From a virus, in IMG/VR virus record IMGVR_UViG_3300025087_000148, positions 1 to 42,861 of that record: a stretch of 42,861 bases of DNA. One strand, written 5' to 3'. Made by a program: the position numbers and the translations under genes. Of the stretch, positions 1 to 42,861 are shown piece by piece. The first letter of the stretch is position 1; each line of letters begins with the position of its first letter. The notes beneath the pieces were generated by a model. That model was not told the DNA's origin and did no database searches. It saw only the letters and a program-made list of their open reading frames with translations.

Positions 1-60
1 GGGTGTCTTGCCGGGTCCACGGCGGATTCAGGAAGCATAACGGTTTACGCATTAAAGTAA
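1..60 (+). CDS. C-terminal end of a virion/tail protein (partial)
   Basis: The first 20 codons are open from base 1 and end in TAA at 58-60. The tail reads ...STADSGSITVYALK, the sort of short beta-rich ending common in phage fibre or tail proteins. It sits directly upstream of another virion-type gene with an 10-bp gap. The start lies outside the window. If the window ends were joined, this frame would meet a TGA 3 bases before base 1, so it is not continuous with the last bases shown. Function is not recognisable from 19 residues. Confidence 0.6.
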   Translation, partial: GCLAGSTADSGSITVYALK

Positions 61-70
61 AGGAAAACGA

Positions 71-736
71 ATGGCACAGCAGAGTCTTACCAACGTCATA
101 ATCAACCGTATTCTGTCCCTTGTTGGTATCAATATTAAGGATGTGACGGGCCGCTACACGGCGGAGGTTAACTCGAACAATGCTCTTAAAGTGGCAATGG
201 ATTCTTCGAGCGTGGCCATCGGCGATGCGACGGCGGCTAACCAGACGGCTGAAATAGGACATCTCGCCTCGATAGCCGGTGAGGACTTTGCCACACAGAC
301 AACACTTGCGGCCCTGAATGCACTTGTAACGACGCTGAATGGACTTGTAACGGCGATCAAGGACACGGCAGGGATAAAGCAGATTGTGGACGCTGTGGCG
401 GTCACAGGCACGTTCTGGCAAGCGACTCAGCCGGTCAGCGGACCAGTCACCCCCGCCACAACGATCACCGAGTACAGCGTGACGCTTACCAACGTGGACA
501 CGGAATACTCTCAAGCCATCCCTGACGGCACGAAAAAGATTTTTTATATGAGTACCTCCGGTCAGCCATTTCGTGCGGCATACGCCACGGGAAAGGTTGC
601 CACACCCACACAGCCGTATGAAGCCGTGGGGGCCGGGGTGACGTGTAGCGACGACGGGGTTTCCCTGACCTCGAAAACGATCTACTTCGCAACGGACGTT
701 GCCGGGGATGTCATATTTCTAAGGTGCTGGACATAA
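71..736 (+). CDS. Virion-associated protein, probable tail accessory
   Basis: A 221-residue protein of unknown family. It starts at ATG 71 behind AAGGAA. The N-terminal 25 residues are followed by an alanine/threonine-rich helical stretch (about residues 60-100). The C-terminal 90 residues (from the PVTPATTITEYSV region) look like a beta-sandwich with a cysteine near the end. The Thr/Ser/Ala-rich, low-lysine composition and the position directly after the tail nozzle/fibre genes suggest a structural protein. Its stop overlaps the next start (TAATG at 734-738), so the two are translationally coupled. No catalytic motif is visible. Confidence 0.75.
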   Translation: MAQQSLTNVIINRILSLVGINIKDVTGRYTAEVNSNNALKVAMDSSSVAIGDATAANQTAEIGHLASIAGEDFATQTTLAALNALVTTLNGLVTAIKDTAGIKQIVDAVAVTGTFWQATQPVSGPVTPATTITEYSVTLTNVDTEYSQAIPDGTKKIFYMSTSGQPFRAAYATGKVATPTQPYEAVGAGVTCSDDGVSLTSKTIYFATDVAGDVIFLRCWT

Positions 737-1176
737 TGCAAAAACGATTGACACAGTATCCACGGCGCGGCCAGATGTGGGCCGACGAAATGACGGTTCT
801 TGCCGGTAACGGGGTGACGTTCGGCGTGGGCGCCACGCAGTTGTATTGCAATTACTGCTATCAGCTCGCGTATGCAAACGCATCAAGCGCGGGCTGGAAC
901 TTTCAGTGTGAGGCCGGGGACTACACGTTTACGGTTCTCTACGTCAAAGCAAACGTGTGCGGAATCATCGACTTCTATATTGACGGTGTGGCCGTTGATA
1001 CCGGGCTTGATACATACGCGGCCGCTACAGCGTGGAACCAAACGCGGGCAATTGCGGTAACCGGATTGGCAGCTGGCCGGCACACGTTCAAATACGTCGT
1101 GAATGGGAAAAATGCCGGATCGGGGAACTACGCTTTTTACGTCACAAAGGTTTCGTTTAAACAGGCAACAGACTAA
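736..1176 (+). CDS. Beta-sandwich virion protein, possibly carbohydrate-binding
   Basis: A 146-residue protein when started at ATG 736, which forms a TAATG overlap with the previous gene and has AAGGTG upstream; an in-frame ATG at 724 is less likely. The second half alternates short strands: GDYTFTVLYVKANVCG, DFYIDGVAVDTGL, GRHTFKYVVNGKNAG and NYAFYVTKVSF. This is the layout of jelly-roll carbohydrate-binding modules that end in a strand after a conserved Gly-rich turn. Role as a receptor-binding or decoration protein is inferred from fold-like pattern and position beside the tail genes; no specific sugar ligand can be named. Confidence 0.65.
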   Translation: MQKRLTQYPRRGQMWADEMTVLAGNGVTFGVGATQLYCNYCYQLAYANASSAGWNFQCEAGDYTFTVLYVKANVCGIIDFYIDGVAVDTGLDTYAAATAWNQTRAIAVTGLAAGRHTFKYVVNGKNAGSGNYAFYVTKVSFKQATD

Positions 1177-1211
1177 CACATAAACCACGGCACACGGAGA
1201 GGAACGCCACC

Positions 1212-1517
1212 ATGACACAAGGAGAAAATGAATTAATCATTACTCTTTTCAATAATATTCAGGATTCAATATTGGAAATGAGGAAAGAAAATGTCGAAAA
1301 CACGAGAAGAACTCATGAACGCATTGACGGAATTTGCGTTAGATGCGATTCGCGTCACCGCGATGTGGATCATGATATTTCTGACCTCGAAAAAAGAACC
1401 GGTAAAAACGAAACAACCACGGCGGTAATGGCTGTGAAACATGGTCTGTTCGGAATGCTCGGCGGGGTTTTGAGCAGCGTCGTGATATTCCTTGGAAAAT
1501 ACATTTTATGGAGATGA
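1212..1517 (+). CDS. Coiled-coil protein with C-terminal membrane anchor, XhlA/holin-accessory type
   Basis: A 101-residue protein. Residues 1-70 are highly charged and helical (ILEMRKENVENTRRTHERID, DHDISDLEKR) and the C-terminus is a single membrane helix (GLFGMLGGVLSSVVIFLGKY) ending LWR. This soluble-helix-plus-anchor plan is that of haemolysin XhlA-like or holin-associated phage proteins that act in the inner membrane at lysis. Two cysteines (CVRC) sit mid-protein. RBS GGAGAGGAA precedes ATG 1212. It lies in a run of small genes that includes another one-helix membrane protein at 2233. Exact family is not certain. Confidence 0.6.
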   Translation: MTQGENELIITLFNNIQDSILEMRKENVENTRRTHERIDGICVRCDSRHRDVDHDISDLEKRTGKNETTTAVMAVKHGLFGMLGGVLSSVVIFLGKYILWR

Positions 1518-1522
1518 AGACA

Positions 1523-1666
1523 ATGCCAGCTAAGAAATCAGCACCGAGTAAGCCCGCACCGAAAAAACCGGCCATGCCCATGCACAAGATGTCGGGCGGC
1601 GGCATGATGAAGGGCGCGAAGCACCCGACGCCGACCATGAAAAAATCCATGAAGAAGGGATACTGA
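1523..1666 (+). CDS. 47-residue basic Lys/Pro/Met-rich peptide
   Basis: A short gene of 47 codons starting at ATG 1523 with GGAG nine bases upstream; an in-frame ATG at 1514 overlaps the preceding stop as ATGA. The product is almost entirely Lys, Pro, Ala, Met, Gly and His (MPAKKSAPSKPAPKKPA... KKSMKKGY) with no acidic residue. Such composition fits nucleic-acid binding or a minor virion peptide packed with DNA. It fills the gap between two neighbouring genes exactly. No family can be assigned. Confidence 0.6.
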   Translation: MPAKKSAPSKPAPKKPAMPMHKMSGGGMMKGAKHPTPTMKKSMKKGY

Positions 1667-1670
1667 TAAC

Positions 1671-1931
1671 ATGGGAATCCTCAAAGAATTCGAAAGAGCC
1701 ATCAAAGACATCCGGGGCAAGGACGTGCCGGAATCACCGTTCCATGCCCCGGTCGAGGTCAATAACCTGTTTCAGGCCATCGAGGCTCTGGTGGACGTGG
1801 AGCTTCTGGACTTCATCGACGCGAAGAAGGAACGCGCCTTCGAACTGATTCAGGAATATAGCAAGGGCATGGCGACCAGGGAACTGTTCGACGTGTTCAT
1901 CAAGGCCCTTGAGGATGCGATTGAGGAATGA
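1671..1931 (+). CDS. Small helical protein of unknown function
   Basis: An 86-residue acidic, all-helical protein (ILKEFERAIKDI..., ALVDVELLDFIDAKKERAFELIQEYSKGMA). It begins 4 bases after the previous stop, with AAGGGA upstream, and its stop overlaps the next gene as ATGA (1928-1931). No transmembrane segment or metal motif is visible. Position in the small-gene run between virion genes suggests a minor structural or assembly role, but this is only inferred from context. Confidence 0.65.
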   Translation: MGILKEFERAIKDIRGKDVPESPFHAPVEVNNLFQAIEALVDVELLDFIDAKKERAFELIQEYSKGMATRELFDVFIKALEDAIEE

Positions 1932-2233
1932 TACCGATCCTGTTGTTTGCCAAAGGCTATTATGTAAAAAACAGGCCCGGATACCAACAGCGTGTCCATG
2001 CTGATCCCGATTTCGGCAACAAGCCGTATTTGGACTCCAGAATGGCCGCTGTTGAATCAGCAGTTGAGAATGAGCTGTTGCTTGCCAATCTCGATGAAAA
2101 CACTCACACGGGTCTGCTGCGCAACTTAAAGAAAGCAATCCGCACTCATGGGCCGGTAGCCGATAGAATGACTGATCGGAACATGGCGGTTGTGGATATT
2201 TTGATAACAGGGAAAACGGAGGTCAAGAAATAA
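1928..2233 (+). CDS. Conserved-looking phage protein, unknown function
   Basis: A 101-residue protein starting in an ATGA overlap. The N-terminus is hydrophobic (MIPILLFAKGYYVK), followed by a loop (NRPGYQQRVHADPDFGNKPY) and a long helix rich in Glu, Leu and Asn (AAVESAVENELLLANLDEN). It is joined to the next gene by TAATG (2231-2235), forming a coupled pair with a membrane protein. The hydrophobic N-terminus is too short for a certain anchor. Function unknown. Confidence 0.6.
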   Translation: MIPILLFAKGYYVKNRPGYQQRVHADPDFGNKPYLDSRMAAVESAVENELLLANLDENTHTGLLRNLKKAIRTHGPVADRMTDRNMAVVDILITGKTEVKK

Positions 2234-2439
2234 TGGAACAGAAAATCATGCTCTGGCAGGGATTGATCATCGGCGGTGTGGCGGCGGTAACGACCGTCAT
2301 TCTCGCGGTGATTCAGTCCATTATCAAGATTCGAGCGGAGATTAACAAGTTCAAGACGATACAGAAAAATGATTCACGGGAAAAGGCTTTGGCCCACACT
2401 CGGCTTTCTGTCGAGGATGTGAAGAAGCGCAAGATTTAA
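2233..2439 (+). CDS. Single-helix membrane protein, holin-like
   Basis: A 68-residue protein with one N-terminal membrane helix (QGLIIGGVAAVTTVILAVIQSIIKI, about residues 9-33) followed by a basic, charged tail ending KKRKI. This is the size and topology of a class III holin or an i-spanin without a visible partner. The start overlaps the previous stop as TAATG. The endolysin of this phage is on the other strand at 17688-18158, so lysis genes would be split. The holin role is inferred from topology only. Confidence 0.55.
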   Translation: MEQKIMLWQGLIIGGVAAVTTVILAVIQSIIKIRAEINKFKTIQKNDSREKALAHTRLSVEDVKKRKI

Positions 2440-2456
2440 GAAATGAGGAAACGGCC

Positions 2457-3767
2457 ATGGGTTTCGATTTTGGAGATTTTACCAGAGCAATTACCGAAAA
2501 CACCACGGACAAGTGGATTGCTCCAGAACACAAGGATTCCGTTGAGGCAATTGCCGGGATGGTGGCCGCTCTTACTGTTGGCGCGCCCATGCTGTCAAAT
2601 ATAGGATCATTTGCGACCGGGGCCACGGGAAGTGCAACCATCGGATCAATGGCTTCCAACGCGGCACTCGCGGCTATGGGTGGAGGTGATCCTAAACAGG
2701 GCGCAATCCTTGCCGGTGTCGGGGCCATACGCGGAAACCTGCCGGGAGGACTCGGCACGTTCTTTTCGGCCAACCCGATAGGGCAGAATCTTATCCAGGC
2801 ATTCGCGTCCAGTGGCGGCGACATGGGGGCCATCGGGAATATTCTCGGCAATCTCGGATTCGGCGGCAAGCAGAAGGACGTGATCGAACAGGTTCTTGCG
2901 CTCATGGCCCTTGCCGGGATCAGTAAGGAATTCGCAAAGGACGCGATTTCAAAGGCCAACCGGCTTGAGGGTGAAGAAGAAGCCGTTATCAACGAAATGA
3001 TCACCACGGCGCGGTCCATCGTGCCAACGGATGAAAACGACGAACTCATGTACCGGAAGCTCGCGGACACCACGGCAAGCGAGTACCGGCAGGTTTATGA
3101 GAACTTCACGCATGAGCTTTCCACAAAGGGAATGTTGGACACGAATATCGCTGCCGGGCAGTTGAGGCGCATCGGGCAAGAAGCGGCGGCACAGAACCTT
3201 GAGAACCGACGCGAGATCATGTTGTCGAGGCCCGAGAGGTCAGCGGCGGCACTTACGGCCATGGGTACGGCTCTGACACCGCTTGACCAAATGGCGCAGC
3301 GTGCGCGGGCCACGGCAGAGGAACAGCGGATGCTCCCGTTCAATATTGCCAAAGACCTGTACGCGGCGAACCGGAGAAGCCCGATTGATGATTATTATGC
3401 GGCAATGACCGAGGATTTAAAAAACCGGCAGTATGGGGACGCGGGTGCCGGAACCGTCCCTCTTGTCCAAATTGTACCAGACCAATACGGGCCACAGGTT
3501 GCTCAAACGGGTGGTGTGAGTCAGCTTAATGCCGGGGGAATAAACTTTGGTGGCCTTGGCGGGTATTCAAGCGTTCCTGTTCAGGCAACACAGCAGATTG
3601 GCCCGTCAATGACTGGCGGTTATTCTGTAGCGCCGAAGCCGGTCATTCCCTCGGGGTGGAACACGTTTCAGCCGAAGCCCGCATCATCCGCATTCCAAAC
3701 GCGGCCAACCGGTGCATCGGCATTCAATCTGCCGCAACTTAAATTGAGTACACGATACGCATACTAA
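2457..3767 (+). CDS. Internal virion / DNA-ejection protein candidate
   Basis: A 436-residue protein. Residues 30-135 are a glycine/alanine-rich hydrophobic region (AGMVAALTVGAPMLSNIGSF, GGDPKQGAILAGVGAIRG). The middle (about 150-330) is charged helix with many Arg/Glu/Gln, and the last 100 residues are a Gly/Pro/Gln-rich tail (QVAQTGGVSQLNAGGINFGG). Amphipathic N-terminus plus helical body is the plan of podovirus ejection proteins that cross the cell envelope with the DNA. It precedes two further large virion genes, as such proteins usually occur in a set of three. RBS GAGGAAACGGCC precedes ATG 2457. Homology is not certain. Confidence 0.65.
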   Translation: MGFDFGDFTRAITENTTDKWIAPEHKDSVEAIAGMVAALTVGAPMLSNIGSFATGATGSATIGSMASNAALAAMGGGDPKQGAILAGVGAIRGNLPGGLGTFFSANPIGQNLIQAFASSGGDMGAIGNILGNLGFGGKQKDVIEQVLALMALAGISKEFAKDAISKANRLEGEEEAVINEMITTARSIVPTDENDELMYRKLADTTASEYRQVYENFTHELSTKGMLDTNIAAGQLRRIGQEAAAQNLENRREIMLSRPERSAAALTAMGTALTPLDQMAQRARATAEEQRMLPFNIAKDLYAANRRSPIDDYYAAMTEDLKNRQYGDAGAGTVPLVQIVPDQYGPQVAQTGGVSQLNAGGINFGGLGGYSSVPVQATQQIGPSMTGGYSVAPKPVIPSGWNTFQPKPASSAFQTRPTGASAFNLPQLKLSTRYAY

Positions 3768-3779
3768 GGGGTTAACGCC

Positions 3780-5138
3780 ATGAGTGAATTCCTCACAACT
3801 TTCGGAAAAGGCGCGGCGTTGTTCGCGCAACAGAAACTTGCGGATACGCAGTCCGACCGCGCCGACCGTGAGAAGATATTCGCGCTCACGAAACAAGAGG
3901 ATGCTGATAAGTACGCGCGGCACATGGATGATTTCAATAAGAATTTGCAACTGTCACAGCAGAAGATTGCCGAGGGGCGCGCGAAGTTGGAGCAGGATTC
4001 GTTCACGCGAGAGGGCGAGTGGCGCGGAGAGGAACGAGATTGGGCGCTTGCGGACATTGAAGACAAAAGAAAACATGAGGAATATTCTTCATGGCAGGAA
4101 GTTAAAAAAGATGACCCGGCATTCTTTACTATGTACAATCCGTATTACACGCCACAGCAGAGACAGGAATCATTGCTGTATCAGTGGCGGCAGGGTTCTC
4201 TTGATCGTAGCAAAGTTCGCTTTGATCCGTCGCCTGATGGCCTTATCGAAATGGACGGCCAACGCGGCAACTTTACGTGGCAATCATTCCCGACAAGCCC
4301 CGGTTCACAAAGAGACGTGAACATGGCTTCTGTTGAATCAAAACAGGCTCTTGCCGATGCCTACCCAAAGCATTCCAAGGATTCTCCGCTATACACTTCG
4401 GGAAAAGAAAAGTTTGATTCGTGCATGGCATCAATGAAAAACAGTGATTATTGTACCAGTATCACCGACGCAGAAGTTCCGGGCTGGCGCGACCGTGCAA
4501 CGTGGAATGCGGAATCTCAAAGCTATGATATGCCAGCCGGGGATATTGAAACAAGTGCATACGATATGAACAAACCAGGATTACAGGACATGACGGTTGG
4601 GGATGGTGATTTACCACCGGCAATATTTACGCCGGGAACCACCACAAATAACACAACTGACGGACAGCCCACTGTAGAGGTTCCGCCGCTTCGCAATATG
4701 ATTGATATTGACGCAAATCCCGGCGACGACATTTTGAAAAGCCTGTATTCACAGGCCGAATCAATAATGAGCAACTATCGGGATGCCACAAAATATTATC
4801 CTCTTATTGAATCGGAGAAAAATAAGTATGAGGACGAACTCGCGCGGATAAACTCTCTTATTTCAGGGAGAAAAGATGCCATTGGGAAAGAGGTATTTCA
4901 AAATCTACAGTCTGTTAGAACCGGCTCATACCGTCCATCACGAGCTATTCAGGATATGATTGATGCCGGGTTGACACGATGGATAACAGGGGAATTTTAC
5001 GCACTTCAAGGCGTTGAATTCATGGCTGATAAAAATCCGCTTATCAAGTCTAAATGGGAATTGTATGAGGAAAACGAACAAAGGAAACTCTTGGGTCCGC
5101 AAGGTGGTAAAGAAGAGAAGAAGAGGTACACGGACTAA
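3780..5138 (+). CDS. Virion protein with long coiled-coil N-terminus
   Basis: A 452-residue protein. After a short hydrophobic start, residues 20-105 are almost pure charged helix (QKLADTQSDRADREKIFALT, KRKHEEYSSWQEVKKD), typical of a coiled coil or rod. The middle is soluble and Pro/Asp/Gly-rich. A last helical block runs from about residue 320 (SLYSQAESIMSNYRDATKYY). It follows the previous gene by 12 bases and overlaps the next by TAATG (5136-5140). Second member of the presumed ejection-protein set. No enzymatic motif such as a lytic transglycosylase ES...Q signature was found. Confidence 0.65.
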   Translation: MSEFLTTFGKGAALFAQQKLADTQSDRADREKIFALTKQEDADKYARHMDDFNKNLQLSQQKIAEGRAKLEQDSFTREGEWRGEERDWALADIEDKRKHEEYSSWQEVKKDDPAFFTMYNPYYTPQQRQESLLYQWRQGSLDRSKVRFDPSPDGLIEMDGQRGNFTWQSFPTSPGSQRDVNMASVESKQALADAYPKHSKDSPLYTSGKEKFDSCMASMKNSDYCTSITDAEVPGWRDRATWNAESQSYDMPAGDIETSAYDMNKPGLQDMTVGDGDLPPAIFTPGTTTNNTTDGQPTVEVPPLRNMIDIDANPGDDILKSLYSQAESIMSNYRDATKYYPLIESEKNKYEDELARINSLISGRKDAIGKEVFQNLQSVRTGSYRPSRAIQDMIDAGLTRWITGEFYALQGVEFMADKNPLIKSKWELYEENEQRKLLGPQGGKEEKKRYTD

Positions 5139-8100
5139 TGGCAAAGGTGAGCCCGATCGGGAAAAAGTTTTACAAAACGAATCCGGTGACAGGTGCGACG
5201 CGATCTGATAATGTTAAGCCGAATCCTGTCAAGGGTTCCAAGTATGACCCGACACAGAAAAAGAAAGTAAGTCCAAAAAGTAAAAAGTTTTATAAAACGA
5301 ATCCAGTAACCGGGGAGACAAGAGAATCTAACACACCTAAAAAACAAGGCGTTTACCCCAAGCCGTGGATTCCCGCCGAACAGGTCTTTGCAACTCCTGA
5401 AAAACCGTATAGACCATATTCAGTCGAGCCAGTCGCGCCACGGTCAAAGGATATTTTACCGCCGCGTGTTGGCAATGTTGCTGTTTCAAAAAACACAAAG
5501 GTGAAAAGATTGGGTGTTGAAATTCCCTTGAAACATGGTGATGAAATCCGTCAAGGCGACGTGGTTGTTACCGGTAAAAATGGCCGCGCGATTATTAAAT
5601 ATTCAGGCATATCAGAACTTACAGGAATTGGGCCGAATGAAAACTATGGCGTTGATATAAGGCGTGGGATCGCACAGGAAAAAGCAAAGGAAAGCCCAAT
5701 CGTTCCAGTGAAATCGCCGAAGCGATACCCAACACTCGAAAAGATTGAACCTTACCTTGAGCCGTGGGAAAAGTCAGCTACGTCCGTGGGAAAACAGCTA
5801 CTTGAATTCGGAGAAACATTGCCGACCGAAGTCGTGGTTCTTCCGAAAAGGGCAAAAGAGACATACGAAAAAATTACGGGTAAGCGCGAGTGGGGGACAT
5901 CCGATATTGATTTGGGGCTGAAAAGCCGCGGATTCATGGAGGCCCTTGAAGAACGAAAGCCATGGCTCGAAATTAAAGACCCGATTCAAATGGTGCAGGA
6001 AGGGCAAATAAAAGGCCCATGGGTTGTTCCGGCAGTGGTAACGGCAATATTTTTCCCCGATCCGACAGACGTTTTATTCATTGGCAAATTCGCAAACAAA
6101 GCCGTCGGCCTTGCCGGGAAGCATGGAGACGATGTTCTATTCAAGTCAGTCGTGAGGCTGAATGATGAGATGAAGGCCGGGCGCGTCGCGCGCAAAACCG
6201 TTGACGACATCATGGGGCGCATTGAAACCAAGCTCGCCGATGAATCCGTGTCCCCGGAAATGCTCAAGGATTATCAGGACATTTACAAACAGGCATACGG
6301 GATGATGGCGCGGATTGATAAGAAAGCGGCAAGTGAAGCGGCAAAATTAAGCGCGGAACAAAAGGTGTTGCGGAAAACAATAAAGGTTGAAGGGTTCCAT
6401 ACTACCGGGACAGAACAGGCATATTCACAGCGTGGGGCCGGGACGTATATTGCACTTGATGAGCCGTTCCGTGGTGCGGGCAAAGCCGAAAAGGTTAATC
6501 GGGCAACGACGTACATTGAGCCTGAAAAAATATTTGACCCCAACGGAATTGTTCCGGGTTCGAATAAAACAAAATCCATTGAAGATTCAAAAAAACTGGT
6601 TAATGAATTAAATAAAAATGTATCGTCAATGTCCGGCAAAGACCCGATGGAAATAATGAGGAAAATATCAGAAGCACGCACGGATACTCTCCGCAAAATG
6701 GGATATGATGGAGAAGCCGGATTCATTGATGCGCCGGGCGGAAATAGGGAACTTATTATTTTTGACAATAAAAAAGTTAAATTGACTGATACTAAACCCG
6801 CCAAAGCCGCGCCGCCAGCAGAGCCGCCGCGCGCCGCGCATGTGCCGACAACGCCGGTTAATAGATATTTAATATCAAACGCGCGTCCCGGCTCTAACAT
6901 GGAAATTGATGCTTATGGAATAGGGTCAGAATTTGAGGTTCCTATTCCAAAAGGTGAAATGGTAACGGTTTACAGGGCTGTTCCAAGTGAAGTAAATGAA
7001 ATAAAACCGGGCGATTATGTTACGGCATCACGAAGATACGCAGAAGAACATTTAGGAAATCATTTGTCAGGATATTATGTTGAAAATCCCGCTTTAATGA
7101 AAGGTGGAAAAATACTTGAAATAGATATTCCCAAAAGCGAACTTGAATTATATACGGCAAATGAATTCAAATGGGTTGGTAAAGGCAAGGTGCCGACAAC
7201 GCCGGTGGCTCCGGTCGCGGGTGACATCAAGCCCGTGGCAAAACTGACACCAGAAGCCCGCGAAGAAGCCATTGACAGCGCATTGCATTTATCAAAAGCG
7301 TTGCCCGAGCGTGCTGATATTCCCGTCAACATCGAACCGGAAAAACTTATCAAGGATTTTGAAGAGACGGCCCCGCTCGTGCGCGGGTGGTCGCCGGACA
7401 AAAGAACCGTTGGCCGCATGATCACGGAATCATGGTTCAAGGGAACAGGCCCGTCGATCAATTGGAAAGCCGGACTGATAAACGAAAGAGACAGATTCAC
7501 CCATAACTTCCTTTCACGATGGGTATATATCCAGACAGCGGGGCGCAAATACGGTGTTGACCAGGCCACGGCGCGAAAACTTTACGAAAACAAGAAGCTA
7601 CTGTCCGATGTCCGCAAGCGACACCTCGTATCCGTGACAGAGGGAATGCCCCTGTTCGAACGGAGTTACGACGGCAAAATTATTCTTGATGAGGCTGGCC
7701 GGCCGCGCATTCTTGACCCATGGGAACACGGCCTCGACAGGTCGTACACGATTCAGAATGTGCTTTCACCCATGGACGCGCTTTCCAAACAGGAACTTTA
7801 CGCGACTGGATACAAGGGCGAACGGCAACACCTGCTTGAAGTCATTGATGATTACCTGTACGCCAAACACGCCGAGAGCGTTATAAACCGTGGTATTAAC
7901 CCCGGAACAAGCCGAGAGCTGATTAAGGCGCGCATGGACGCGTTCAATGCCCTTACAGGGAGCCAGAGGGTTGCGGCTGATGCGGTGTTTGAGCGTGCGC
8001 AACATACTGCGGGCTACGTTCGGGAATACATGTACTCCATGGGCGTGATAAACAAGGCCACGAAAGACTTGTGGGAAGAGACAAGCCCATTCTACATCCC

Positions 8101-10459
8101 GCTCAATCGCCTGTTTGAAGAAGGTTTGAGTGACGCGGATGTCCGGTCGATTGAAAGCCTCATGTCGCGCGGGCCGCAAGCAAAGATGCTCAAGCCACTG
8201 TATGGCTCGGACAAGCCCACAATTACCCCGCTACGTTCCATATTTGATAATGCAATACTTGGCGGCATGTACGCGGATAAAATGGCGTTTCAGGCCAAAG
8301 TGGTTGACTTCTTTGAACAGACGGGCGCGGTTCGGAGAATCCAGACGACAAAGCCGATAGCGAATGCCGAGGAAAAGGCCGGTCGGCTTCTTGACACGCC
8401 GTTCATTGAGCAGATGGTCACGGAAACCGGGCTGACCAAAGATGAAGTTCTCGACCTCATGAAGGGTTCCATTTACGCGAATCTGCGACGCCCGGAAAAT
8501 TTCAAGCCGGAAACAATGATCTGGATTTTGCGAGACGGAAAAAAAGAATTGTGGGAATTCTCTGACAAGATGCTTCTGGAATCCGTGCGTAACGATGACC
8601 CCATGACGTTTCACTTTACGATAAGGGCGTTACAGGGGCTGTCGAAGTTGTGGAAAACCACGGTAACGATGTCCATTGATTTTATGACTGGCAACCTTAT
8701 CCGTGACGCGGGAAACCGTATGGCCCTGTACAACCCCGGCAAAGGTCCGGGCAAGTTCTTGCGGAACATAGGTGACGCGCTCATGGCCCCGGCCACAATT
8801 CCGGTGCGCCAGTTATACGCGGGGACTGAAAGAGGAATGGAAAGTGAGTTTGGGAAATTCCTCACATCGTTACGGTGGGCCGGGTATGGCGGTTCGTCTC
8901 TGTATGCTGATTTCCAAAAGGACATGAACAAGTATATTCGCAAGCATGGCCGCGTACCGAAATTCACGTCCATAAAACAAGCTGTCGCGCAACCATTTAC
9001 AAAAGAAGGATTAGTAAACAATATTTCAAAGCCGTTCGAGTACATGGAAAAAGTAGGTTGGATGCTCGATCAGCCACAGAGAATATCAGCCGCGCTCGAC
9101 ACATACCGGAAAACGGGCGATATCTACAAGGCGGCAATCATTGCCCGCGACGTGAGTACCGACTTTGCAGAGCAGGGCAAGGCCATCAAGTTTGTGTCCG
9201 GCGTGTTCCCGTTCGGTTCCGCGAGTATCGGCGGTTTGCGAACTGCAATCAAAATGGCCCGAGAGAATCCCACGGGGTTCCTCATGCGCGGACTTGTGAC
9301 GTATGCCATACCGTCCATGATGCTTGAATCCATGTACCGCGATGAAGAATGGTATCAGGATTTACCGAAGCAAATGAAGGGGCAGTATTTCGTTCTCGGA
9401 CATTCATTTGATAAGAACGGGCAGGAATGGATTTACACGCTCCCGAAGCCGTGGGAAATTGGCGCTATATTTTCAACACTGCCGAGCATTCTTGCCCGCG
9501 AATCATTGGACGGAAAGCCGGTTGATAAAAAAGAATTATGGGCTGAACTCGAAAATTTGTTTGTGATGTCTGTCCCGAAGCTACAGAACCCGCTTACATC
9601 ATTGTATTTTGACATCAGGCGCAATTACGATCCGTTCTTTGACAGGACGATTGAAAGCGAATGGGACGTGGCCCGCAAGATAGACAAGTCGCTTCGGGAT
9701 AATCCCAACACACTTGAAGCATTCCGCACGGCTACGGCCAAGGGAACCACGCTCAATAAGCTCAATGTTTCCCCGGCACAACTGGAGCATGTCGTTAGAA
9801 AGCTGTTCGGAACGTGGGGAAAATACGGTATCCAGGGGCTTGATTATTACCAGGCATCCAAAGATGACCGAACACTTTTGCCGAAAGTTCCCGAATGGGC
9901 TGATCTTGGAAACTTCCTTTTGAACATGCCCGCTCAAATGGTATTGTCGCGCATCGTGAAGCAGGGCAACATGATCAACACGGAACCCGTTTCGAATTAT
10001 TGGGACTTCTACGTCGGCGGGATGTCGGCCACAAATACGGAATCGGATATACGGTCAAAGGTAAAGAAAGCTGGCGAGGTAGCGGGGCTGACGGAAGAGC
10101 AAATAGATAAAAATATAAGAGAGGAAATAAAGCCATATAAGAAAGAAGCCGATTACGCATATTTTATAAAAGATTATGTGGATGATTCTGGCATTCACGA
10201 CAATATCAAATGGTTGAATAATGAATACAAACTTGCCAATTCAGATGACGGAGAATACAAAAACAAATCTATTCCAGAACGGATAGAAACCAAGGCAAAG
10301 GCCGCAAGAGACGCAACGATTATGGCCCGAATTGTATTGGATGAATATTTGCTATATGAAAAAAATCCGACAGAATACCGATTGGAACATCCAATCGAAG
10401 ATCCTGATTCATATTTCAACTATATCCAAGGAAAATTCCGATCAATGAAAACTCAATAA
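5138..10459 (+). CDS. Giant polyvalent virion protein with FecR-like, two ADP-ribosyltransferase-like and LPD38-like regions
   Basis: A 1773-residue protein, coupled by TAATG to the previous gene. Residues 3-65 hold an imperfect duplication of a basic segment (KKFYKTNPVTG twice). Residues about 116-180 resemble FecR/SH3-like beta domains (GVEIPLKHGDEIRQGDVVVTG). Residues about 416-549 match ADP-ribosyltransferase domains of phage polyvalent proteins (GFHTTG ... GTYIALDEPF ... LRKMGYDGEAG ... ELIIFDNKKVK; an H-Y-E type order). Residues about 574-686 look like a second ART of R-S-E type (TVYRAVP ... DYVTASRRYAEEH ... ANEFKWV). From about 780 to 1510 the sequence resembles LPD38 (IDFMTGNLIRDAGNR ... 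AAIIARDVSTDFAEQGKA). The protein is likely packaged and injected, where the ART domains could modify host proteins. Catalysis is inferred from motif order. Confidence 0.75.
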   Translation: MAKVSPIGKKFYKTNPVTGATRSDNVKPNPVKGSKYDPTQKKKVSPKSKKFYKTNPVTGETRESNTPKKQGVYPKPWIPAEQVFATPEKPYRPYSVEPVAPRSKDILPPRVGNVAVSKNTKVKRLGVEIPLKHGDEIRQGDVVVTGKNGRAIIKYSGISELTGIGPNENYGVDIRRGIAQEKAKESPIVPVKSPKRYPTLEKIEPYLEPWEKSATSVGKQLLEFGETLPTEVVVLPKRAKETYEKITGKREWGTSDIDLGLKSRGFMEALEERKPWLEIKDPIQMVQEGQIKGPWVVPAVVTAIFFPDPTDVLFIGKFANKAVGLAGKHGDDVLFKSVVRLNDEMKAGRVARKTVDDIMGRIETKLADESVSPEMLKDYQDIYKQAYGMMARIDKKAASEAAKLSAEQKVLRKTIKVEGFHTTGTEQAYSQRGAGTYIALDEPFRGAGKAEKVNRATTYIEPEKIFDPNGIVPGSNKTKSIEDSKKLVNELNKNVSSMSGKDPMEIMRKISEARTDTLRKMGYDGEAGFIDAPGGNRELIIFDNKKVKLTDTKPAKAAPPAEPPRAAHVPTTPVNRYLISNARPGSNMEIDAYGIGSEFEVPIPKGEMVTVYRAVPSEVNEIKPGDYVTASRRYAEEHLGNHLSGYYVENPALMKGGKILEIDIPKSELELYTANEFKWVGKGKVPTTPVAPVAGDIKPVAKLTPEAREEAIDSALHLSKALPERADIPVNIEPEKLIKDFEETAPLVRGWSPDKRTVGRMITESWFKGTGPSINWKAGLINERDRFTHNFLSRWVYIQTAGRKYGVDQATARKLYENKKLLSDVRKRHLVSVTEGMPLFERSYDGKIILDEAGRPRILDPWEHGLDRSYTIQNVLSPMDALSKQELYATGYKGERQHLLEVIDDYLYAKHAESVINRGINPGTSRELIKARMDAFNALTGSQRVAADAVFERAQHTAGYVREYMYSMGVINKATKDLWEETSPFYIPLNRLFEEGLSDADVRSIESLMSRGPQAKMLKPLYGSDKPTITPLRSIFDNAILGGMYADKMAFQAKVVDFFEQTGAVRRIQTTKPIANAEEKAGRLLDTPFIEQMVTETGLTKDEVLDLMKGSIYANLRRPENFKPETMIWILRDGKKELWEFSDKMLLESVRNDDPMTFHFTIRALQGLSKLWKTTVTMSIDFMTGNLIRDAGNRMALYNPGKGPGKFLRNIGDALMAPATIPVRQLYAGTERGMESEFGKFLTSLRWAGYGGSSLYADFQKDMNKYIRKHGRVPKFTSIKQAVAQPFTKEGLVNNISKPFEYMEKVGWMLDQPQRISAALDTYRKTGDIYKAAIIARDVSTDFAEQGKAIKFVSGVFPFGSASIGGLRTAIKMARENPTGFLMRGLVTYAIPSMMLESMYRDEEWYQDLPKQMKGQYFVLGHSFDKNGQEWIYTLPKPWEIGAIFSTLPSILARESLDGKPVDKKELWAELENLFVMSVPKLQNPLTSLYFDIRRNYDPFFDRTIESEWDVARKIDKSLRDNPNTLEAFRTATAKGTTLNKLNVSPAQLEHVVRKLFGTWGKYGIQGLDYYQASKDDRTLLPKVPEWADLGNFLLNMPAQMVLSRIVKQGNMINTEPVSNYWDFYVGGMSATNTESDIRSKVKKAGEVAGLTEEQIDKNIREEIKPYKKEADYAYFIKDYVDDSGIHDNIKWLNNEYKLANSDDGEYKNKSIPERIETKAKAARDATIMARIVLDEYLLYEKNPTEYRLEHPIEDPDSYFNYIQGKFRSMKTQ

Positions 10460-10480
10460 TGATCCTTCCATTTCATCCAC

Positions 10481-10520
10481 AGAGCCCTGAATCATTACCC
10501 CCGTCAGGGTTCTCTTTTTT
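10481..10520. terminator. Intrinsic terminator between convergent genes
   Basis: AGAGCCCTGA at 10481-10490 pairs with TCAGGG..CTCT from 10504, followed on the + strand by a run of six T (10515-10520). It lies 21 bases after the stop of the giant virion protein and overlaps the stop of the convergent gene, so it should end the rightward late transcript. Confidence 0.7.
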
Positions 10521-11388
10521 CTCCATGTATTTGCATCAAATATTCAATGGGCTCCTTCACCCATCCAGACGTTATCCCGAGTCCGCAGTCGATCCATTCA
10601 ACCTCTGGATACATGACTGGGAAAAGTGCGTTTGCTATTGCCGCTACAAAAAATGGCTGAATTGTAGCAACCCCAAGTTCTTCGTCGAGCATAATAAAGT
10701 CGAGGCCCTTATAAACATCGTCAATGGGATCGCCGCGTTTCCATGAAAGCTCATTCCCGATGTTACCGATGATGTCACAGCCCATCCAATAGCAGAATCC
10801 AGTGCAGTTGAATGTTGTAACAGCTCCATCCTGACACGCGAATATCTTCACGCCGAATGCGTCCCTTACGACGCGCGCCCACGGTGACCACGGGTCAGCC
10901 GCTTCATACGCGTAGCAGTTTGTATGTTTCAAAAGTTCAATAACCTTTGGATGTGTGCGAGACCTTACCGCAAACTTGTCGCGATCCCTCGGTGGCCTCG
11001 TGAAGAAGTCGGCCACGGTTTCCGATGAATCCCCGGTCATTGTCATATCTGGAAATATTCCGTTGTCGCAAAGCCGCTCGTGCATGCGGTCCACACTTAC
11101 GATGTGAATGCCCTGGGATTGCGCCTGTGCTATTTTTTTCATGTCCCTGTGGGTTGACGCCCCATTTGCCACGACAAGGGCTGTGTGGCCACTCCACGAG
11201 CCGTACAGGGATGACAACATAGGCATCCGCCGTATGGCGGTTTTGTTCGCTTCGAGGTTGCGCGTCCACGTCTCACCCCATGTTTTCCACATTTCATTGC
11301 CATTATAAATATTTTCTTTCCATATCCGGCCACCGCGCTGACAGTAGTTTTCTGGATTTAGATGATAGTGTGCGTCGAAGTGGTGCAT
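10504..11388 (-). CDS. DUF115 / MptE-like protein (glycosyltransferase-type fold)
   Basis: A 294-residue protein when started at the ATG at 11388, which has a strong CGAGGAG eight bases upstream. The order NLEANKTAIRRMPMLSSLYG, then ALVVANGAST, then IHIVSVDRMHERLCDNGIFP, then MTMTGDSS is that of the DUF115 (6-hydroxymethylpterin diphosphokinase MptE-like) family. The usual glycine/GPSL turn is replaced by ANGAST. Family members are found in surface polysaccharide/flagellin glycosylation loci and in phages. It is the only leftward gene in the left 11.5 kb. An in-frame extension to 11487 adds a half dockerin-like peptide across a run of 12 A; see findings. Substrate cannot be named. Confidence 0.7.
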   Translation of the reverse strand: MHHFDAHYHLNPENYCQRGGRIWKENIYNGNEMWKTWGETWTRNLEANKTAIRRMPMLSSLYGSWSGHTALVVANGASTHRDMKKIAQAQSQGIHIVSVDRMHERLCDNGIFPDMTMTGDSSETVADFFTRPPRDRDKFAVRSRTHPKVIELLKHTNCYAYEAADPWSPWARVVRDAFGVKIFACQDGAVTTFNCTGFCYWMGCDIIGNIGNELSWKRGDPIDDVYKGLDFIMLDEELGVATIQPFFVAAIANALFPVMYPEVEWIDCGLGITSGWVKEPIEYLMQIHGEKREP

Positions 11389-11521
11389 TTTTTGAACTCC
11401 TCGTTTTTTTTTTTTCAATACTGCATATAATAAAACAATTACGTCTATTATGTCTAATCGATTATCTCCATTTTCATCCGCTATCATTTGTTAGCGTATC
11501 ATAATGGTTGCCCTTCCCCAT

Positions 11522-11582
11522 TACAAGCCCTCGGCGACGGGGGCGTTTTTTATTTATCAAATTTATTCCTCTTCAAAAGTTC
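11522..11582 (-). pseudogene. 3' remnant of a second copy of the 12697-12876 gene with its terminator
   Basis: These 61 bases match 12669-12729 with only two differences. Read on the minus strand they give the last ten codons ELLKRNKFDK plus stop and the downstream hairpin. Both differences are synonymous (CGG/AGG for Arg, AAG/AAA for Lys), so this is a diverged gene copy rather than a fresh duplication. The copy stops exactly where the inverted-repeat-bounded element begins (about 11583); the rest of the gene is missing. Confidence 0.7.
11527..11551. terminator. Intrinsic terminator with GCGA tetraloop (left copy)
   Basis: GCCCTCG and CGGGGGC (11527-11533 and 11538-11544) form a 7-bp stem closed by the GNRA tetraloop GCGA and followed by G and six T on the + strand. 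It is the terminator belonging to the small gene whose remnant is at 11552-11582. An almost identical copy lies at 12674-12698. Confidence 0.7.
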
Positions 11583-11584
11583 GG

Positions 11585-11602
11585 TAGTGGGTCAGTTTGA
11601 AA
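11585..11602 (+). repeat. Left terminal inverted repeat
   Basis: Eighteen bases, TAGTGGGTCAGTTTGAAA, preceded by GG. Perfect complement of 12609-12626. Left boundary of the inserted segment. Confidence 0.75.
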
Positions 11603-11649
11603 AACTTGACCGATCAAGCATATAGGATATAATAGGAATTGATTGGGGG

Positions 11650-11692
11650 CACGTGGGAGACGCCCTAACAAGTTGGTCTCCCACGTGGTTTT
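11650..11692 (+). terminator. Strong hairpin with T-run
   Basis: CACGTGGGAGAC (11650-11661) pairs perfectly over 12 bp with GTCTCCCACGTG (11676-11687), loop of 14, followed by TTTTT on the + strand. No gene precedes it within the element, so it may insulate the element from transcription entering from the left. Confidence 0.7.
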
Positions 11693-11794
11693 TCCCAGTT
11701 TTTTTATTTCATGGTGGTGCGCGCGTTTCTTGCCATTGCATGGCCAATCATTCCTTTCTTCGCATATAAAATGCGATAAATTGTCATCATATAC

Positions 11795-11823
11795 TTGACA
11801 ATGGTGGGCCTTTGTTGTATGCT
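11795..11823 (+). promoter_or_regulatory. Sigma-70-like promoter
   Basis: TTGACA at 11795-11800, 17-bp spacer, TATGCT at 11818-11823. Expected start near 11830. A bidirectional terminator begins only 27 bases downstream (11857), so the product would be a very short RNA or an attenuated transcript. Confidence 0.45.
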
Positions 11824-11856
11824 CTCATTGTCAATACCACTTAGTAAGTCGTTCAC

Positions 11857-11884
11857 AAAAACCGTTGCTCGAACAACGGTTTTT
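11857..11884. terminator. Bidirectional intrinsic terminator
   Basis: AAAAACCGTTG, loop CTCGAA, CAACGGTTTTT form a perfect stem with A and T runs on both flanks; the pairing extends to 14 bp (11854-11867 with 11874-11887). It separates the promoter at 11795 from the promoter at 11921. Confidence 0.7.
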
Positions 11885-11920
11885 GTGACAAATTTGTTGT
11901 CGTGCATTTAGAATAAATGT

Positions 11921-11948
11921 TTGACAGTGCAATATATGTCAGTACAAT
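11921..11948 (+). promoter_or_regulatory. Sigma-70 promoter of the XRE-type gene
   Basis: TTGACA at 11921-11926, 16-bp spacer, TACAAT at 11943-11948, a near-consensus promoter. It is followed within 14 bases by a ribosome site and the leader ORF at 11962. It should drive the regulator in this element constitutively unless repressed. Confidence 0.7.
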
Positions 11949-11961
11949 AAAGGAAAGAAGC

Positions 11962-12063
11962 ATGATTGCTTCAAAGAGGAGTTGTAAGGCTAAAAGCACC
12001 GAAGTCGTTGGTTTAAAAAAAACTGACGCCCCAGAGATAATGGGAGGTGTGTTAAATGAATGA
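11962..12063 (+). CDS. 33-residue leader peptide
   Basis: ATG 11962 lies just downstream of AGGAAAG and directly behind the promoter. The ORF of 33 codons is basic at its start (MIASKRSCKAKS) and ends by overlapping the start of the next gene by 8 bases (stop 12061-12063, next ATG 12056). This is the layout of a translational coupling leader. The peptide itself may have no function. Short length leaves doubt that it is a real product. Confidence 0.45.
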   Translation: MIASKRSCKAKSTEVVGLKKTDAPEIMGGVLNE

Positions 12064-12448
12064 TATGATTAACATTTCATACGCATTTGGAGAATTGTTT
12101 AAAAAAAAACGAATTGCGTTAGATTTAACGCTCAGGGATTTTTGTGACAAAAACACACTTGATCATATTTTAATAAGTAGAATAGAATGTGGAATATTGC
12201 CACCCCCACAACACGAAGAACTTGTAAGATATGCTAAATGCCTTAAAATTGAGCAAAATTCTGATGATTGGCATAGATTTTTTAATATTGCAAGAAGCTC
12301 TACAGAAGCAATAAATGATAGAAAAAACAAAGATGTTGAATGTTCTATTTTAAAGATTTTGCCAGTATCACCAGGATTTAAACCAGACGGAAGCAAGTTT
12401 ACAGAAAAACAGCTCGATGATCTTATCGACATAATTAAAAACGGCTGA
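12056..12448 (+). CDS. XRE-type helix-turn-helix regulator
   Basis: A 130-residue protein with GGGAGGTG before ATG 12056. Residues 8-75 fit a lambda-repressor/XRE fold: FGELFKKKRIALDLTLRDFC, then the recognition-helix region DHILISRIECGILPPPQH, then a helix with EELVRYAKCLKI. The sequence S.IE.G.L.PP is the usual end of an XRE domain. The C-terminal 50 residues are helical and end with KQLDDLIDIIKNG. It is the only protein gene of the inverted-repeat element and has its own promoter. It could regulate phage early genes or the host; no operator can be assigned. Confidence 0.7.
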   Translation: MNDMINISYAFGELFKKKRIALDLTLRDFCDKNTLDHILISRIECGILPPPQHEELVRYAKCLKIEQNSDDWHRFFNIARSSTEAINDRKNKDVECSILKILPVSPGFKPDGSKFTEKQLDDLIDIIKNG

Positions 12449-12478
12449 AATTGAAGGAAAAATGCCCATAACATTTAT

Positions 12479-12505
12479 GCCCTACCCTGAAATTGAAGGT
12501 AGGGC
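12479..12505 (+). terminator. Hairpin after the XRE-type gene
   Basis: GCCCTACC and GGTAGGGC pair over 8 bp around an 11-base loop, 30 bases after the stop. It is followed by TAATTTATTTC rather than a clean T-run, so it may be a weak terminator or a 3' stabilising structure. Confidence 0.5.
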
Positions 12506-12608
12506 TAATTTATTTCTAAATAGTGCAGTCTGATTTAAATCTTTCTTTTCTCGTTTAGCCATACCTAAAGTATAAGCATGACCGCTAAAGCATGTCAAGT
12601 GAGTGGCG

Positions 12609-12626
12609 TTTCAAACTGACCCACTA
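12609..12626 (-). repeat. Right terminal inverted repeat
   Basis: TTTCAAACTGACCCACTA is the exact complement of 11585-11602 and is followed by TCC, echoing the GG before the left copy. The stretch 12506-12608 holds no gene that I can support. Confidence 0.75.
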
Positions 12627-12673
12627 TCCAAGTTTTGAATTACCTTTGCTACCATGAACACCCCCAACTACAA

Positions 12674-12698
12674 GCCCTCGGCGACGGGGGCGTTTTTT
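12674..12698. terminator. Intrinsic terminator with GCGA tetraloop (right copy)
   Basis: Same 7-bp stem and GNRA loop as 11527-11551, with six T on the + strand side. On the minus strand it directly follows the stop of the 59-residue gene and is likely the end of the long early operon. Confidence 0.65.
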
Positions 12699-12876
12699 AT
12701 TTATCAAACTTATTCCGCTTCAAAAGTTCCTCGATTACGCCGCGCTCTATGCAATCCCCAAGCGTGCTTTTAATCGCCACCAGAATATCCTCGACGGGAA
12801 TCGCGTCGCCCTTGGCGTAGTCCATGTCGAGCGCGTTGTTGACGTACCGGCGCACGAATTCAGGGTAGTCGGTCAT
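12697..12876 (-). CDS. 59-residue helical protein, last gene of the early operon
   Basis: Starts at ATG 12876 with GGAG nine bases upstream and overlaps the preceding gene by 17 bases. The product is helical and amphipathic (DYPEFVRRYVNNALDMDY... ILVAIKSTLGDCIERGVIEE) and ends LLKRNKFDK. A diverged copy of its last ten codons with only synonymous changes exists at 11552-11582, showing that the sequence is under selection and is a real gene. Family unknown. Confidence 0.7.
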   Translation of the reverse strand: MTDYPEFVRRYVNNALDMDYAKGDAIPVEDILVAIKSTLGDCIERGVIEELLKRNKFDK

Positions 12877-13246
12877 TGGTCACATCTCCATTTGCTATGT
12901 CGTCAATCATATCCGCGAGTTTTTTGCGCAGAATAACCATCGCTTTTCCCGTTAGGTTGTTTGAACACACCATGAGCATTGAGGACAGCGCGTATGATTC
13001 TAATCGCTTATCGTATCCATCCCGACCCCATTTTGAAGCAAAAAGGGATTCGGTGAACACGGACGAATACAAATCAATGTCCATGGGTTTTTCGTGTTTC
13101 ACAAACAGCAATACTTCATCGCGTAGTCTATGCAGAACGTGCAACGGAAAATCCGTTTCTTCTCTCCATGTACCGGGGTAATATGTCACATTTATGTAAC
13201 TATCTCGGCACGTTCTTAATCCGTCAGCATATCGTTTCATGTTCAT
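12860..13246 (-). CDS. Unknown early protein, 128 residues
   Basis: Starts in an ATGA overlap with the upstream gene (13243-13246). A second in-frame ATG at 13240 is equally possible. The product is soluble, with aromatic/Arg N-terminus (RYADGLRTCRDSYINVTYY) and helical remainder (LHRLRDEVLLFVKHE, GKAMVILRKKLADMIDDIANG). No motif recognised. Its stop lies inside the next gene's start region, so expression is coupled. Confidence 0.65.
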   Translation of the reverse strand: MNMKRYADGLRTCRDSYINVTYYPGTWREETDFPLHVLHRLRDEVLLFVKHEKPMDIDLYSSVFTESLFASKWGRDGYDKRLESYALSSMLMVCSNNLTGKAMVILRKKLADMIDDIANGDVTNDRLP

Positions 13247-13686
13247 AATTTATTATTTTCCACCGCGAACTTGCCCCACTCACATCCGGGCGCGTGGCCT
13301 TGTATGGGCGCTCGTTTACAGATAACGCACGTTGGAATGTGTTCAAGGTCTTGCGGCCCCAACCATTCGCACTCTTTCAGCAGCGCGCGCATGGCGGCGT
13401 TGTCGGATTTCGTTTGATTGTAATCGGCAGTCGAAACGAGAGACACCGCCTCCCCGCGCTTGATTGTCTCGATGGATTTTGGAACCATTTTTTCAAGCTC
13501 GGCTACCTTCTCTGATTTACTGGTTGATTGATTTTGAAGAATGTGTATTTCCTCTATTGAAATACCATTCACCCGCTCAAGCTCGGCCACGCGGTCGCGT
13601 AGCGTGTTCTCTATTTTTTCGGAGACACTGACTGGAATCCATTTATATATTCGAGCTATCGCCTCGTCGAACGTCATGTCAGGCAT
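13243..13686 (-). CDS. Unknown early protein with Cys/His C-terminus
   Basis: 147 residues from ATG 13686, which has AAGGAG eight bases upstream; an earlier in-frame ATG at 13707 lacks a ribosome site. The first two thirds are coiled-coil-like (RDRVAELERVNGISIEEIHI, KVAELEKMVPK). The C-terminus has a CVICKRAPIQGHAPGCEWG metal-type cluster (C-x2-C ... H-x3-C) often seen in small phage proteins. Function unknown. Confidence 0.65.
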   Translation of the reverse strand: MPDMTFDEAIARIYKWIPVSVSEKIENTLRDRVAELERVNGISIEEIHILQNQSTSKSEKVAELEKMVPKSIETIKRGEAVSLVSTADYNQTKSDNAAMRALLKECEWLGPQDLEHIPTCVICKRAPIQGHAPGCEWGKFAVENNKL

Positions 13687-14077
13687 CGTCTGTCTCCTTT
13701 TTATCAATTTCTATTTTAAGCCAGTTGATTAAAGTCCGATTAATCATGTGTAAAAGATTAATATCAGATAGTGTTTTTTTTAGTATGTCTTTCAGCCGCG
13801 CGATCTCCGCGTCTTTGTCCCTAACCACTTGTTCAAGTTCCAATAGAAGGTCATTCAGTTGCGAATACGACCGCGCGTCGTTGATGAACTGCTCGGGATT
13901 TTCAATGCCCGCGCAGGCGTTGATACAAGCGACAATTCTTATGGCTATATCTTTTGTCATTATTCTACCGATAATAAATCCTTTCACGGTATCTCCGAAC
14001 GGAGTATTTCGGAGATAAAACATCCCATCATGTGGGACGTGTTCTATCCATAACGGTTCACCATACTTGTTACCCAT
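13679..14077 (-). CDS. Conserved phage early protein (RIVACINACAG motif)
   Basis: 132 residues, GGAGG six bases before ATG 14077. The sequence DIAIRIVACINACAGIENPEQF followed by a helix-rich tail is a recurrent signature of uncharacterised phage early proteins. The tail (LLLELEQVVRDKDAEIARLK) is a coiled coil. It overlaps the downstream gene by 8 bases. Role unknown. Confidence 0.65.
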   Translation of the reverse strand: MGNKYGEPLWIEHVPHDGMFYLRNTPFGDTVKGFIIGRIMTKDIAIRIVACINACAGIENPEQFINDARSYSQLNDLLLELEQVVRDKDAEIARLKDILKKTLSDINLLHMINRTLINWLKIEIDKKETDDA

Positions 14078-14357
14078 TCTCGGCCTCCGGTTCGCGTTCG
14101 AGTCTGTCGGCGTGTTCTCTTAATATGTCACCAATAAACCCACAATGTGGGTGAGAATCATATATTGTCGCATTCCTTCTTAATTCAAATATTCTATTTT
14201 CAATCCGCTTCGCCGCGTCCACGCCGTTCGCCGCGTCACGCATGCTAATCATATCGTCTATTTGACATTTATCATAATCATCTATTTCTTTCCTCGTAAC
14301 TCTACATATATCGTATTCAAGATGCTTGAAAATACATTCACACTCGCCGCACTTCAT
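14070..14357 (-). CDS. Cys-rich N-terminal small protein
   Basis: 95 residues behind GAGGGGG. The N-terminus MKCGECECIFKHLEYDICR carries four cysteines suitable for metal binding. The rest is helical and ends with a conserved-looking CGFIGDILREHADRLE. It overlaps the next gene by 8 bases. Function unknown. Confidence 0.6.
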   Translation of the reverse strand: MKCGECECIFKHLEYDICRVTRKEIDDYDKCQIDDMISMRDAANGVDAAKRIENRIFELRRNATIYDSHPHCGFIGDILREHADRLEREPEAENG

Positions 14358-14370
14358 GCCGTTTACCCCC

Positions 14371-14460
14371 TCAAAAAGTAGTGTACATAATCCAGTAATA
14401 AAAGACTATGGAGAGCGCTATTGCTATGATGATTCTGATTATCAAATCCCACGTTTTCAT
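14371..14460 (-). CDS. 29-residue membrane micro-protein
   Basis: ATG 14460 sits in an ATGA overlap with the preceding micro-gene and has CGGAGG upstream. The product is MKTWDLIIRII followed by a continuous hydrophobic helix to IMYTTF. Size, ribosome site and coupling argue for a real gene. It pairs with the next one to form two adjacent membrane peptides in the early operon. Confidence 0.6.
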   Translation of the reverse strand: MKTWDLIIRIIIAIALSIVFYYWIMYTTF

Positions 14461-14561
14461 ATAAACATCCTCCGCGATAAAACCATCATAATGTATGAAA
14501 ACAACAGCACTGATACAATCGCGATGATGGTCAGGTAGTGACGGGCAAGGAAATGTTTCAT
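14457..14561 (-). CDS. 34-residue membrane micro-protein
   Basis: Starts at ATG 14561 with GGAGAGC upstream, one base after the preceding gene's stop. The product has a basic N-terminus (MKHFLARHYL), one membrane helix (TIIAIVSVLLFSYIMMVLS) and RRMFI. Its end contains the ribosome site of the next micro-gene, so the two are coupled. Possible antiholin or membrane-targeted host modulator; not assignable. Confidence 0.6.
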   Translation of the reverse strand: MKHFLARHYLTIIAIVSVLLFSYIMMVLSRRMFI

Positions 14562-14562
14562 T

Positions 14563-14739
14563 TTACAGCTCTCCAATTTTGACGAAGTTATCACGATGAA
14601 TATACCATTGTTGAAGTGGGTCTCCAACATCAAACAATCCCCATTCCAGATCGCTGTCGTACTCTATGAAAACGCCTATACAAAATTCATCTTTTGACAT
14701 AGAGTATATCTCATACACGTCGCCTTTTTTGAGCGTCAT
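14563..14739 (-). CDS. 58-residue small acidic protein (SH3-like)
   Basis: The start is ATG 14739, with GAGAGGAG upstream, not the longer open frame to 14820 whose first residues are only the translation of a CRISPR repeat. The product MTLKKGDVYEIYS... EYDSDLEWGLFD... WYIHRDNFVKIGEL is a small beta-rich, SH3-like sequence. It overlaps the upstream gene by ATGA. Function unknown. Confidence 0.65.
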   Translation of the reverse strand: MTLKKGDVYEIYSMSKDEFCIGVFIEYDSDLEWGLFDVGDPLQQWYIHRDNFVKIGEL

Positions 14740-14903
14740 TTCGGGAACTCCTCTCGGCACTCGGCGCAGCGTCGCCCCTCGTACAGGGGCGTGGATTGAA
14801 ACTTGCATGACCCCTGCCATCCTTTTATTTCACCAATAATAATTAGCGTTAGCGACACCCCACAAATTATTAATATGATACAAACAAATGTGTCTGTACT
14901 CAT
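14736..14903 (-). CDS. 55-residue membrane protein whose gene contains the CRISPR repeat
   Basis: ATG 14903 follows GAGGGAT and the preceding stop by 24 bases. The product has one N-terminal membrane helix (FVCIILIICGVSLTLIIIG), then KGWQGSCKFQSTPLYEGRR, then CAECREEFPK. Residues about 34-44 are encoded by the antisense strand of the solitary type I-C repeat (14771-14802). The last residues supply a CAEC half-site typical of small zinc proteins and the stop overlaps the next start (ATGA). The gene may be real with the repeat inserted, or the ORF may be fortuitous. Confidence 0.5.
   Translation of the reverse strand: MSTDTFVCIILIICGVSLTLIIIGEIKGWQGSCKFQSTPLYEGRRCAECREEFPK
14771..14802 (+). 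CRISPR. Solitary type I-C-like CRISPR repeat
   Basis: Thirty-two bases with every hallmark of a type I-C (Cas5d-processed) repeat: start GTCGCCCC, a perfect 7-bp stem CGCCCCT/AGGGGCG around loop CGTAC, and the 3' end GGGGCGTGGATTGAAAC. The + strand is the crRNA-sense orientation; the early operon is transcribed the other way. No second repeat is found at spacer distance on either side and there are no cas genes. Read on the minus strand it gives the SIHAPVRGAT and FQSTP peptides that are known artefacts of I-C arrays. See findings for possible roles. Confidence 0.85.
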
Positions 14904-14927
14904 GATTACTTATCCCTCGCCGCCTCC

Positions 14928-15125
14928 TCAAATCCGCGCTTCGATCATCGCGTCGGCGTAGATATACGCGTCCTGGCATTTTTCTTCTGGGGTACACTTT
15001 GAATCTGGATATGCCGTTAGTATCCCCGTGAGCGCGGCCATTGCGAACTGGTCGCGCAACGTTGGCTGTGGCAATTTTTCAATACAGATTTCTTTGTTGC
15101 AATGTGGACACGTTGATATTATCAT
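14928..15125 (-). CDS. Small phage protein with zinc-ribbon start
   Basis: 65 residues behind GGGGAGAAG. The N-terminus MIISTCPHCNKEICIEK is a C-x2-C half ribbon. The body LRDQFAMAALTGILTAYPDS ... DAYIYADAMIEARI is a motif common in uncharacterised phage early proteins (LRD.FA..AL ... YA.ADAM...R). Function unknown. Confidence 0.65.
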   Translation of the reverse strand: MIISTCPHCNKEICIEKLPQPTLRDQFAMAALTGILTAYPDSKCTPEEKCQDAYIYADAMIEARI

Positions 15126-15422
15126 TCACTTCTCCCCTTTCCATTTGCGCCCGTATGGGCATGTATGCCACTTGTTAAAGATACATGGCCCCGGTAATCC
15201 TGCTAAACATTCATTAATCGGATTCATCCAATGACACGGAGCAATATATTTATGTTTCTTTTCCGGCAAATCATCCTGCTGATTCAGGAAGTCGCGCAGC
15301 GCGGCGGCTTGTCGAATAGGCAATGTAATCGTGCCTCGTATTGTTGATATAAGCAGGGGCCGTTTAACCTTATCGTTATATTCAATTGACAATCCTTTCA
15401 GCCGCTTCGTTTTCGCCGCCAT
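15126..15422 (-). CDS. Unknown early protein, about 98 residues
   Basis: ATG 15422 overlaps the upstream stop as TGATG; a GTG directly before it (15425) is an alternative start. GGAGG lies ten bases upstream. The N-terminus is very basic (AAKTKRLKGLSIEYNDKVKR). The C-terminus has CHWMNPINECLAGLPGPCIF and WHTCPYGRKW, four cysteines and two histidines likely to bind metal. No family recognised. Confidence 0.6.
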   Translation of the reverse strand: MAAKTKRLKGLSIEYNDKVKRPLLISTIRGTITLPIRQAAALRDFLNQQDDLPEKKHKYIAPCHWMNPINECLAGLPGPCIFNKWHTCPYGRKWKGEK

Positions 15423-15667
15423 CACTTCACCGCCTCCAATATTTCAACCTTCACGATTTTGTAGTTGCTTCGATGTTCTGGATTATCGGGCCATTCGTTT
15501 TCTTCCCGGCGATCAAGATACAGTTTTACCCAATCGGCGTCTGACCTGTCTTTAAACACATACATCATAAGCACGTTGAATCCATCCACGCGGATAGGCT
15601 GTTTGTCCATGGGTTTCCACTTGTCACCCTGTAATTCCTGTTTATAAACCTGGTATGCAATCATCAT
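15422..15667 (-). CDS. Unknown early protein, 81 residues
   Basis: Two adjacent ATG codons (15667 and 15664) overlap the upstream stop. The product has a mixed alpha/beta pattern (IAYQVYKQELQGDKWKPM ... FNVLMMYVFKDRSDADWVKL). No metal site or membrane helix. Function unknown; position in the coupled gene chain is the main support. Confidence 0.6.
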   Translation of the reverse strand: MMIAYQVYKQELQGDKWKPMDKQPIRVDGFNVLMMYVFKDRSDADWVKLYLDRREENEWPDNPEHRSNYKIVKVEILEAVK

Positions 15668-15951
15668 GTCACCGCCTCGTCGTTTTCGATTGGCTCATAC
15701 GTCTTTTCAAAAATGTCCGGCTTGCACGGATAAAGCTCGCCGTTCACGCCACGGATGATCCAGTCTCCGATCTGCGCCGTCATAATTCCTTCAAGTGTTT
15801 CGATTTCCACAATGCGTTTGTGTTGGACATAAACCACTTTACACCCATCCACGGACCTTATGTGTTCCGGGTTCGGATGTAGCGCGTCAAATGTGGAATC
15901 CATAATCTGTACAGCCTCAATCACTACTGGTAACTTGCGATACTTTTTCAT
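15664..15951 (-). CDS. PGDYG-like phage protein
   Basis: 95 residues, GAGGGGGG before ATG 15951, TAATG overlap with the upstream enzyme. The start KKYRKLPVVIEAVQIM and the centre EIETLEGIMTAQIGDWIIRGVNGELYPCKPDIFEKTYE match the widespread phage family around PGDYG (PF14083): a conserved I.GDWII.G..GE.YP.KP.IF..TY. The domain is found in many phage early operons; its biochemical role is unknown. Confidence 0.75.
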   Translation of the reverse strand: MKKYRKLPVVIEAVQIMDSTFDALHPNPEHIRSVDGCKVVYVQHKRIVEIETLEGIMTAQIGDWIIRGVNGELYPCKPDIFEKTYEPIENDEAVT

Positions 15952-16736
15952 TATTCTGTACCCCCCTCGTTTTTCCGCGCCGCGTCAACTGGAATTATCT
16001 TCCGCCCGTGAATATAATTGTCGTACATAATTTCAAGCTCATCGTTTGTAAAATGTGAATGTTCTGGATTTCTGTTTTGCCACTTAAAAAAGAATCGTTT
16101 CATTGCGGCATAATGTTTCGGCCATCTATTTATATTCCTTCCCACTTGTTTATCGCTCCCATAAATAAATGGACACATAATACAACCAATACGATGAAAA
16201 CCCTCATCATACAATGAGGGATATTCGAGTTTATTTTTATGTATATAAATCCATATTTCCTCTGTGGGCCAATCAAATATAGGATAATAACTTTGTTTTA
16301 TAATCGCGCCGCGTTTTTTTCGATTAAATGATTCTTCGGCGCGAACGCCACAAAGTGTAGGAATGTGCGGCGCGACATTTTTCTTTTGGGTATCACAGCA
16401 CCATCTTGCAAACATAAATGGCTGAATCCCTTTCTTTTTCCACATCTGAAAGAACGGCGGCGCGTGAAGTATTTCAACTTCTGGATATTTCTCTTTAATA
16501 AATCGCACAAGTTCAGGCGGGTCAATCGTGGTGTTGACGTAATGAACGTGATGCGGCAACCCTGATTTTTTAACGATGTCATAAAGCACGATTGAATCCT
16601 TGCCGCCGCTAAATGCCACTTCCCAATATCCCTGTTTTTCTGGAAAGTGTTCGATCATGAATTCAATGGATTTCGGCACAAGATAAGCAAGGCTGAATTC
16701 ATCGAATACGACTTGTCCAATGTGCTTATCTTTCAA
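15951..16736 (-). CDS. PAPS-reductase / adenine nucleotide alpha-hydrolase family enzyme
   Basis: 261 residues. The start is TTG 16736, with GAGGA six bases upstream and no ATG nearby. EVAFSGGKDSIVLYDIV (about residues 40-56) is the PP-loop SGGKDS. RWCCDTQKK (about 111) and GVRAEES (about 130) follow, then IFDWPTEEIWIYI, as in the PAPS reductase family (PF01507) and its DndC-like branch. A pair of cysteines CIMC sits near residue 188. Members use ATP to activate sulfate/sulfur or carboxyl groups. With no sulfate-assimilation neighbours here, a nucleic-acid modification or host-metabolism role is possible, but no Dnd partner is seen. Confidence 0.8.
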   Translation of the reverse strand: MKDKHIGQVVFDEFSLAYLVPKSIEFMIEHFPEKQGYWEVAFSGGKDSIVLYDIVKKSGLPHHVHYVNTTIDPPELVRFIKEKYPEVEILHAPPFFQMWKKKGIQPFMFARWCCDTQKKNVAPHIPTLCGVRAEESFNRKKRGAIIKQSYYPIFDWPTEEIWIYIHKNKLEYPSLYDEGFHRIGCIMCPFIYGSDKQVGRNINRWPKHYAAMKRFFFKWQNRNPEHSHFTNDELEIMYDNYIHGRKIIPVDAARKNEGGTE

Positions 16737-16778
16737 TCCGTGTCCTCGTTTTCTCTCGCCGCGTCGGCGGCGGTTTCG

Positions 16779-17267
16779 TTATCTTCTCAACAATTCCAAT
16801 TCTTCGTTATTACAGCATCCTTTTGTTTTTTCTCGTTCTTCGGGAACATAATAATCGTATCCATTTTCCGATGATTCCGTATCGCATTCAATAAAAAAAT
16901 ATTCCTTGCCACACGCAGGACATTTCAAGTCAAACGAATATGGTTTTTTAAATCCGAGTAATTCTGCTGTATGATTTATGCCGTGTAACAACCATGCCTT
17001 TTTAATATTTTTCTGCTTATCATTATCCGCAATATAAGCAATGTCTTTTTCGTCATAGAAAACATTTTTTGCAATCCACCGTTCTGCCCCTCGCTTAGAA
17101 CCGAATATCTTAGTAATTGTATGTCCGTATTCACATTCACAAGCAGGATTTCCTCCATTGCACGGCGCACAAGTGCTATCATAATTGCAATTTTGCCATG
17201 AGCGCATAACCTCAACGCTTGCCCTATATCGTGGCATCATTACACGCTCGATTGTAAATTTGTTCAT
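16779..17267 (-). CDS. Cys-rich zinc-ribbon protein, unknown function
   Basis: 162 residues, starting in an ATGA overlap. It has several cysteine clusters: NCNYDSTCAPCNGGNPACEC (about residues 26-45), LKCPACGKEYFF (about 115) and a final GCCNNEE. The central part is helical. The CPACG ribbon is of the kind found in small nucleic-acid binding phage proteins. No family assigned. Confidence 0.6.
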   Translation of the reverse strand: MNKFTIERVMMPRYRASVEVMRSWQNCNYDSTCAPCNGGNPACECEYGHTITKIFGSKRGAERWIAKNVFYDEKDIAYIADNDKQKNIKKAWLLHGINHTAELLGFKKPYSFDLKCPACGKEYFFIECDTESSENGYDYYVPEEREKTKGCCNNEELELLRR

Positions 17268-17425
17268 AACTCCGCATCCCTTGCCGCCTGTATTTTCCTA
17301 TCGTCTTCCATGTCCTGCCACGACTGCGCGCAATCCGGGCAGTATTCAGTAGAGCCGCCGTATTCCCGGATGTATGCGTGTCCGCACTTGCGGCAGATCC
17401 ATTCGTCTGGTTCGGTGTAGCTCAT
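17264..17425 (-). CDS. 53-residue zinc-ribbon protein
   Basis: A short gene between two ATGA overlaps (17422-17425 and 17264-17267). The product MSYTEPDEWICRKCGHAYI ... YCPDCAQSWQDMEDD has a complete C-x2-C / C-x2-C ribbon, then a charged helix. Rubredoxin-like or nucleic-acid binding roles are both possible. Confidence 0.7.
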   Translation of the reverse strand: MSYTEPDEWICRKCGHAYIREYGGSTEYCPDCAQSWQDMEDDRKIQAARDAEL

Positions 17426-17691
17426 GGCAACTCATCAAAAGCCGATGTAATGTTCATCATTCCCATGATGCAATATTCTGGATCGAGGCCGTAAACACCA
17501 CCTTGTAAAACGTATGTTACGATTGCTGTTTTCATCCGACCAGTTAGCCCGTTGTCATCGTCTATTTCTACGAGTTCAAGGATGTCTCCCTCTTGAAAAT
17601 CACGGTCGTTCTTTCGAAGTTCGAAGTTCTTTTTTCGCACTCCCACGCTTTTAAAATACTCTGTCTTTGTTTTCAGCCTGTGTCGTTTCAT
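17422..17691 (-). CDS. DUF3850 (ASCH/PUA-like) protein
   Basis: 89 residues. The order HRLKTKTEYFKSVGVRKKNF, ELRKNDRDFQEGDILELVEI and YCIMGM is that of DUF3850, an ASCH/PUA-superfamily domain frequent in phages and presumed to bind RNA or modified bases. It is coupled by ATGA to both neighbours. The domain fills the whole protein, so it acts as a stand-alone unit. Confidence 0.75.
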   Translation of the reverse strand: MKRHRLKTKTEYFKSVGVRKKNFELRKNDRDFQEGDILELVEIDDDNGLTGRMKTAIVTYVLQGGVYGLDPEYCIMGMMNITSAFDELP

Positions 17692-18158
17692 GGTTTCACC
17701 AGCCCCGGCAGGTATTTCGTTTTCCCATTAATGCGCTTGGCCGTGAGAACCTGGCCGCGCTGACGCTCTGTCGAATACGAAACGTGTGTCCACTGGCCGA
17801 ACTCCAGAATGAGCTGGTCGAATGGGAGCCTCATTGCAATGATGCGCTGGCACACGGCAAACGGGGGCAAGCCTAACACCGTTATATCAGCGGCCTGCCC
17901 GGTAAGGTGCTGGCTCGATTTCGCGCCGCCCACGACCTTGTTACACGGCCCAGATCGATAGCCAGAGTTGATATGTATCGGCGTGGCGACGGCGTATGCT
18001 TTGGCCCGGAATGGTTCCAGTATGTTGTCGCACAGTGCTTTCAAGTTCACGGCCTGATTGCTGTCGAGCTTGACAGTGTTCTTTATCCCGAGCCGCGCCG
18101 CCGTGTAGGAAAAACACATTTCTTCCAATGTAAAATGCGGGGTTAGTTGCGTTGCCAT
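17688..18158 (-). CDS. Peptidase M15-type endolysin
   Basis: 156 residues from ATG 18158 (GGAGG upstream; an earlier in-frame start at 18188 is inside the previous gene). INSGYRSGPCNKVVGG, SSQHLTGQAADI and WTHVSY give the zinc ligands and catalytic residues of the M15A family (His-x6-Asp and a later His). It should cleave peptide bonds in the peptidoglycan stem and act as the lysis enzyme. It has no signal peptide, so it needs a holin. The gene is unusual in lying in the leftward early operon, away from the holin-like genes at 1212 and 2233. Confidence 0.85.
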   Translation of the reverse strand: MATQLTPHFTLEEMCFSYTAARLGIKNTVKLDSNQAVNLKALCDNILEPFRAKAYAVATPIHINSGYRSGPCNKVVGGAKSSQHLTGQAADITVLGLPPFAVCQRIIAMRLPFDQLILEFGQWTHVSYSTERQRGQVLTAKRINGKTKYLPGLVKP

Positions 18159-18159
18159 C

Positions 18160-18741
18160 TCAATTTTCCTCCAAAATATGTTCGCCATTAATGAGTCGTT
18201 TCAGACATTCTATTTGAGCGTCCTCTGCGGCGGCCCATGCGGCGGCCCATGCGGCGGCCCTTGCGGCGGCCCATGCGGCGGCCCTTGCGGCGGCCCCTGC
18301 GGCGGCCCCTGCGGCGGCCCTTGCGGCGGCCCTTGCGGCGGCCCCTGCGGCGTCCCCTGCGGCGGCCCCTGCGGCGGCCCTTGCGGCGGCCCCTGCGGCG
18401 TCCCCTGCGGCGGCCCTTGCGGCTGACAAATCATTTTCGTGGAGATTTCCATTAGCATATTCCTCTGCGAACCACAGCACATCCATGGTCCGCGAGTCGA
18501 TATTATTTATATCTTGTAGGGCAATGGCTTCCCTGGCGCACCAGATAGCAAAATAGCGTAGCTGTTTATCCGGGAGCATTTTTGATGCAACCCATATTCT
18601 ATCTTTTTCCGGGATCGTTTCCATTACCAAAATATCAGATAGGGTATGGCTCCACGGGGTTCTAATGTATCTGCCGATATAGCACGCGCCTTGTGAAACA
18701 AGATAATCTGATGTTACTATCGGGTCATATTTCGTTGCCAT
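18160..18741 (-). CDS. Alanine-rich tetrapeptide-repeat protein (Imm-5-like)
   Basis: 193 residues from ATG 18741. Residues 1-100 are ordinary (KQLRYFAIWCAREAIAL ... MDVLWFAEEYANG). From about residue 105 to 170 there are 16 tandem tetrapeptides [A/D]AA[R/G/W/E], encoded by a 12-bp DNA repeat. The last 20 residues (IECLKRLINGEHILEEN) are again normal. The N-terminal half resembles phage proteins annotated as Imm-5-like, which commonly have such Ala/Arg/Trp helices. The repeat is probably one long helix with a stripe of changing residues. Function unknown. Confidence 0.75.
   Translation of the reverse strand: MATKYDPIVTSDYLVSQGACYIGRYIRTPWSHTLSDILVMETIPEKDRIWVASKMLPDKQLRYFAIWCAREAIALQDINNIDSRTMDVLWFAEEYANGNLHENDLSAARAAAGDAAGAAARAAAGAAAGDAAGAAARAAARAAAGAAAGAAARAAAWAAARAAAWAAAWAAAEDAQIECLKRLINGEHILEEN
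18226..18423. repeat. 12-bp tandem repeat, about 16 units, with one variable base per unit
   Basis: The unit on the + strand is GCGGCGGCCCNT. N is A, T or C, giving Trp, Arg or Gly codons (TGG, AGG, GGG) in the minus-strand gene. Two units carry GCGTCC instead, giving Asp. All other positions are nearly invariant. Confidence 0.85.
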
Positions 18742-18742
18742 C

Positions 18743-19096
18743 TTAATCACCGTCCTTTGTTGTTTTCAGTTTCATGCTTTCAGGGAGTACGTCATTCGGA
18801 TCAAACACTTCATCCCACGGCGTGCTGTCGGCCATGTATTGAATTAAATCGCTCCAAAGGTATCCGTATGTCCATGAGCAGAATATTTGCTTGCGGATCG
18901 TGGCGCACGGAATACACGTTTTAAATGTTGACCATTCGCCACCCCACATGCCGTGAACGTATTGATATTTTTGGCCCTTTTGAATTACAGAATTGCACTC
19001 ACAGCATTTATACTCTTTGCGTGCCGTGCGAATTTCTTCATCGAATATTTCAGCGGGATCATAGTTGTCTTCATCGGCACCAATTTGACAGTTCAC
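18743..19096 (-). CDS. Zinc-ribbon early protein with GTG start
   Basis: 117 residues from GTG 19096, chosen because GGGAGG lies six bases upstream; the longer ATG frame to 19177 would run deep into the upstream gene. KEYKCCECNSVIQKGQKYQY and FKTCIPCATIRKQIFC form two cysteine pairs, as in phage zinc-ribbon proteins. The C-terminal part is acidic. Function unknown. Confidence 0.65.
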   Translation of the reverse strand: MNCQIGADEDNYDPAEIFDEEIRTARKEYKCCECNSVIQKGQKYQYVHGMWGGEWSTFKTCIPCATIRKQIFCSWTYGYLWSDLIQYMADSTPWDEVFDPNDVLPESMKLKTTKDGD

Positions 19097-19352
19097 TTCG
19101 CGCCTCCCGGCCATTCGCGGCGCCGCTCGCCGCCGCATATATTTTGTCGATATGATTCCATGTGCGACCAAGCGCATATCTCATTACGGCCTGATTCTCT
19201 ATTGATAGATCATTCATTAGTTTTGCTATATGTTCGCCGCGTTTTTGTGTGGACGGCAATTTCATAAGCTCATCCATTTGATGCTCAAACGAACAAATGG
19301 CATTGGTCAATCGAACAAGATGTTTTTTATATTCGCGCTTCTGTTTTGTCAT
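19071..19352 (-). CDS. Helical early protein, 93 residues
   Basis: AAAGGAC precedes ATG 19352. The product is helical and charged (TKQKREYKKHLVRLTNAICS, IAKLMNDLSIENQAVMRYALG) with no motif recognised. It overlaps both neighbours (26 bases with the next, ATGA with the previous). Confidence 0.6.
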   Translation of the reverse strand: MTKQKREYKKHLVRLTNAICSFEHQMDELMKLPSTQKRGEHIAKLMNDLSIENQAVMRYALGRTWNHIDKIYAAASGAANGREARSELSNWCR

Positions 19353-19552
19353 TTCATCAGTCCTTTCAGGTGTTCGCGGCTGTACTCGCCCGCGAGGTAG
19401 CCTTCAATCGTTGCCAGTGGACAGTGTTCCGGCGGCTCTGATTGTGGGTCAACTTCGTAATCCCCGCCGCGCGGGTATTCGCATTCGTGCCGCTCGATAT
19501 TACAGAATACACAACCGGCACATATCCATATTTCATAAATTCGTTTGCTCAT
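19349..19552 (-). CDS. Small Cys-rich protein, paralogue of its neighbour
   Basis: 67 residues behind AGGAGG, coupled by ATGA. The pattern C-x2-C-x2-C ... C ... PPEHCPLA matches that of the adjacent 19549-19710 gene (C-C-x2-C ... C ... PPDECPLP). Both probably bind one metal. They look like an old tandem duplication. Function unknown. Confidence 0.65.
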   Translation of the reverse strand: MSKRIYEIWICAGCVFCNIERHECEYPRGGDYEVDPQSEPPEHCPLATIEGYLAGEYSREHLKGLMK

Positions 19553-19710
19553 GTCTTAACCTCCTGCGCGTCGGGAAGTGGGCATTCATCAGGTGGCTCG
19601 GCACACATATTTATAGCGTGTCTCTGCGCAAGCGGATGTGTACAAAGCATGTCATCCGAATCTGAATAAACGCAGAAACAGCATTGTTTTATAATCATCA
19701 TTTTACTCAT
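19549..19710 (-). CDS. Small Cys-rich protein, paralogue of its neighbour
   Basis: 53 residues from ATG 19710; an earlier start at 19770 adds a poorly supported extension. QCCFCVYSDSDDMLCTHPLA and CAEPPDECPLPD give a seven-cysteine pattern shared with the following gene. First gene after the tRNA-like pair on this strand. Confidence 0.6.
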   Translation of the reverse strand: MSKMMIIKQCCFCVYSDSDDMLCTHPLAQRHAINMCAEPPDECPLPDAQEVKT

Positions 19711-19801
19711 AACACGCTCACCGCCGATCTTTGGTCTGTCCTGCCGGTCGGGATTAAGTAGTGGGCGCAAGGCATCGTCGTTACCTCGTTTCGTTTACTA
19801 C

Positions 19802-19891
19802 AGCGTGGGCCGGATTCGAACCGGCGTTCTGGTCACCATCTACCCGTTAGGGCGATTCGGCTCCCCGTCCTTCCAATTAAACTACCACGCT
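19802..19891 (-). tRNA. tRNA-like gene with non-canonical anticodon region
   Basis: On the minus strand a 7-bp acceptor (AGCGTGG/CCACGCT) joins a normal D-arm (GTTTAATTGGAAGGAC) and a perfect T-arm (GCCGG TTCGAAT CCGGC). The segment between D-arm and T-arm is 41 bases and does not give a clean 5-bp anticodon stem with U33; only three G-C pairs form around AGCCGAATCG. GAA or CGA could be the anticodon by position, with a 23-base variable arm. No CCA is encoded. Either a diverged phage tRNA (class II-like) or a tRNA mimic. Confidence 0.55.
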
Positions 19892-19936
19892 TCCATGCGG
19901 TTCCACCGGCATCCGTGTCACCGCCAACCCCTTATC

Positions 19937-20057
19937 CCCGCGCCGGGAGTTGCACCCGGAAGTCGCTCGATATTTCTTGCAGATCGTATTGATTCGTTTC
20001 CGATATCGCAGGCGGGCTTATCTGCATTGGCCCCCGGGTTCTGCCCGGCTTCGCGGG
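19937..20057 (-). ncRNA. Second tRNA-like structured element
   Basis: On the minus strand CCCGCG (20057-20052) pairs with CGCGGG (19942-19937). Directly abutting it is a T-arm-like hairpin CCGGG TGCAACT CCCGG (19959-19943), which matches a tRNA T-loop except for one base (G for U55). After the 5' acceptor strand comes a strong hairpin CCGGG CAGAA CCCGG. GCAGAT/ATCTGC can close an internal domain. At 121 bases it is too long for an ordinary tRNA. Together with the neighbour it occupies the only gene-free stretch (19711-20107) of this operon. Confidence 0.4.
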
Positions 20058-20107
20058 TTCCACTTGATTAAACGGTGCAACAAAGATAATTTAAGCCTGT
20101 CGTTCGA

Positions 20108-20386
20108 TCAGGCTTTGGAATCGGGGTTCGAACTCACGCCGTCTATCGGCATGTTTGGGTTGATCGCGTTCACGATGATCGCGTCCAGCAGTTCGAGGTT
20201 AACCGACGCGCCATTCGCCGAAAGCCATTTCTGCATCAGCACGCCCGCCGCGTCCTTCACGTTCTTTGCGTCGCCGTTTACGGCCAGTGTAACCGCGTCG
20301 CCGGCCAGCCTCGTGAGTTTCGCCAGAGTGATACCCTGCATCATTGCCTGTAGTGCCTGTGCTGCCGTCATTGCCTGTTTTGCCAT
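20108..20386 (-). CDS. Small Ala-rich helical protein
   Basis: 92 residues from ATG 20386, chosen because AGGGGG lies upstream and because the upstream micro-gene ends at 20409; a longer frame from 20449 would overlap it. The product is helical and hydrophobic-Ala-rich (AKQAMTAAQALQAMMQGITL, LLDAIIVNAINPNM). No membrane helix is certain. It is the last gene before the tRNA-like pair. Function unknown. Confidence 0.6.
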   Translation of the reverse strand: MAKQAMTAAQALQAMMQGITLAKLTRLAGDAVTLAVNGDAKNVKDAAGVLMQKWLSANGASVNLELLDAIIVNAINPNMPIDGVSSNPDSKA

Positions 20387-20408
20387 TGCATTTGTACCCC
20401 CTTTGTTT

Positions 20409-20549
20409 TTATACAACTTTGATATTTGCTGTCCGAAAAACAATTCCATCTTTTCCTATCCAATATCCTGAATGTATTCCAACGAGAACCCATCCGTCTC
20501 CGCATTGATAATATGTCTGATACAGTTCGAACCATTGCAGGATTTTCAA
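20409..20549 (-). CDS. 46-residue protein with TTG start
   Basis: TTG 20549 overlaps the stop of the SSB-like gene (TTGA) and has GAGGA nine bases upstream. The product reads MKILQWFELYQTYYQCGDGW then VLVGIHSGYWIGKDGIVF, then RTANIKVV. It is a compact beta-rich sequence with conserved-looking Gly/Trp/Tyr and is unlike a random frame. It fills the space between two genes exactly. Confidence 0.6.
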   Translation of the reverse strand: MKILQWFELYQTYYQCGDGWVLVGIHSGYWIGKDGIVFRTANIKVV

Positions 20550-21076
20550 AACGGGCCATCCTCGTCCATGTCAAGTTTTTTCTCCGCGCTGTCCACGTCC
20601 GCGTCGGTGATTTCGTCGTCTGCACACACGGGTTGCGCTTCACATTTTTGCCAGTAATTCCACGACTTGTATAAATTGCCGTTCTTGTCTCGCTTCCCCT
20701 TTTTATTTGTAACAAGCGTGGCCTCAAGCAGCAATCCGGTTATGGCCTCAACGATATCTGGGTTGCTCAAGCAAAATGGGTCTTCGTTTTCCAACCCAAC
20801 CGCCGTCAAAAACCAACGCATTTTCTGGAATGTAAATGTGGGGTCGCCGCTTCCGCTTATGAAATAAAATTCTTCTCCGATGCTTCCGGCATACGGACCC
20901 TGGTACACATTCAGGATGACAGAGTATGAAATCGTATCAGCTTCCAAATTTTCGTTTTCTCGCACACCCATGACTTGCACAACATATTTTCCATCAGGGA
21001 ATGTGTTTTTGGGTTTGTTTAAATCTTCATCGGGCGGCAAGTCTCTGTATTTTCCTGCCATTTCTTCGCGGTTCAT
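20546..21076 (-). CDS. DUF669 family single-stranded-DNA-binding-type protein
   Basis: 176 residues. NTFPDGKYVVQVMGVRENEN, then YSVILNVYQGPYAG..GEEFYF, then KMRWFLTAVGL and SWNYWQKCEA fit the DUF669 phage family, an OB-like protein found beside recombinases. The acidic C-terminus ends MDEDGPF, the type of tip (DxxPF) by which SSB proteins recruit partners. It is coupled by ATGA to the ATPase upstream. It probably coats ssDNA during replication and recombination. Confidence 0.8.
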   Translation of the reverse strand: MNREEMAGKYRDLPPDEDLNKPKNTFPDGKYVVQVMGVRENENLEADTISYSVILNVYQGPYAGSIGEEFYFISGSGDPTFTFQKMRWFLTAVGLENEDPFCLSNPDIVEAITGLLLEATLVTNKKGKRDKNGNLYKSWNYWQKCEAQPVCADDEITDADVDSAEKKLDMDEDGPF

Positions 21077-21846
21077 TTGATAAGCTCCTTTTGGATTGGT
21101 TTTGTGGCCTCTGTAGCGGCGTCTGCGGTACGTTTATAGGCCGCAAGGATTAATTCCGCGCTTGCTTTTGGATCGTCTGTTACAAGCTCAATGGGATCAT
21201 CCATATTGTATCGTCCACCAGCCACGTATTGAGGATCTCCCTTTGTTCTAAGTTCTCGTATTTTTGTGGTTTCTCCCTTTTCTATTTTTGACTTATATCT
21301 CATGTACCAGATTGAATCCACCATAGCTAATATTGCATCTCTGATTTGATTATTTTTATCAGTTGGCAATGATGGTCTAATAACTATCTTCCCATTTTCT
21401 TCTGACTGTTTTTCGTGTGCAATAATAATTACTCCCTTCCCGCATCTTTGAAGCTCGTTTATTGGCAACACAAATTCCCGAATTAGTCTATCACGACCAA
21501 CTCCCCACGCAATATCTTGTTCGTGCTGAATTCCGTTTGCTTTAAGAAACCAATCAATAAACATGTACCATAATGCGGAAATAGTATCTATGGCAACCAT
21601 GTCTATCGGTTCGTTTTTAATGGTTTTCATTGATAAAATAAAATCTTCCCATCCAGAAATTCGGTTTGAAAGAGTAGCAATTTTACCGTCTCCGTGTTCG
21701 GCAGCAATGAATCCCATTTTTTCAGACAAAAATTGCGTGATTTGGGTTTTACCAATTTTTTGAGCACCATAAAGTAGTATTTTTTCTGATGAAAATCGGT
21801 ACACCGGTTTTGTTATTCTGAATCTGCTTTCAACTGTTGACATCAT
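21073..21846 (-). CDS. RecA-like ATPase, Sak4-type recombinase
   Basis: 257 residues. EKILLYGAQKIGKTQ is a Walker A (GxxxxGKT), IDMVAIDTIS a Walker B, and KGVIIIAHEK a sensor strand. This is the phage AAA_24 family (PF13479) that includes Sak4 single-strand-annealing recombinases. Adjacent DUF669 SSB and PD-(D/E)XK nuclease genes support a recombination role. Two ATG codons (21846, 21843) are possible starts behind AAGGTGAT, the first giving ATGA with the previous gene. Confidence 0.8.
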   Translation of the reverse strand: MMSTVESRFRITKPVYRFSSEKILLYGAQKIGKTQITQFLSEKMGFIAAEHGDGKIATLSNRISGWEDFILSMKTIKNEPIDMVAIDTISALWYMFIDWFLKANGIQHEQDIAWGVGRDRLIREFVLPINELQRCGKGVIIIAHEKQSEENGKIVIRPSLPTDKNNQIRDAILAMVDSIWYMRYKSKIEKGETTKIRELRTKGDPQYVAGGRYNMDDPIELVTDDPKASAELILAAYKRTADAATEATKPIQKELIK

Positions 21847-22664
21847 ATCACCTTTGCCTTTTTGAGTTCCTCGTGCGTGCGCTCTGGCGCGATTACGTAC
21901 CCGTTCTGCATGGCGAGGTCGTGCTTACCGTTGTAGTGGTGGCAGTACGCATAATAAGCGCATCGTGAATACTGCCCGGTACAAGCCGAATAATTCTTGC
22001 GCCATATCCCGGTTTCCCGGTTGCGCTCGATTTCATTGATAATCAGCGAATACCACTCGAACATTTCTTCAATTTGCTTCGCGTCAAAATAGAGTTCCAC
22101 GCGCGTGAAGTGCTTGCTGCGGTCGCCAAGCATTTTCTCACAGCATTCGATTTGATACTCTGCGAGGCTTTGATTCTTCTTCTGGCGAATGCCGGGCTTG
22201 ATAACGATGTCATACTCGAACACGTCTTTATCAAACGCCGATAAGTACACCCGCTGACTGCTGACGGCGAACCTGTCATGTAAATATTCATTCTGCTGGC
22301 CGTAAAATTTGTGGTCAACCACGCGGTCGGAGCAAACCTTGTCCGCCACGCCTGCAAGAATCCATGAGTCATTGTAATGCGTTGGGATTGCGAAGCCGCG
22401 CTCAATCAATGCGCCGGGGTACATCCCTTCCGGTCCGTAGTGGGCCTCGTAAGCCTGAATGACTGCGGCGAGCTTGGCTGTCTTATCGTCGTGAACGTGT
22501 ATCGGCGTGCTGAATGCCAGAGCTTCGTGTAGTGTCCGGCCCGCGCTCATCCCTTCGTTTTCGTCGCGCTTGGCGGGGTGAATGTCAAGCTCCATCTGCA
22601 ACTGATAAAGTCGCTGACATTCGTTGAACTTCGCCGCCGCGCTGTTGGTGATTACGTTGTTCAT
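21843..22664 (-). CDS. PD-(D/E)XK nuclease, Cas4/RecB-like
   Basis: 273 residues from ATG 22664, in ATGA overlap with the upstream micro-gene. TNSAAAKFNECQRLYQLQ is the usual N-terminal region of the family. ILAGVADKVCSDRVVDHKFY carries the D...D-x-K core. CTGQYSRCAYYAYC near the C-terminus gives three cysteines that, with an early Cys, could hold an iron-sulfur cluster as in Cas4/AddB. It should resect or process DNA ends for the Sak4-like recombinase. It is not accompanied by cas1 or other cas genes, so it is not evidence of a CRISPR locus. Confidence 0.8.
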   Translation of the reverse strand: MNNVITNSAAAKFNECQRLYQLQMELDIHPAKRDENEGMSAGRTLHEALAFSTPIHVHDDKTAKLAAVIQAYEAHYGPEGMYPGALIERGFAIPTHYNDSWILAGVADKVCSDRVVDHKFYGQQNEYLHDRFAVSSQRVYLSAFDKDVFEYDIVIKPGIRQKKNQSLAEYQIECCEKMLGDRSKHFTRVELYFDAKQIEEMFEWYSLIINEIERNRETGIWRKNYSACTGQYSRCAYYAYCHHYNGKHDLAMQNGYVIAPERTHEELKKAKVI

Positions 22665-22792
22665 TTCTTCACCCCGGCGTTCTTCAAGCCCATGAACATG
22701 GCCAGCACGAACACGAACATTATCATAAATATTCCACAAATGAACGATAGCGGCTCGAAGTTATCTTTCAGAAAATGGATCAGCCAGTTCAT
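22661..22792 (-). CDS. 43-residue membrane micro-protein
   Basis: From ATG 22792 (AAGGAC upstream). A basic/aromatic start (MNWLIHFLKDNFEPL) leads into one helix (FICGIFMIMFVFVLAMFMGL) and KNAGVKK. Coupled by ATGA on both sides. Function unknown. Confidence 0.65.
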   Translation of the reverse strand: MNWLIHFLKDNFEPLSFICGIFMIMFVFVLAMFMGLKNAGVKK

Positions 22793-23193
22793 TCGGTGTC
22801 CTTCCCGGTGAGTACATCCACCATCCATGCATAATTTCCACTTCGACATCCGAATGTTTGTTTTGCGAATGGTGTTATTGTTTGTACCACGCGATCAATC
22901 CGCTCCTGTAGCCCGTCGCGCTCTTTCACAATTCTTTCAGCCTGTTCGCGCCAGTGGTCGCGCGAGGCCTCAAACTCATAGCACAATATGAAATTTGTGT
23001 TATCAGGGCATTTCTTACAGAATCCAATAAGCGGCTCCGCGCGCGGCTCGTCGATTTTATCAGAATTTAGTTTTTCAAAAACAGTAAAACAATCATCTTC
23101 ATCAATCAATACAATCCTTAATTCGCTCCCGTAATCCGACCTAACAAATTTTTTAAAAACATGTCCTTCAATTGTTACTTTGATTGAGCTCAT
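22789..23193 (-). CDS. Unknown early protein with coiled coil
   Basis: 134 residues, AAGGAAG before ATG 23193. N-terminal beta-rich part (IKVTIEGHVFKKFVRSDYG), two cysteines FCKKC, then a helix RDHWREQAERIVKERDGLQE. First gene after the RHH gene. Function unknown. Confidence 0.6.
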   Translation of the reverse strand: MSSIKVTIEGHVFKKFVRSDYGSELRIVLIDEDDCFTVFEKLNSDKIDEPRAEPLIGFCKKCPDNTNFILCYEFEASRDHWREQAERIVKERDGLQERIDRVVQTITPFAKQTFGCRSGNYAWMVDVLTGKDTE

Positions 23194-23196
23194 TAT

Positions 23197-23379
23197 TCAC
23201 ACTTCCTTGTCGTCAATTTTACCAACAGGCTTTTGCGCGATCTCCGGGTGCGTCCGCACCAGATAGCCGATTGTATCCTTGATTGTCTTTTTGCTCATGT
23301 CGGATCGGCTCTGCTTCCGCGCGAACCGCTTTACAATCTCAACAACTCTCTTGTCGATTCTTACTTGTGTGTCTGCCAT
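23197..23379 (-). CDS. Ribbon-helix-helix-like DNA-binding protein
   Basis: 60 residues from ATG 23379 behind AAAGGGA. DTQVRIDKRVVEIVKRFA gives the N-terminal ribbon and first helix; SKKTIKDTIGYLVRTH the second helix of an Arc/CopG-like fold. A consensus promoter lies directly upstream (23399-23427) with TTGTAA repeats inside, so autoregulation is likely. Target unknown. Confidence 0.65.
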   Translation of the reverse strand: MADTQVRIDKRVVEIVKRFARKQSRSDMSKKTIKDTIGYLVRTHPEIAQKPVGKIDDKEV

Positions 23380-23398
23380 GATTTTCCCTTTCTTATGT

Positions 23399-23427
23399 AT
23401 CTTACAACGTCGTTTACAATTTGTCAA
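23399..23427 (-). promoter_or_regulatory. Leftward sigma-70 promoter of the RHH gene
   Basis: On the minus strand TTGACA (23427-23422), 17-bp spacer, TAAGAT (23404-23399). The spacer and -10 contain two TTGTAA copies spaced by ACGACG, a natural operator for the RHH protein encoded just downstream. Confidence 0.7.
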
Positions 23428-23561
23428 CAGGTCGTGGAAAATATTTCTTCGCACATACATTTCACACAATGCTCCGAGTGGACCACGACAAAAGTAATCT
23501 CGTTGAAGAACGTGAGCACGGGCACGAGTTGCGTTATCAGGTGGCCGTCGTCGTCAATCAT
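23424..23561 (-). CDS. 45-residue unknown micro-protein
   Basis: ATG 23561 overlaps the upstream stop (ATGA). The product MIDDDGHLITQLVPVLTFFN then EITFVVVHSEHCVKCMCEEIF has a hydrophobic centre and a CVKCMC metal-type end. Its stop overlaps the -35 of the next promoter. No family assigned. Confidence 0.5.
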   Translation of the reverse strand: MIDDDGHLITQLVPVLTFFNEITFVVVHSEHCVKCMCEEIFSTTC

Positions 23562-23848
23562 TTATTATTTGGTTTCCGCTCCATTTTTAAAATATCTCTG
23601 GCAAAATCCATACAAAATTTTTCATAATCTTTGAGTTCTCTCTCCATGTCCCGCTCCGCTTGCCAAAAAACTTGAATGCCATCTATGTTAAAATAACAAA
23701 ATCCGTGCTGTATATGGTCAATGATACCACAAGCCCACCATAACTGGTTAAATTCTTCTTTGGAAACAGGAATTGATTTGCTTCCAAGTTCAGTTGCGTT
23801 TTTGATTCTGGTTCTGATTGCTTTGATTACATTCGTTTTGGTTATCAT
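23558..23848 (-). CDS. Unknown early protein, 96 residues
   Basis: Starts at ATG 23848 with GGAGGGTG upstream, overlapping the ERCC4 nuclease stop as TAATG. N-terminal basic helix (ITKTNVIKAIRTRIKNATEL), centre with aromatic residues (FNQLWWACGIIDHIQHGFCY), C-terminal charged helix. Function unknown. Confidence 0.65.
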   Translation of the reverse strand: MITKTNVIKAIRTRIKNATELGSKSIPVSKEEFNQLWWACGIIDHIQHGFCYFNIDGIQVFWQAERDMERELKDYEKFCMDFARDILKMERKPNNK

Positions 23849-24339
23849 TATTTCACCCTCCTTGAGATTTCATCCATCACGCCCATGTCAACAACCGGCC
23901 ACGCGGCCTTTTGTTTGCGCTCCCAAAATTTCGTCAGCAGCCGCAAGGTGAGCAGTTCCGCATATTCCCGTTTCCCGGCAAACACGACCTGGATCTGATA
24001 ATCGAGCATGAACGCCGCCAGTGAGCCCACAACCGCTGACGGGTGCATCTGGCTCTGGTAGCTGTGCTTTGCGATGTCCTCAAGTGTGGCATCGATCATC
24101 AGGATTTTGAATTCATATTCCTTGAGCCGTTCCATTTCCCGCTCGAAGCGTTCGCGGCCATGAGACAGGCTTTGAACCAGGTCGGCGAGGGTCTTGCGTT
24201 CCACCGCCGCCACCGTCTCGTAATTCTGCACGCTGTAGTCACCACTCGGCAAACACGCGCGAATTGTTTCAACCCCGGCGAAGTCGTAGGGCAGTTGCTC
24301 GCGGGTGTCCACGATGATGACCACGGGCGGCGGTTTCAT
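23848..24339 (-). CDS. ERCC4-type nuclease
   Basis: 163 residues, matching the stand-alone ERCC4 nuclease domain (PF02732): VIIVDTREQLPYDF, CLPSGDYSV, AAVERKTLADLVQSL and RFEREMERL. The GDxnERKxxxD core of XPF/Mus81-type nucleases is complete. It cuts branched or flap DNA. With the SSB-like, Sak4-like and PD-(D/E)XK proteins it completes a recombination set. Start coupled by ATGA. Confidence 0.85.
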   Translation of the reverse strand: MKPPPVVIIVDTREQLPYDFAGVETIRACLPSGDYSVQNYETVAAVERKTLADLVQSLSHGRERFEREMERLKEYEFKILMIDATLEDIAKHSYQSQMHPSAVVGSLAAFMLDYQIQVVFAGKREYAELLTLRLLTKFWERKQKAAWPVVDMGVMDEISRRVK

Positions 24340-24488
24340 TTCCTGTACGCGGCCTTTCCGTCGTCGAGCGTCTCTTGCGCCGCCAGCTCAAAACAGCGGT
24401 TGCGGTGACTGGTTATGGCCTCTACCTCGATTTTGTGTGTCACAGGGCGTGTCACGGCCTCTGCGGGCTGTTCTGGTGTGTCAGTCAT
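24336..24488 (-). CDS. 50-residue unknown protein
   Basis: ATG 24488 behind AGGAAA, in ATGA overlap with the previous gene. The product MTDTPEQPAEAVTRPVTHKI has a Pro/Thr-rich start, followed by EVEAITSHRNRCFELAAQET. Function unknown. Confidence 0.6.
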   Translation of the reverse strand: MTDTPEQPAEAVTRPVTHKIEVEAITSHRNRCFELAAQETLDDGKAAYRK

Positions 24489-24823
24489 TGTTGTGTTTCC
24501 TGCCATTCGGAGATCGAACAACTTAACCGGGTTCTCAATGCCACTCCATCCAGAAAAATATTCGTACCCAGATAGTGAGAAATGAGATTCCCCGTGACAA
24601 CGTAACTTTCAAGCCCTTTGTGATCCGTGTCGTGTAGCACCAGTTTTGTTTTGAACCATAATGGAAAGTGTTCTCCGGCCTCTTTAAACGACATCAGTGT
24701 GGAAATCCATTTGGAGATAGAACCCACGTTAGGAAGCCGAACAAGCTTAAATTGGTGATATTTTATCATTTCCTCAAATTCACTGTAGGTAAATTTTGAG
24801 CACATTTTCAAAATATTATCCAT
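24485..24823 (-). CDS. Unknown early protein (start uncertain)
   Basis: The frame is open to 24994 but the first 57 codons would overlap the replication gene by 164 bases, so ATG 24823, eight bases after that gene's stop, is preferred (112 residues). Its ribosome site is weak. The product is mixed alpha/beta (KYHQFKLVRLPNVGSISKW, FPLWFKTKLVLHDTDHKGLE). No motif recognised. The longer form cannot be excluded. Confidence 0.5.
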   Translation of the reverse strand: MDNILKMCSKFTYSEFEEMIKYHQFKLVRLPNVGSISKWISTLMSFKEAGEHFPLWFKTKLVLHDTDHKGLESYVVTGNLISHYLGTNIFLDGVALRTRLSCSISEWQETQQ

Positions 24824-24830
24824 TTTCTGC

Positions 24831-25712
24831 TCAGTCGCCAGAGTCTTTAAGAACCTGTCGAGGCTGAGGAGTTCCTTCACTTTGTAATCGGAGCCACTCC
24901 AAATGAGCTTGATTTTGGCGGCGGCAGGATTCTCGTAGTCGTCTTTTTTCGTCAGCTTTTCTTTGCTGTTTGAGTTCGTCTTCTTCTTGTACATTTGGTT
25001 TCACCCCGGTTTTGTCTGCAAGAAAATTCCACAATGGTTGTGATTCATCAACAAAAGAAAGAAATCCATTTTCACGTTGCATAAAAATAACCAACGGCCA
25101 TTTATGGTTCCAAAAATAATTTGGTGACCCAATTACAAAATCATAATTATCAAAGGCCTTTTTTATTTCATCTTTGGTATAATATTCAAGTTTTGGATTT
25201 ATTGCTGATTTTATCCTATCTGTCAATTCTCTATGCTTATTGAGATTTTCCTTAGAATTCCAATGTGCAAAAATATCCTTTATTACCCACTCTTTTTCTT
25301 CTTTACTTTCTTCTCCTTTCTTGGATGTTGTCGCTCCTTTGTCGCTCGTCTGTCGTTTCCTTTGTCGTTTTTTTTCTTCTACCGTGAGAAAGTCAGTGTT
25401 TATCGTATAAATTGTTCGATTACCCTTTGTCGTTTCCTTTGTCATAAAATTAAATAGTTGCGCGCGAGCCTCAAATGTCCGAATTTCGCGCTCAGTCGCT
25501 TTTGTGTTTTTAGTGATGGTTTTTCTGGACGCTAAAATCTGTCCCGGTTGAAGCGTTCGTAATTCACCGTCAATGATTACTTCGGACTCGTGATAATTTG
25601 CAAGCCGCAACATTTCTATCAGTACCCTTACACTTGAATGCGATAGCCCGTGATAAAAGTCAGAATCAAGCAATGAGCGTTCGAGTTTTATGTATCCTAA
25701 ATTCTCTGCCAT
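24831..25712 (-). CDS. Replication initiator / DnaD-type protein
   Basis: 293 residues, AAGGCG before ATG 25712. Residues 1-110 form a winged-helix pattern common to phage replication proteins (IKLERSLLDSDFYHGLSHSS ... LQPGQILASRKTITKNT ... TIYTINTDF). A charged linker (EEKKRQRKRQTSDKG) leads to a C-terminal region with EIKKAFDNYDFVIGSPNYFW and a very charged tail. This fits the initiator or helicase-loader slot of phages that use the host replisome. It is preceded by its own promoter and a structured 115-base leader (25736-25828), suggesting specific control. Confidence 0.7.
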   Translation of the reverse strand: MAENLGYIKLERSLLDSDFYHGLSHSSVRVLIEMLRLANYHESEVIIDGELRTLQPGQILASRKTITKNTKATEREIRTFEARAQLFNFMTKETTKGNRTIYTINTDFLTVEEKKRQRKRQTSDKGATTSKKGEESKEEKEWVIKDIFAHWNSKENLNKHRELTDRIKSAINPKLEYYTKDEIKKAFDNYDFVIGSPNYFWNHKWPLVIFMQRENGFLSFVDESQPLWNFLADKTGVKPNVQEEDELKQQRKADEKRRLRESCRRQNQAHLEWLRLQSEGTPQPRQVLKDSGD

Positions 25713-25735
25713 TCACGCGCCTTATAAAAGAACAT

Positions 25736-25828
25736 CCCCCCTGCTGGAAATGAACCGCGCGAGGTTACAAATACCAGCAAGGGGGAGTCTTTTTTGAGTT
25801 GATTGAAAAGTCTTGCGCGCGGTTCATG
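25736..25828 (-). promoter_or_regulatory. Structured leader RNA of the replication gene (interleaved stems)
   Basis: In transcript order four segments occur: b TGAACCGCGCG (25826-25816), a CCCCCTTGCTGG (25785-25774), b' CGCGCGGTTCA (25761-25751), a' CCAGCAGGGGGG (25747-25736). b/b' pair perfectly over 11 bp and a/a' over 11 of 12. The order b-a-b'-a' is a pseudoknot topology. a/a' is followed by TTCTTTT, so alone it resembles a terminator. The ribosome site is only 15 bases downstream. Confidence 0.55.
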
Positions 25829-25834
25829 CCTCAC

Positions 25835-25863
25835 AATCTATCACATCTTCGGCGCGCTGTCAA
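25835..25863 (-). promoter_or_regulatory. Leftward sigma-70 promoter of the replication gene
   Basis: On the minus strand TTGACA (25863-25858), 17-bp spacer, TAGATT (25840-25835). Start near 25828, two bases before the first leader stem. Confidence 0.65.
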
Positions 25864-25870
25864 TACCCGT

Positions 25871-26365
25871 TTAGATTTCTATCTCATAACCCTCTTCCTC
25901 ACAAATCGTTTCACAGATAAATAGAAGTTGGCGCTCGTAACAATCTGCCCGAGCTGCCCGAGCTGCCCAATCTGCCGAAGCTGCCGAATCTGCCGAAGCT
26001 GCCGAAGCTGCCGAAGCTGCCGAAGCTGCCGAAGCTGCCGAAGCTGCCCGAGCTGCCCAATCTGCCCGAGCTGCCCAATCTGCCGAAGCTGCCCGAGCTG
26101 CCGAAGCTGCCGAATCTGCCGAAGCTGCCCGAGCTGAATATCCCGCATCAGTGGCACATTTAAGGCTAAATACAACTTTTTGTCTGTTTGTCTCGGCTAC
26201 TCGGCAGAAAAGCCAAACCACATCTACCGGGGGTACGGCTTCCATACCCATAACATCAATAATCGTGAGCATCTTGCGACCTGCAAACAATTCTTCAAGG
26301 TACCCCCGTGTGTATTTTTTGCACGGCCTCAATTCCAATACGTCGTCAGTCGTTAGTTTCCTCAT
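25871..26365 (-). CDS. Alanine-rich tripeptide-repeat protein
   Basis: 164 residues from ATG 26365, behind GGAGG; a longer frame to 26446 would overlay the RHH gene. Residues 1-80 are ordinary (KLTTDDVLELRPCKKYTRGY ... DVVWLFCRVAETNRQKVVFS). Residues about 80-145 are roughly 22 tripeptides A-[A/D]-[S/R/W]. The last 15 (LLFICETICEEEGYEIEI) are normal. The plan (head, repeat helix, short tail) matches the 18160-18741 protein although the repeat unit differs. Probably the same functional class; function unknown. Confidence 0.7.
   Translation of the reverse strand: MRKLTTDDVLELRPCKKYTRGYLEELFAGRKMLTIIDVMGMEAVPPVDVVWLFCRVAETNRQKVVFSLKCATDAGYSARAASADSAASAARAASADWAARADWAARAASAASAASAASAASAASADSAASADWAARAARADCYERQLLFICETICEEEGYEIEI
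25940..26137. repeat. 9-bp tandem repeat, about 22 units
   Basis: The unit on the + strand is close to GCTGCCGAA, with variants GCTGCCCGA, GCTGCCCAA and TCTGCCGAA. They change the minus-strand tripeptide AAS to AAR, ADW or ADS. Variation is confined to two codon positions. Confidence 0.85.
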
Positions 26366-26366
26366 G

Positions 26367-26534
26367 TCAACCCTCCGTTTCCAATTTTTCGAGCATGGCC
26401 CGGATCGCCCGCCGCACGAGCGCACCGACCGACACTCGATCGCCACTCGCCGCCGACTCTTTTTTTGCCAGCTCGAACAACCTGGCGTGTGTTTCTTTGT
26501 CCAACAGTGTTTGAAGCTTCACATTCAGTAGCAT
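26367..26534 (-). CDS. Ribbon-helix-helix DNA-binding protein
   Basis: 55 residues from ATG 26534 behind GAGGGG. LNVKLQTLLDKETHARLFEL gives ribbon and helix 1, and GDRVSVGALVRRAIRAMLEK the turn and helix 2, a typical CopG/Arc form. Its stop is one base before the next start (TGACATG), so it is co-expressed with the alanine-repeat protein. Probably a repressor or antitoxin-like regulator. Confidence 0.7.
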   Translation of the reverse strand: MLLNVKLQTLLDKETHARLFELAKKESAASGDRVSVGALVRRAIRAMLEKLETEG

Positions 26535-26656
26535 CTCATTATCCCCTCTCTGATATTGTTCTGTGTTGCACGTAGAGCATGCTGTAGCAATCTGTAACGC
26601 ACGAAACGGCCATTAGGCATAGGATTGTGTTCCTCGGGCCTTTTTTGTGTCTTAAA

Positions 26657-26773
26657 TCATCTTAAACGGCAACTGATAGCCAGAAGCGCGGCGGTCAGAG
26701 TTGCAAGTGCAAAAAATCCGTGCGCCGGGTAAAGTTGTGGATCGGCCAAAATCATCATTGCTTCGTGTAGCAT
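26657..26773 (-). CDS. 38-residue membrane micro-protein
   Basis: ATG 26773 has a strong AAGGAG. Product MLHEAMMILADPQLYPAHGF then FALATLTAALLAISCRLR, one membrane helix with a basic end. The stretch 26535-26656 between it and the RHH gene holds no clear gene or promoter. Confidence 0.6.
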   Translation of the reverse strand: MLHEAMMILADPQLYPAHGFFALATLTAALLAISCRLR

Positions 26774-26778
26774 TTTTG

Positions 26779-27183
26779 TTACTCCTTCCCCTCGGCCTTG
26801 GCGATTGCGGCTTTGAGTTCTTCTAAGGCTCTTTGGATAGATGCCTTACCGGCCTCTCTCGCGCTATAAACCCGCGTGAAAACAGGTATATAGTTCATTG
26901 TCTCAAGCGCCATTTTCGCCGCCGCGAGCAGGTCGTCCCGCTCCTCTTTCGTTTTCGGCGCATCCGCTATTAGCCGTGCGTTGTTTCGCCATTCGTCCAT
27001 ATTTGGGTTACATACGGCAATTAATATTCTGCCCCTCCCTTCGTCTGCACACTGGAAATTGGCGTAAATCTCTCTGTTTTCGTGGAATTCCGCGCTTTCG
27101 CGCTGTACATGGCCCCATTTTTTTGTAAGTGCTGTTTCAAGCAATTTGCCCTGTATCCAAGGCCCTGGTGTGTGTCCGCTCAT
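26779..27183 (-). CDS. Conserved phage early protein (MSGHTPGPW type)
   Basis: 134 residues from ATG 27183, AAGGAG upstream; the frame extends further but without a ribosome site. The start MSGHTPGPW, the centre RILIAVCNPNMDEW then RNNARLIADAP, and a C-terminal LLAAAKMALETM helix are hallmarks of a very common phage protein of unknown function. Beta-rich N-terminus, helical C-terminus. Confidence 0.8.
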   Translation of the reverse strand: MSGHTPGPWIQGKLLETALTKKWGHVQRESAEFHENREIYANFQCADEGRGRILIAVCNPNMDEWRNNARLIADAPKTKEERDDLLAAAKMALETMNYIPVFTRVYSAREAGKASIQRALEELKAAIAKAEGKE

Positions 27184-27230
27184 GTTGTCACGCTCCTTTT
27201 TTGTTGTTGTAGCCGTCGCTGGCCTGATTC

Positions 27231-27323
27231 TTACGGCACGCCGTGGGTCATGCAAAAATAAATCACCGCCAGCATCATAGCCGCCGTGATTATGTTTAAT
27301 GTGATATCGAGTATTTTTTGCAT
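27231..27323 (-). CDS. 30-residue membrane micro-protein
   Basis: ATG 27323 with AAAAGGAGCG upstream, the same ribosome-site sequence as the next gene. Product MQKILDITLNIITAAMMLAV then IYFCMTHGVP, one membrane helix. Confidence 0.55.
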   Translation of the reverse strand: MQKILDITLNIITAAMMLAVIYFCMTHGVP

Positions 27324-27328
27324 GTTGC

Positions 27329-27436
27329 TCACGCTCCTTTTATGATTTTTTTATCGGCCTGAATTTGCTTTACACAATCAGGACACCATATATTTGCCCC
27401 ACCTGATTTCCATCCGAGATTATTCAAATGTAACAA
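27329..27436 (-). CDS. Small half-zinc-ribbon protein (start uncertain)
   Basis: From TTG 27436; the frame stays open to 27466 but has no standard start nearer the upstream stop. LLHLNNLGWKSGGANIWCPD and CVKQIQADKKIIKGA look like a genuine protein (WCPDC). The weak initiation site lowers confidence. Confidence 0.4.
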   Translation of the reverse strand: MLHLNNLGWKSGGANIWCPDCVKQIQADKKIIKGA

Positions 27437-27456
27437 AATCGTATTTATCTCGGATT

Positions 27457-27777
27457 TTATCCTAATGCCGCACAATCACAACATTTTATTGTTCCACCAT
27501 CATTTTGATACCTTGGTTTCCCTTCCATGCCACAAATATCACATTTCAGGGCAGGAACATAATCATGGCAAAATTGCGGATAAAGAGTTTTTAAGACATT
27601 TTCTATTTTGATGGAATATTTTTTGTGATGATATTTCGTCATTTTTATTGCCTTTCTTGTCGCCTCCTCAAGTTTTGCTATGGGCAGTATTTCATGCGTT
27701 ATTCCAGTTTCCTCGTTGTAAATTTTTACAATATCAATATGACCATTTCCCATTCCGCTCCCTGAATATCGTTGCAT
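27457..27777 (-). CDS. Zinc-ribbon early protein, 106 residues
   Basis: GGAGGCGGGAA precedes ATG 27777. N-terminal Gly-rich start, helical centre (EEATRKAIKMTKYHHKKY), and C-terminal CDICGMEGKPRY ... CCDCAALG giving two C-x2-C pairs. Function unknown. Confidence 0.65.
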   Translation of the reverse strand: MQRYSGSGMGNGHIDIVKIYNEETGITHEILPIAKLEEATRKAIKMTKYHHKKYSIKIENVLKTLYPQFCHDYVPALKCDICGMEGKPRYQNDGGTIKCCDCAALG

Positions 27778-27816
27778 TTCCCGCCTCCGTTAAGTAGTGC
27801 CGTCACCGGCCCGGAA

Positions 27817-27832
27817 GACCTCCGAAGAGGTC
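27817..27832. other. Short perfect hairpin with CGAA loop
   Basis: GACCTC CGAA GAGGTC in the 68-base gap between two early genes. No T-run on either strand; likely an RNA processing or stability element. Confidence 0.4.
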
Positions 27833-27845
27833 CGCCGCGCGGGGG

Positions 27846-28067
27846 TCAGATTAAATTGTCAAAATATTCCTGTGGCTTTTCTTCGGCCTTTGCACCGTCA
27901 AGCCACTGGTTTATATGGCGCGTAGTGGTCACACCCCATTTTTTTGCTGTGCGGTAGAATTTTCCGTCTACCAGTGCCGCAACCGGCGTGTTGTAGCTGT
28001 AAAAAACACTTCCCCAGACTGCGTGTTCAAGTACCGTTTGATTCGCTGCGATTACTTTGAGTTTCAT
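27846..28067 (-). CDS. DUF8033-like phage protein
   Basis: 73 residues, AAAGGAG upstream. VFYSYNTPVAALVDGKFYRT, then AKKWGVTTTRHINQWLDG and EYFDNLI match a common small phage family (SY.TPVA ... YRT..KWS.TT..HI..WL). Likely nucleic-acid related; function unknown. Confidence 0.7.
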   Translation of the reverse strand: MKLKVIAANQTVLEHAVWGSVFYSYNTPVAALVDGKFYRTAKKWGVTTTRHINQWLDGAKAEEKPQEYFDNLI

Positions 28068-28109
28068 GGTCGTTCTCCTTTCAAGTTTCCCGGCCTCGGC
28101 GCGGGGTTG

Positions 28110-28439
28110 TTAGATTGATTGCCTGTGATTATCCGCTAAATGGATATTGAGAGACTGCATCAGCTCATAGGCCTTGTAAGTCCTGCCCATTGCGGATTTG
28201 CACGCATCTGAAACCGGTGTTGGCGCGTCAAGCATTGCGCCGATTGGAGGTAATATGCCCGATCTGTCAATCCCGTGATAATCTATCGCTGCGGCAGCAT
28301 TGAGCAGATCACAGATTATGCGCTCGGTTGTCTCGCTCGGAGCAATGTACAGATAATGATCGTCTTGGTAGATATCAACAATCTGCAATTTGTCCACGTC
28401 CCATGAGTTGCCTTGCCTGTCTACTATTATTGTCTGCAT
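28110..28439 (-). CDS. First early gene product, unknown
   Basis: 109 residues, AGAGGA before ATG 28439. N-terminal beta hairpin (QTIIVDRQGNSWDVDKLQIV), centre PSETTERIICDLLNAAAAI, C-terminal helix. It is the promoter-proximal gene of the leftward operon, 49 bases from the expected start, so it is probably the earliest phage product after infection. Function unknown. Confidence 0.65.
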   Translation of the reverse strand: MQTIIVDRQGNSWDVDKLQIVDIYQDDHYLYIAPSETTERIICDLLNAAAAIDYHGIDRSGILPPIGAMLDAPTPVSDACKSAMGRTYKAYELMQSLNIHLADNHRQSI

Positions 28440-28494
28440 TTTCTCAATCCTCTTTTCAAGTTTTCAGCGGCCTACTGCCACTACTGTACCTATA

Positions 28495-28522
28495 ATCATA
28501 ATGATATTCTTGATTATGTCAA
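28495..28522 (-). promoter_or_regulatory. Main leftward early promoter
   Basis: On the minus strand TTGACA (28522-28517), 16-bp spacer, TATGAT (28500-28495). A perfect palindrome ATCAT-A-ATGAT (28495-28505) covers the -10, and a related ATGAT-N3-ATCAT lies at 28610-28622. These are possible repressor sites. Confidence 0.75.
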
Positions 28523-28747
28523 GCCCTTTTTTGAAAATAGTTGAAAAACCCTGTATCCATCGCGATATTTATCGAAAATCGCCTGTAAGCCATGCACTTA
28601 CTCATAGGTATGATTATATCATGTTGTGGTGTTTCGTCGCTCTCGCGCCATTATGGACGGCGAGTTTCGGCCAGTTGTCGCCCCTAAACTAATTAATTAA
28701 TGTCCGCGCGCGAGCGTATCACTTTGTTTAACTCTATTTTGAGACAC

Positions 28748-28803
28748 GGGTAACCAGTTACACATTTTGATAATCATTACTGTTTTGGGTAACGCGTTAC
28801 ACA
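28748..28803. promoter_or_regulatory. Two operator-like palindromes, 39 bp apart
   Basis: GGGTAACCAGTTACACA (28748-28764) and GGGTAACGCGTTACACA (28787-28803). Both share GTAAC-N2-GTTAC with identical flanks; only the central pair differs. Likely binding sites for one dimeric protein. Confidence 0.6.
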
Positions 28804-28967
28804 CATAGGAATGTTGACGGACCGGCATACATTCACACACTCAACACTCAACGATCTTGAGCCAATAGCAATCAACCACCATGAGTGTAATACGCTCAAG
28901 GAGGATAACAATAAAACGCGCAATAATCTTTTTTATTAATAGTTGCCAAAGTGATAATTAATGTTAT

Positions 28968-28998
28968 TGTAAAAACCACTGTAAAAACTACTGTACAC
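28968..28998 (+). repeat. Iteron-like tandem 12-mers
   Basis: TGTAAAAACCAC and TGTAAAAACTAC in direct tandem, followed by a partial third copy TGTACAC. Confidence 0.6.
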
Positions 28999-29001
28999 AT
29001 T

Positions 29002-29018
29002 TAACATAATATATGTTA
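29002..29018. repeat. Perfect 17-bp palindrome
   Basis: TAACATA-ATA-TATGTTA, directly after the iteron-like repeats. Confidence 0.6.
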
Positions 29019-29378
29019 TACGACGTTGCAAAATCCGGGCAATCCATAATTTAATTTTAAATATTCCTTTATTTAAAGGGTTTTTTGGTTGCCCACTATA
29101 TAAATGTATAGGTGTTTGTGTTGATATTATGCGACGCTCAAACGATGAAAATAAAGGAATTCCACATCCGCCCGAGAGAGTACCCCATAGTAGGGGGGGC
29201 GGGGCCAGTCGCGTATAAGGAATCCCTTTGCCGCACACAATTTTGGGGAAACCGATTTTAAATCATATCCGAAAAGCGACAAGTATTTAAAAAATTAGGA
29301 TATATATTATAAAATAAAAAGGTATTATCACGTAGGCGTAGGTGTGGGCGCGCGGATAAAACCAGTCAACAAAGCATA

Positions 29379-29411
29379 AAAAGCCTTTGGTATTGTTTAT
29401 AAAAGGCTTTT
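29379..29411. terminator. Bidirectional hairpin upstream of the late promoter
   Basis: AAAAGCCTTT and AAAGGCTTTT pair over 10 bp around a 13-base loop, followed by AATGTTTTT. It would stop transcription entering or leaving the non-coding region. Confidence 0.6.
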
Positions 29412-29447
29412 AATGTTTTTGGGGAAACAAATTTTTATTGGAAATGG

Positions 29448-29476
29448 TTGACTGTGGCGGATTGTTGTTATAAGAT
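29448..29476 (+). promoter_or_regulatory. Rightward promoter placing +1 on the start codon
   Basis: TTGACT (29448-29453), 17-bp spacer, TAAGAT (29471-29476). The expected +1 is 29483, the A of the first ATG, so the mRNA would be leaderless. Confidence 0.7.
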
Positions 29477-29482
29477 TTGGTT

Positions 29483-29866
29483 ATGGAAAATGAATTTGCC
29501 GTTAATGAAGAAAAGAAAGAGAAAGCTTGGCTTGACGAGAGGAAAAAGAAATTGGATGCTTTTGCACTGATTGAAAAGTGGATTGAGGCGTCGATAGAAT
29601 ACCCAGAGTTCAGCCAGGATATGACGGTTGGGACAATATTTAAGCTGGACAACCAGGGTGGAATTGGTATCGTGTGCGGACCGAGGTACATAGAAGCGAT
29701 GGAGAAGATCGAGAAGATTGCCAGTGCGCCGAAGTGGAAGCGGTTGTGGTGGCGCGTGGCGCGGACATTGGGGTTGATTCGGATGCGCGTTGAGTGGAGA
29801 AAATATTACAAGGCATACAAGGAATATGGCGGTATCCACGATGCATTGCGGGGAAAGCATGGCTAA
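29483..29866 (+). CDS. First rightward gene, helical protein
   Basis: 127 residues from ATG 29483, which has no ribosome site and lies at the predicted transcription start; a TTG at 29477 is in frame. The product is highly charged (NEEKKEKAWLDERKKKLDAF) with a central beta-like part (VGTIFKLDNQGGIGIVCGPR) and a very basic helix (WKRLWWRVARTLGLIRMRVE). It may bind nucleic acid and regulate late genes. No family recognised. Confidence 0.65.
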   Translation: MENEFAVNEEKKEKAWLDERKKKLDAFALIEKWIEASIEYPEFSQDMTVGTIFKLDNQGGIGIVCGPRYIEAMEKIEKIASAPKWKRLWWRVARTLGLIRMRVEWRKYYKAYKEYGGIHDALRGKHG

Positions 29867-30077
29867 AATCAGCGCAAAAGACCTTGAATTAAATGAACGT
29901 ATCCCGCGTAAAAAAGACGAGATAGAGAGATTTTGGGATCACGCCCGCGATTCTATAAAATCCCATGGGTATTATGCCACCTCTGTCAAAATCGTGAGTC
30001 CGAAGTGGCGCCCGCCCCACCGCTCAACAGTCGATCCGAAAACTGGAGTTATTTCGTGGGAGAGTGTTGTTGAATAA
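29859..30077 (+). CDS. Small basic protein, 72 residues
   Basis: ATG 29859 overlaps the previous stop by 8 bases, GGGGAAAG upstream. KISAKDLELNERIPRKKDEI then RFWDHARDSIKSHGYYATSV, then a beta-rich, Pro-containing end (SPKWRPPHRSTVDPKTGVIS). Function unknown. Confidence 0.65.
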   Translation: MAKISAKDLELNERIPRKKDEIERFWDHARDSIKSHGYYATSVKIVSPKWRPPHRSTVDPKTGVISWESVVE

Positions 30078-30121
30078 ATAGCCGGACATGTACTTTTGGG
30101 TGTGTGGGATAATTGGTGCAA

Positions 30122-30149
30122 CCGCCCCGCTGGAGACGGCGGGGTTTTT
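30122..30149 (+). terminator. Intrinsic terminator
   Basis: CCCCGC (30125-30130) pairs with GCGGGG (30139-30144), followed by TTTTTG. It ends the two-gene transcript before the packaging operon. Confidence 0.7.
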
Positions 30150-30192
30150 GTTTACCCGATGGTTTCAATAAATACTGAAAGTTCAGGAAGTA

Positions 30193-30222
30193 TTGACAAA
30201 ACGGGGAATAATGGTGTATGGT
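30193..30222 (+). promoter_or_regulatory. Promoter of the packaging operon, +1 on the start codon
   Basis: TTGACA (30193-30198), 18-bp spacer, TATGGT (30217-30222). Expected +1 is 30229, again the A of the ATG. Confidence 0.55.
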
Positions 30223-30228
30223 GGGAAT

Positions 30229-30852
30229 ATGGCAAGGAAAATGTGGTTAACCCCAATCGAGGACGTAGAGAAGCCCGTGGAGGTTGACGAGGATTCCATA
30301 CAGTTGACTCCTTCGGAGCGCAAGGAAATCAAGATGGCGCACTTCTCGCCGCAGTGGTTGGCCGAACACCTCGGGGAAAAATGTGGGAGTAAACATTGGA
30401 AAGATGCTTATTTACTCCAGCGAATTCTTTTCGGTGATAAGGTGCAGTTGAAGGGCGAGCCCGTGCCTATGTTCAAGCAGGTGATGCTTTTCAACAAGTA
30501 CAAGGGACTGATCGAGGATTACCGGGGAATGCGCCTTGTCCGGGCAAAGGTTCGTGCGAGTGAGGCGGCTGAAAATATTGGGACAGCCATGTCACAGAAG
30601 GATATGGACGAATTGCGGGAAACGAATATTGGAAGCCTGGCAGGGGCCTTAAAGACCACTGCTGAAATTTGCGACGTTCAAAACAGAGGGGAAGAAAAAA
30701 CCTTGGACGTGCGGGACCGGGGACAACTCCTGTCGGCCGCAGCGGATGCACTCCAGGGGATTGCCAACGCGAATATTCAGGGGCTGACCATAAATATTGA
30801 TAATCGAACACAGAAGCTGGTTGTCGGCAAGGGTGGTGAACCAGAAGAATGA
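30229..30852 (+). CDS. Probable small terminase subunit
   Basis: 207 residues from ATG 30229. Directly upstream of and overlapping the large terminase (ATGA). N-terminal region LTPSERKEIKMAHFSPQWLA, central FGDKVQLKGEPVPMFKQVML, then a helical and Ala-rich part (GSLAGALKTTAEICDVQNRG) and a C-terminal NIDNRTQKLVVGKGG. Assignment rests mainly on position; there is no clear family signature. Confidence 0.55.
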   Translation: MARKMWLTPIEDVEKPVEVDEDSIQLTPSERKEIKMAHFSPQWLAEHLGEKCGSKHWKDAYLLQRILFGDKVQLKGEPVPMFKQVMLFNKYKGLIEDYRGMRLVRAKVRASEAAENIGTAMSQKDMDELRETNIGSLAGALKTTAEICDVQNRGEEKTLDVRDRGQLLSAAADALQGIANANIQGLTINIDNRTQKLVVGKGGEPEE

Positions 30853-32363
30853 TCGTTGACGCTGACTTTATTGAAAAGATTCGAAGCGCATCGAAGAAGG
30901 AAGTCGAGGAATATTTGAATGGATTCGACGGTGCTGAACTCGAACGGATAGTCAAATTACAGGAAAAATTGAATGACGATATTCAGCGCAGTCCAATAGA
31001 TTATTTCCACCCGCATGATGGGCAACGTCCATTTTTGGACAGTGTAAAGCGGAATGCGTGGTATTTTGGAGGCAACGCCAGTGGCAAAACTGTTGCGGGA
31101 GCTATTCGTACTATTTCTTTTTTGCTTGGCCGTCCCGTGGGAGATATGGCTGAATTTGCGCCAAAGGGCGCGCCGAATCACGGGTGGATTGGCGGTCCGA
31201 ATATTGAACATTCGCGGGAAGTAATGCTTGAGGAAATTATGAAATGGATACCGAGACATGAGGTTGCGGATTATAAGGTTGGCGAAAAGAAGCTGTACAT
31301 GAAGAATGGAAGCACGCTCGTTCTGAAATCATACGATTCGGAGGTTGAAAAGTGGCAGGGGAAACCGCTTGATTTTCTATGGTTCGATGAACAACCGCCG
31401 TACCCGATTTACCGCGAAGGGATGTCCCGCGTCAACAGGCGCAACGGGTACATTTACGGGACCATGACCCCGCTTTATGCAAACTCCTCGTGGACGTATG
31501 ATGACCTGTACCTGAAATCAGAAGAGGATTCAGAAATAGGGTGCTACTTCTCGGGCGTTACCGACAACGTGTATTTGTCAAAGGTGGCGCTCGACCGGCA
31601 GATCAAATCGTATGAGGGTTCCGATGAAGCCGCCGCACGGCTACATGGACAGTTTATCATCTTGCAGGGGCTTATTCATCCGAAATTCAACATGGACAAA
31701 CATGTGATCAGGCCCGTGACGCTCGATAAAAGCTTCAAATACGTGCGGGTGATCGATCTGCACACTCGCGCGCCAAAGACGTGCTGTTGGTATGCCTACA
31801 AGGAAATCCCGTTTCCCATGGTGTACCAAGTCGAGGAGTTGATGATTGCCGGAACCAGCATTACTGACTTTGCGTCGGCGATCAAAATAAAGGACGCGGG
31901 CAAGCCAATTGAGTACACCATCGTGGACACGCCGGAAAGTCAGGACGAAACCACGTATGGTACGAATATGGTTATGGAGCTTCGCAGAAACGGGATATTC
32001 TGCACCACAACATACGATTCAACGCACTTGCGGAACTTCGAAATGGGGGTTCACAGGGCGAATGATTATTTTGCACACGACCCACCGGCCATTTATATAT
32101 TTGATACGTGCCGGACAACGATAAGACAGATAAGAAATTATATATGGGACAACTGGAAGGGTGCGTCATCGTGGGATAAGAACCCAAAGGAAAAACCGAA
32201 AGCAAAAGAGGATCACGCCGTTCGGAACTTGCATTATTTTCTTCTGACAATGCCGAGCATAAACGAAGTTGCTGACGAAAACAGGCGAAAAAACACGCGG
32301 GCAAGCTCGCGGAGACGTGACAACTTCAGGAATTACTCAAAGGGATTGGTGAGAAATGGCTAA
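30849..32363 (+). CDS. terL: Large terminase (ATPase-nuclease)
   Basis: 504 residues. YFGGNASGKTVAGA (about residue 72) is the Walker A, LDFLWFDEQPP (about 175) the Walker B with catalytic Glu, IYGTMTPLY (about 200) the coupling motif. The RNaseH-like nuclease follows: YVRVIDLHTRAP, YTIVDTPES and KAKEDHAVRNLHYFL give the three acidic positions. It translocates and cuts the genome into the procapsid with the small subunit and the portal. Overlaps its neighbours on both sides (ATGA and 8 bases). Confidence 0.9.
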   Translation: MIVDADFIEKIRSASKKEVEEYLNGFDGAELERIVKLQEKLNDDIQRSPIDYFHPHDGQRPFLDSVKRNAWYFGGNASGKTVAGAIRTISFLLGRPVGDMAEFAPKGAPNHGWIGGPNIEHSREVMLEEIMKWIPRHEVADYKVGEKKLYMKNGSTLVLKSYDSEVEKWQGKPLDFLWFDEQPPYPIYREGMSRVNRRNGYIYGTMTPLYANSSWTYDDLYLKSEEDSEIGCYFSGVTDNVYLSKVALDRQIKSYEGSDEAAARLHGQFIILQGLIHPKFNMDKHVIRPVTLDKSFKYVRVIDLHTRAPKTCCWYAYKEIPFPMVYQVEELMIAGTSITDFASAIKIKDAGKPIEYTIVDTPESQDETTYGTNMVMELRRNGIFCTTTYDSTHLRNFEMGVHRANDYFAHDPPAIYIFDTCRTTIRQIRNYIWDNWKGASSWDKNPKEKPKAKEDHAVRNLHYFLLTMPSINEVADENRRKNTRASSRRRDNFRNYSKGLVRNG

Positions 32364-34281
32364 ACTTGCGGATGTCAAGGAACGAAAGAGCGGAACGGAT
32401 CCAAAGAAATATAAAAGCGGCCAGATCAATTTCCTTGAAACGTACAAGGATGATAAAATCGCCAAAGCCCTGGCGTGGTTTCTCGAAAATTTCATGGCCG
32501 CGAAATCCTATCAGGATAATTACCGGTTCCGGTGGACGCGGTATTACTACATGTACCGCCAGTACAGCCCGTATTACCAGAACCGCCCGGAATGGCAGTC
32601 AAGTTATTTCGTGCCGAAAGCATTTGAATTCGTGGAGACGTTTCACCCACGACTTGTCGGCGCGCTTTACGATGTGGCTCCCCTGTGGACGGCATTGCCG
32701 GGGAATGAGGCCAGCCGGGAAGAGGCGCGCGCCGCCGAATTGCTGCTGCAAACCCGCGTAAACCAGACGAATCAGTACGCCGCGCACTACGACACGCTCA
32801 AGGAAACGCTGATTTACGGGAATGGAATTCAGAAGGAAGCATACGTTTACGAACCCGACTACACGGGGACGAAGAGTCTACCCTGTGATCTGTTCGATCT
32901 TTTCGTGGACTCGCGGGGGCGAACGATCCCAACGATGAAACATATCACCCACCGCGAAGTGAAACACATTAACGAGATCATGGCGATGGCCGCGGCCAAT
33001 GTGTATTCGAAAAAGGAATGCGATAAAATTAAGCCGGGCGGCGGGGACAAATATTTTTCTCAGCTCGACCGGTTGCGCAAAATCGGCTACACGTCTGACG
33101 AACTCGGCAACCATGAAGTCGACACCAACTACCACGAAGTCCTCGAACAGTGGGGATATTGGATCGATGCTGATTCAAAAGAAAAGTTTGAAGTCGTGGC
33201 CGTGATCGTGGACCGGCAATTTCTCGTTCGTATGCAGGAATGCCCGTACACGCTGAAATCCAGTGAAAACGATGATTACTGGTACGCGATCAAGCCGTTC
33301 GTAGATTTCTCCTGTATCCGCGTTCCGCATGAGTTCTACGCCATCGGCCTGATTGAAATGATTGAATCCATGCAGTATGAACTCAATGATAGGCGCAACG
33401 CCATCAATGACGCGCTCCAGTACGCGATCAGCCCCGTGTACCAGTACATGAAGGGGTCGATCATGGACATGGATGATATTTCATTCGCGCCGGGGGACAT
33501 GGTGGAAACACTGGTGCCGGATGCCATGAGGCCCATCGCAAAGGATACCGGATTTTTGGCCGGGTATCAGGATATGGATTCAATCAACAAAGACATGGAA
33601 AATACCACGGGCTCATTTGATGCGCTGCGTGGCCAGGTATCCAATATCAGAGAAACGGCCACGAGCCACCTGTCCCGCGTGCAGGAGGGCAGCAACAGGG
33701 TAAAGAGCATTATTCAAAATATTTCGATGAACGGATTGAGAGAACAAGCCAAAATTAAGTTCGCCATGGAACGCCAGTACACGGATGAAGAGCTACTTTT
33801 GCCGGTATTCGGCGACGGTAAAATCAAGGAATTTCTTAAGATCACCCCGTCAAAACTCAAATACTCCGGTGACTTTGCGTTCCAGGCGAACAGCACATAC
33901 GGCCTCAAACAGGTAAAGGCTGAAATGATAATGAAGTTTCTTGAAATCGCGGCAAATTTCTCACCGGAAATGTTGCAAGGGAATCAGGTGAATTACGAAA
34001 TGCTGTTGAAAGAGGCTGCGGCGTTCATGGAAATTCCGCGAGAGGGCTTGATTGTCAAGGCCCCCCCGCCGCCCGAGCCCGCGCCGCAGGAAGCCATGCC
34101 CCTCCCCGCGGGGCAAATGCCCGGCGTGCCGCCCGGCGTGGTACCGATGCCCATGCCACAGGCAGGCGCGCCCGGCCCGCCCGGCCCGCCGCCGGTTCCC
34201 GAATTACAAGAAGGGGATGATCCAGGGGCGGTCGTTGCCAGCTTCGCAACGGAAATGGCAAACCGCGTAAGAGGCCGGTAA
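32356..34281 (+). CDS. Portal protein
   Basis: 641 residues. The stem/wing pattern is that of podovirus portals: RFRWTRYYYMYRQYSPYYQN near the start, WQSSYFVPKAFEFVETFHPR, IYGNGIQKEAYVYEPDYTG, and the long helix YALKQ-type region ELNDRRNAINDALQYAISPV. The last 80 residues are a collagen-like Pro/Gly tail (GAPGPPGPPPVPEL) unusual for portals. Downstream of terL with scaffold and capsid genes following, so the role is secure. Confidence 0.85.
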   Translation: MAKLADVKERKSGTDPKKYKSGQINFLETYKDDKIAKALAWFLENFMAAKSYQDNYRFRWTRYYYMYRQYSPYYQNRPEWQSSYFVPKAFEFVETFHPRLVGALYDVAPLWTALPGNEASREEARAAELLLQTRVNQTNQYAAHYDTLKETLIYGNGIQKEAYVYEPDYTGTKSLPCDLFDLFVDSRGRTIPTMKHITHREVKHINEIMAMAAANVYSKKECDKIKPGGGDKYFSQLDRLRKIGYTSDELGNHEVDTNYHEVLEQWGYWIDADSKEKFEVVAVIVDRQFLVRMQECPYTLKSSENDDYWYAIKPFVDFSCIRVPHEFYAIGLIEMIESMQYELNDRRNAINDALQYAISPVYQYMKGSIMDMDDISFAPGDMVETLVPDAMRPIAKDTGFLAGYQDMDSINKDMENTTGSFDALRGQVSNIRETATSHLSRVQEGSNRVKSIIQNISMNGLREQAKIKFAMERQYTDEELLLPVFGDGKIKEFLKITPSKLKYSGDFAFQANSTYGLKQVKAEMIMKFLEIAANFSPEMLQGNQVNYEMLLKEAAAFMEIPREGLIVKAPPPPEPAPQEAMPLPAGQMPGVPPGVVPMPMPQAGAPGPPGPPPVPELQEGDDPGAVVASFATEMANRVRGR

Positions 34282-34299
34282 TTTATTTTGTGGAATTTG

Positions 34300-34328
34300 T
34301 TGACAAGATGCTTGTAACCATGAATAAT
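34300..34328 (+). promoter_or_regulatory. Internal late promoter
   Basis: TTGACA (34300-34305), 17-bp spacer, AATAAT (34323-34328). It lies in the only sizeable gap of the head operon, before the scaffold/capsid genes, which often need extra expression. Tandem 18-bp repeats follow at 34334-34369. Confidence 0.6.
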
Positions 34329-34333
34329 GAAAG

Positions 34334-34369
34334 AAATTGAACGTTTAGAACAAATTGAAAGTTCAGAAC
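34334..34369 (+). repeat. Tandem 18-bp repeat in leader
   Basis: AAATTGAACGTTTAGAAC and AAATTGAAAGTTCAGAAC, two differences. They lie at the predicted start of the RNA from the 34300 promoter. Confidence 0.65.
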
Positions 34370-34383
34370 GAAGGGAACACATC

Positions 34384-34668
34384 ATGGCGATGTATGACAC
34401 AAAGCAGATGGGGATGCAGGGACTTGGCGGCGGCGCACCGGCTGCGCCCGCTCCGGCCCCCCCCGGTCCTGATTTGACTTCAGAGCCCGCCGCAAGCGGC
34501 GGTGATGCCCGCGCAAAGCTCATGGCCATGCCACAGGAGCAACTTGTGGACATCATGGTCAAGACCTTCCCGCCGGACATTCTGGATCAGGCATTGTCTG
34601 CGTTCGACGCGGGTGCCGCCCCCGGCCCGGCTCCAGTTTCTGCCCCTCCGGCAGGAGGCGGTATGTAA
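34384..34668 (+). CDS. Small Ala/Pro/Gly-rich head-operon protein
   Basis: 94 residues from ATG 34384, with GAAGGGA upstream; an upstream ATG at 34327 lies inside the -10 of a promoter. GLGGGAPAAPAPAPPGPDLT and the C-terminal GAAPGPAPVSAPPAGGGM are low complexity. Between them is a helical part (ARAKLMAMPQEQLVDIMVKT-like). Likely assembly helper; unknown family. Confidence 0.6.
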   Translation: MAMYDTKQMGMQGLGGGAPAAPAPAPPGPDLTSEPAASGGDARAKLMAMPQEQLVDIMVKTFPPDILDQALSAFDAGAAPGPAPVSAPPAGGGM

Positions 34669-34985
34669 TGATTAAACTCCCGTGGCATGGACCGGACAGA
34701 ACCGCGGAGTATGCCCAACGGCTGATTGCGCTCGAATATCTCAAAGACCCGGCTGTAGTCCGATTCCGGGAAGCGCAAAGGGACAAAATTGAACAACTCA
34801 TTGACGTGGCGCTCAATCTTTCGAAGATGACACCCGAGGAAAAGATTGGATATGTCAAGGCATTGCGCCTGATCGCCGGGGATATCTTCGCCAACGAAAT
34901 CAGGGAACTTGAAACAAAAATATCAACAGCAAAAAAGAAAGGGAATGAAAAAGACTTCTACGACGAAGTCTCAAGAATCCCATAA
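34668..34985 (+). CDS. Helical head-operon protein
   Basis: 105 residues, ATG 34668 overlapping the previous stop by one base (TAATG). Soluble, charged helices (YAQRLIALEYLKDPAVVRFR, KIEQLIDVALNLSKMTPEEK). It precedes the scaffold gene. Function unknown. Confidence 0.65.
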   Translation: MIKLPWHGPDRTAEYAQRLIALEYLKDPAVVRFREAQRDKIEQLIDVALNLSKMTPEEKIGYVKALRLIAGDIFANEIRELETKISTAKKKGNEKDFYDEVSRIP

Positions 34986-35004
34986 ATTAAAGGAGTTTCC
35001 AAAA

Positions 35005-35964
35005 ATGGAAGGAAAAGGCTCACAAGGCCCGGACCAAAGGGGACAACCGTTCATTCTCGTGAACGATACCATGGGCGACGCGATTACACAAATGCTCGCC
35101 GACGCGCCGATTGAAGGCCCCCAGGACGCCGGAGAACCTCATGCCGACAGTGTTGACGGTACGCCGCCGGTGGACGAACAAATTAACGCCCCGGACGAAA
35201 CGGCCACGGAAGATGTTCAGACAACGGAAGCTATCCCAACGCTTTCAAAATTCAAGTCGGTTGAACAACTGGAGAAATCCTACTCGGAACTCGAAGCTTC
35301 GCACACACGAGCGCGGCAGGAGATAAAGGAAAAGGAAGAGCAGAATCAAAAACTGATCGACACCCTTTCCCGATACGCCCCTGCCCCTGCGGCAGTAGCC
35401 TCCGATCCCGAGCCGGACCCCAACGAGGCATTTGGACAGTCCTTTGTTGAGAAGCCATACGCCGCGACGCAAGACGTTGTGATGCAAACCATGCAGTCCA
35501 TCGAGTCGCACAAGCAGATGGTGGAGGCGACAAGGGATGAAGCACTCAAAGAGGTCATGGAGAGCGTGCCGGAAAATATGAAGGCCATCGTGAACAGTCC
35601 TGAATTCTTTCAAAAGATGAGGGATGAAATTGAAAACGATGATGTCTTAAAGCACATATTTACCAATCTGGCTCCGCTCGAAGAACGTGGGAAAGTCACG
35701 CCGGAAGATTTGAAATACCGGTGGAGCAAGGCGTACACGTTCGCATGGAAAGCCGCGTTGGGATCATCCATGGGTCCAGGACTTGAAGAAAAATTGAAAG
35801 CCGCAATACAGGATGCCCGGTCTGAACACCTTAGAAAAATGCAAAACACAACGGTACAGGCTCCCGGTGCAACAGCAAAATCACCTGAAAGCGTGGGCTC
35901 TGGCGGGCAAGATGACCAGAAATTTTTTGATGACATGTTCGCGCGTAAGGTGAATTTTCAGTAA
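35005..35964 (+). CDS. Scaffolding protein
   Basis: 319 residues from ATG 35005 with AAAGGAG upstream; a longer frame to 34909 overlays the preceding gene. Very acidic, Pro/Thr-rich N-terminus, a coiled coil (SYSELEASHTRARQEIKEKE), then helices to a basic end (KFFDDMFARKVNFQ). Composition, size and location directly before the major capsid gene are those of internal scaffolds. Confidence 0.75.
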   Translation: MEGKGSQGPDQRGQPFILVNDTMGDAITQMLADAPIEGPQDAGEPHADSVDGTPPVDEQINAPDETATEDVQTTEAIPTLSKFKSVEQLEKSYSELEASHTRARQEIKEKEEQNQKLIDTLSRYAPAPAAVASDPEPDPNEAFGQSFVEKPYAATQDVVMQTMQSIESHKQMVEATRDEALKEVMESVPENMKAIVNSPEFFQKMRDEIENDDVLKHIFTNLAPLEERGKVTPEDLKYRWSKAYTFAWKAALGSSMGPGLEEKLKAAIQDARSEHLRKMQNTTVQAPGATAKSPESVGSGGQDDQKFFDDMFARKVNFQ

Positions 35965-35995
35965 CACCCAAGCACTGGCCGCATGAGGTGTAATT

Positions 35996-37258
35996 ATGGC
36001 CACCACGGGTCAAAGACGAACGGACACAATCGTTGCCGGGCGCATTATCCGCAACGTTGATGAAAAGATCTGGAACCCGGAGTTTGCAGGTTCCGCAACA
36101 CCGCTTACAACTCTTATGAACAACATGAAGAACCGCGAAGCCACGAGCAATATGAAGTTCGAGGTTTACGAGGATGTGCTGAATAACCGGCGCACCACTA
36201 TCCTGTCATTTGACGCATCCGGTGTCACTTCGACAATTTTCCAGATTACCACGACGGACGCTCCTTATGTTGCCCTGAACAGTCAGTTGAAGAACCTGAA
36301 AACAGGTGAGAACTACTTCGTCACGGCAATTACAGCGGGCGGAGTGGTTACGGTTCAGCGCGATTTCGCGGGTACTCTCACAACCCCGTCGGTCAGCACG
36401 ACCACAACCGACCGGTTGATGATTCTCGGCGAGGCCCTACCGGAAGGCGGCGTGTCCCGAAACGGAATCACGCGCGATGCGGAAGCGTCGTACAACTACT
36501 GCCAGTTCTTCCGAACCAGCGTACAGATGTCCGACATCCTGATCGGAACCAAAACATACGGTGGTAAGGACTGGCTGTACCAGCGCGACAAGAAAATGCT
36601 CGAACACAAACTGAAAATCGAGCTTTCGCTGTGGCTCGGTGAACGGTTTGCACAGGCCGACGTTGCCTCGACCGACGGGTACATCTATACCACGGGCGGC
36701 GTGATACAGCACATTAAGGGCAACGTCCTTGACGTGTCCGGCGCGGCCTACTCGGGTATTCTGACGCTCAAGGTTCTCGACCGCTTCGGCGAGAAGATGT
36801 CCCTGAACGGATCGGACACCAAGCATGTGTTCTGCGGCCCGCGATTCTTCTCCGCACTTAACAGCATCGGAAATAACAAATTGCGGCTGAATGACAGCGC
36901 GTCCAGCCTGGGCATGAACATTGTGGAGTATGTGACCCACGGCCTGCGCCTGAAATTCGTGAACGCAAAGAAAGTGTTCGAGAGCGATCCGTCGCTGACC
37001 ACGGGCACCCTCGCCGGAACCGGCGTGTGTCTCGACCTCAAGTATTTGAAATATGAATACTTTGACGGCCTCGACACGAAACTGCACGAGGAAGTTCAGG
37101 AGAACGACCGCGCCGGGAAGAAAGACGAATGGCGTACGGTCGCTGGCCTCAAGATGTGGCAGTACGGCCTCGACCATTCCTATAACGCCAGTTCCGGTGT
37201 ACCCGAGGAGTTCGCGGGCGTTCACGGAAAAATCATCGGCGTTTCGGATTACATGTAA
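35996..37258 (+). CDS. Major capsid protein (DUF5309, SU10-like)
   Basis: 420 residues. Order of motifs matches DUF5309/SU10-type HK97-fold capsid proteins: RTDTIVAGRIIRNVDEKIWN, SATPLTTLMNNMKNREATSN, KFEVYEDVLNNRR, then QFFRTSVQMSDILIGTKTYG and DKKMLEHKLKIELSLWLGER. The C-terminal half carries GVCLDLKYLKYEYFDGLDT. GAGGTGTAATT upstream. A stable hairpin follows 18 bases after the stop, as often seen behind highly expressed capsid genes. Confidence 0.85.
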   Translation: MATTGQRRTDTIVAGRIIRNVDEKIWNPEFAGSATPLTTLMNNMKNREATSNMKFEVYEDVLNNRRTTILSFDASGVTSTIFQITTTDAPYVALNSQLKNLKTGENYFVTAITAGGVVTVQRDFAGTLTTPSVSTTTTDRLMILGEALPEGGVSRNGITRDAEASYNYCQFFRTSVQMSDILIGTKTYGGKDWLYQRDKKMLEHKLKIELSLWLGERFAQADVASTDGYIYTTGGVIQHIKGNVLDVSGAAYSGILTLKVLDRFGEKMSLNGSDTKHVFCGPRFFSALNSIGNNKLRLNDSASSLGMNIVEYVTHGLRLKFVNAKKVFESDPSLTTGTLAGTGVCLDLKYLKYEYFDGLDTKLHEEVQENDRAGKKDEWRTVAGLKMWQYGLDHSYNASSGVPEEFAGVHGKIIGVSDYM

Positions 37259-37276
37259 TCTGGTGGAGCAATTAAA

Positions 37277-37304
37277 CCTGGTGGGGTCTCTTGGCCCCGC
37301 CAGG
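37277..37304 (+). terminator. Stable hairpin after the capsid gene
   Basis: CCTGGTGGGG and CCCCGCCAGG form a 10-bp stem with loop TCTCTTGG. ATTCTTATT follows, so it is a weak terminator or an mRNA stabiliser. Confidence 0.55.
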
Positions 37305-37328
37305 ATTCTTATTAACGGAGGACGTGGA

Positions 37329-37715
37329 ATGGAAGCGACAGAACTTGAAAAGTACGACGGCGTTGTTTTCGAGTGCCGGGATTATCGGGATTATGAGTTG
37401 ATCATCGACACCCCGCACACGCACGAGGAGGGCATTTTGAATCCGTCTTTGACGAATGTGCCCCCGGTAGGGTTCTCGATCAAGTTCAACGGCGCGCGAA
37501 AGTTTGATCCTAATATGGATCAGAGGCTTGTCAAAAATCCGGCGCTGAAAAAACGGGTGATTGAATACCTCGTGGAGTCGCCGCAGTTCGAATCTGGCAT
37601 GATTCGCGTGTATGACGCGAGCAAGGAAACGGTGACGATGACCAAGGGTCAACTCGCGAAATTGCAGGAAAGCGCACGGCAACAGGCATTGCGCGAAGCG
37701 AACGCGAAAAAGTAA
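37329..37715 (+). CDS. Head-operon protein, unknown
   Basis: 128 residues, GGAGG before ATG 37329. N-terminal beta-type (VVFECRDYRDYELIIDTPHT), centre VGFSIKFNGARKFDPNMDQR, C-terminal basic helix (TKGQLAKLQESARQQALREA). It follows the capsid gene, so a head-completion or decoration role is possible. Confidence 0.65.
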   Translation: MEATELEKYDGVVFECRDYRDYELIIDTPHTHEEGILNPSLTNVPPVGFSIKFNGARKFDPNMDQRLVKNPALKKRVIEYLVESPQFESGMIRVYDASKETVTMTKGQLAKLQESARQQALREANAKK

Positions 37716-37730
37716 AGGAGATTCAAAAAC

Positions 37731-38051
37731 ATGGCAACAACTAAAAATTTTTTAGGAACCATCGCCAATCTTGACGGCATGGGGTTGCAGATTGCGTCAG
37801 GATATACAGACACTTCGTCCGCCACGGCTGTTGATGTGGCGACCGGGCTTGCATCTGTACAAGCTGCCCTGGTATCGTGGAAAACGGCATCCGCCGCGCT
37901 ACAGGTTGCTGGCTCTGTTGGTGGTGGCCGACTTACCGCCGTTCCCATGGACCATGCCACGGTTGCCAACCGGGGCAAGATCACGATTCAGGCAATCGCA
38001 TATTCCGGCGCGGGCGTGGCGCAGTGGATCGCATTCGGCAAGGGCGTATAA
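37731..38051 (+). CDS. Small virion protein, decoration type
   Basis: 106 residues, AAAGGAG upstream. Hydrophobic, Ala/Gly/Thr-rich beta pattern (NFLGTIANLDGMGLQIASGY, SVQAALVSWKTASAALQVAG). No Lys-rich tail. Probably a capsid decoration protein from position and composition. Confidence 0.6.
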   Translation: MATTKNFLGTIANLDGMGLQIASGYTDTSSATAVDVATGLASVQAALVSWKTASAALQVAGSVGGGRLTAVPMDHATVANRGKITIQAIAYSGAGVAQWIAFGKGV

Positions 38052-38069
38052 GAAACGAGGCGGTGAAAC

Positions 38070-38432
38070 ATGGCAGAGGATAGCACTGTATTTGCGACAA
38101 AGAAAGAACTTTATTTTACGATTGATGTCGATGCGCCGGTAACGGTCACGGTCAAAGACGCGGCGGGCCTCGGGCGAAATGCGCAGATTGCCGACATCCG
38201 CTGTTCCGAAGGCGACGGATCGTTTCTTCACTTCCGGCATTTCACGAATGGCGAAACGCTCGTTACCGCCGATGCCGAGGATCAGTGGATTGCACCCGAG
38301 GAAAGCAAGTTCACAATACCAGTTCCGATTGGCAAGATCAGTTTTTACACGCCGTCAGTGTCAGGCACCGTAATTAAAGTGTGGGTTACACTGTATGGAT
38401 TTGACGACATGACCGGCACAACCGTGGCATAA
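38070..38432 (+). CDS. Small beta-rich virion protein
   Basis: 120 residues. Strands throughout: ELYFTIDVDAPVTVTVKDAA, SFLHFRHFTNGETLVTADAE, KISFYTPSVSGTVIKVWVTL. An Ig-like or jelly-roll domain of decoration type. Function inferred. Confidence 0.6.
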   Translation: MAEDSTVFATKKELYFTIDVDAPVTVTVKDAAGLGRNAQIADIRCSEGDGSFLHFRHFTNGETLVTADAEDQWIAPEESKFTIPVPIGKISFYTPSVSGTVIKVWVTLYGFDDMTGTTVA

Positions 38433-38457
38433 TACAGTCAAACATGAGGGGTGAAAT

Positions 38458-39981
38458 ATGAAACGGCAAACATTCATGCTTGTCTGCATGATGCTCTTAT
38501 GCGCATCGGTAGCCACGGCACAGGTATCACATCCGAAAGTGCATCATCACAGCACGTATGACCATTCCGGCGCGATTATCAGTGACCAGGATATTAAGAC
38601 GATCTACTCACACGCCACTCCGACGGTGACCTGTGAGATTGACAATCTTACCGGCGATATTAATTGTGATGGTACGGCAACATTTGGATCGGTGATTGGT
38701 GCTACTGGAACATACACTAATTTGTTTGCCACTGATGTTTTTGTTCTTGGAACAATGGAGACGGCCACGGCGACAACCGGTGGCGGTTTTGGCTCCACTG
38801 GATGTACGCTTACTGGAATTGGAGATATTATCTGTGACGGGTACGCCTCTGCAACAATTTATTATGGGGACGGATCGGCGCTTACTGGTATTTCATATTC
38901 CACACCCACATTACAGAGTGTGCTTGAAACCGGCAACACGGGCGCGCGCACGGACGATAACACGATGGTTATTTCCGCGACCTCGACGTGGGATGGCATT
39001 CAGGTCGATCATTCGTCCATGCCCTCAATGGCCGGCGACGGTATTCAAATCACGATGCCGAATACCACGGGGACCGGGAACGCGCTTAAAATATCGTCCA
39101 CGAACACGGGTGACGCGGTGGATATTACGAAAGCGACGCGTGCCGGGTGGGGGATTGATATTGCTGATACGGGGACAACCGGGGGGGTACACGTTGTATC
39201 ATCCGGTGGCGGGCGCGCGATGCAACTTCATCAAAATTCAGTATCGGGAAGCAACGCTCTGTATGCCGTGAGTACATCAACCGGCAATCCAACCGCTTAT
39301 ATTCAGCAGTCATCCACTACTGGAACACAGCCGACCTTGCAACTGTACAATTCTTACAATACGGCACTTGGAATGATCGGAACAAATCCTCCCGTATTAA
39401 GTATGAGTTCCACGGTTGCGAGTCAGAATAAAACGAGTTTCGTTTTTGGAACAGACGGATTTCTTTCAATCGGGCATGGCGTTGTATTCGATAAGTACAA
39501 CATGTTTTACGCGAGCGGCACGGTTGATGCGGCAGGGATCAAACTGACAAATAACAATAATTCAGCCAACGGCATTAACCTGATTTTCGATCGCGTGCCG
39601 GTTGATGGCGGGGGGGCCTCTGACGTTCTCTCCAATGTCGCTTCTTACGGCCTCAACGCCTCCGGCACGTCCGTTCAATATGGGGCAATCCAGACACAGA
39701 TTCTTGATAACGCCACGGCCACATTCAGCGGCTCGATGTACTTCCGCGTGTCGAGTAATGGCGGCATCACGGAATCCCCGATTGTTATGAGCGGTGGTGC
39801 CACTGAAACAGTTCAATTCGGGTGGTCGCCGCAGATTATTGCCGATGTCGATCCCGCTGTTTTGACATGCGATTCATCGACACGCGGCTATTTTGCATAT
39901 AACCATCACGCGACTGACGATACGCTTTCCGTCTGTATGAAGGCGGCAAGTAACTACGCGTGGGTTCAGATTAAGCCGTAA
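38458..39981 (+). CDS. Fibre-like protein with N-terminal signal peptide
   Basis: 507 residues. Residues 1-22 (MKRQTFMLVCMMLLCASVAT then AQ) are a textbook Sec signal: basic start, hydrophobic core, AxA-type cleavage site. The mature part begins with a His-rich segment (VSHPKVHHHSTYDHSG). The rest is Thr/Ser/Gly/Asn-rich with repeated short strands (DAVDITKATRAGWGIDIADT, AYIQQSSTTGTQPTLQLYNS), a beta-helix fibre pattern. It lies among virion genes. A secretion signal on a fibre is unexpected, as virions assemble in the cytoplasm. Confidence 0.7.
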   Translation: MKRQTFMLVCMMLLCASVATAQVSHPKVHHHSTYDHSGAIISDQDIKTIYSHATPTVTCEIDNLTGDINCDGTATFGSVIGATGTYTNLFATDVFVLGTMETATATTGGGFGSTGCTLTGIGDIICDGYASATIYYGDGSALTGISYSTPTLQSVLETGNTGARTDDNTMVISATSTWDGIQVDHSSMPSMAGDGIQITMPNTTGTGNALKISSTNTGDAVDITKATRAGWGIDIADTGTTGGVHVVSSGGGRAMQLHQNSVSGSNALYAVSTSTGNPTAYIQQSSTTGTQPTLQLYNSYNTALGMIGTNPPVLSMSSTVASQNKTSFVFGTDGFLSIGHGVVFDKYNMFYASGTVDAAGIKLTNNNNSANGINLIFDRVPVDGGGASDVLSNVASYGLNASGTSVQYGAIQTQILDNATATFSGSMYFRVSSNGGITESPIVMSGGATETVQFGWSPQIIADVDPAVLTCDSSTRGYFAYNHHATDDTLSVCMKAASNYAWVQIKP

Positions 39982-39993
39982 GGAGATTCCGCG

Positions 39994-40149
39994 ATGGCCT
40001 CGATGTTTTGTGAAAAGCACAAAAGGATTGAATGCAAGGAATGTGATCACAAGCGGCCAGAACCACCCTACGTGATCGGTCTTACCGTTGTAAAAAATCA
40101 AGTCAACAAGTGCGGAACCAAAAAGAAACCGCCCACTAAACGAGGTTAA
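39994..40149 (+). CDS. 51-residue Cys/His protein
   Basis: ATG 39994 with AAGGAG; fills the gap before the tail adaptor. FCEKHKRIECKECDHKRPEP is a metal-type cluster, followed by a basic tail (CGTKKKPPTKRG). Unknown function. Confidence 0.65.
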   Translation: MASMFCEKHKRIECKECDHKRPEPPYVIGLTVVKNQVNKCGTKKKPPTKRG

Positions 40150-40152
40150 TAA

Positions 40153-40977
40153 ATGGCGATGACGCGGACAGTGATCATTCGGAAAGTTCGGGCATACGCT
40201 GGTGAGCCCGATGATTTGCGTTTTATTGAAAACAACCCGGAGATCAACGACTGGATCGACGACTCCCTGCAAAGCCTTTCGAGAAAATTGAAGTTTATCA
40301 AAGACACTTTTAGTTTTCTCGGTAGCACATACATAGCCAGCCTCGGGACTTCACCGCGATATTATCAGTTGCCATCCAACCTGATTTGTCTCGACAAAAA
40401 CAGAGGGATAGAGATTAACGGATTTCGCCGCTGGCCCACGACAGAGCGGGAATTTGATGGGTTCCAAAATATTGCACAGTCTGATTATTCCGACACAGTG
40501 ATCTATGTTTCGGATTACAACTTCGAAAACCCGAATGGAATCCAGAATCATTACGCCGTCGACTACGTGTGGCCGGATGAAATTGACAACGCAAGATCGG
40601 GCAAGCTAATTTCGTTTGATCCGAATCCGGGCGACACGGATACCATTGTTGGCTCGTATATAATGGAGCATCCGGTTCTCGCGTCCGATGCGGCCACAAT
40701 TTATCTGCCCGATACATTTTATGATCTTATTTGCTTTGACGTTCTGCGCCGCCTGTTTATGAAAGTGGTTTCAAGTGGAGACCCGCGCGGCGAAGCTCCT
40801 CTTATGATGTACGATGGAAAATATGAAAAGGAACTCATGGAGGCAAAAGAATATTTCACGGACATAAGCAAAACGCCGGACAAAAAGCCGCGCATTAAAA
40901 CGGCACGGCAAAAATTCGGCATGTATAACAGCAGGGAATATGTTACCGCACGCAGTAATTTTGACAGGTTACGATAA
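40153..40977 (+). CDS. Tail adaptor / head-tail connector type protein
   Basis: 274 residues. N-terminal helices (RTVIIRKVRAYAGEPDDLRF, NDWIDDSLQSLSRKLKFIKD), a beta-rich centre (DYSDTVIYVSDYNFENPNGI) and a helix (TFYDLICFDVLRRLFMKVVS). This and the position immediately upstream of the nozzle gene are as in podovirus adaptors. Family is not certain. Confidence 0.65.
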   Translation: MAMTRTVIIRKVRAYAGEPDDLRFIENNPEINDWIDDSLQSLSRKLKFIKDTFSFLGSTYIASLGTSPRYYQLPSNLICLDKNRGIEINGFRRWPTTEREFDGFQNIAQSDYSDTVIYVSDYNFENPNGIQNHYAVDYVWPDEIDNARSGKLISFDPNPGDTDTIVGSYIMEHPVLASDAATIYLPDTFYDLICFDVLRRLFMKVVSSGDPRGEAPLMMYDGKYEKELMEAKEYFTDISKTPDKKPRIKTARQKFGMYNSREYVTARSNFDRLR

Positions 40978-40989
40978 GGAGCGTGCGAG

Positions 40990-42858
40990 ATGGGACGACG
41001 TAGGCCGGGACAATATGAACGCACACAGTTCTTCGGGATAAACTTTAACGATTCCAAAATTTGCCACGATCAAAAAGACTTCCTTGAATCCTTTGAAATG
41101 CAGAATGTGGATATTGGTTTGTCTGGAATTCGCACGCGCCAAGGTCGGTTGAAAATAAACTCATCGGCGGTCCCATCGAATATTCATTCACTCGACTGGT
41201 TCAGAGACAAAAACAATAATTCACATTTAATGATCGGCGCGGGCTCTGTGATTTATGATGCCGGGGACGCGTCGGCCACGGCGGTATCGAGCCTTACAGG
41301 ACTCACCCCGGACACGAAATCAAACAATACGTCGTTCAAGGGTTTCCACTGGTTTGCCAACGGAGTTGACACGCCGAAGAAATATGACGGGACAACGTGG
41401 ACTTTGGCGGCTATACCGAAGCCAGCGGCGGTTCCCACGACGGCGGACGGTGGCGGCGGTATTTTGAGTGGAGACTACTTGTACACCTATGTTTATGTGT
41501 ACGTAAATGTTGCTCTCGGCTACGAGTCGGAATCCGCGATACCCGGCTATTCAACACTTCTGACTGTTGTTAACAAGCAGATTGACGTGGATGTGGTGGC
41601 CGACCCGACCGGGACAGCAACGTACATTCGGATTTACAGGCGCAGCAGTACGACGGTTTCTCCTAAACTCGTTGTCCAACTCTCAAATACGACGGCGACA
41701 TACACGGATAATATTGCGGAAGCCGCACTCGGAAATTATCTGACCGGCGGCAATGAGGGAAATGTCAACGTAAATTTCAAGGGACTGACGGCGTGGAATA
41801 ACCGGTTGTGGGGATGGTATGATGAATACGTCTATTTCACCCGCGAACATGAACCGGAAAAATGGTGGACATTCGAAAGCGATTTCAACCCGTTCATCAT
41901 CGACCCCGTGAATAATGAGAATGTGGTGGCTTGCTTTCCATTCGGAAGCGTGCTTGTGATATTCACAGAGAACCGGATGCAGTATATTGTGGGCGACGCG
42001 GAACCGTTCACGCGCGTTGTTATACCCGGAAATTTTGGTTGCATATCAAAGCGTTCAATTCGTGAATGCGGGCCGTTTCTGATGTGGACGGGCAAGGATG
42101 GCATTTACAAATGGGACGGCGTGACAATCCCGCAAATGGTGAGCCGCCCGGTCAACAACGATCTCGGGGAAGCGGATCGCGGAATTTTGGATACGGTTAC
42201 AAATTCCCTTGCAATTGGCGCGAGTCTGTATGATCCGAAAACGCATAAATATTGGAACACAACGCCAGTTGGTTCTCAACTCTTGAACAGCCGAACTCAT
42301 TATTATGATTTTGAAATGAAGAATGAAAACAAACTTTCACAGTGGGGAATGTACACGTTCGGTTTTGTGGATGCCGTCGTTACCCACGATGGCCGAATAA
42401 TTACCGCGTCCGGGGCTGACGGGTATTACAGGTTTGAAAAAACCGGCACGGATGATGACGGCACGACGATTGATGCTTACTACGAAACCCGGCAGTGGGA
42501 TTTCGGTTCGAGGTCATGGGACAAAAGATTTTTCAGATTCGCGGCCAGTGCGTTCACGACCGGCGACCCCGTGACGTTTTCGATAAAGTGTTGGGATCCC
42601 AGGGTTGGGCTCCGGCAGGATGATATTTCATTGAGCAGTCCCGTGGGTGCGGTGTGGGCCAGTGGCGCGGGCGTTCCGACAGGGGCCGGGGTGTGGGACT
42701 CCTCGACATGTGGCGGTTCCATCATGGACTACCGCTACAACTCATTCAAGCAGTTTTGCATGGGGACGTACATTTCATTTAAAATAGCAATGAATAAAGA
42801 CGCGGTGTTCGATGGATTCACCGCCGAATATATCGTTTTGAGAGGGGCAAAGGTATGA
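40990..42858 (+). CDS. Tail nozzle-like beta-propeller protein
   Basis: 622 residues. Begins with a short basic arm (MGRRRPGQYERTQFFGIN), then repeated blades: QGRLKINSSAVPSNIHSLDW, NSHLMIGAGSVIYDAG, GFHWFANGVDTPKKYDGTTW, AWNNRLWGWYDEYVYFTREH, PFGSVLVIFTENRMQYIVGD, LMWTGKDGIYKWDGVTIPQM. These W-G and Y-D blade repeats are typical of T7 gp12/P22 gp10-type nozzles at the tip of short tails. Its stop overlaps the next gene by ATGA (42855-42858). Confidence 0.75.
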   Translation: MGRRRPGQYERTQFFGINFNDSKICHDQKDFLESFEMQNVDIGLSGIRTRQGRLKINSSAVPSNIHSLDWFRDKNNNSHLMIGAGSVIYDAGDASATAVSSLTGLTPDTKSNNTSFKGFHWFANGVDTPKKYDGTTWTLAAIPKPAAVPTTADGGGGILSGDYLYTYVYVYVNVALGYESESAIPGYSTLLTVVNKQIDVDVVADPTGTATYIRIYRRSSTTVSPKLVVQLSNTTATYTDNIAEAALGNYLTGGNEGNVNVNFKGLTAWNNRLWGWYDEYVYFTREHEPEKWWTFESDFNPFIIDPVNNENVVACFPFGSVLVIFTENRMQYIVGDAEPFTRVVIPGNFGCISKRSIRECGPFLMWTGKDGIYKWDGVTIPQMVSRPVNNDLGEADRGILDTVTNSLAIGASLYDPKTHKYWNTTPVGSQLLNSRTHYYDFEMKNENKLSQWGMYTFGFVDAVVTHDGRIITASGADGYYRFEKTGTDDDGTTIDAYYETRQWDFGSRSWDKRFFRFAASAFTTGDPVTFSIKCWDPRVGLRQDDISLSSPVGAVWASGAGVPTGAGVWDSSTCGGSIMDYRYNSFKQFCMGTYISFKIAMNKDAVFDGFTAEYIVLRGAKV

Positions 42859-42861
42859 AAA
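42855..42861 (+). CDS. Start of the next virion gene (partial)
   Basis: ATG 42855 overlaps the nozzle stop (ATGA), in the coupled style of this phage; only ATG AAA and one base are inside the window. It may be the gene whose end is at 1-60, but not by direct joining. Confidence 0.5.

Follow-up and report, generated by a model that had tools for sequence, protein, structure and literature searches.

Solitary CRISPR repeats that serve as RNA anti-CRISPRs (Racrs) form a real class, as the sequence-only reading of the DNA studied here had stated, and for type I-C systems the activity has been established for RacrIC1, from a prophage of Bifidobacterium pseudocatenulatum, where the repeat is in sense orientation, co-transcribed and 11 nt downstream of acrIC5 (PMC10651486). 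SRUFinder collects solitary repeat units (SRUs) after masking ORFs called with a confidence of 80% or higher; a hit must align with at least 90% of a known CRISPR repeat at 90% identity or better, and no further repeat, whole or partial, may lie within 100 bp of it (PMC10651486). Viral CRISPR mini-arrays, in turn, carry one or two spacers between repeats (PMC11656645). Here we analysed a viral stretch of 42,861 nucleotides (the whole of IMG/VR record IMGVR_UViG_3300025087_000148, hereafter the window) that holds a type I-C repeat. Like RacrIC1 (PMC10651486), it is a lone type I-C repeat, host-like in sequence and with a hairpin, carried by a phage without cas genes; unlike RacrIC1, its crRNA-sense strand runs against the operon, it probably lies inside an ORF and it is known from sequence alone. 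With the mini-arrays (PMC11656645) it shares a host-like repeat in a virus lacking cas genes, but the window has no second repeat and so falls outside a class defined by two or more repeats and a spacer. When set against the SRU definition, the repeat is identical to a bacterial array repeat at 32/32 positions, no other full or partial repeat lies within 100 bp, and a 55-aa ORF of intermediate coding score spans it on the other strand. Its assignment by sequence to the solitary repeat units, the class that includes the Racrs, is sound.

The 32-mer GTCGCCCCTCGTACAGGGGCGTGGATTGAAAC was located at 14771-14802 on the + strand (crRNA-sense), as had been described, and both the stem CGCCCCT/AGGGGCG and the 3' tail GGATTGAAAC of the type I-C anatomy are intact. 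The isolated repeat folds into the I-C hairpin (14773-14791, +; 7-bp stem, loop CGTAC) with an energy of -12.9 kcal/mol. Allowing up to three mismatches and leaving the 5-base loop free, we found the repeat once in the window and never in 100 dinucleotide shuffles. A low-stringency scan of 14600-15000 gave neither a full nor a partial further copy, the flanks show no trace of leader or spacer, and comparison of the larger window proteins and the neighbouring small ones with PHROGs, Pfam and PADLOC yielded no cas genes. The observation of a solitary repeat holds.

The genome search proposed by the sequence-only reading covered 84,980 species (one genome each) and, with degeneracy allowed at two loop positions, returned eight matching stretches. 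In one of them, JADHUV010000020.1 (the metagenome-assembled genome 'Nitrospira sp. isolate BS150m-G55', our L097/L102), the exact 32-mer occurs three times at a spacing of 66-67 nt, is preceded by an AT-rich leader, and follows the gene order cas3, cas5, cas8c, cas7, cas4, cas1, cas2, in which Cas5, Cas8c, Cas7 and Cas1 were named by type I-C-specific models and cas3, cas4 and cas2 by general Cas models. An identical repeat with a complete I-C system thus exists in a bacterium, although the Nitrospira locus has leader, spacers and cas operon where the phage has one repeat only. Because the same 32 bases recur as the array repeat next to a full set of type I-C cas genes, a chance origin of the phage repeat is excluded, and this identity also predicts that the window repeat, if transcribed, should be a competent substrate for Cas5d. 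A variant differing by one base (loop GCAC for GTAC) was present in four other genomes among the 396 Nitrospirota sampled, and loop variants GTGC and GTGT appeared in Deltaproteobacteria and Prevotellaceae in the 84,980-species scan.

That the repeat also points to the host, as had been proposed, finds no support here: a bacterium with an identical repeat does exist, but neither spacers nor portal link it to the phage. None of 96 spacers from arrays of this repeat family matched the window above the level of a reversed-window control, and the absence of a portal homologue from the 396 Nitrospirota genomes is an uninformative negative. The phage itself looks like a podovirus, with a head-tail adaptor (phrog_332) and an internal virion protein (phrog_511). 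Its portal relatives in GenBank reach at most about 25% identity among the matches listed, and the best-ranked terminase match, at 27.8%, is a Caudoviricetes record from Manatee Spring. Early as well as structural proteins of the phage were searched against IMG/VR and led to no confirmed relative, and the phage GenBank collection held no similar repeat at blastn sensitivity.

The repeat lies among leftward genes, many of them overlapping, that occupy about 11.5-30 kb of the window; the label 'early operon' is read from this gene layout, and the crRNA-sense strand does run opposite to the operon, as the sequence-only reading had it. The upstream neighbour, a 65-aa gene (14928-15125, -), matches PHROG families of unknown function or transcription regulation, and the downstream one, a 58-aa gene (14563-14739, -), has its own Shine-Dalgarno GAGAGGAG. 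The gap between them is filled by a plausible small membrane-protein ORF of 55 aa (14736-14903, -) with an ATG start and one hydrophobic span, which contains the repeat in antisense and whose stop overlaps the start of the 58-aa gene, a pattern also seen in the 34-aa and 29-aa membrane ORFs nearby. Its codon score is 0.09 per codon, against an in-frame mean of 0.28 and off-frame means of -0.26 and -0.45 in neighbouring genes; the ten codons that cover the repeat give -0.17, and the searches made found no relatives of this ORF. Since the layout fits a gene and the score falls between the in-frame and off-frame means, the repeat probably sits in antisense within a gene. A longer ORF of 85 aa across the repeat (14820-14563) was discarded, since it only extends the 58-aa gene upstream and that gene has a better Shine-Dalgarno of its own. 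An assembly chimera at the repeat was rejected as well: on both flanks the leftward genes carry on as one series in which starts and stops overlap. The 34-aa and 29-aa membrane micro-ORFs, which overlap, lie next to the repeat at 14371-14561 (-). Elsewhere in the window, the phage carries an MptE-like domain (10504-11487, -), a PAPS-reductase domain (15951-16736, -), an M15 peptidase domain (17688-18188, -) and a tRNA gene with an odd anticodon loop (19801-19891, -).

RNA of crRNA sense would have to come from the + strand, where the best upstream match to a sigma-70-like promoter, TTGACG-18-TACCAT (14579-14608), lies about 160 bases from the repeat. This match is mediocre (9/12); it ranks in the top 0.1% of positions, yet below the window's own strong sites. 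No terminator-like site was found in 14500-15200. Read-through from the late genes was considered as another source of + strand RNA and judged unlikely because terminator-like sites that face rightward, one at 11527 and one at 12674, should stop it. That region (11516-12729) contains a 1.1-kb cassette enclosed by a pair of direct repeats of 67 nt, which share 94% identity and each hold a rightward terminator-like hairpin; the cassette has strong rightward promoter matches and an XRE/repressor-like gene (12056-12448) running rightward amid the leftward genes. The fold of the sense RNA depends on its extent: the hairpin has a probability of 0.98 in an RNA that ends near the repeat (14765-14805), but of 0.02-0.2 in RNAs that run on further (0.02 for 14771-14820), where CATGACCCCTG (14806-14816, +) can bind the repeat's 3' arm and outcompete the hairpin. 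The hairpin could still form first through co-transcriptional folding. A pairing as strong as that of CATGACCCCTG was reached in 2% of shuffles; since 129 of 710 real 60-nt pieces of the window (18%) pair with the repeat equally strongly, we do not claim this segment as a selected switch or a designed anti-repeat.

For comparison we scanned IMG/VR for exact occurrences of GGGGCGTGGATTGAAAC, which gave 89 stretches and about 60 non-redundant solitary sites, 49 of them with the 5' stem arm; the few sites without any stem are likely to be chance occurrences. Loops differ among these repeats, and most sites still fold the hairpin in their sense context; the window repeat, with a sense hairpin probability of 0.2, is among the lowest of the class. 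Judged by flanking ORFs, the 55 comparable sites (window site excluded) divide into 34 sense, 13 antisense and 8 mixed cases, counts that are approximate owing to a crude ORF caller taking the longest non-overlapping ORFs, and they place the window repeat in the minority orientation. Three loci (L029, L078 and L086) have the loop shortened to a GAAA or TTCG tetraloop with stem and GGATTGAAAC tail retained, which suggests selection for an RNA hairpin. A Shine-Dalgarno and start codon follow the repeat within 8-60 nt at 16 of 60 sites (L001, L002, L004, L016, L018, L021, L034, L047, L053, L070, L071, L073, L077, L080, L085 and L086), compared with 13% of positions drawn at random on the same strand; where a phage mRNA bears such a repeat in its 5' leader, Cas5d cleavage could be linked to the gene that follows. 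On the reverse strand of L080, at about 1750-1665, a micro-ORF of 28 codons (MDNLDESPLVQGRGLKHAEADDQGDCLL) that has a good Shine-Dalgarno encloses, in sense orientation, a repeat one mismatch away from that of the window.

The explanation that we favour, with a probability of about 0.45, is that this solitary type I-C repeat serves as a Racr-type decoy once + strand RNA is made from it. An as yet unmapped antisense transcript would be made during infection of a host carrying the same repeat; host Cas5d would bind the repeat hairpin and cleave the RNA at the hairpin's 3' base, and the resulting RNA with the handle TGGATTGAAAC would hold Cas5d, Cas7 and Cas8c in unproductive complexes, a sequestration that may lower the number of real guides. 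Such a role is favoured by the exact identity of a solitary repeat to one beside a complete I-C operon, by the many viral contigs with solitary I-C-like repeats that mostly keep their hairpin in sense context, by the recurrence of antisense placement elsewhere, if only in a minority, by analogy with RacrIC1 and by a promoter match on the correct strand. Against it stand the orientation opposed to the operon, the probably intragenic position, the want of a strong promoter and of a terminator on the + strand near the repeat, the rightward sites that should stop late read-through, the competing fold preferred in longer sense RNA, and the fact that comparison of the neighbouring proteins with PHROGs, Pfam and PADLOC (no dedicated Acr set) recognised no known acr gene nearby. 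The main rival, which we hold as a tentative but serious possibility, is that the repeat is a recent and inert footprint, either a unit captured from a host array by recombination or the remnant of a lost mini-array. Recent capture would give the same exact identity, and the antisense, probably intragenic position with a weak promoter and no terminator is what an inert sequence might show; moreover, the repeat can be read through in all three antisense frames, so that its insertion need not break an ORF and an inert copy could be tolerated. The flanks, however, keep nothing of a leader, a spacer or a second repeat, and the recurrence of solitary I-C repeats in many unrelated viral contigs is not easily accidental.

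Other explanations put the activity elsewhere than in a + strand RNA. The operon mRNA might pair with the repeats of host pre-crRNA and either block Cas5d processing or expose the duplex to RNase III, which we consider improbable even though transcription is expected from the - strand. Pairing is energetically possible according to the folding model, the full duplex being predicted at -69.2 kcal/mol compared with -12.9 and -14.7 for the two hairpins, which offer complementary single-stranded tails of 10-11 nt (a toehold) and complementary loops, but such duplex energies arise for any reverse complement, the literature searched gave no precedent, translation of the ORF would hinder pairing and the repeat is sense, not antisense, at most comparable sites. 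In its narrower form, in which the antisense repeat within a translated small gene anneals to pre-crRNA and blocks Cas5d processing, this explanation seems to us quite improbable; if true, it would describe an RNA anti-CRISPR that works by base pairing with crRNA precursors and not by repeat mimicry. Least probable of all is a role at the DNA level, with the repeat as a short homology or a Cas1-Cas2 target for exchange between phage and host array: exact identity would favour recombination, but 32 bp is short for homologous recombination, no integrase was found among the phage proteins scanned and no leader lies beside the repeat.

For a phage without close relatives, the repeat supplies a host hypothesis, namely Nitrospirota with I-C systems. 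Should the repeat be inert, it would caution against taking every lone repeat for a Racr. If the + strand decoy is active, RNA anti-CRISPR candidates would also hide in antisense inside genes and their number may be underestimated, since SRU searches mask predicted ORFs (PMC10651486) and would miss a site like this one whenever its ORF is called. This masking is, in our view, the most interesting general point raised by the locus.
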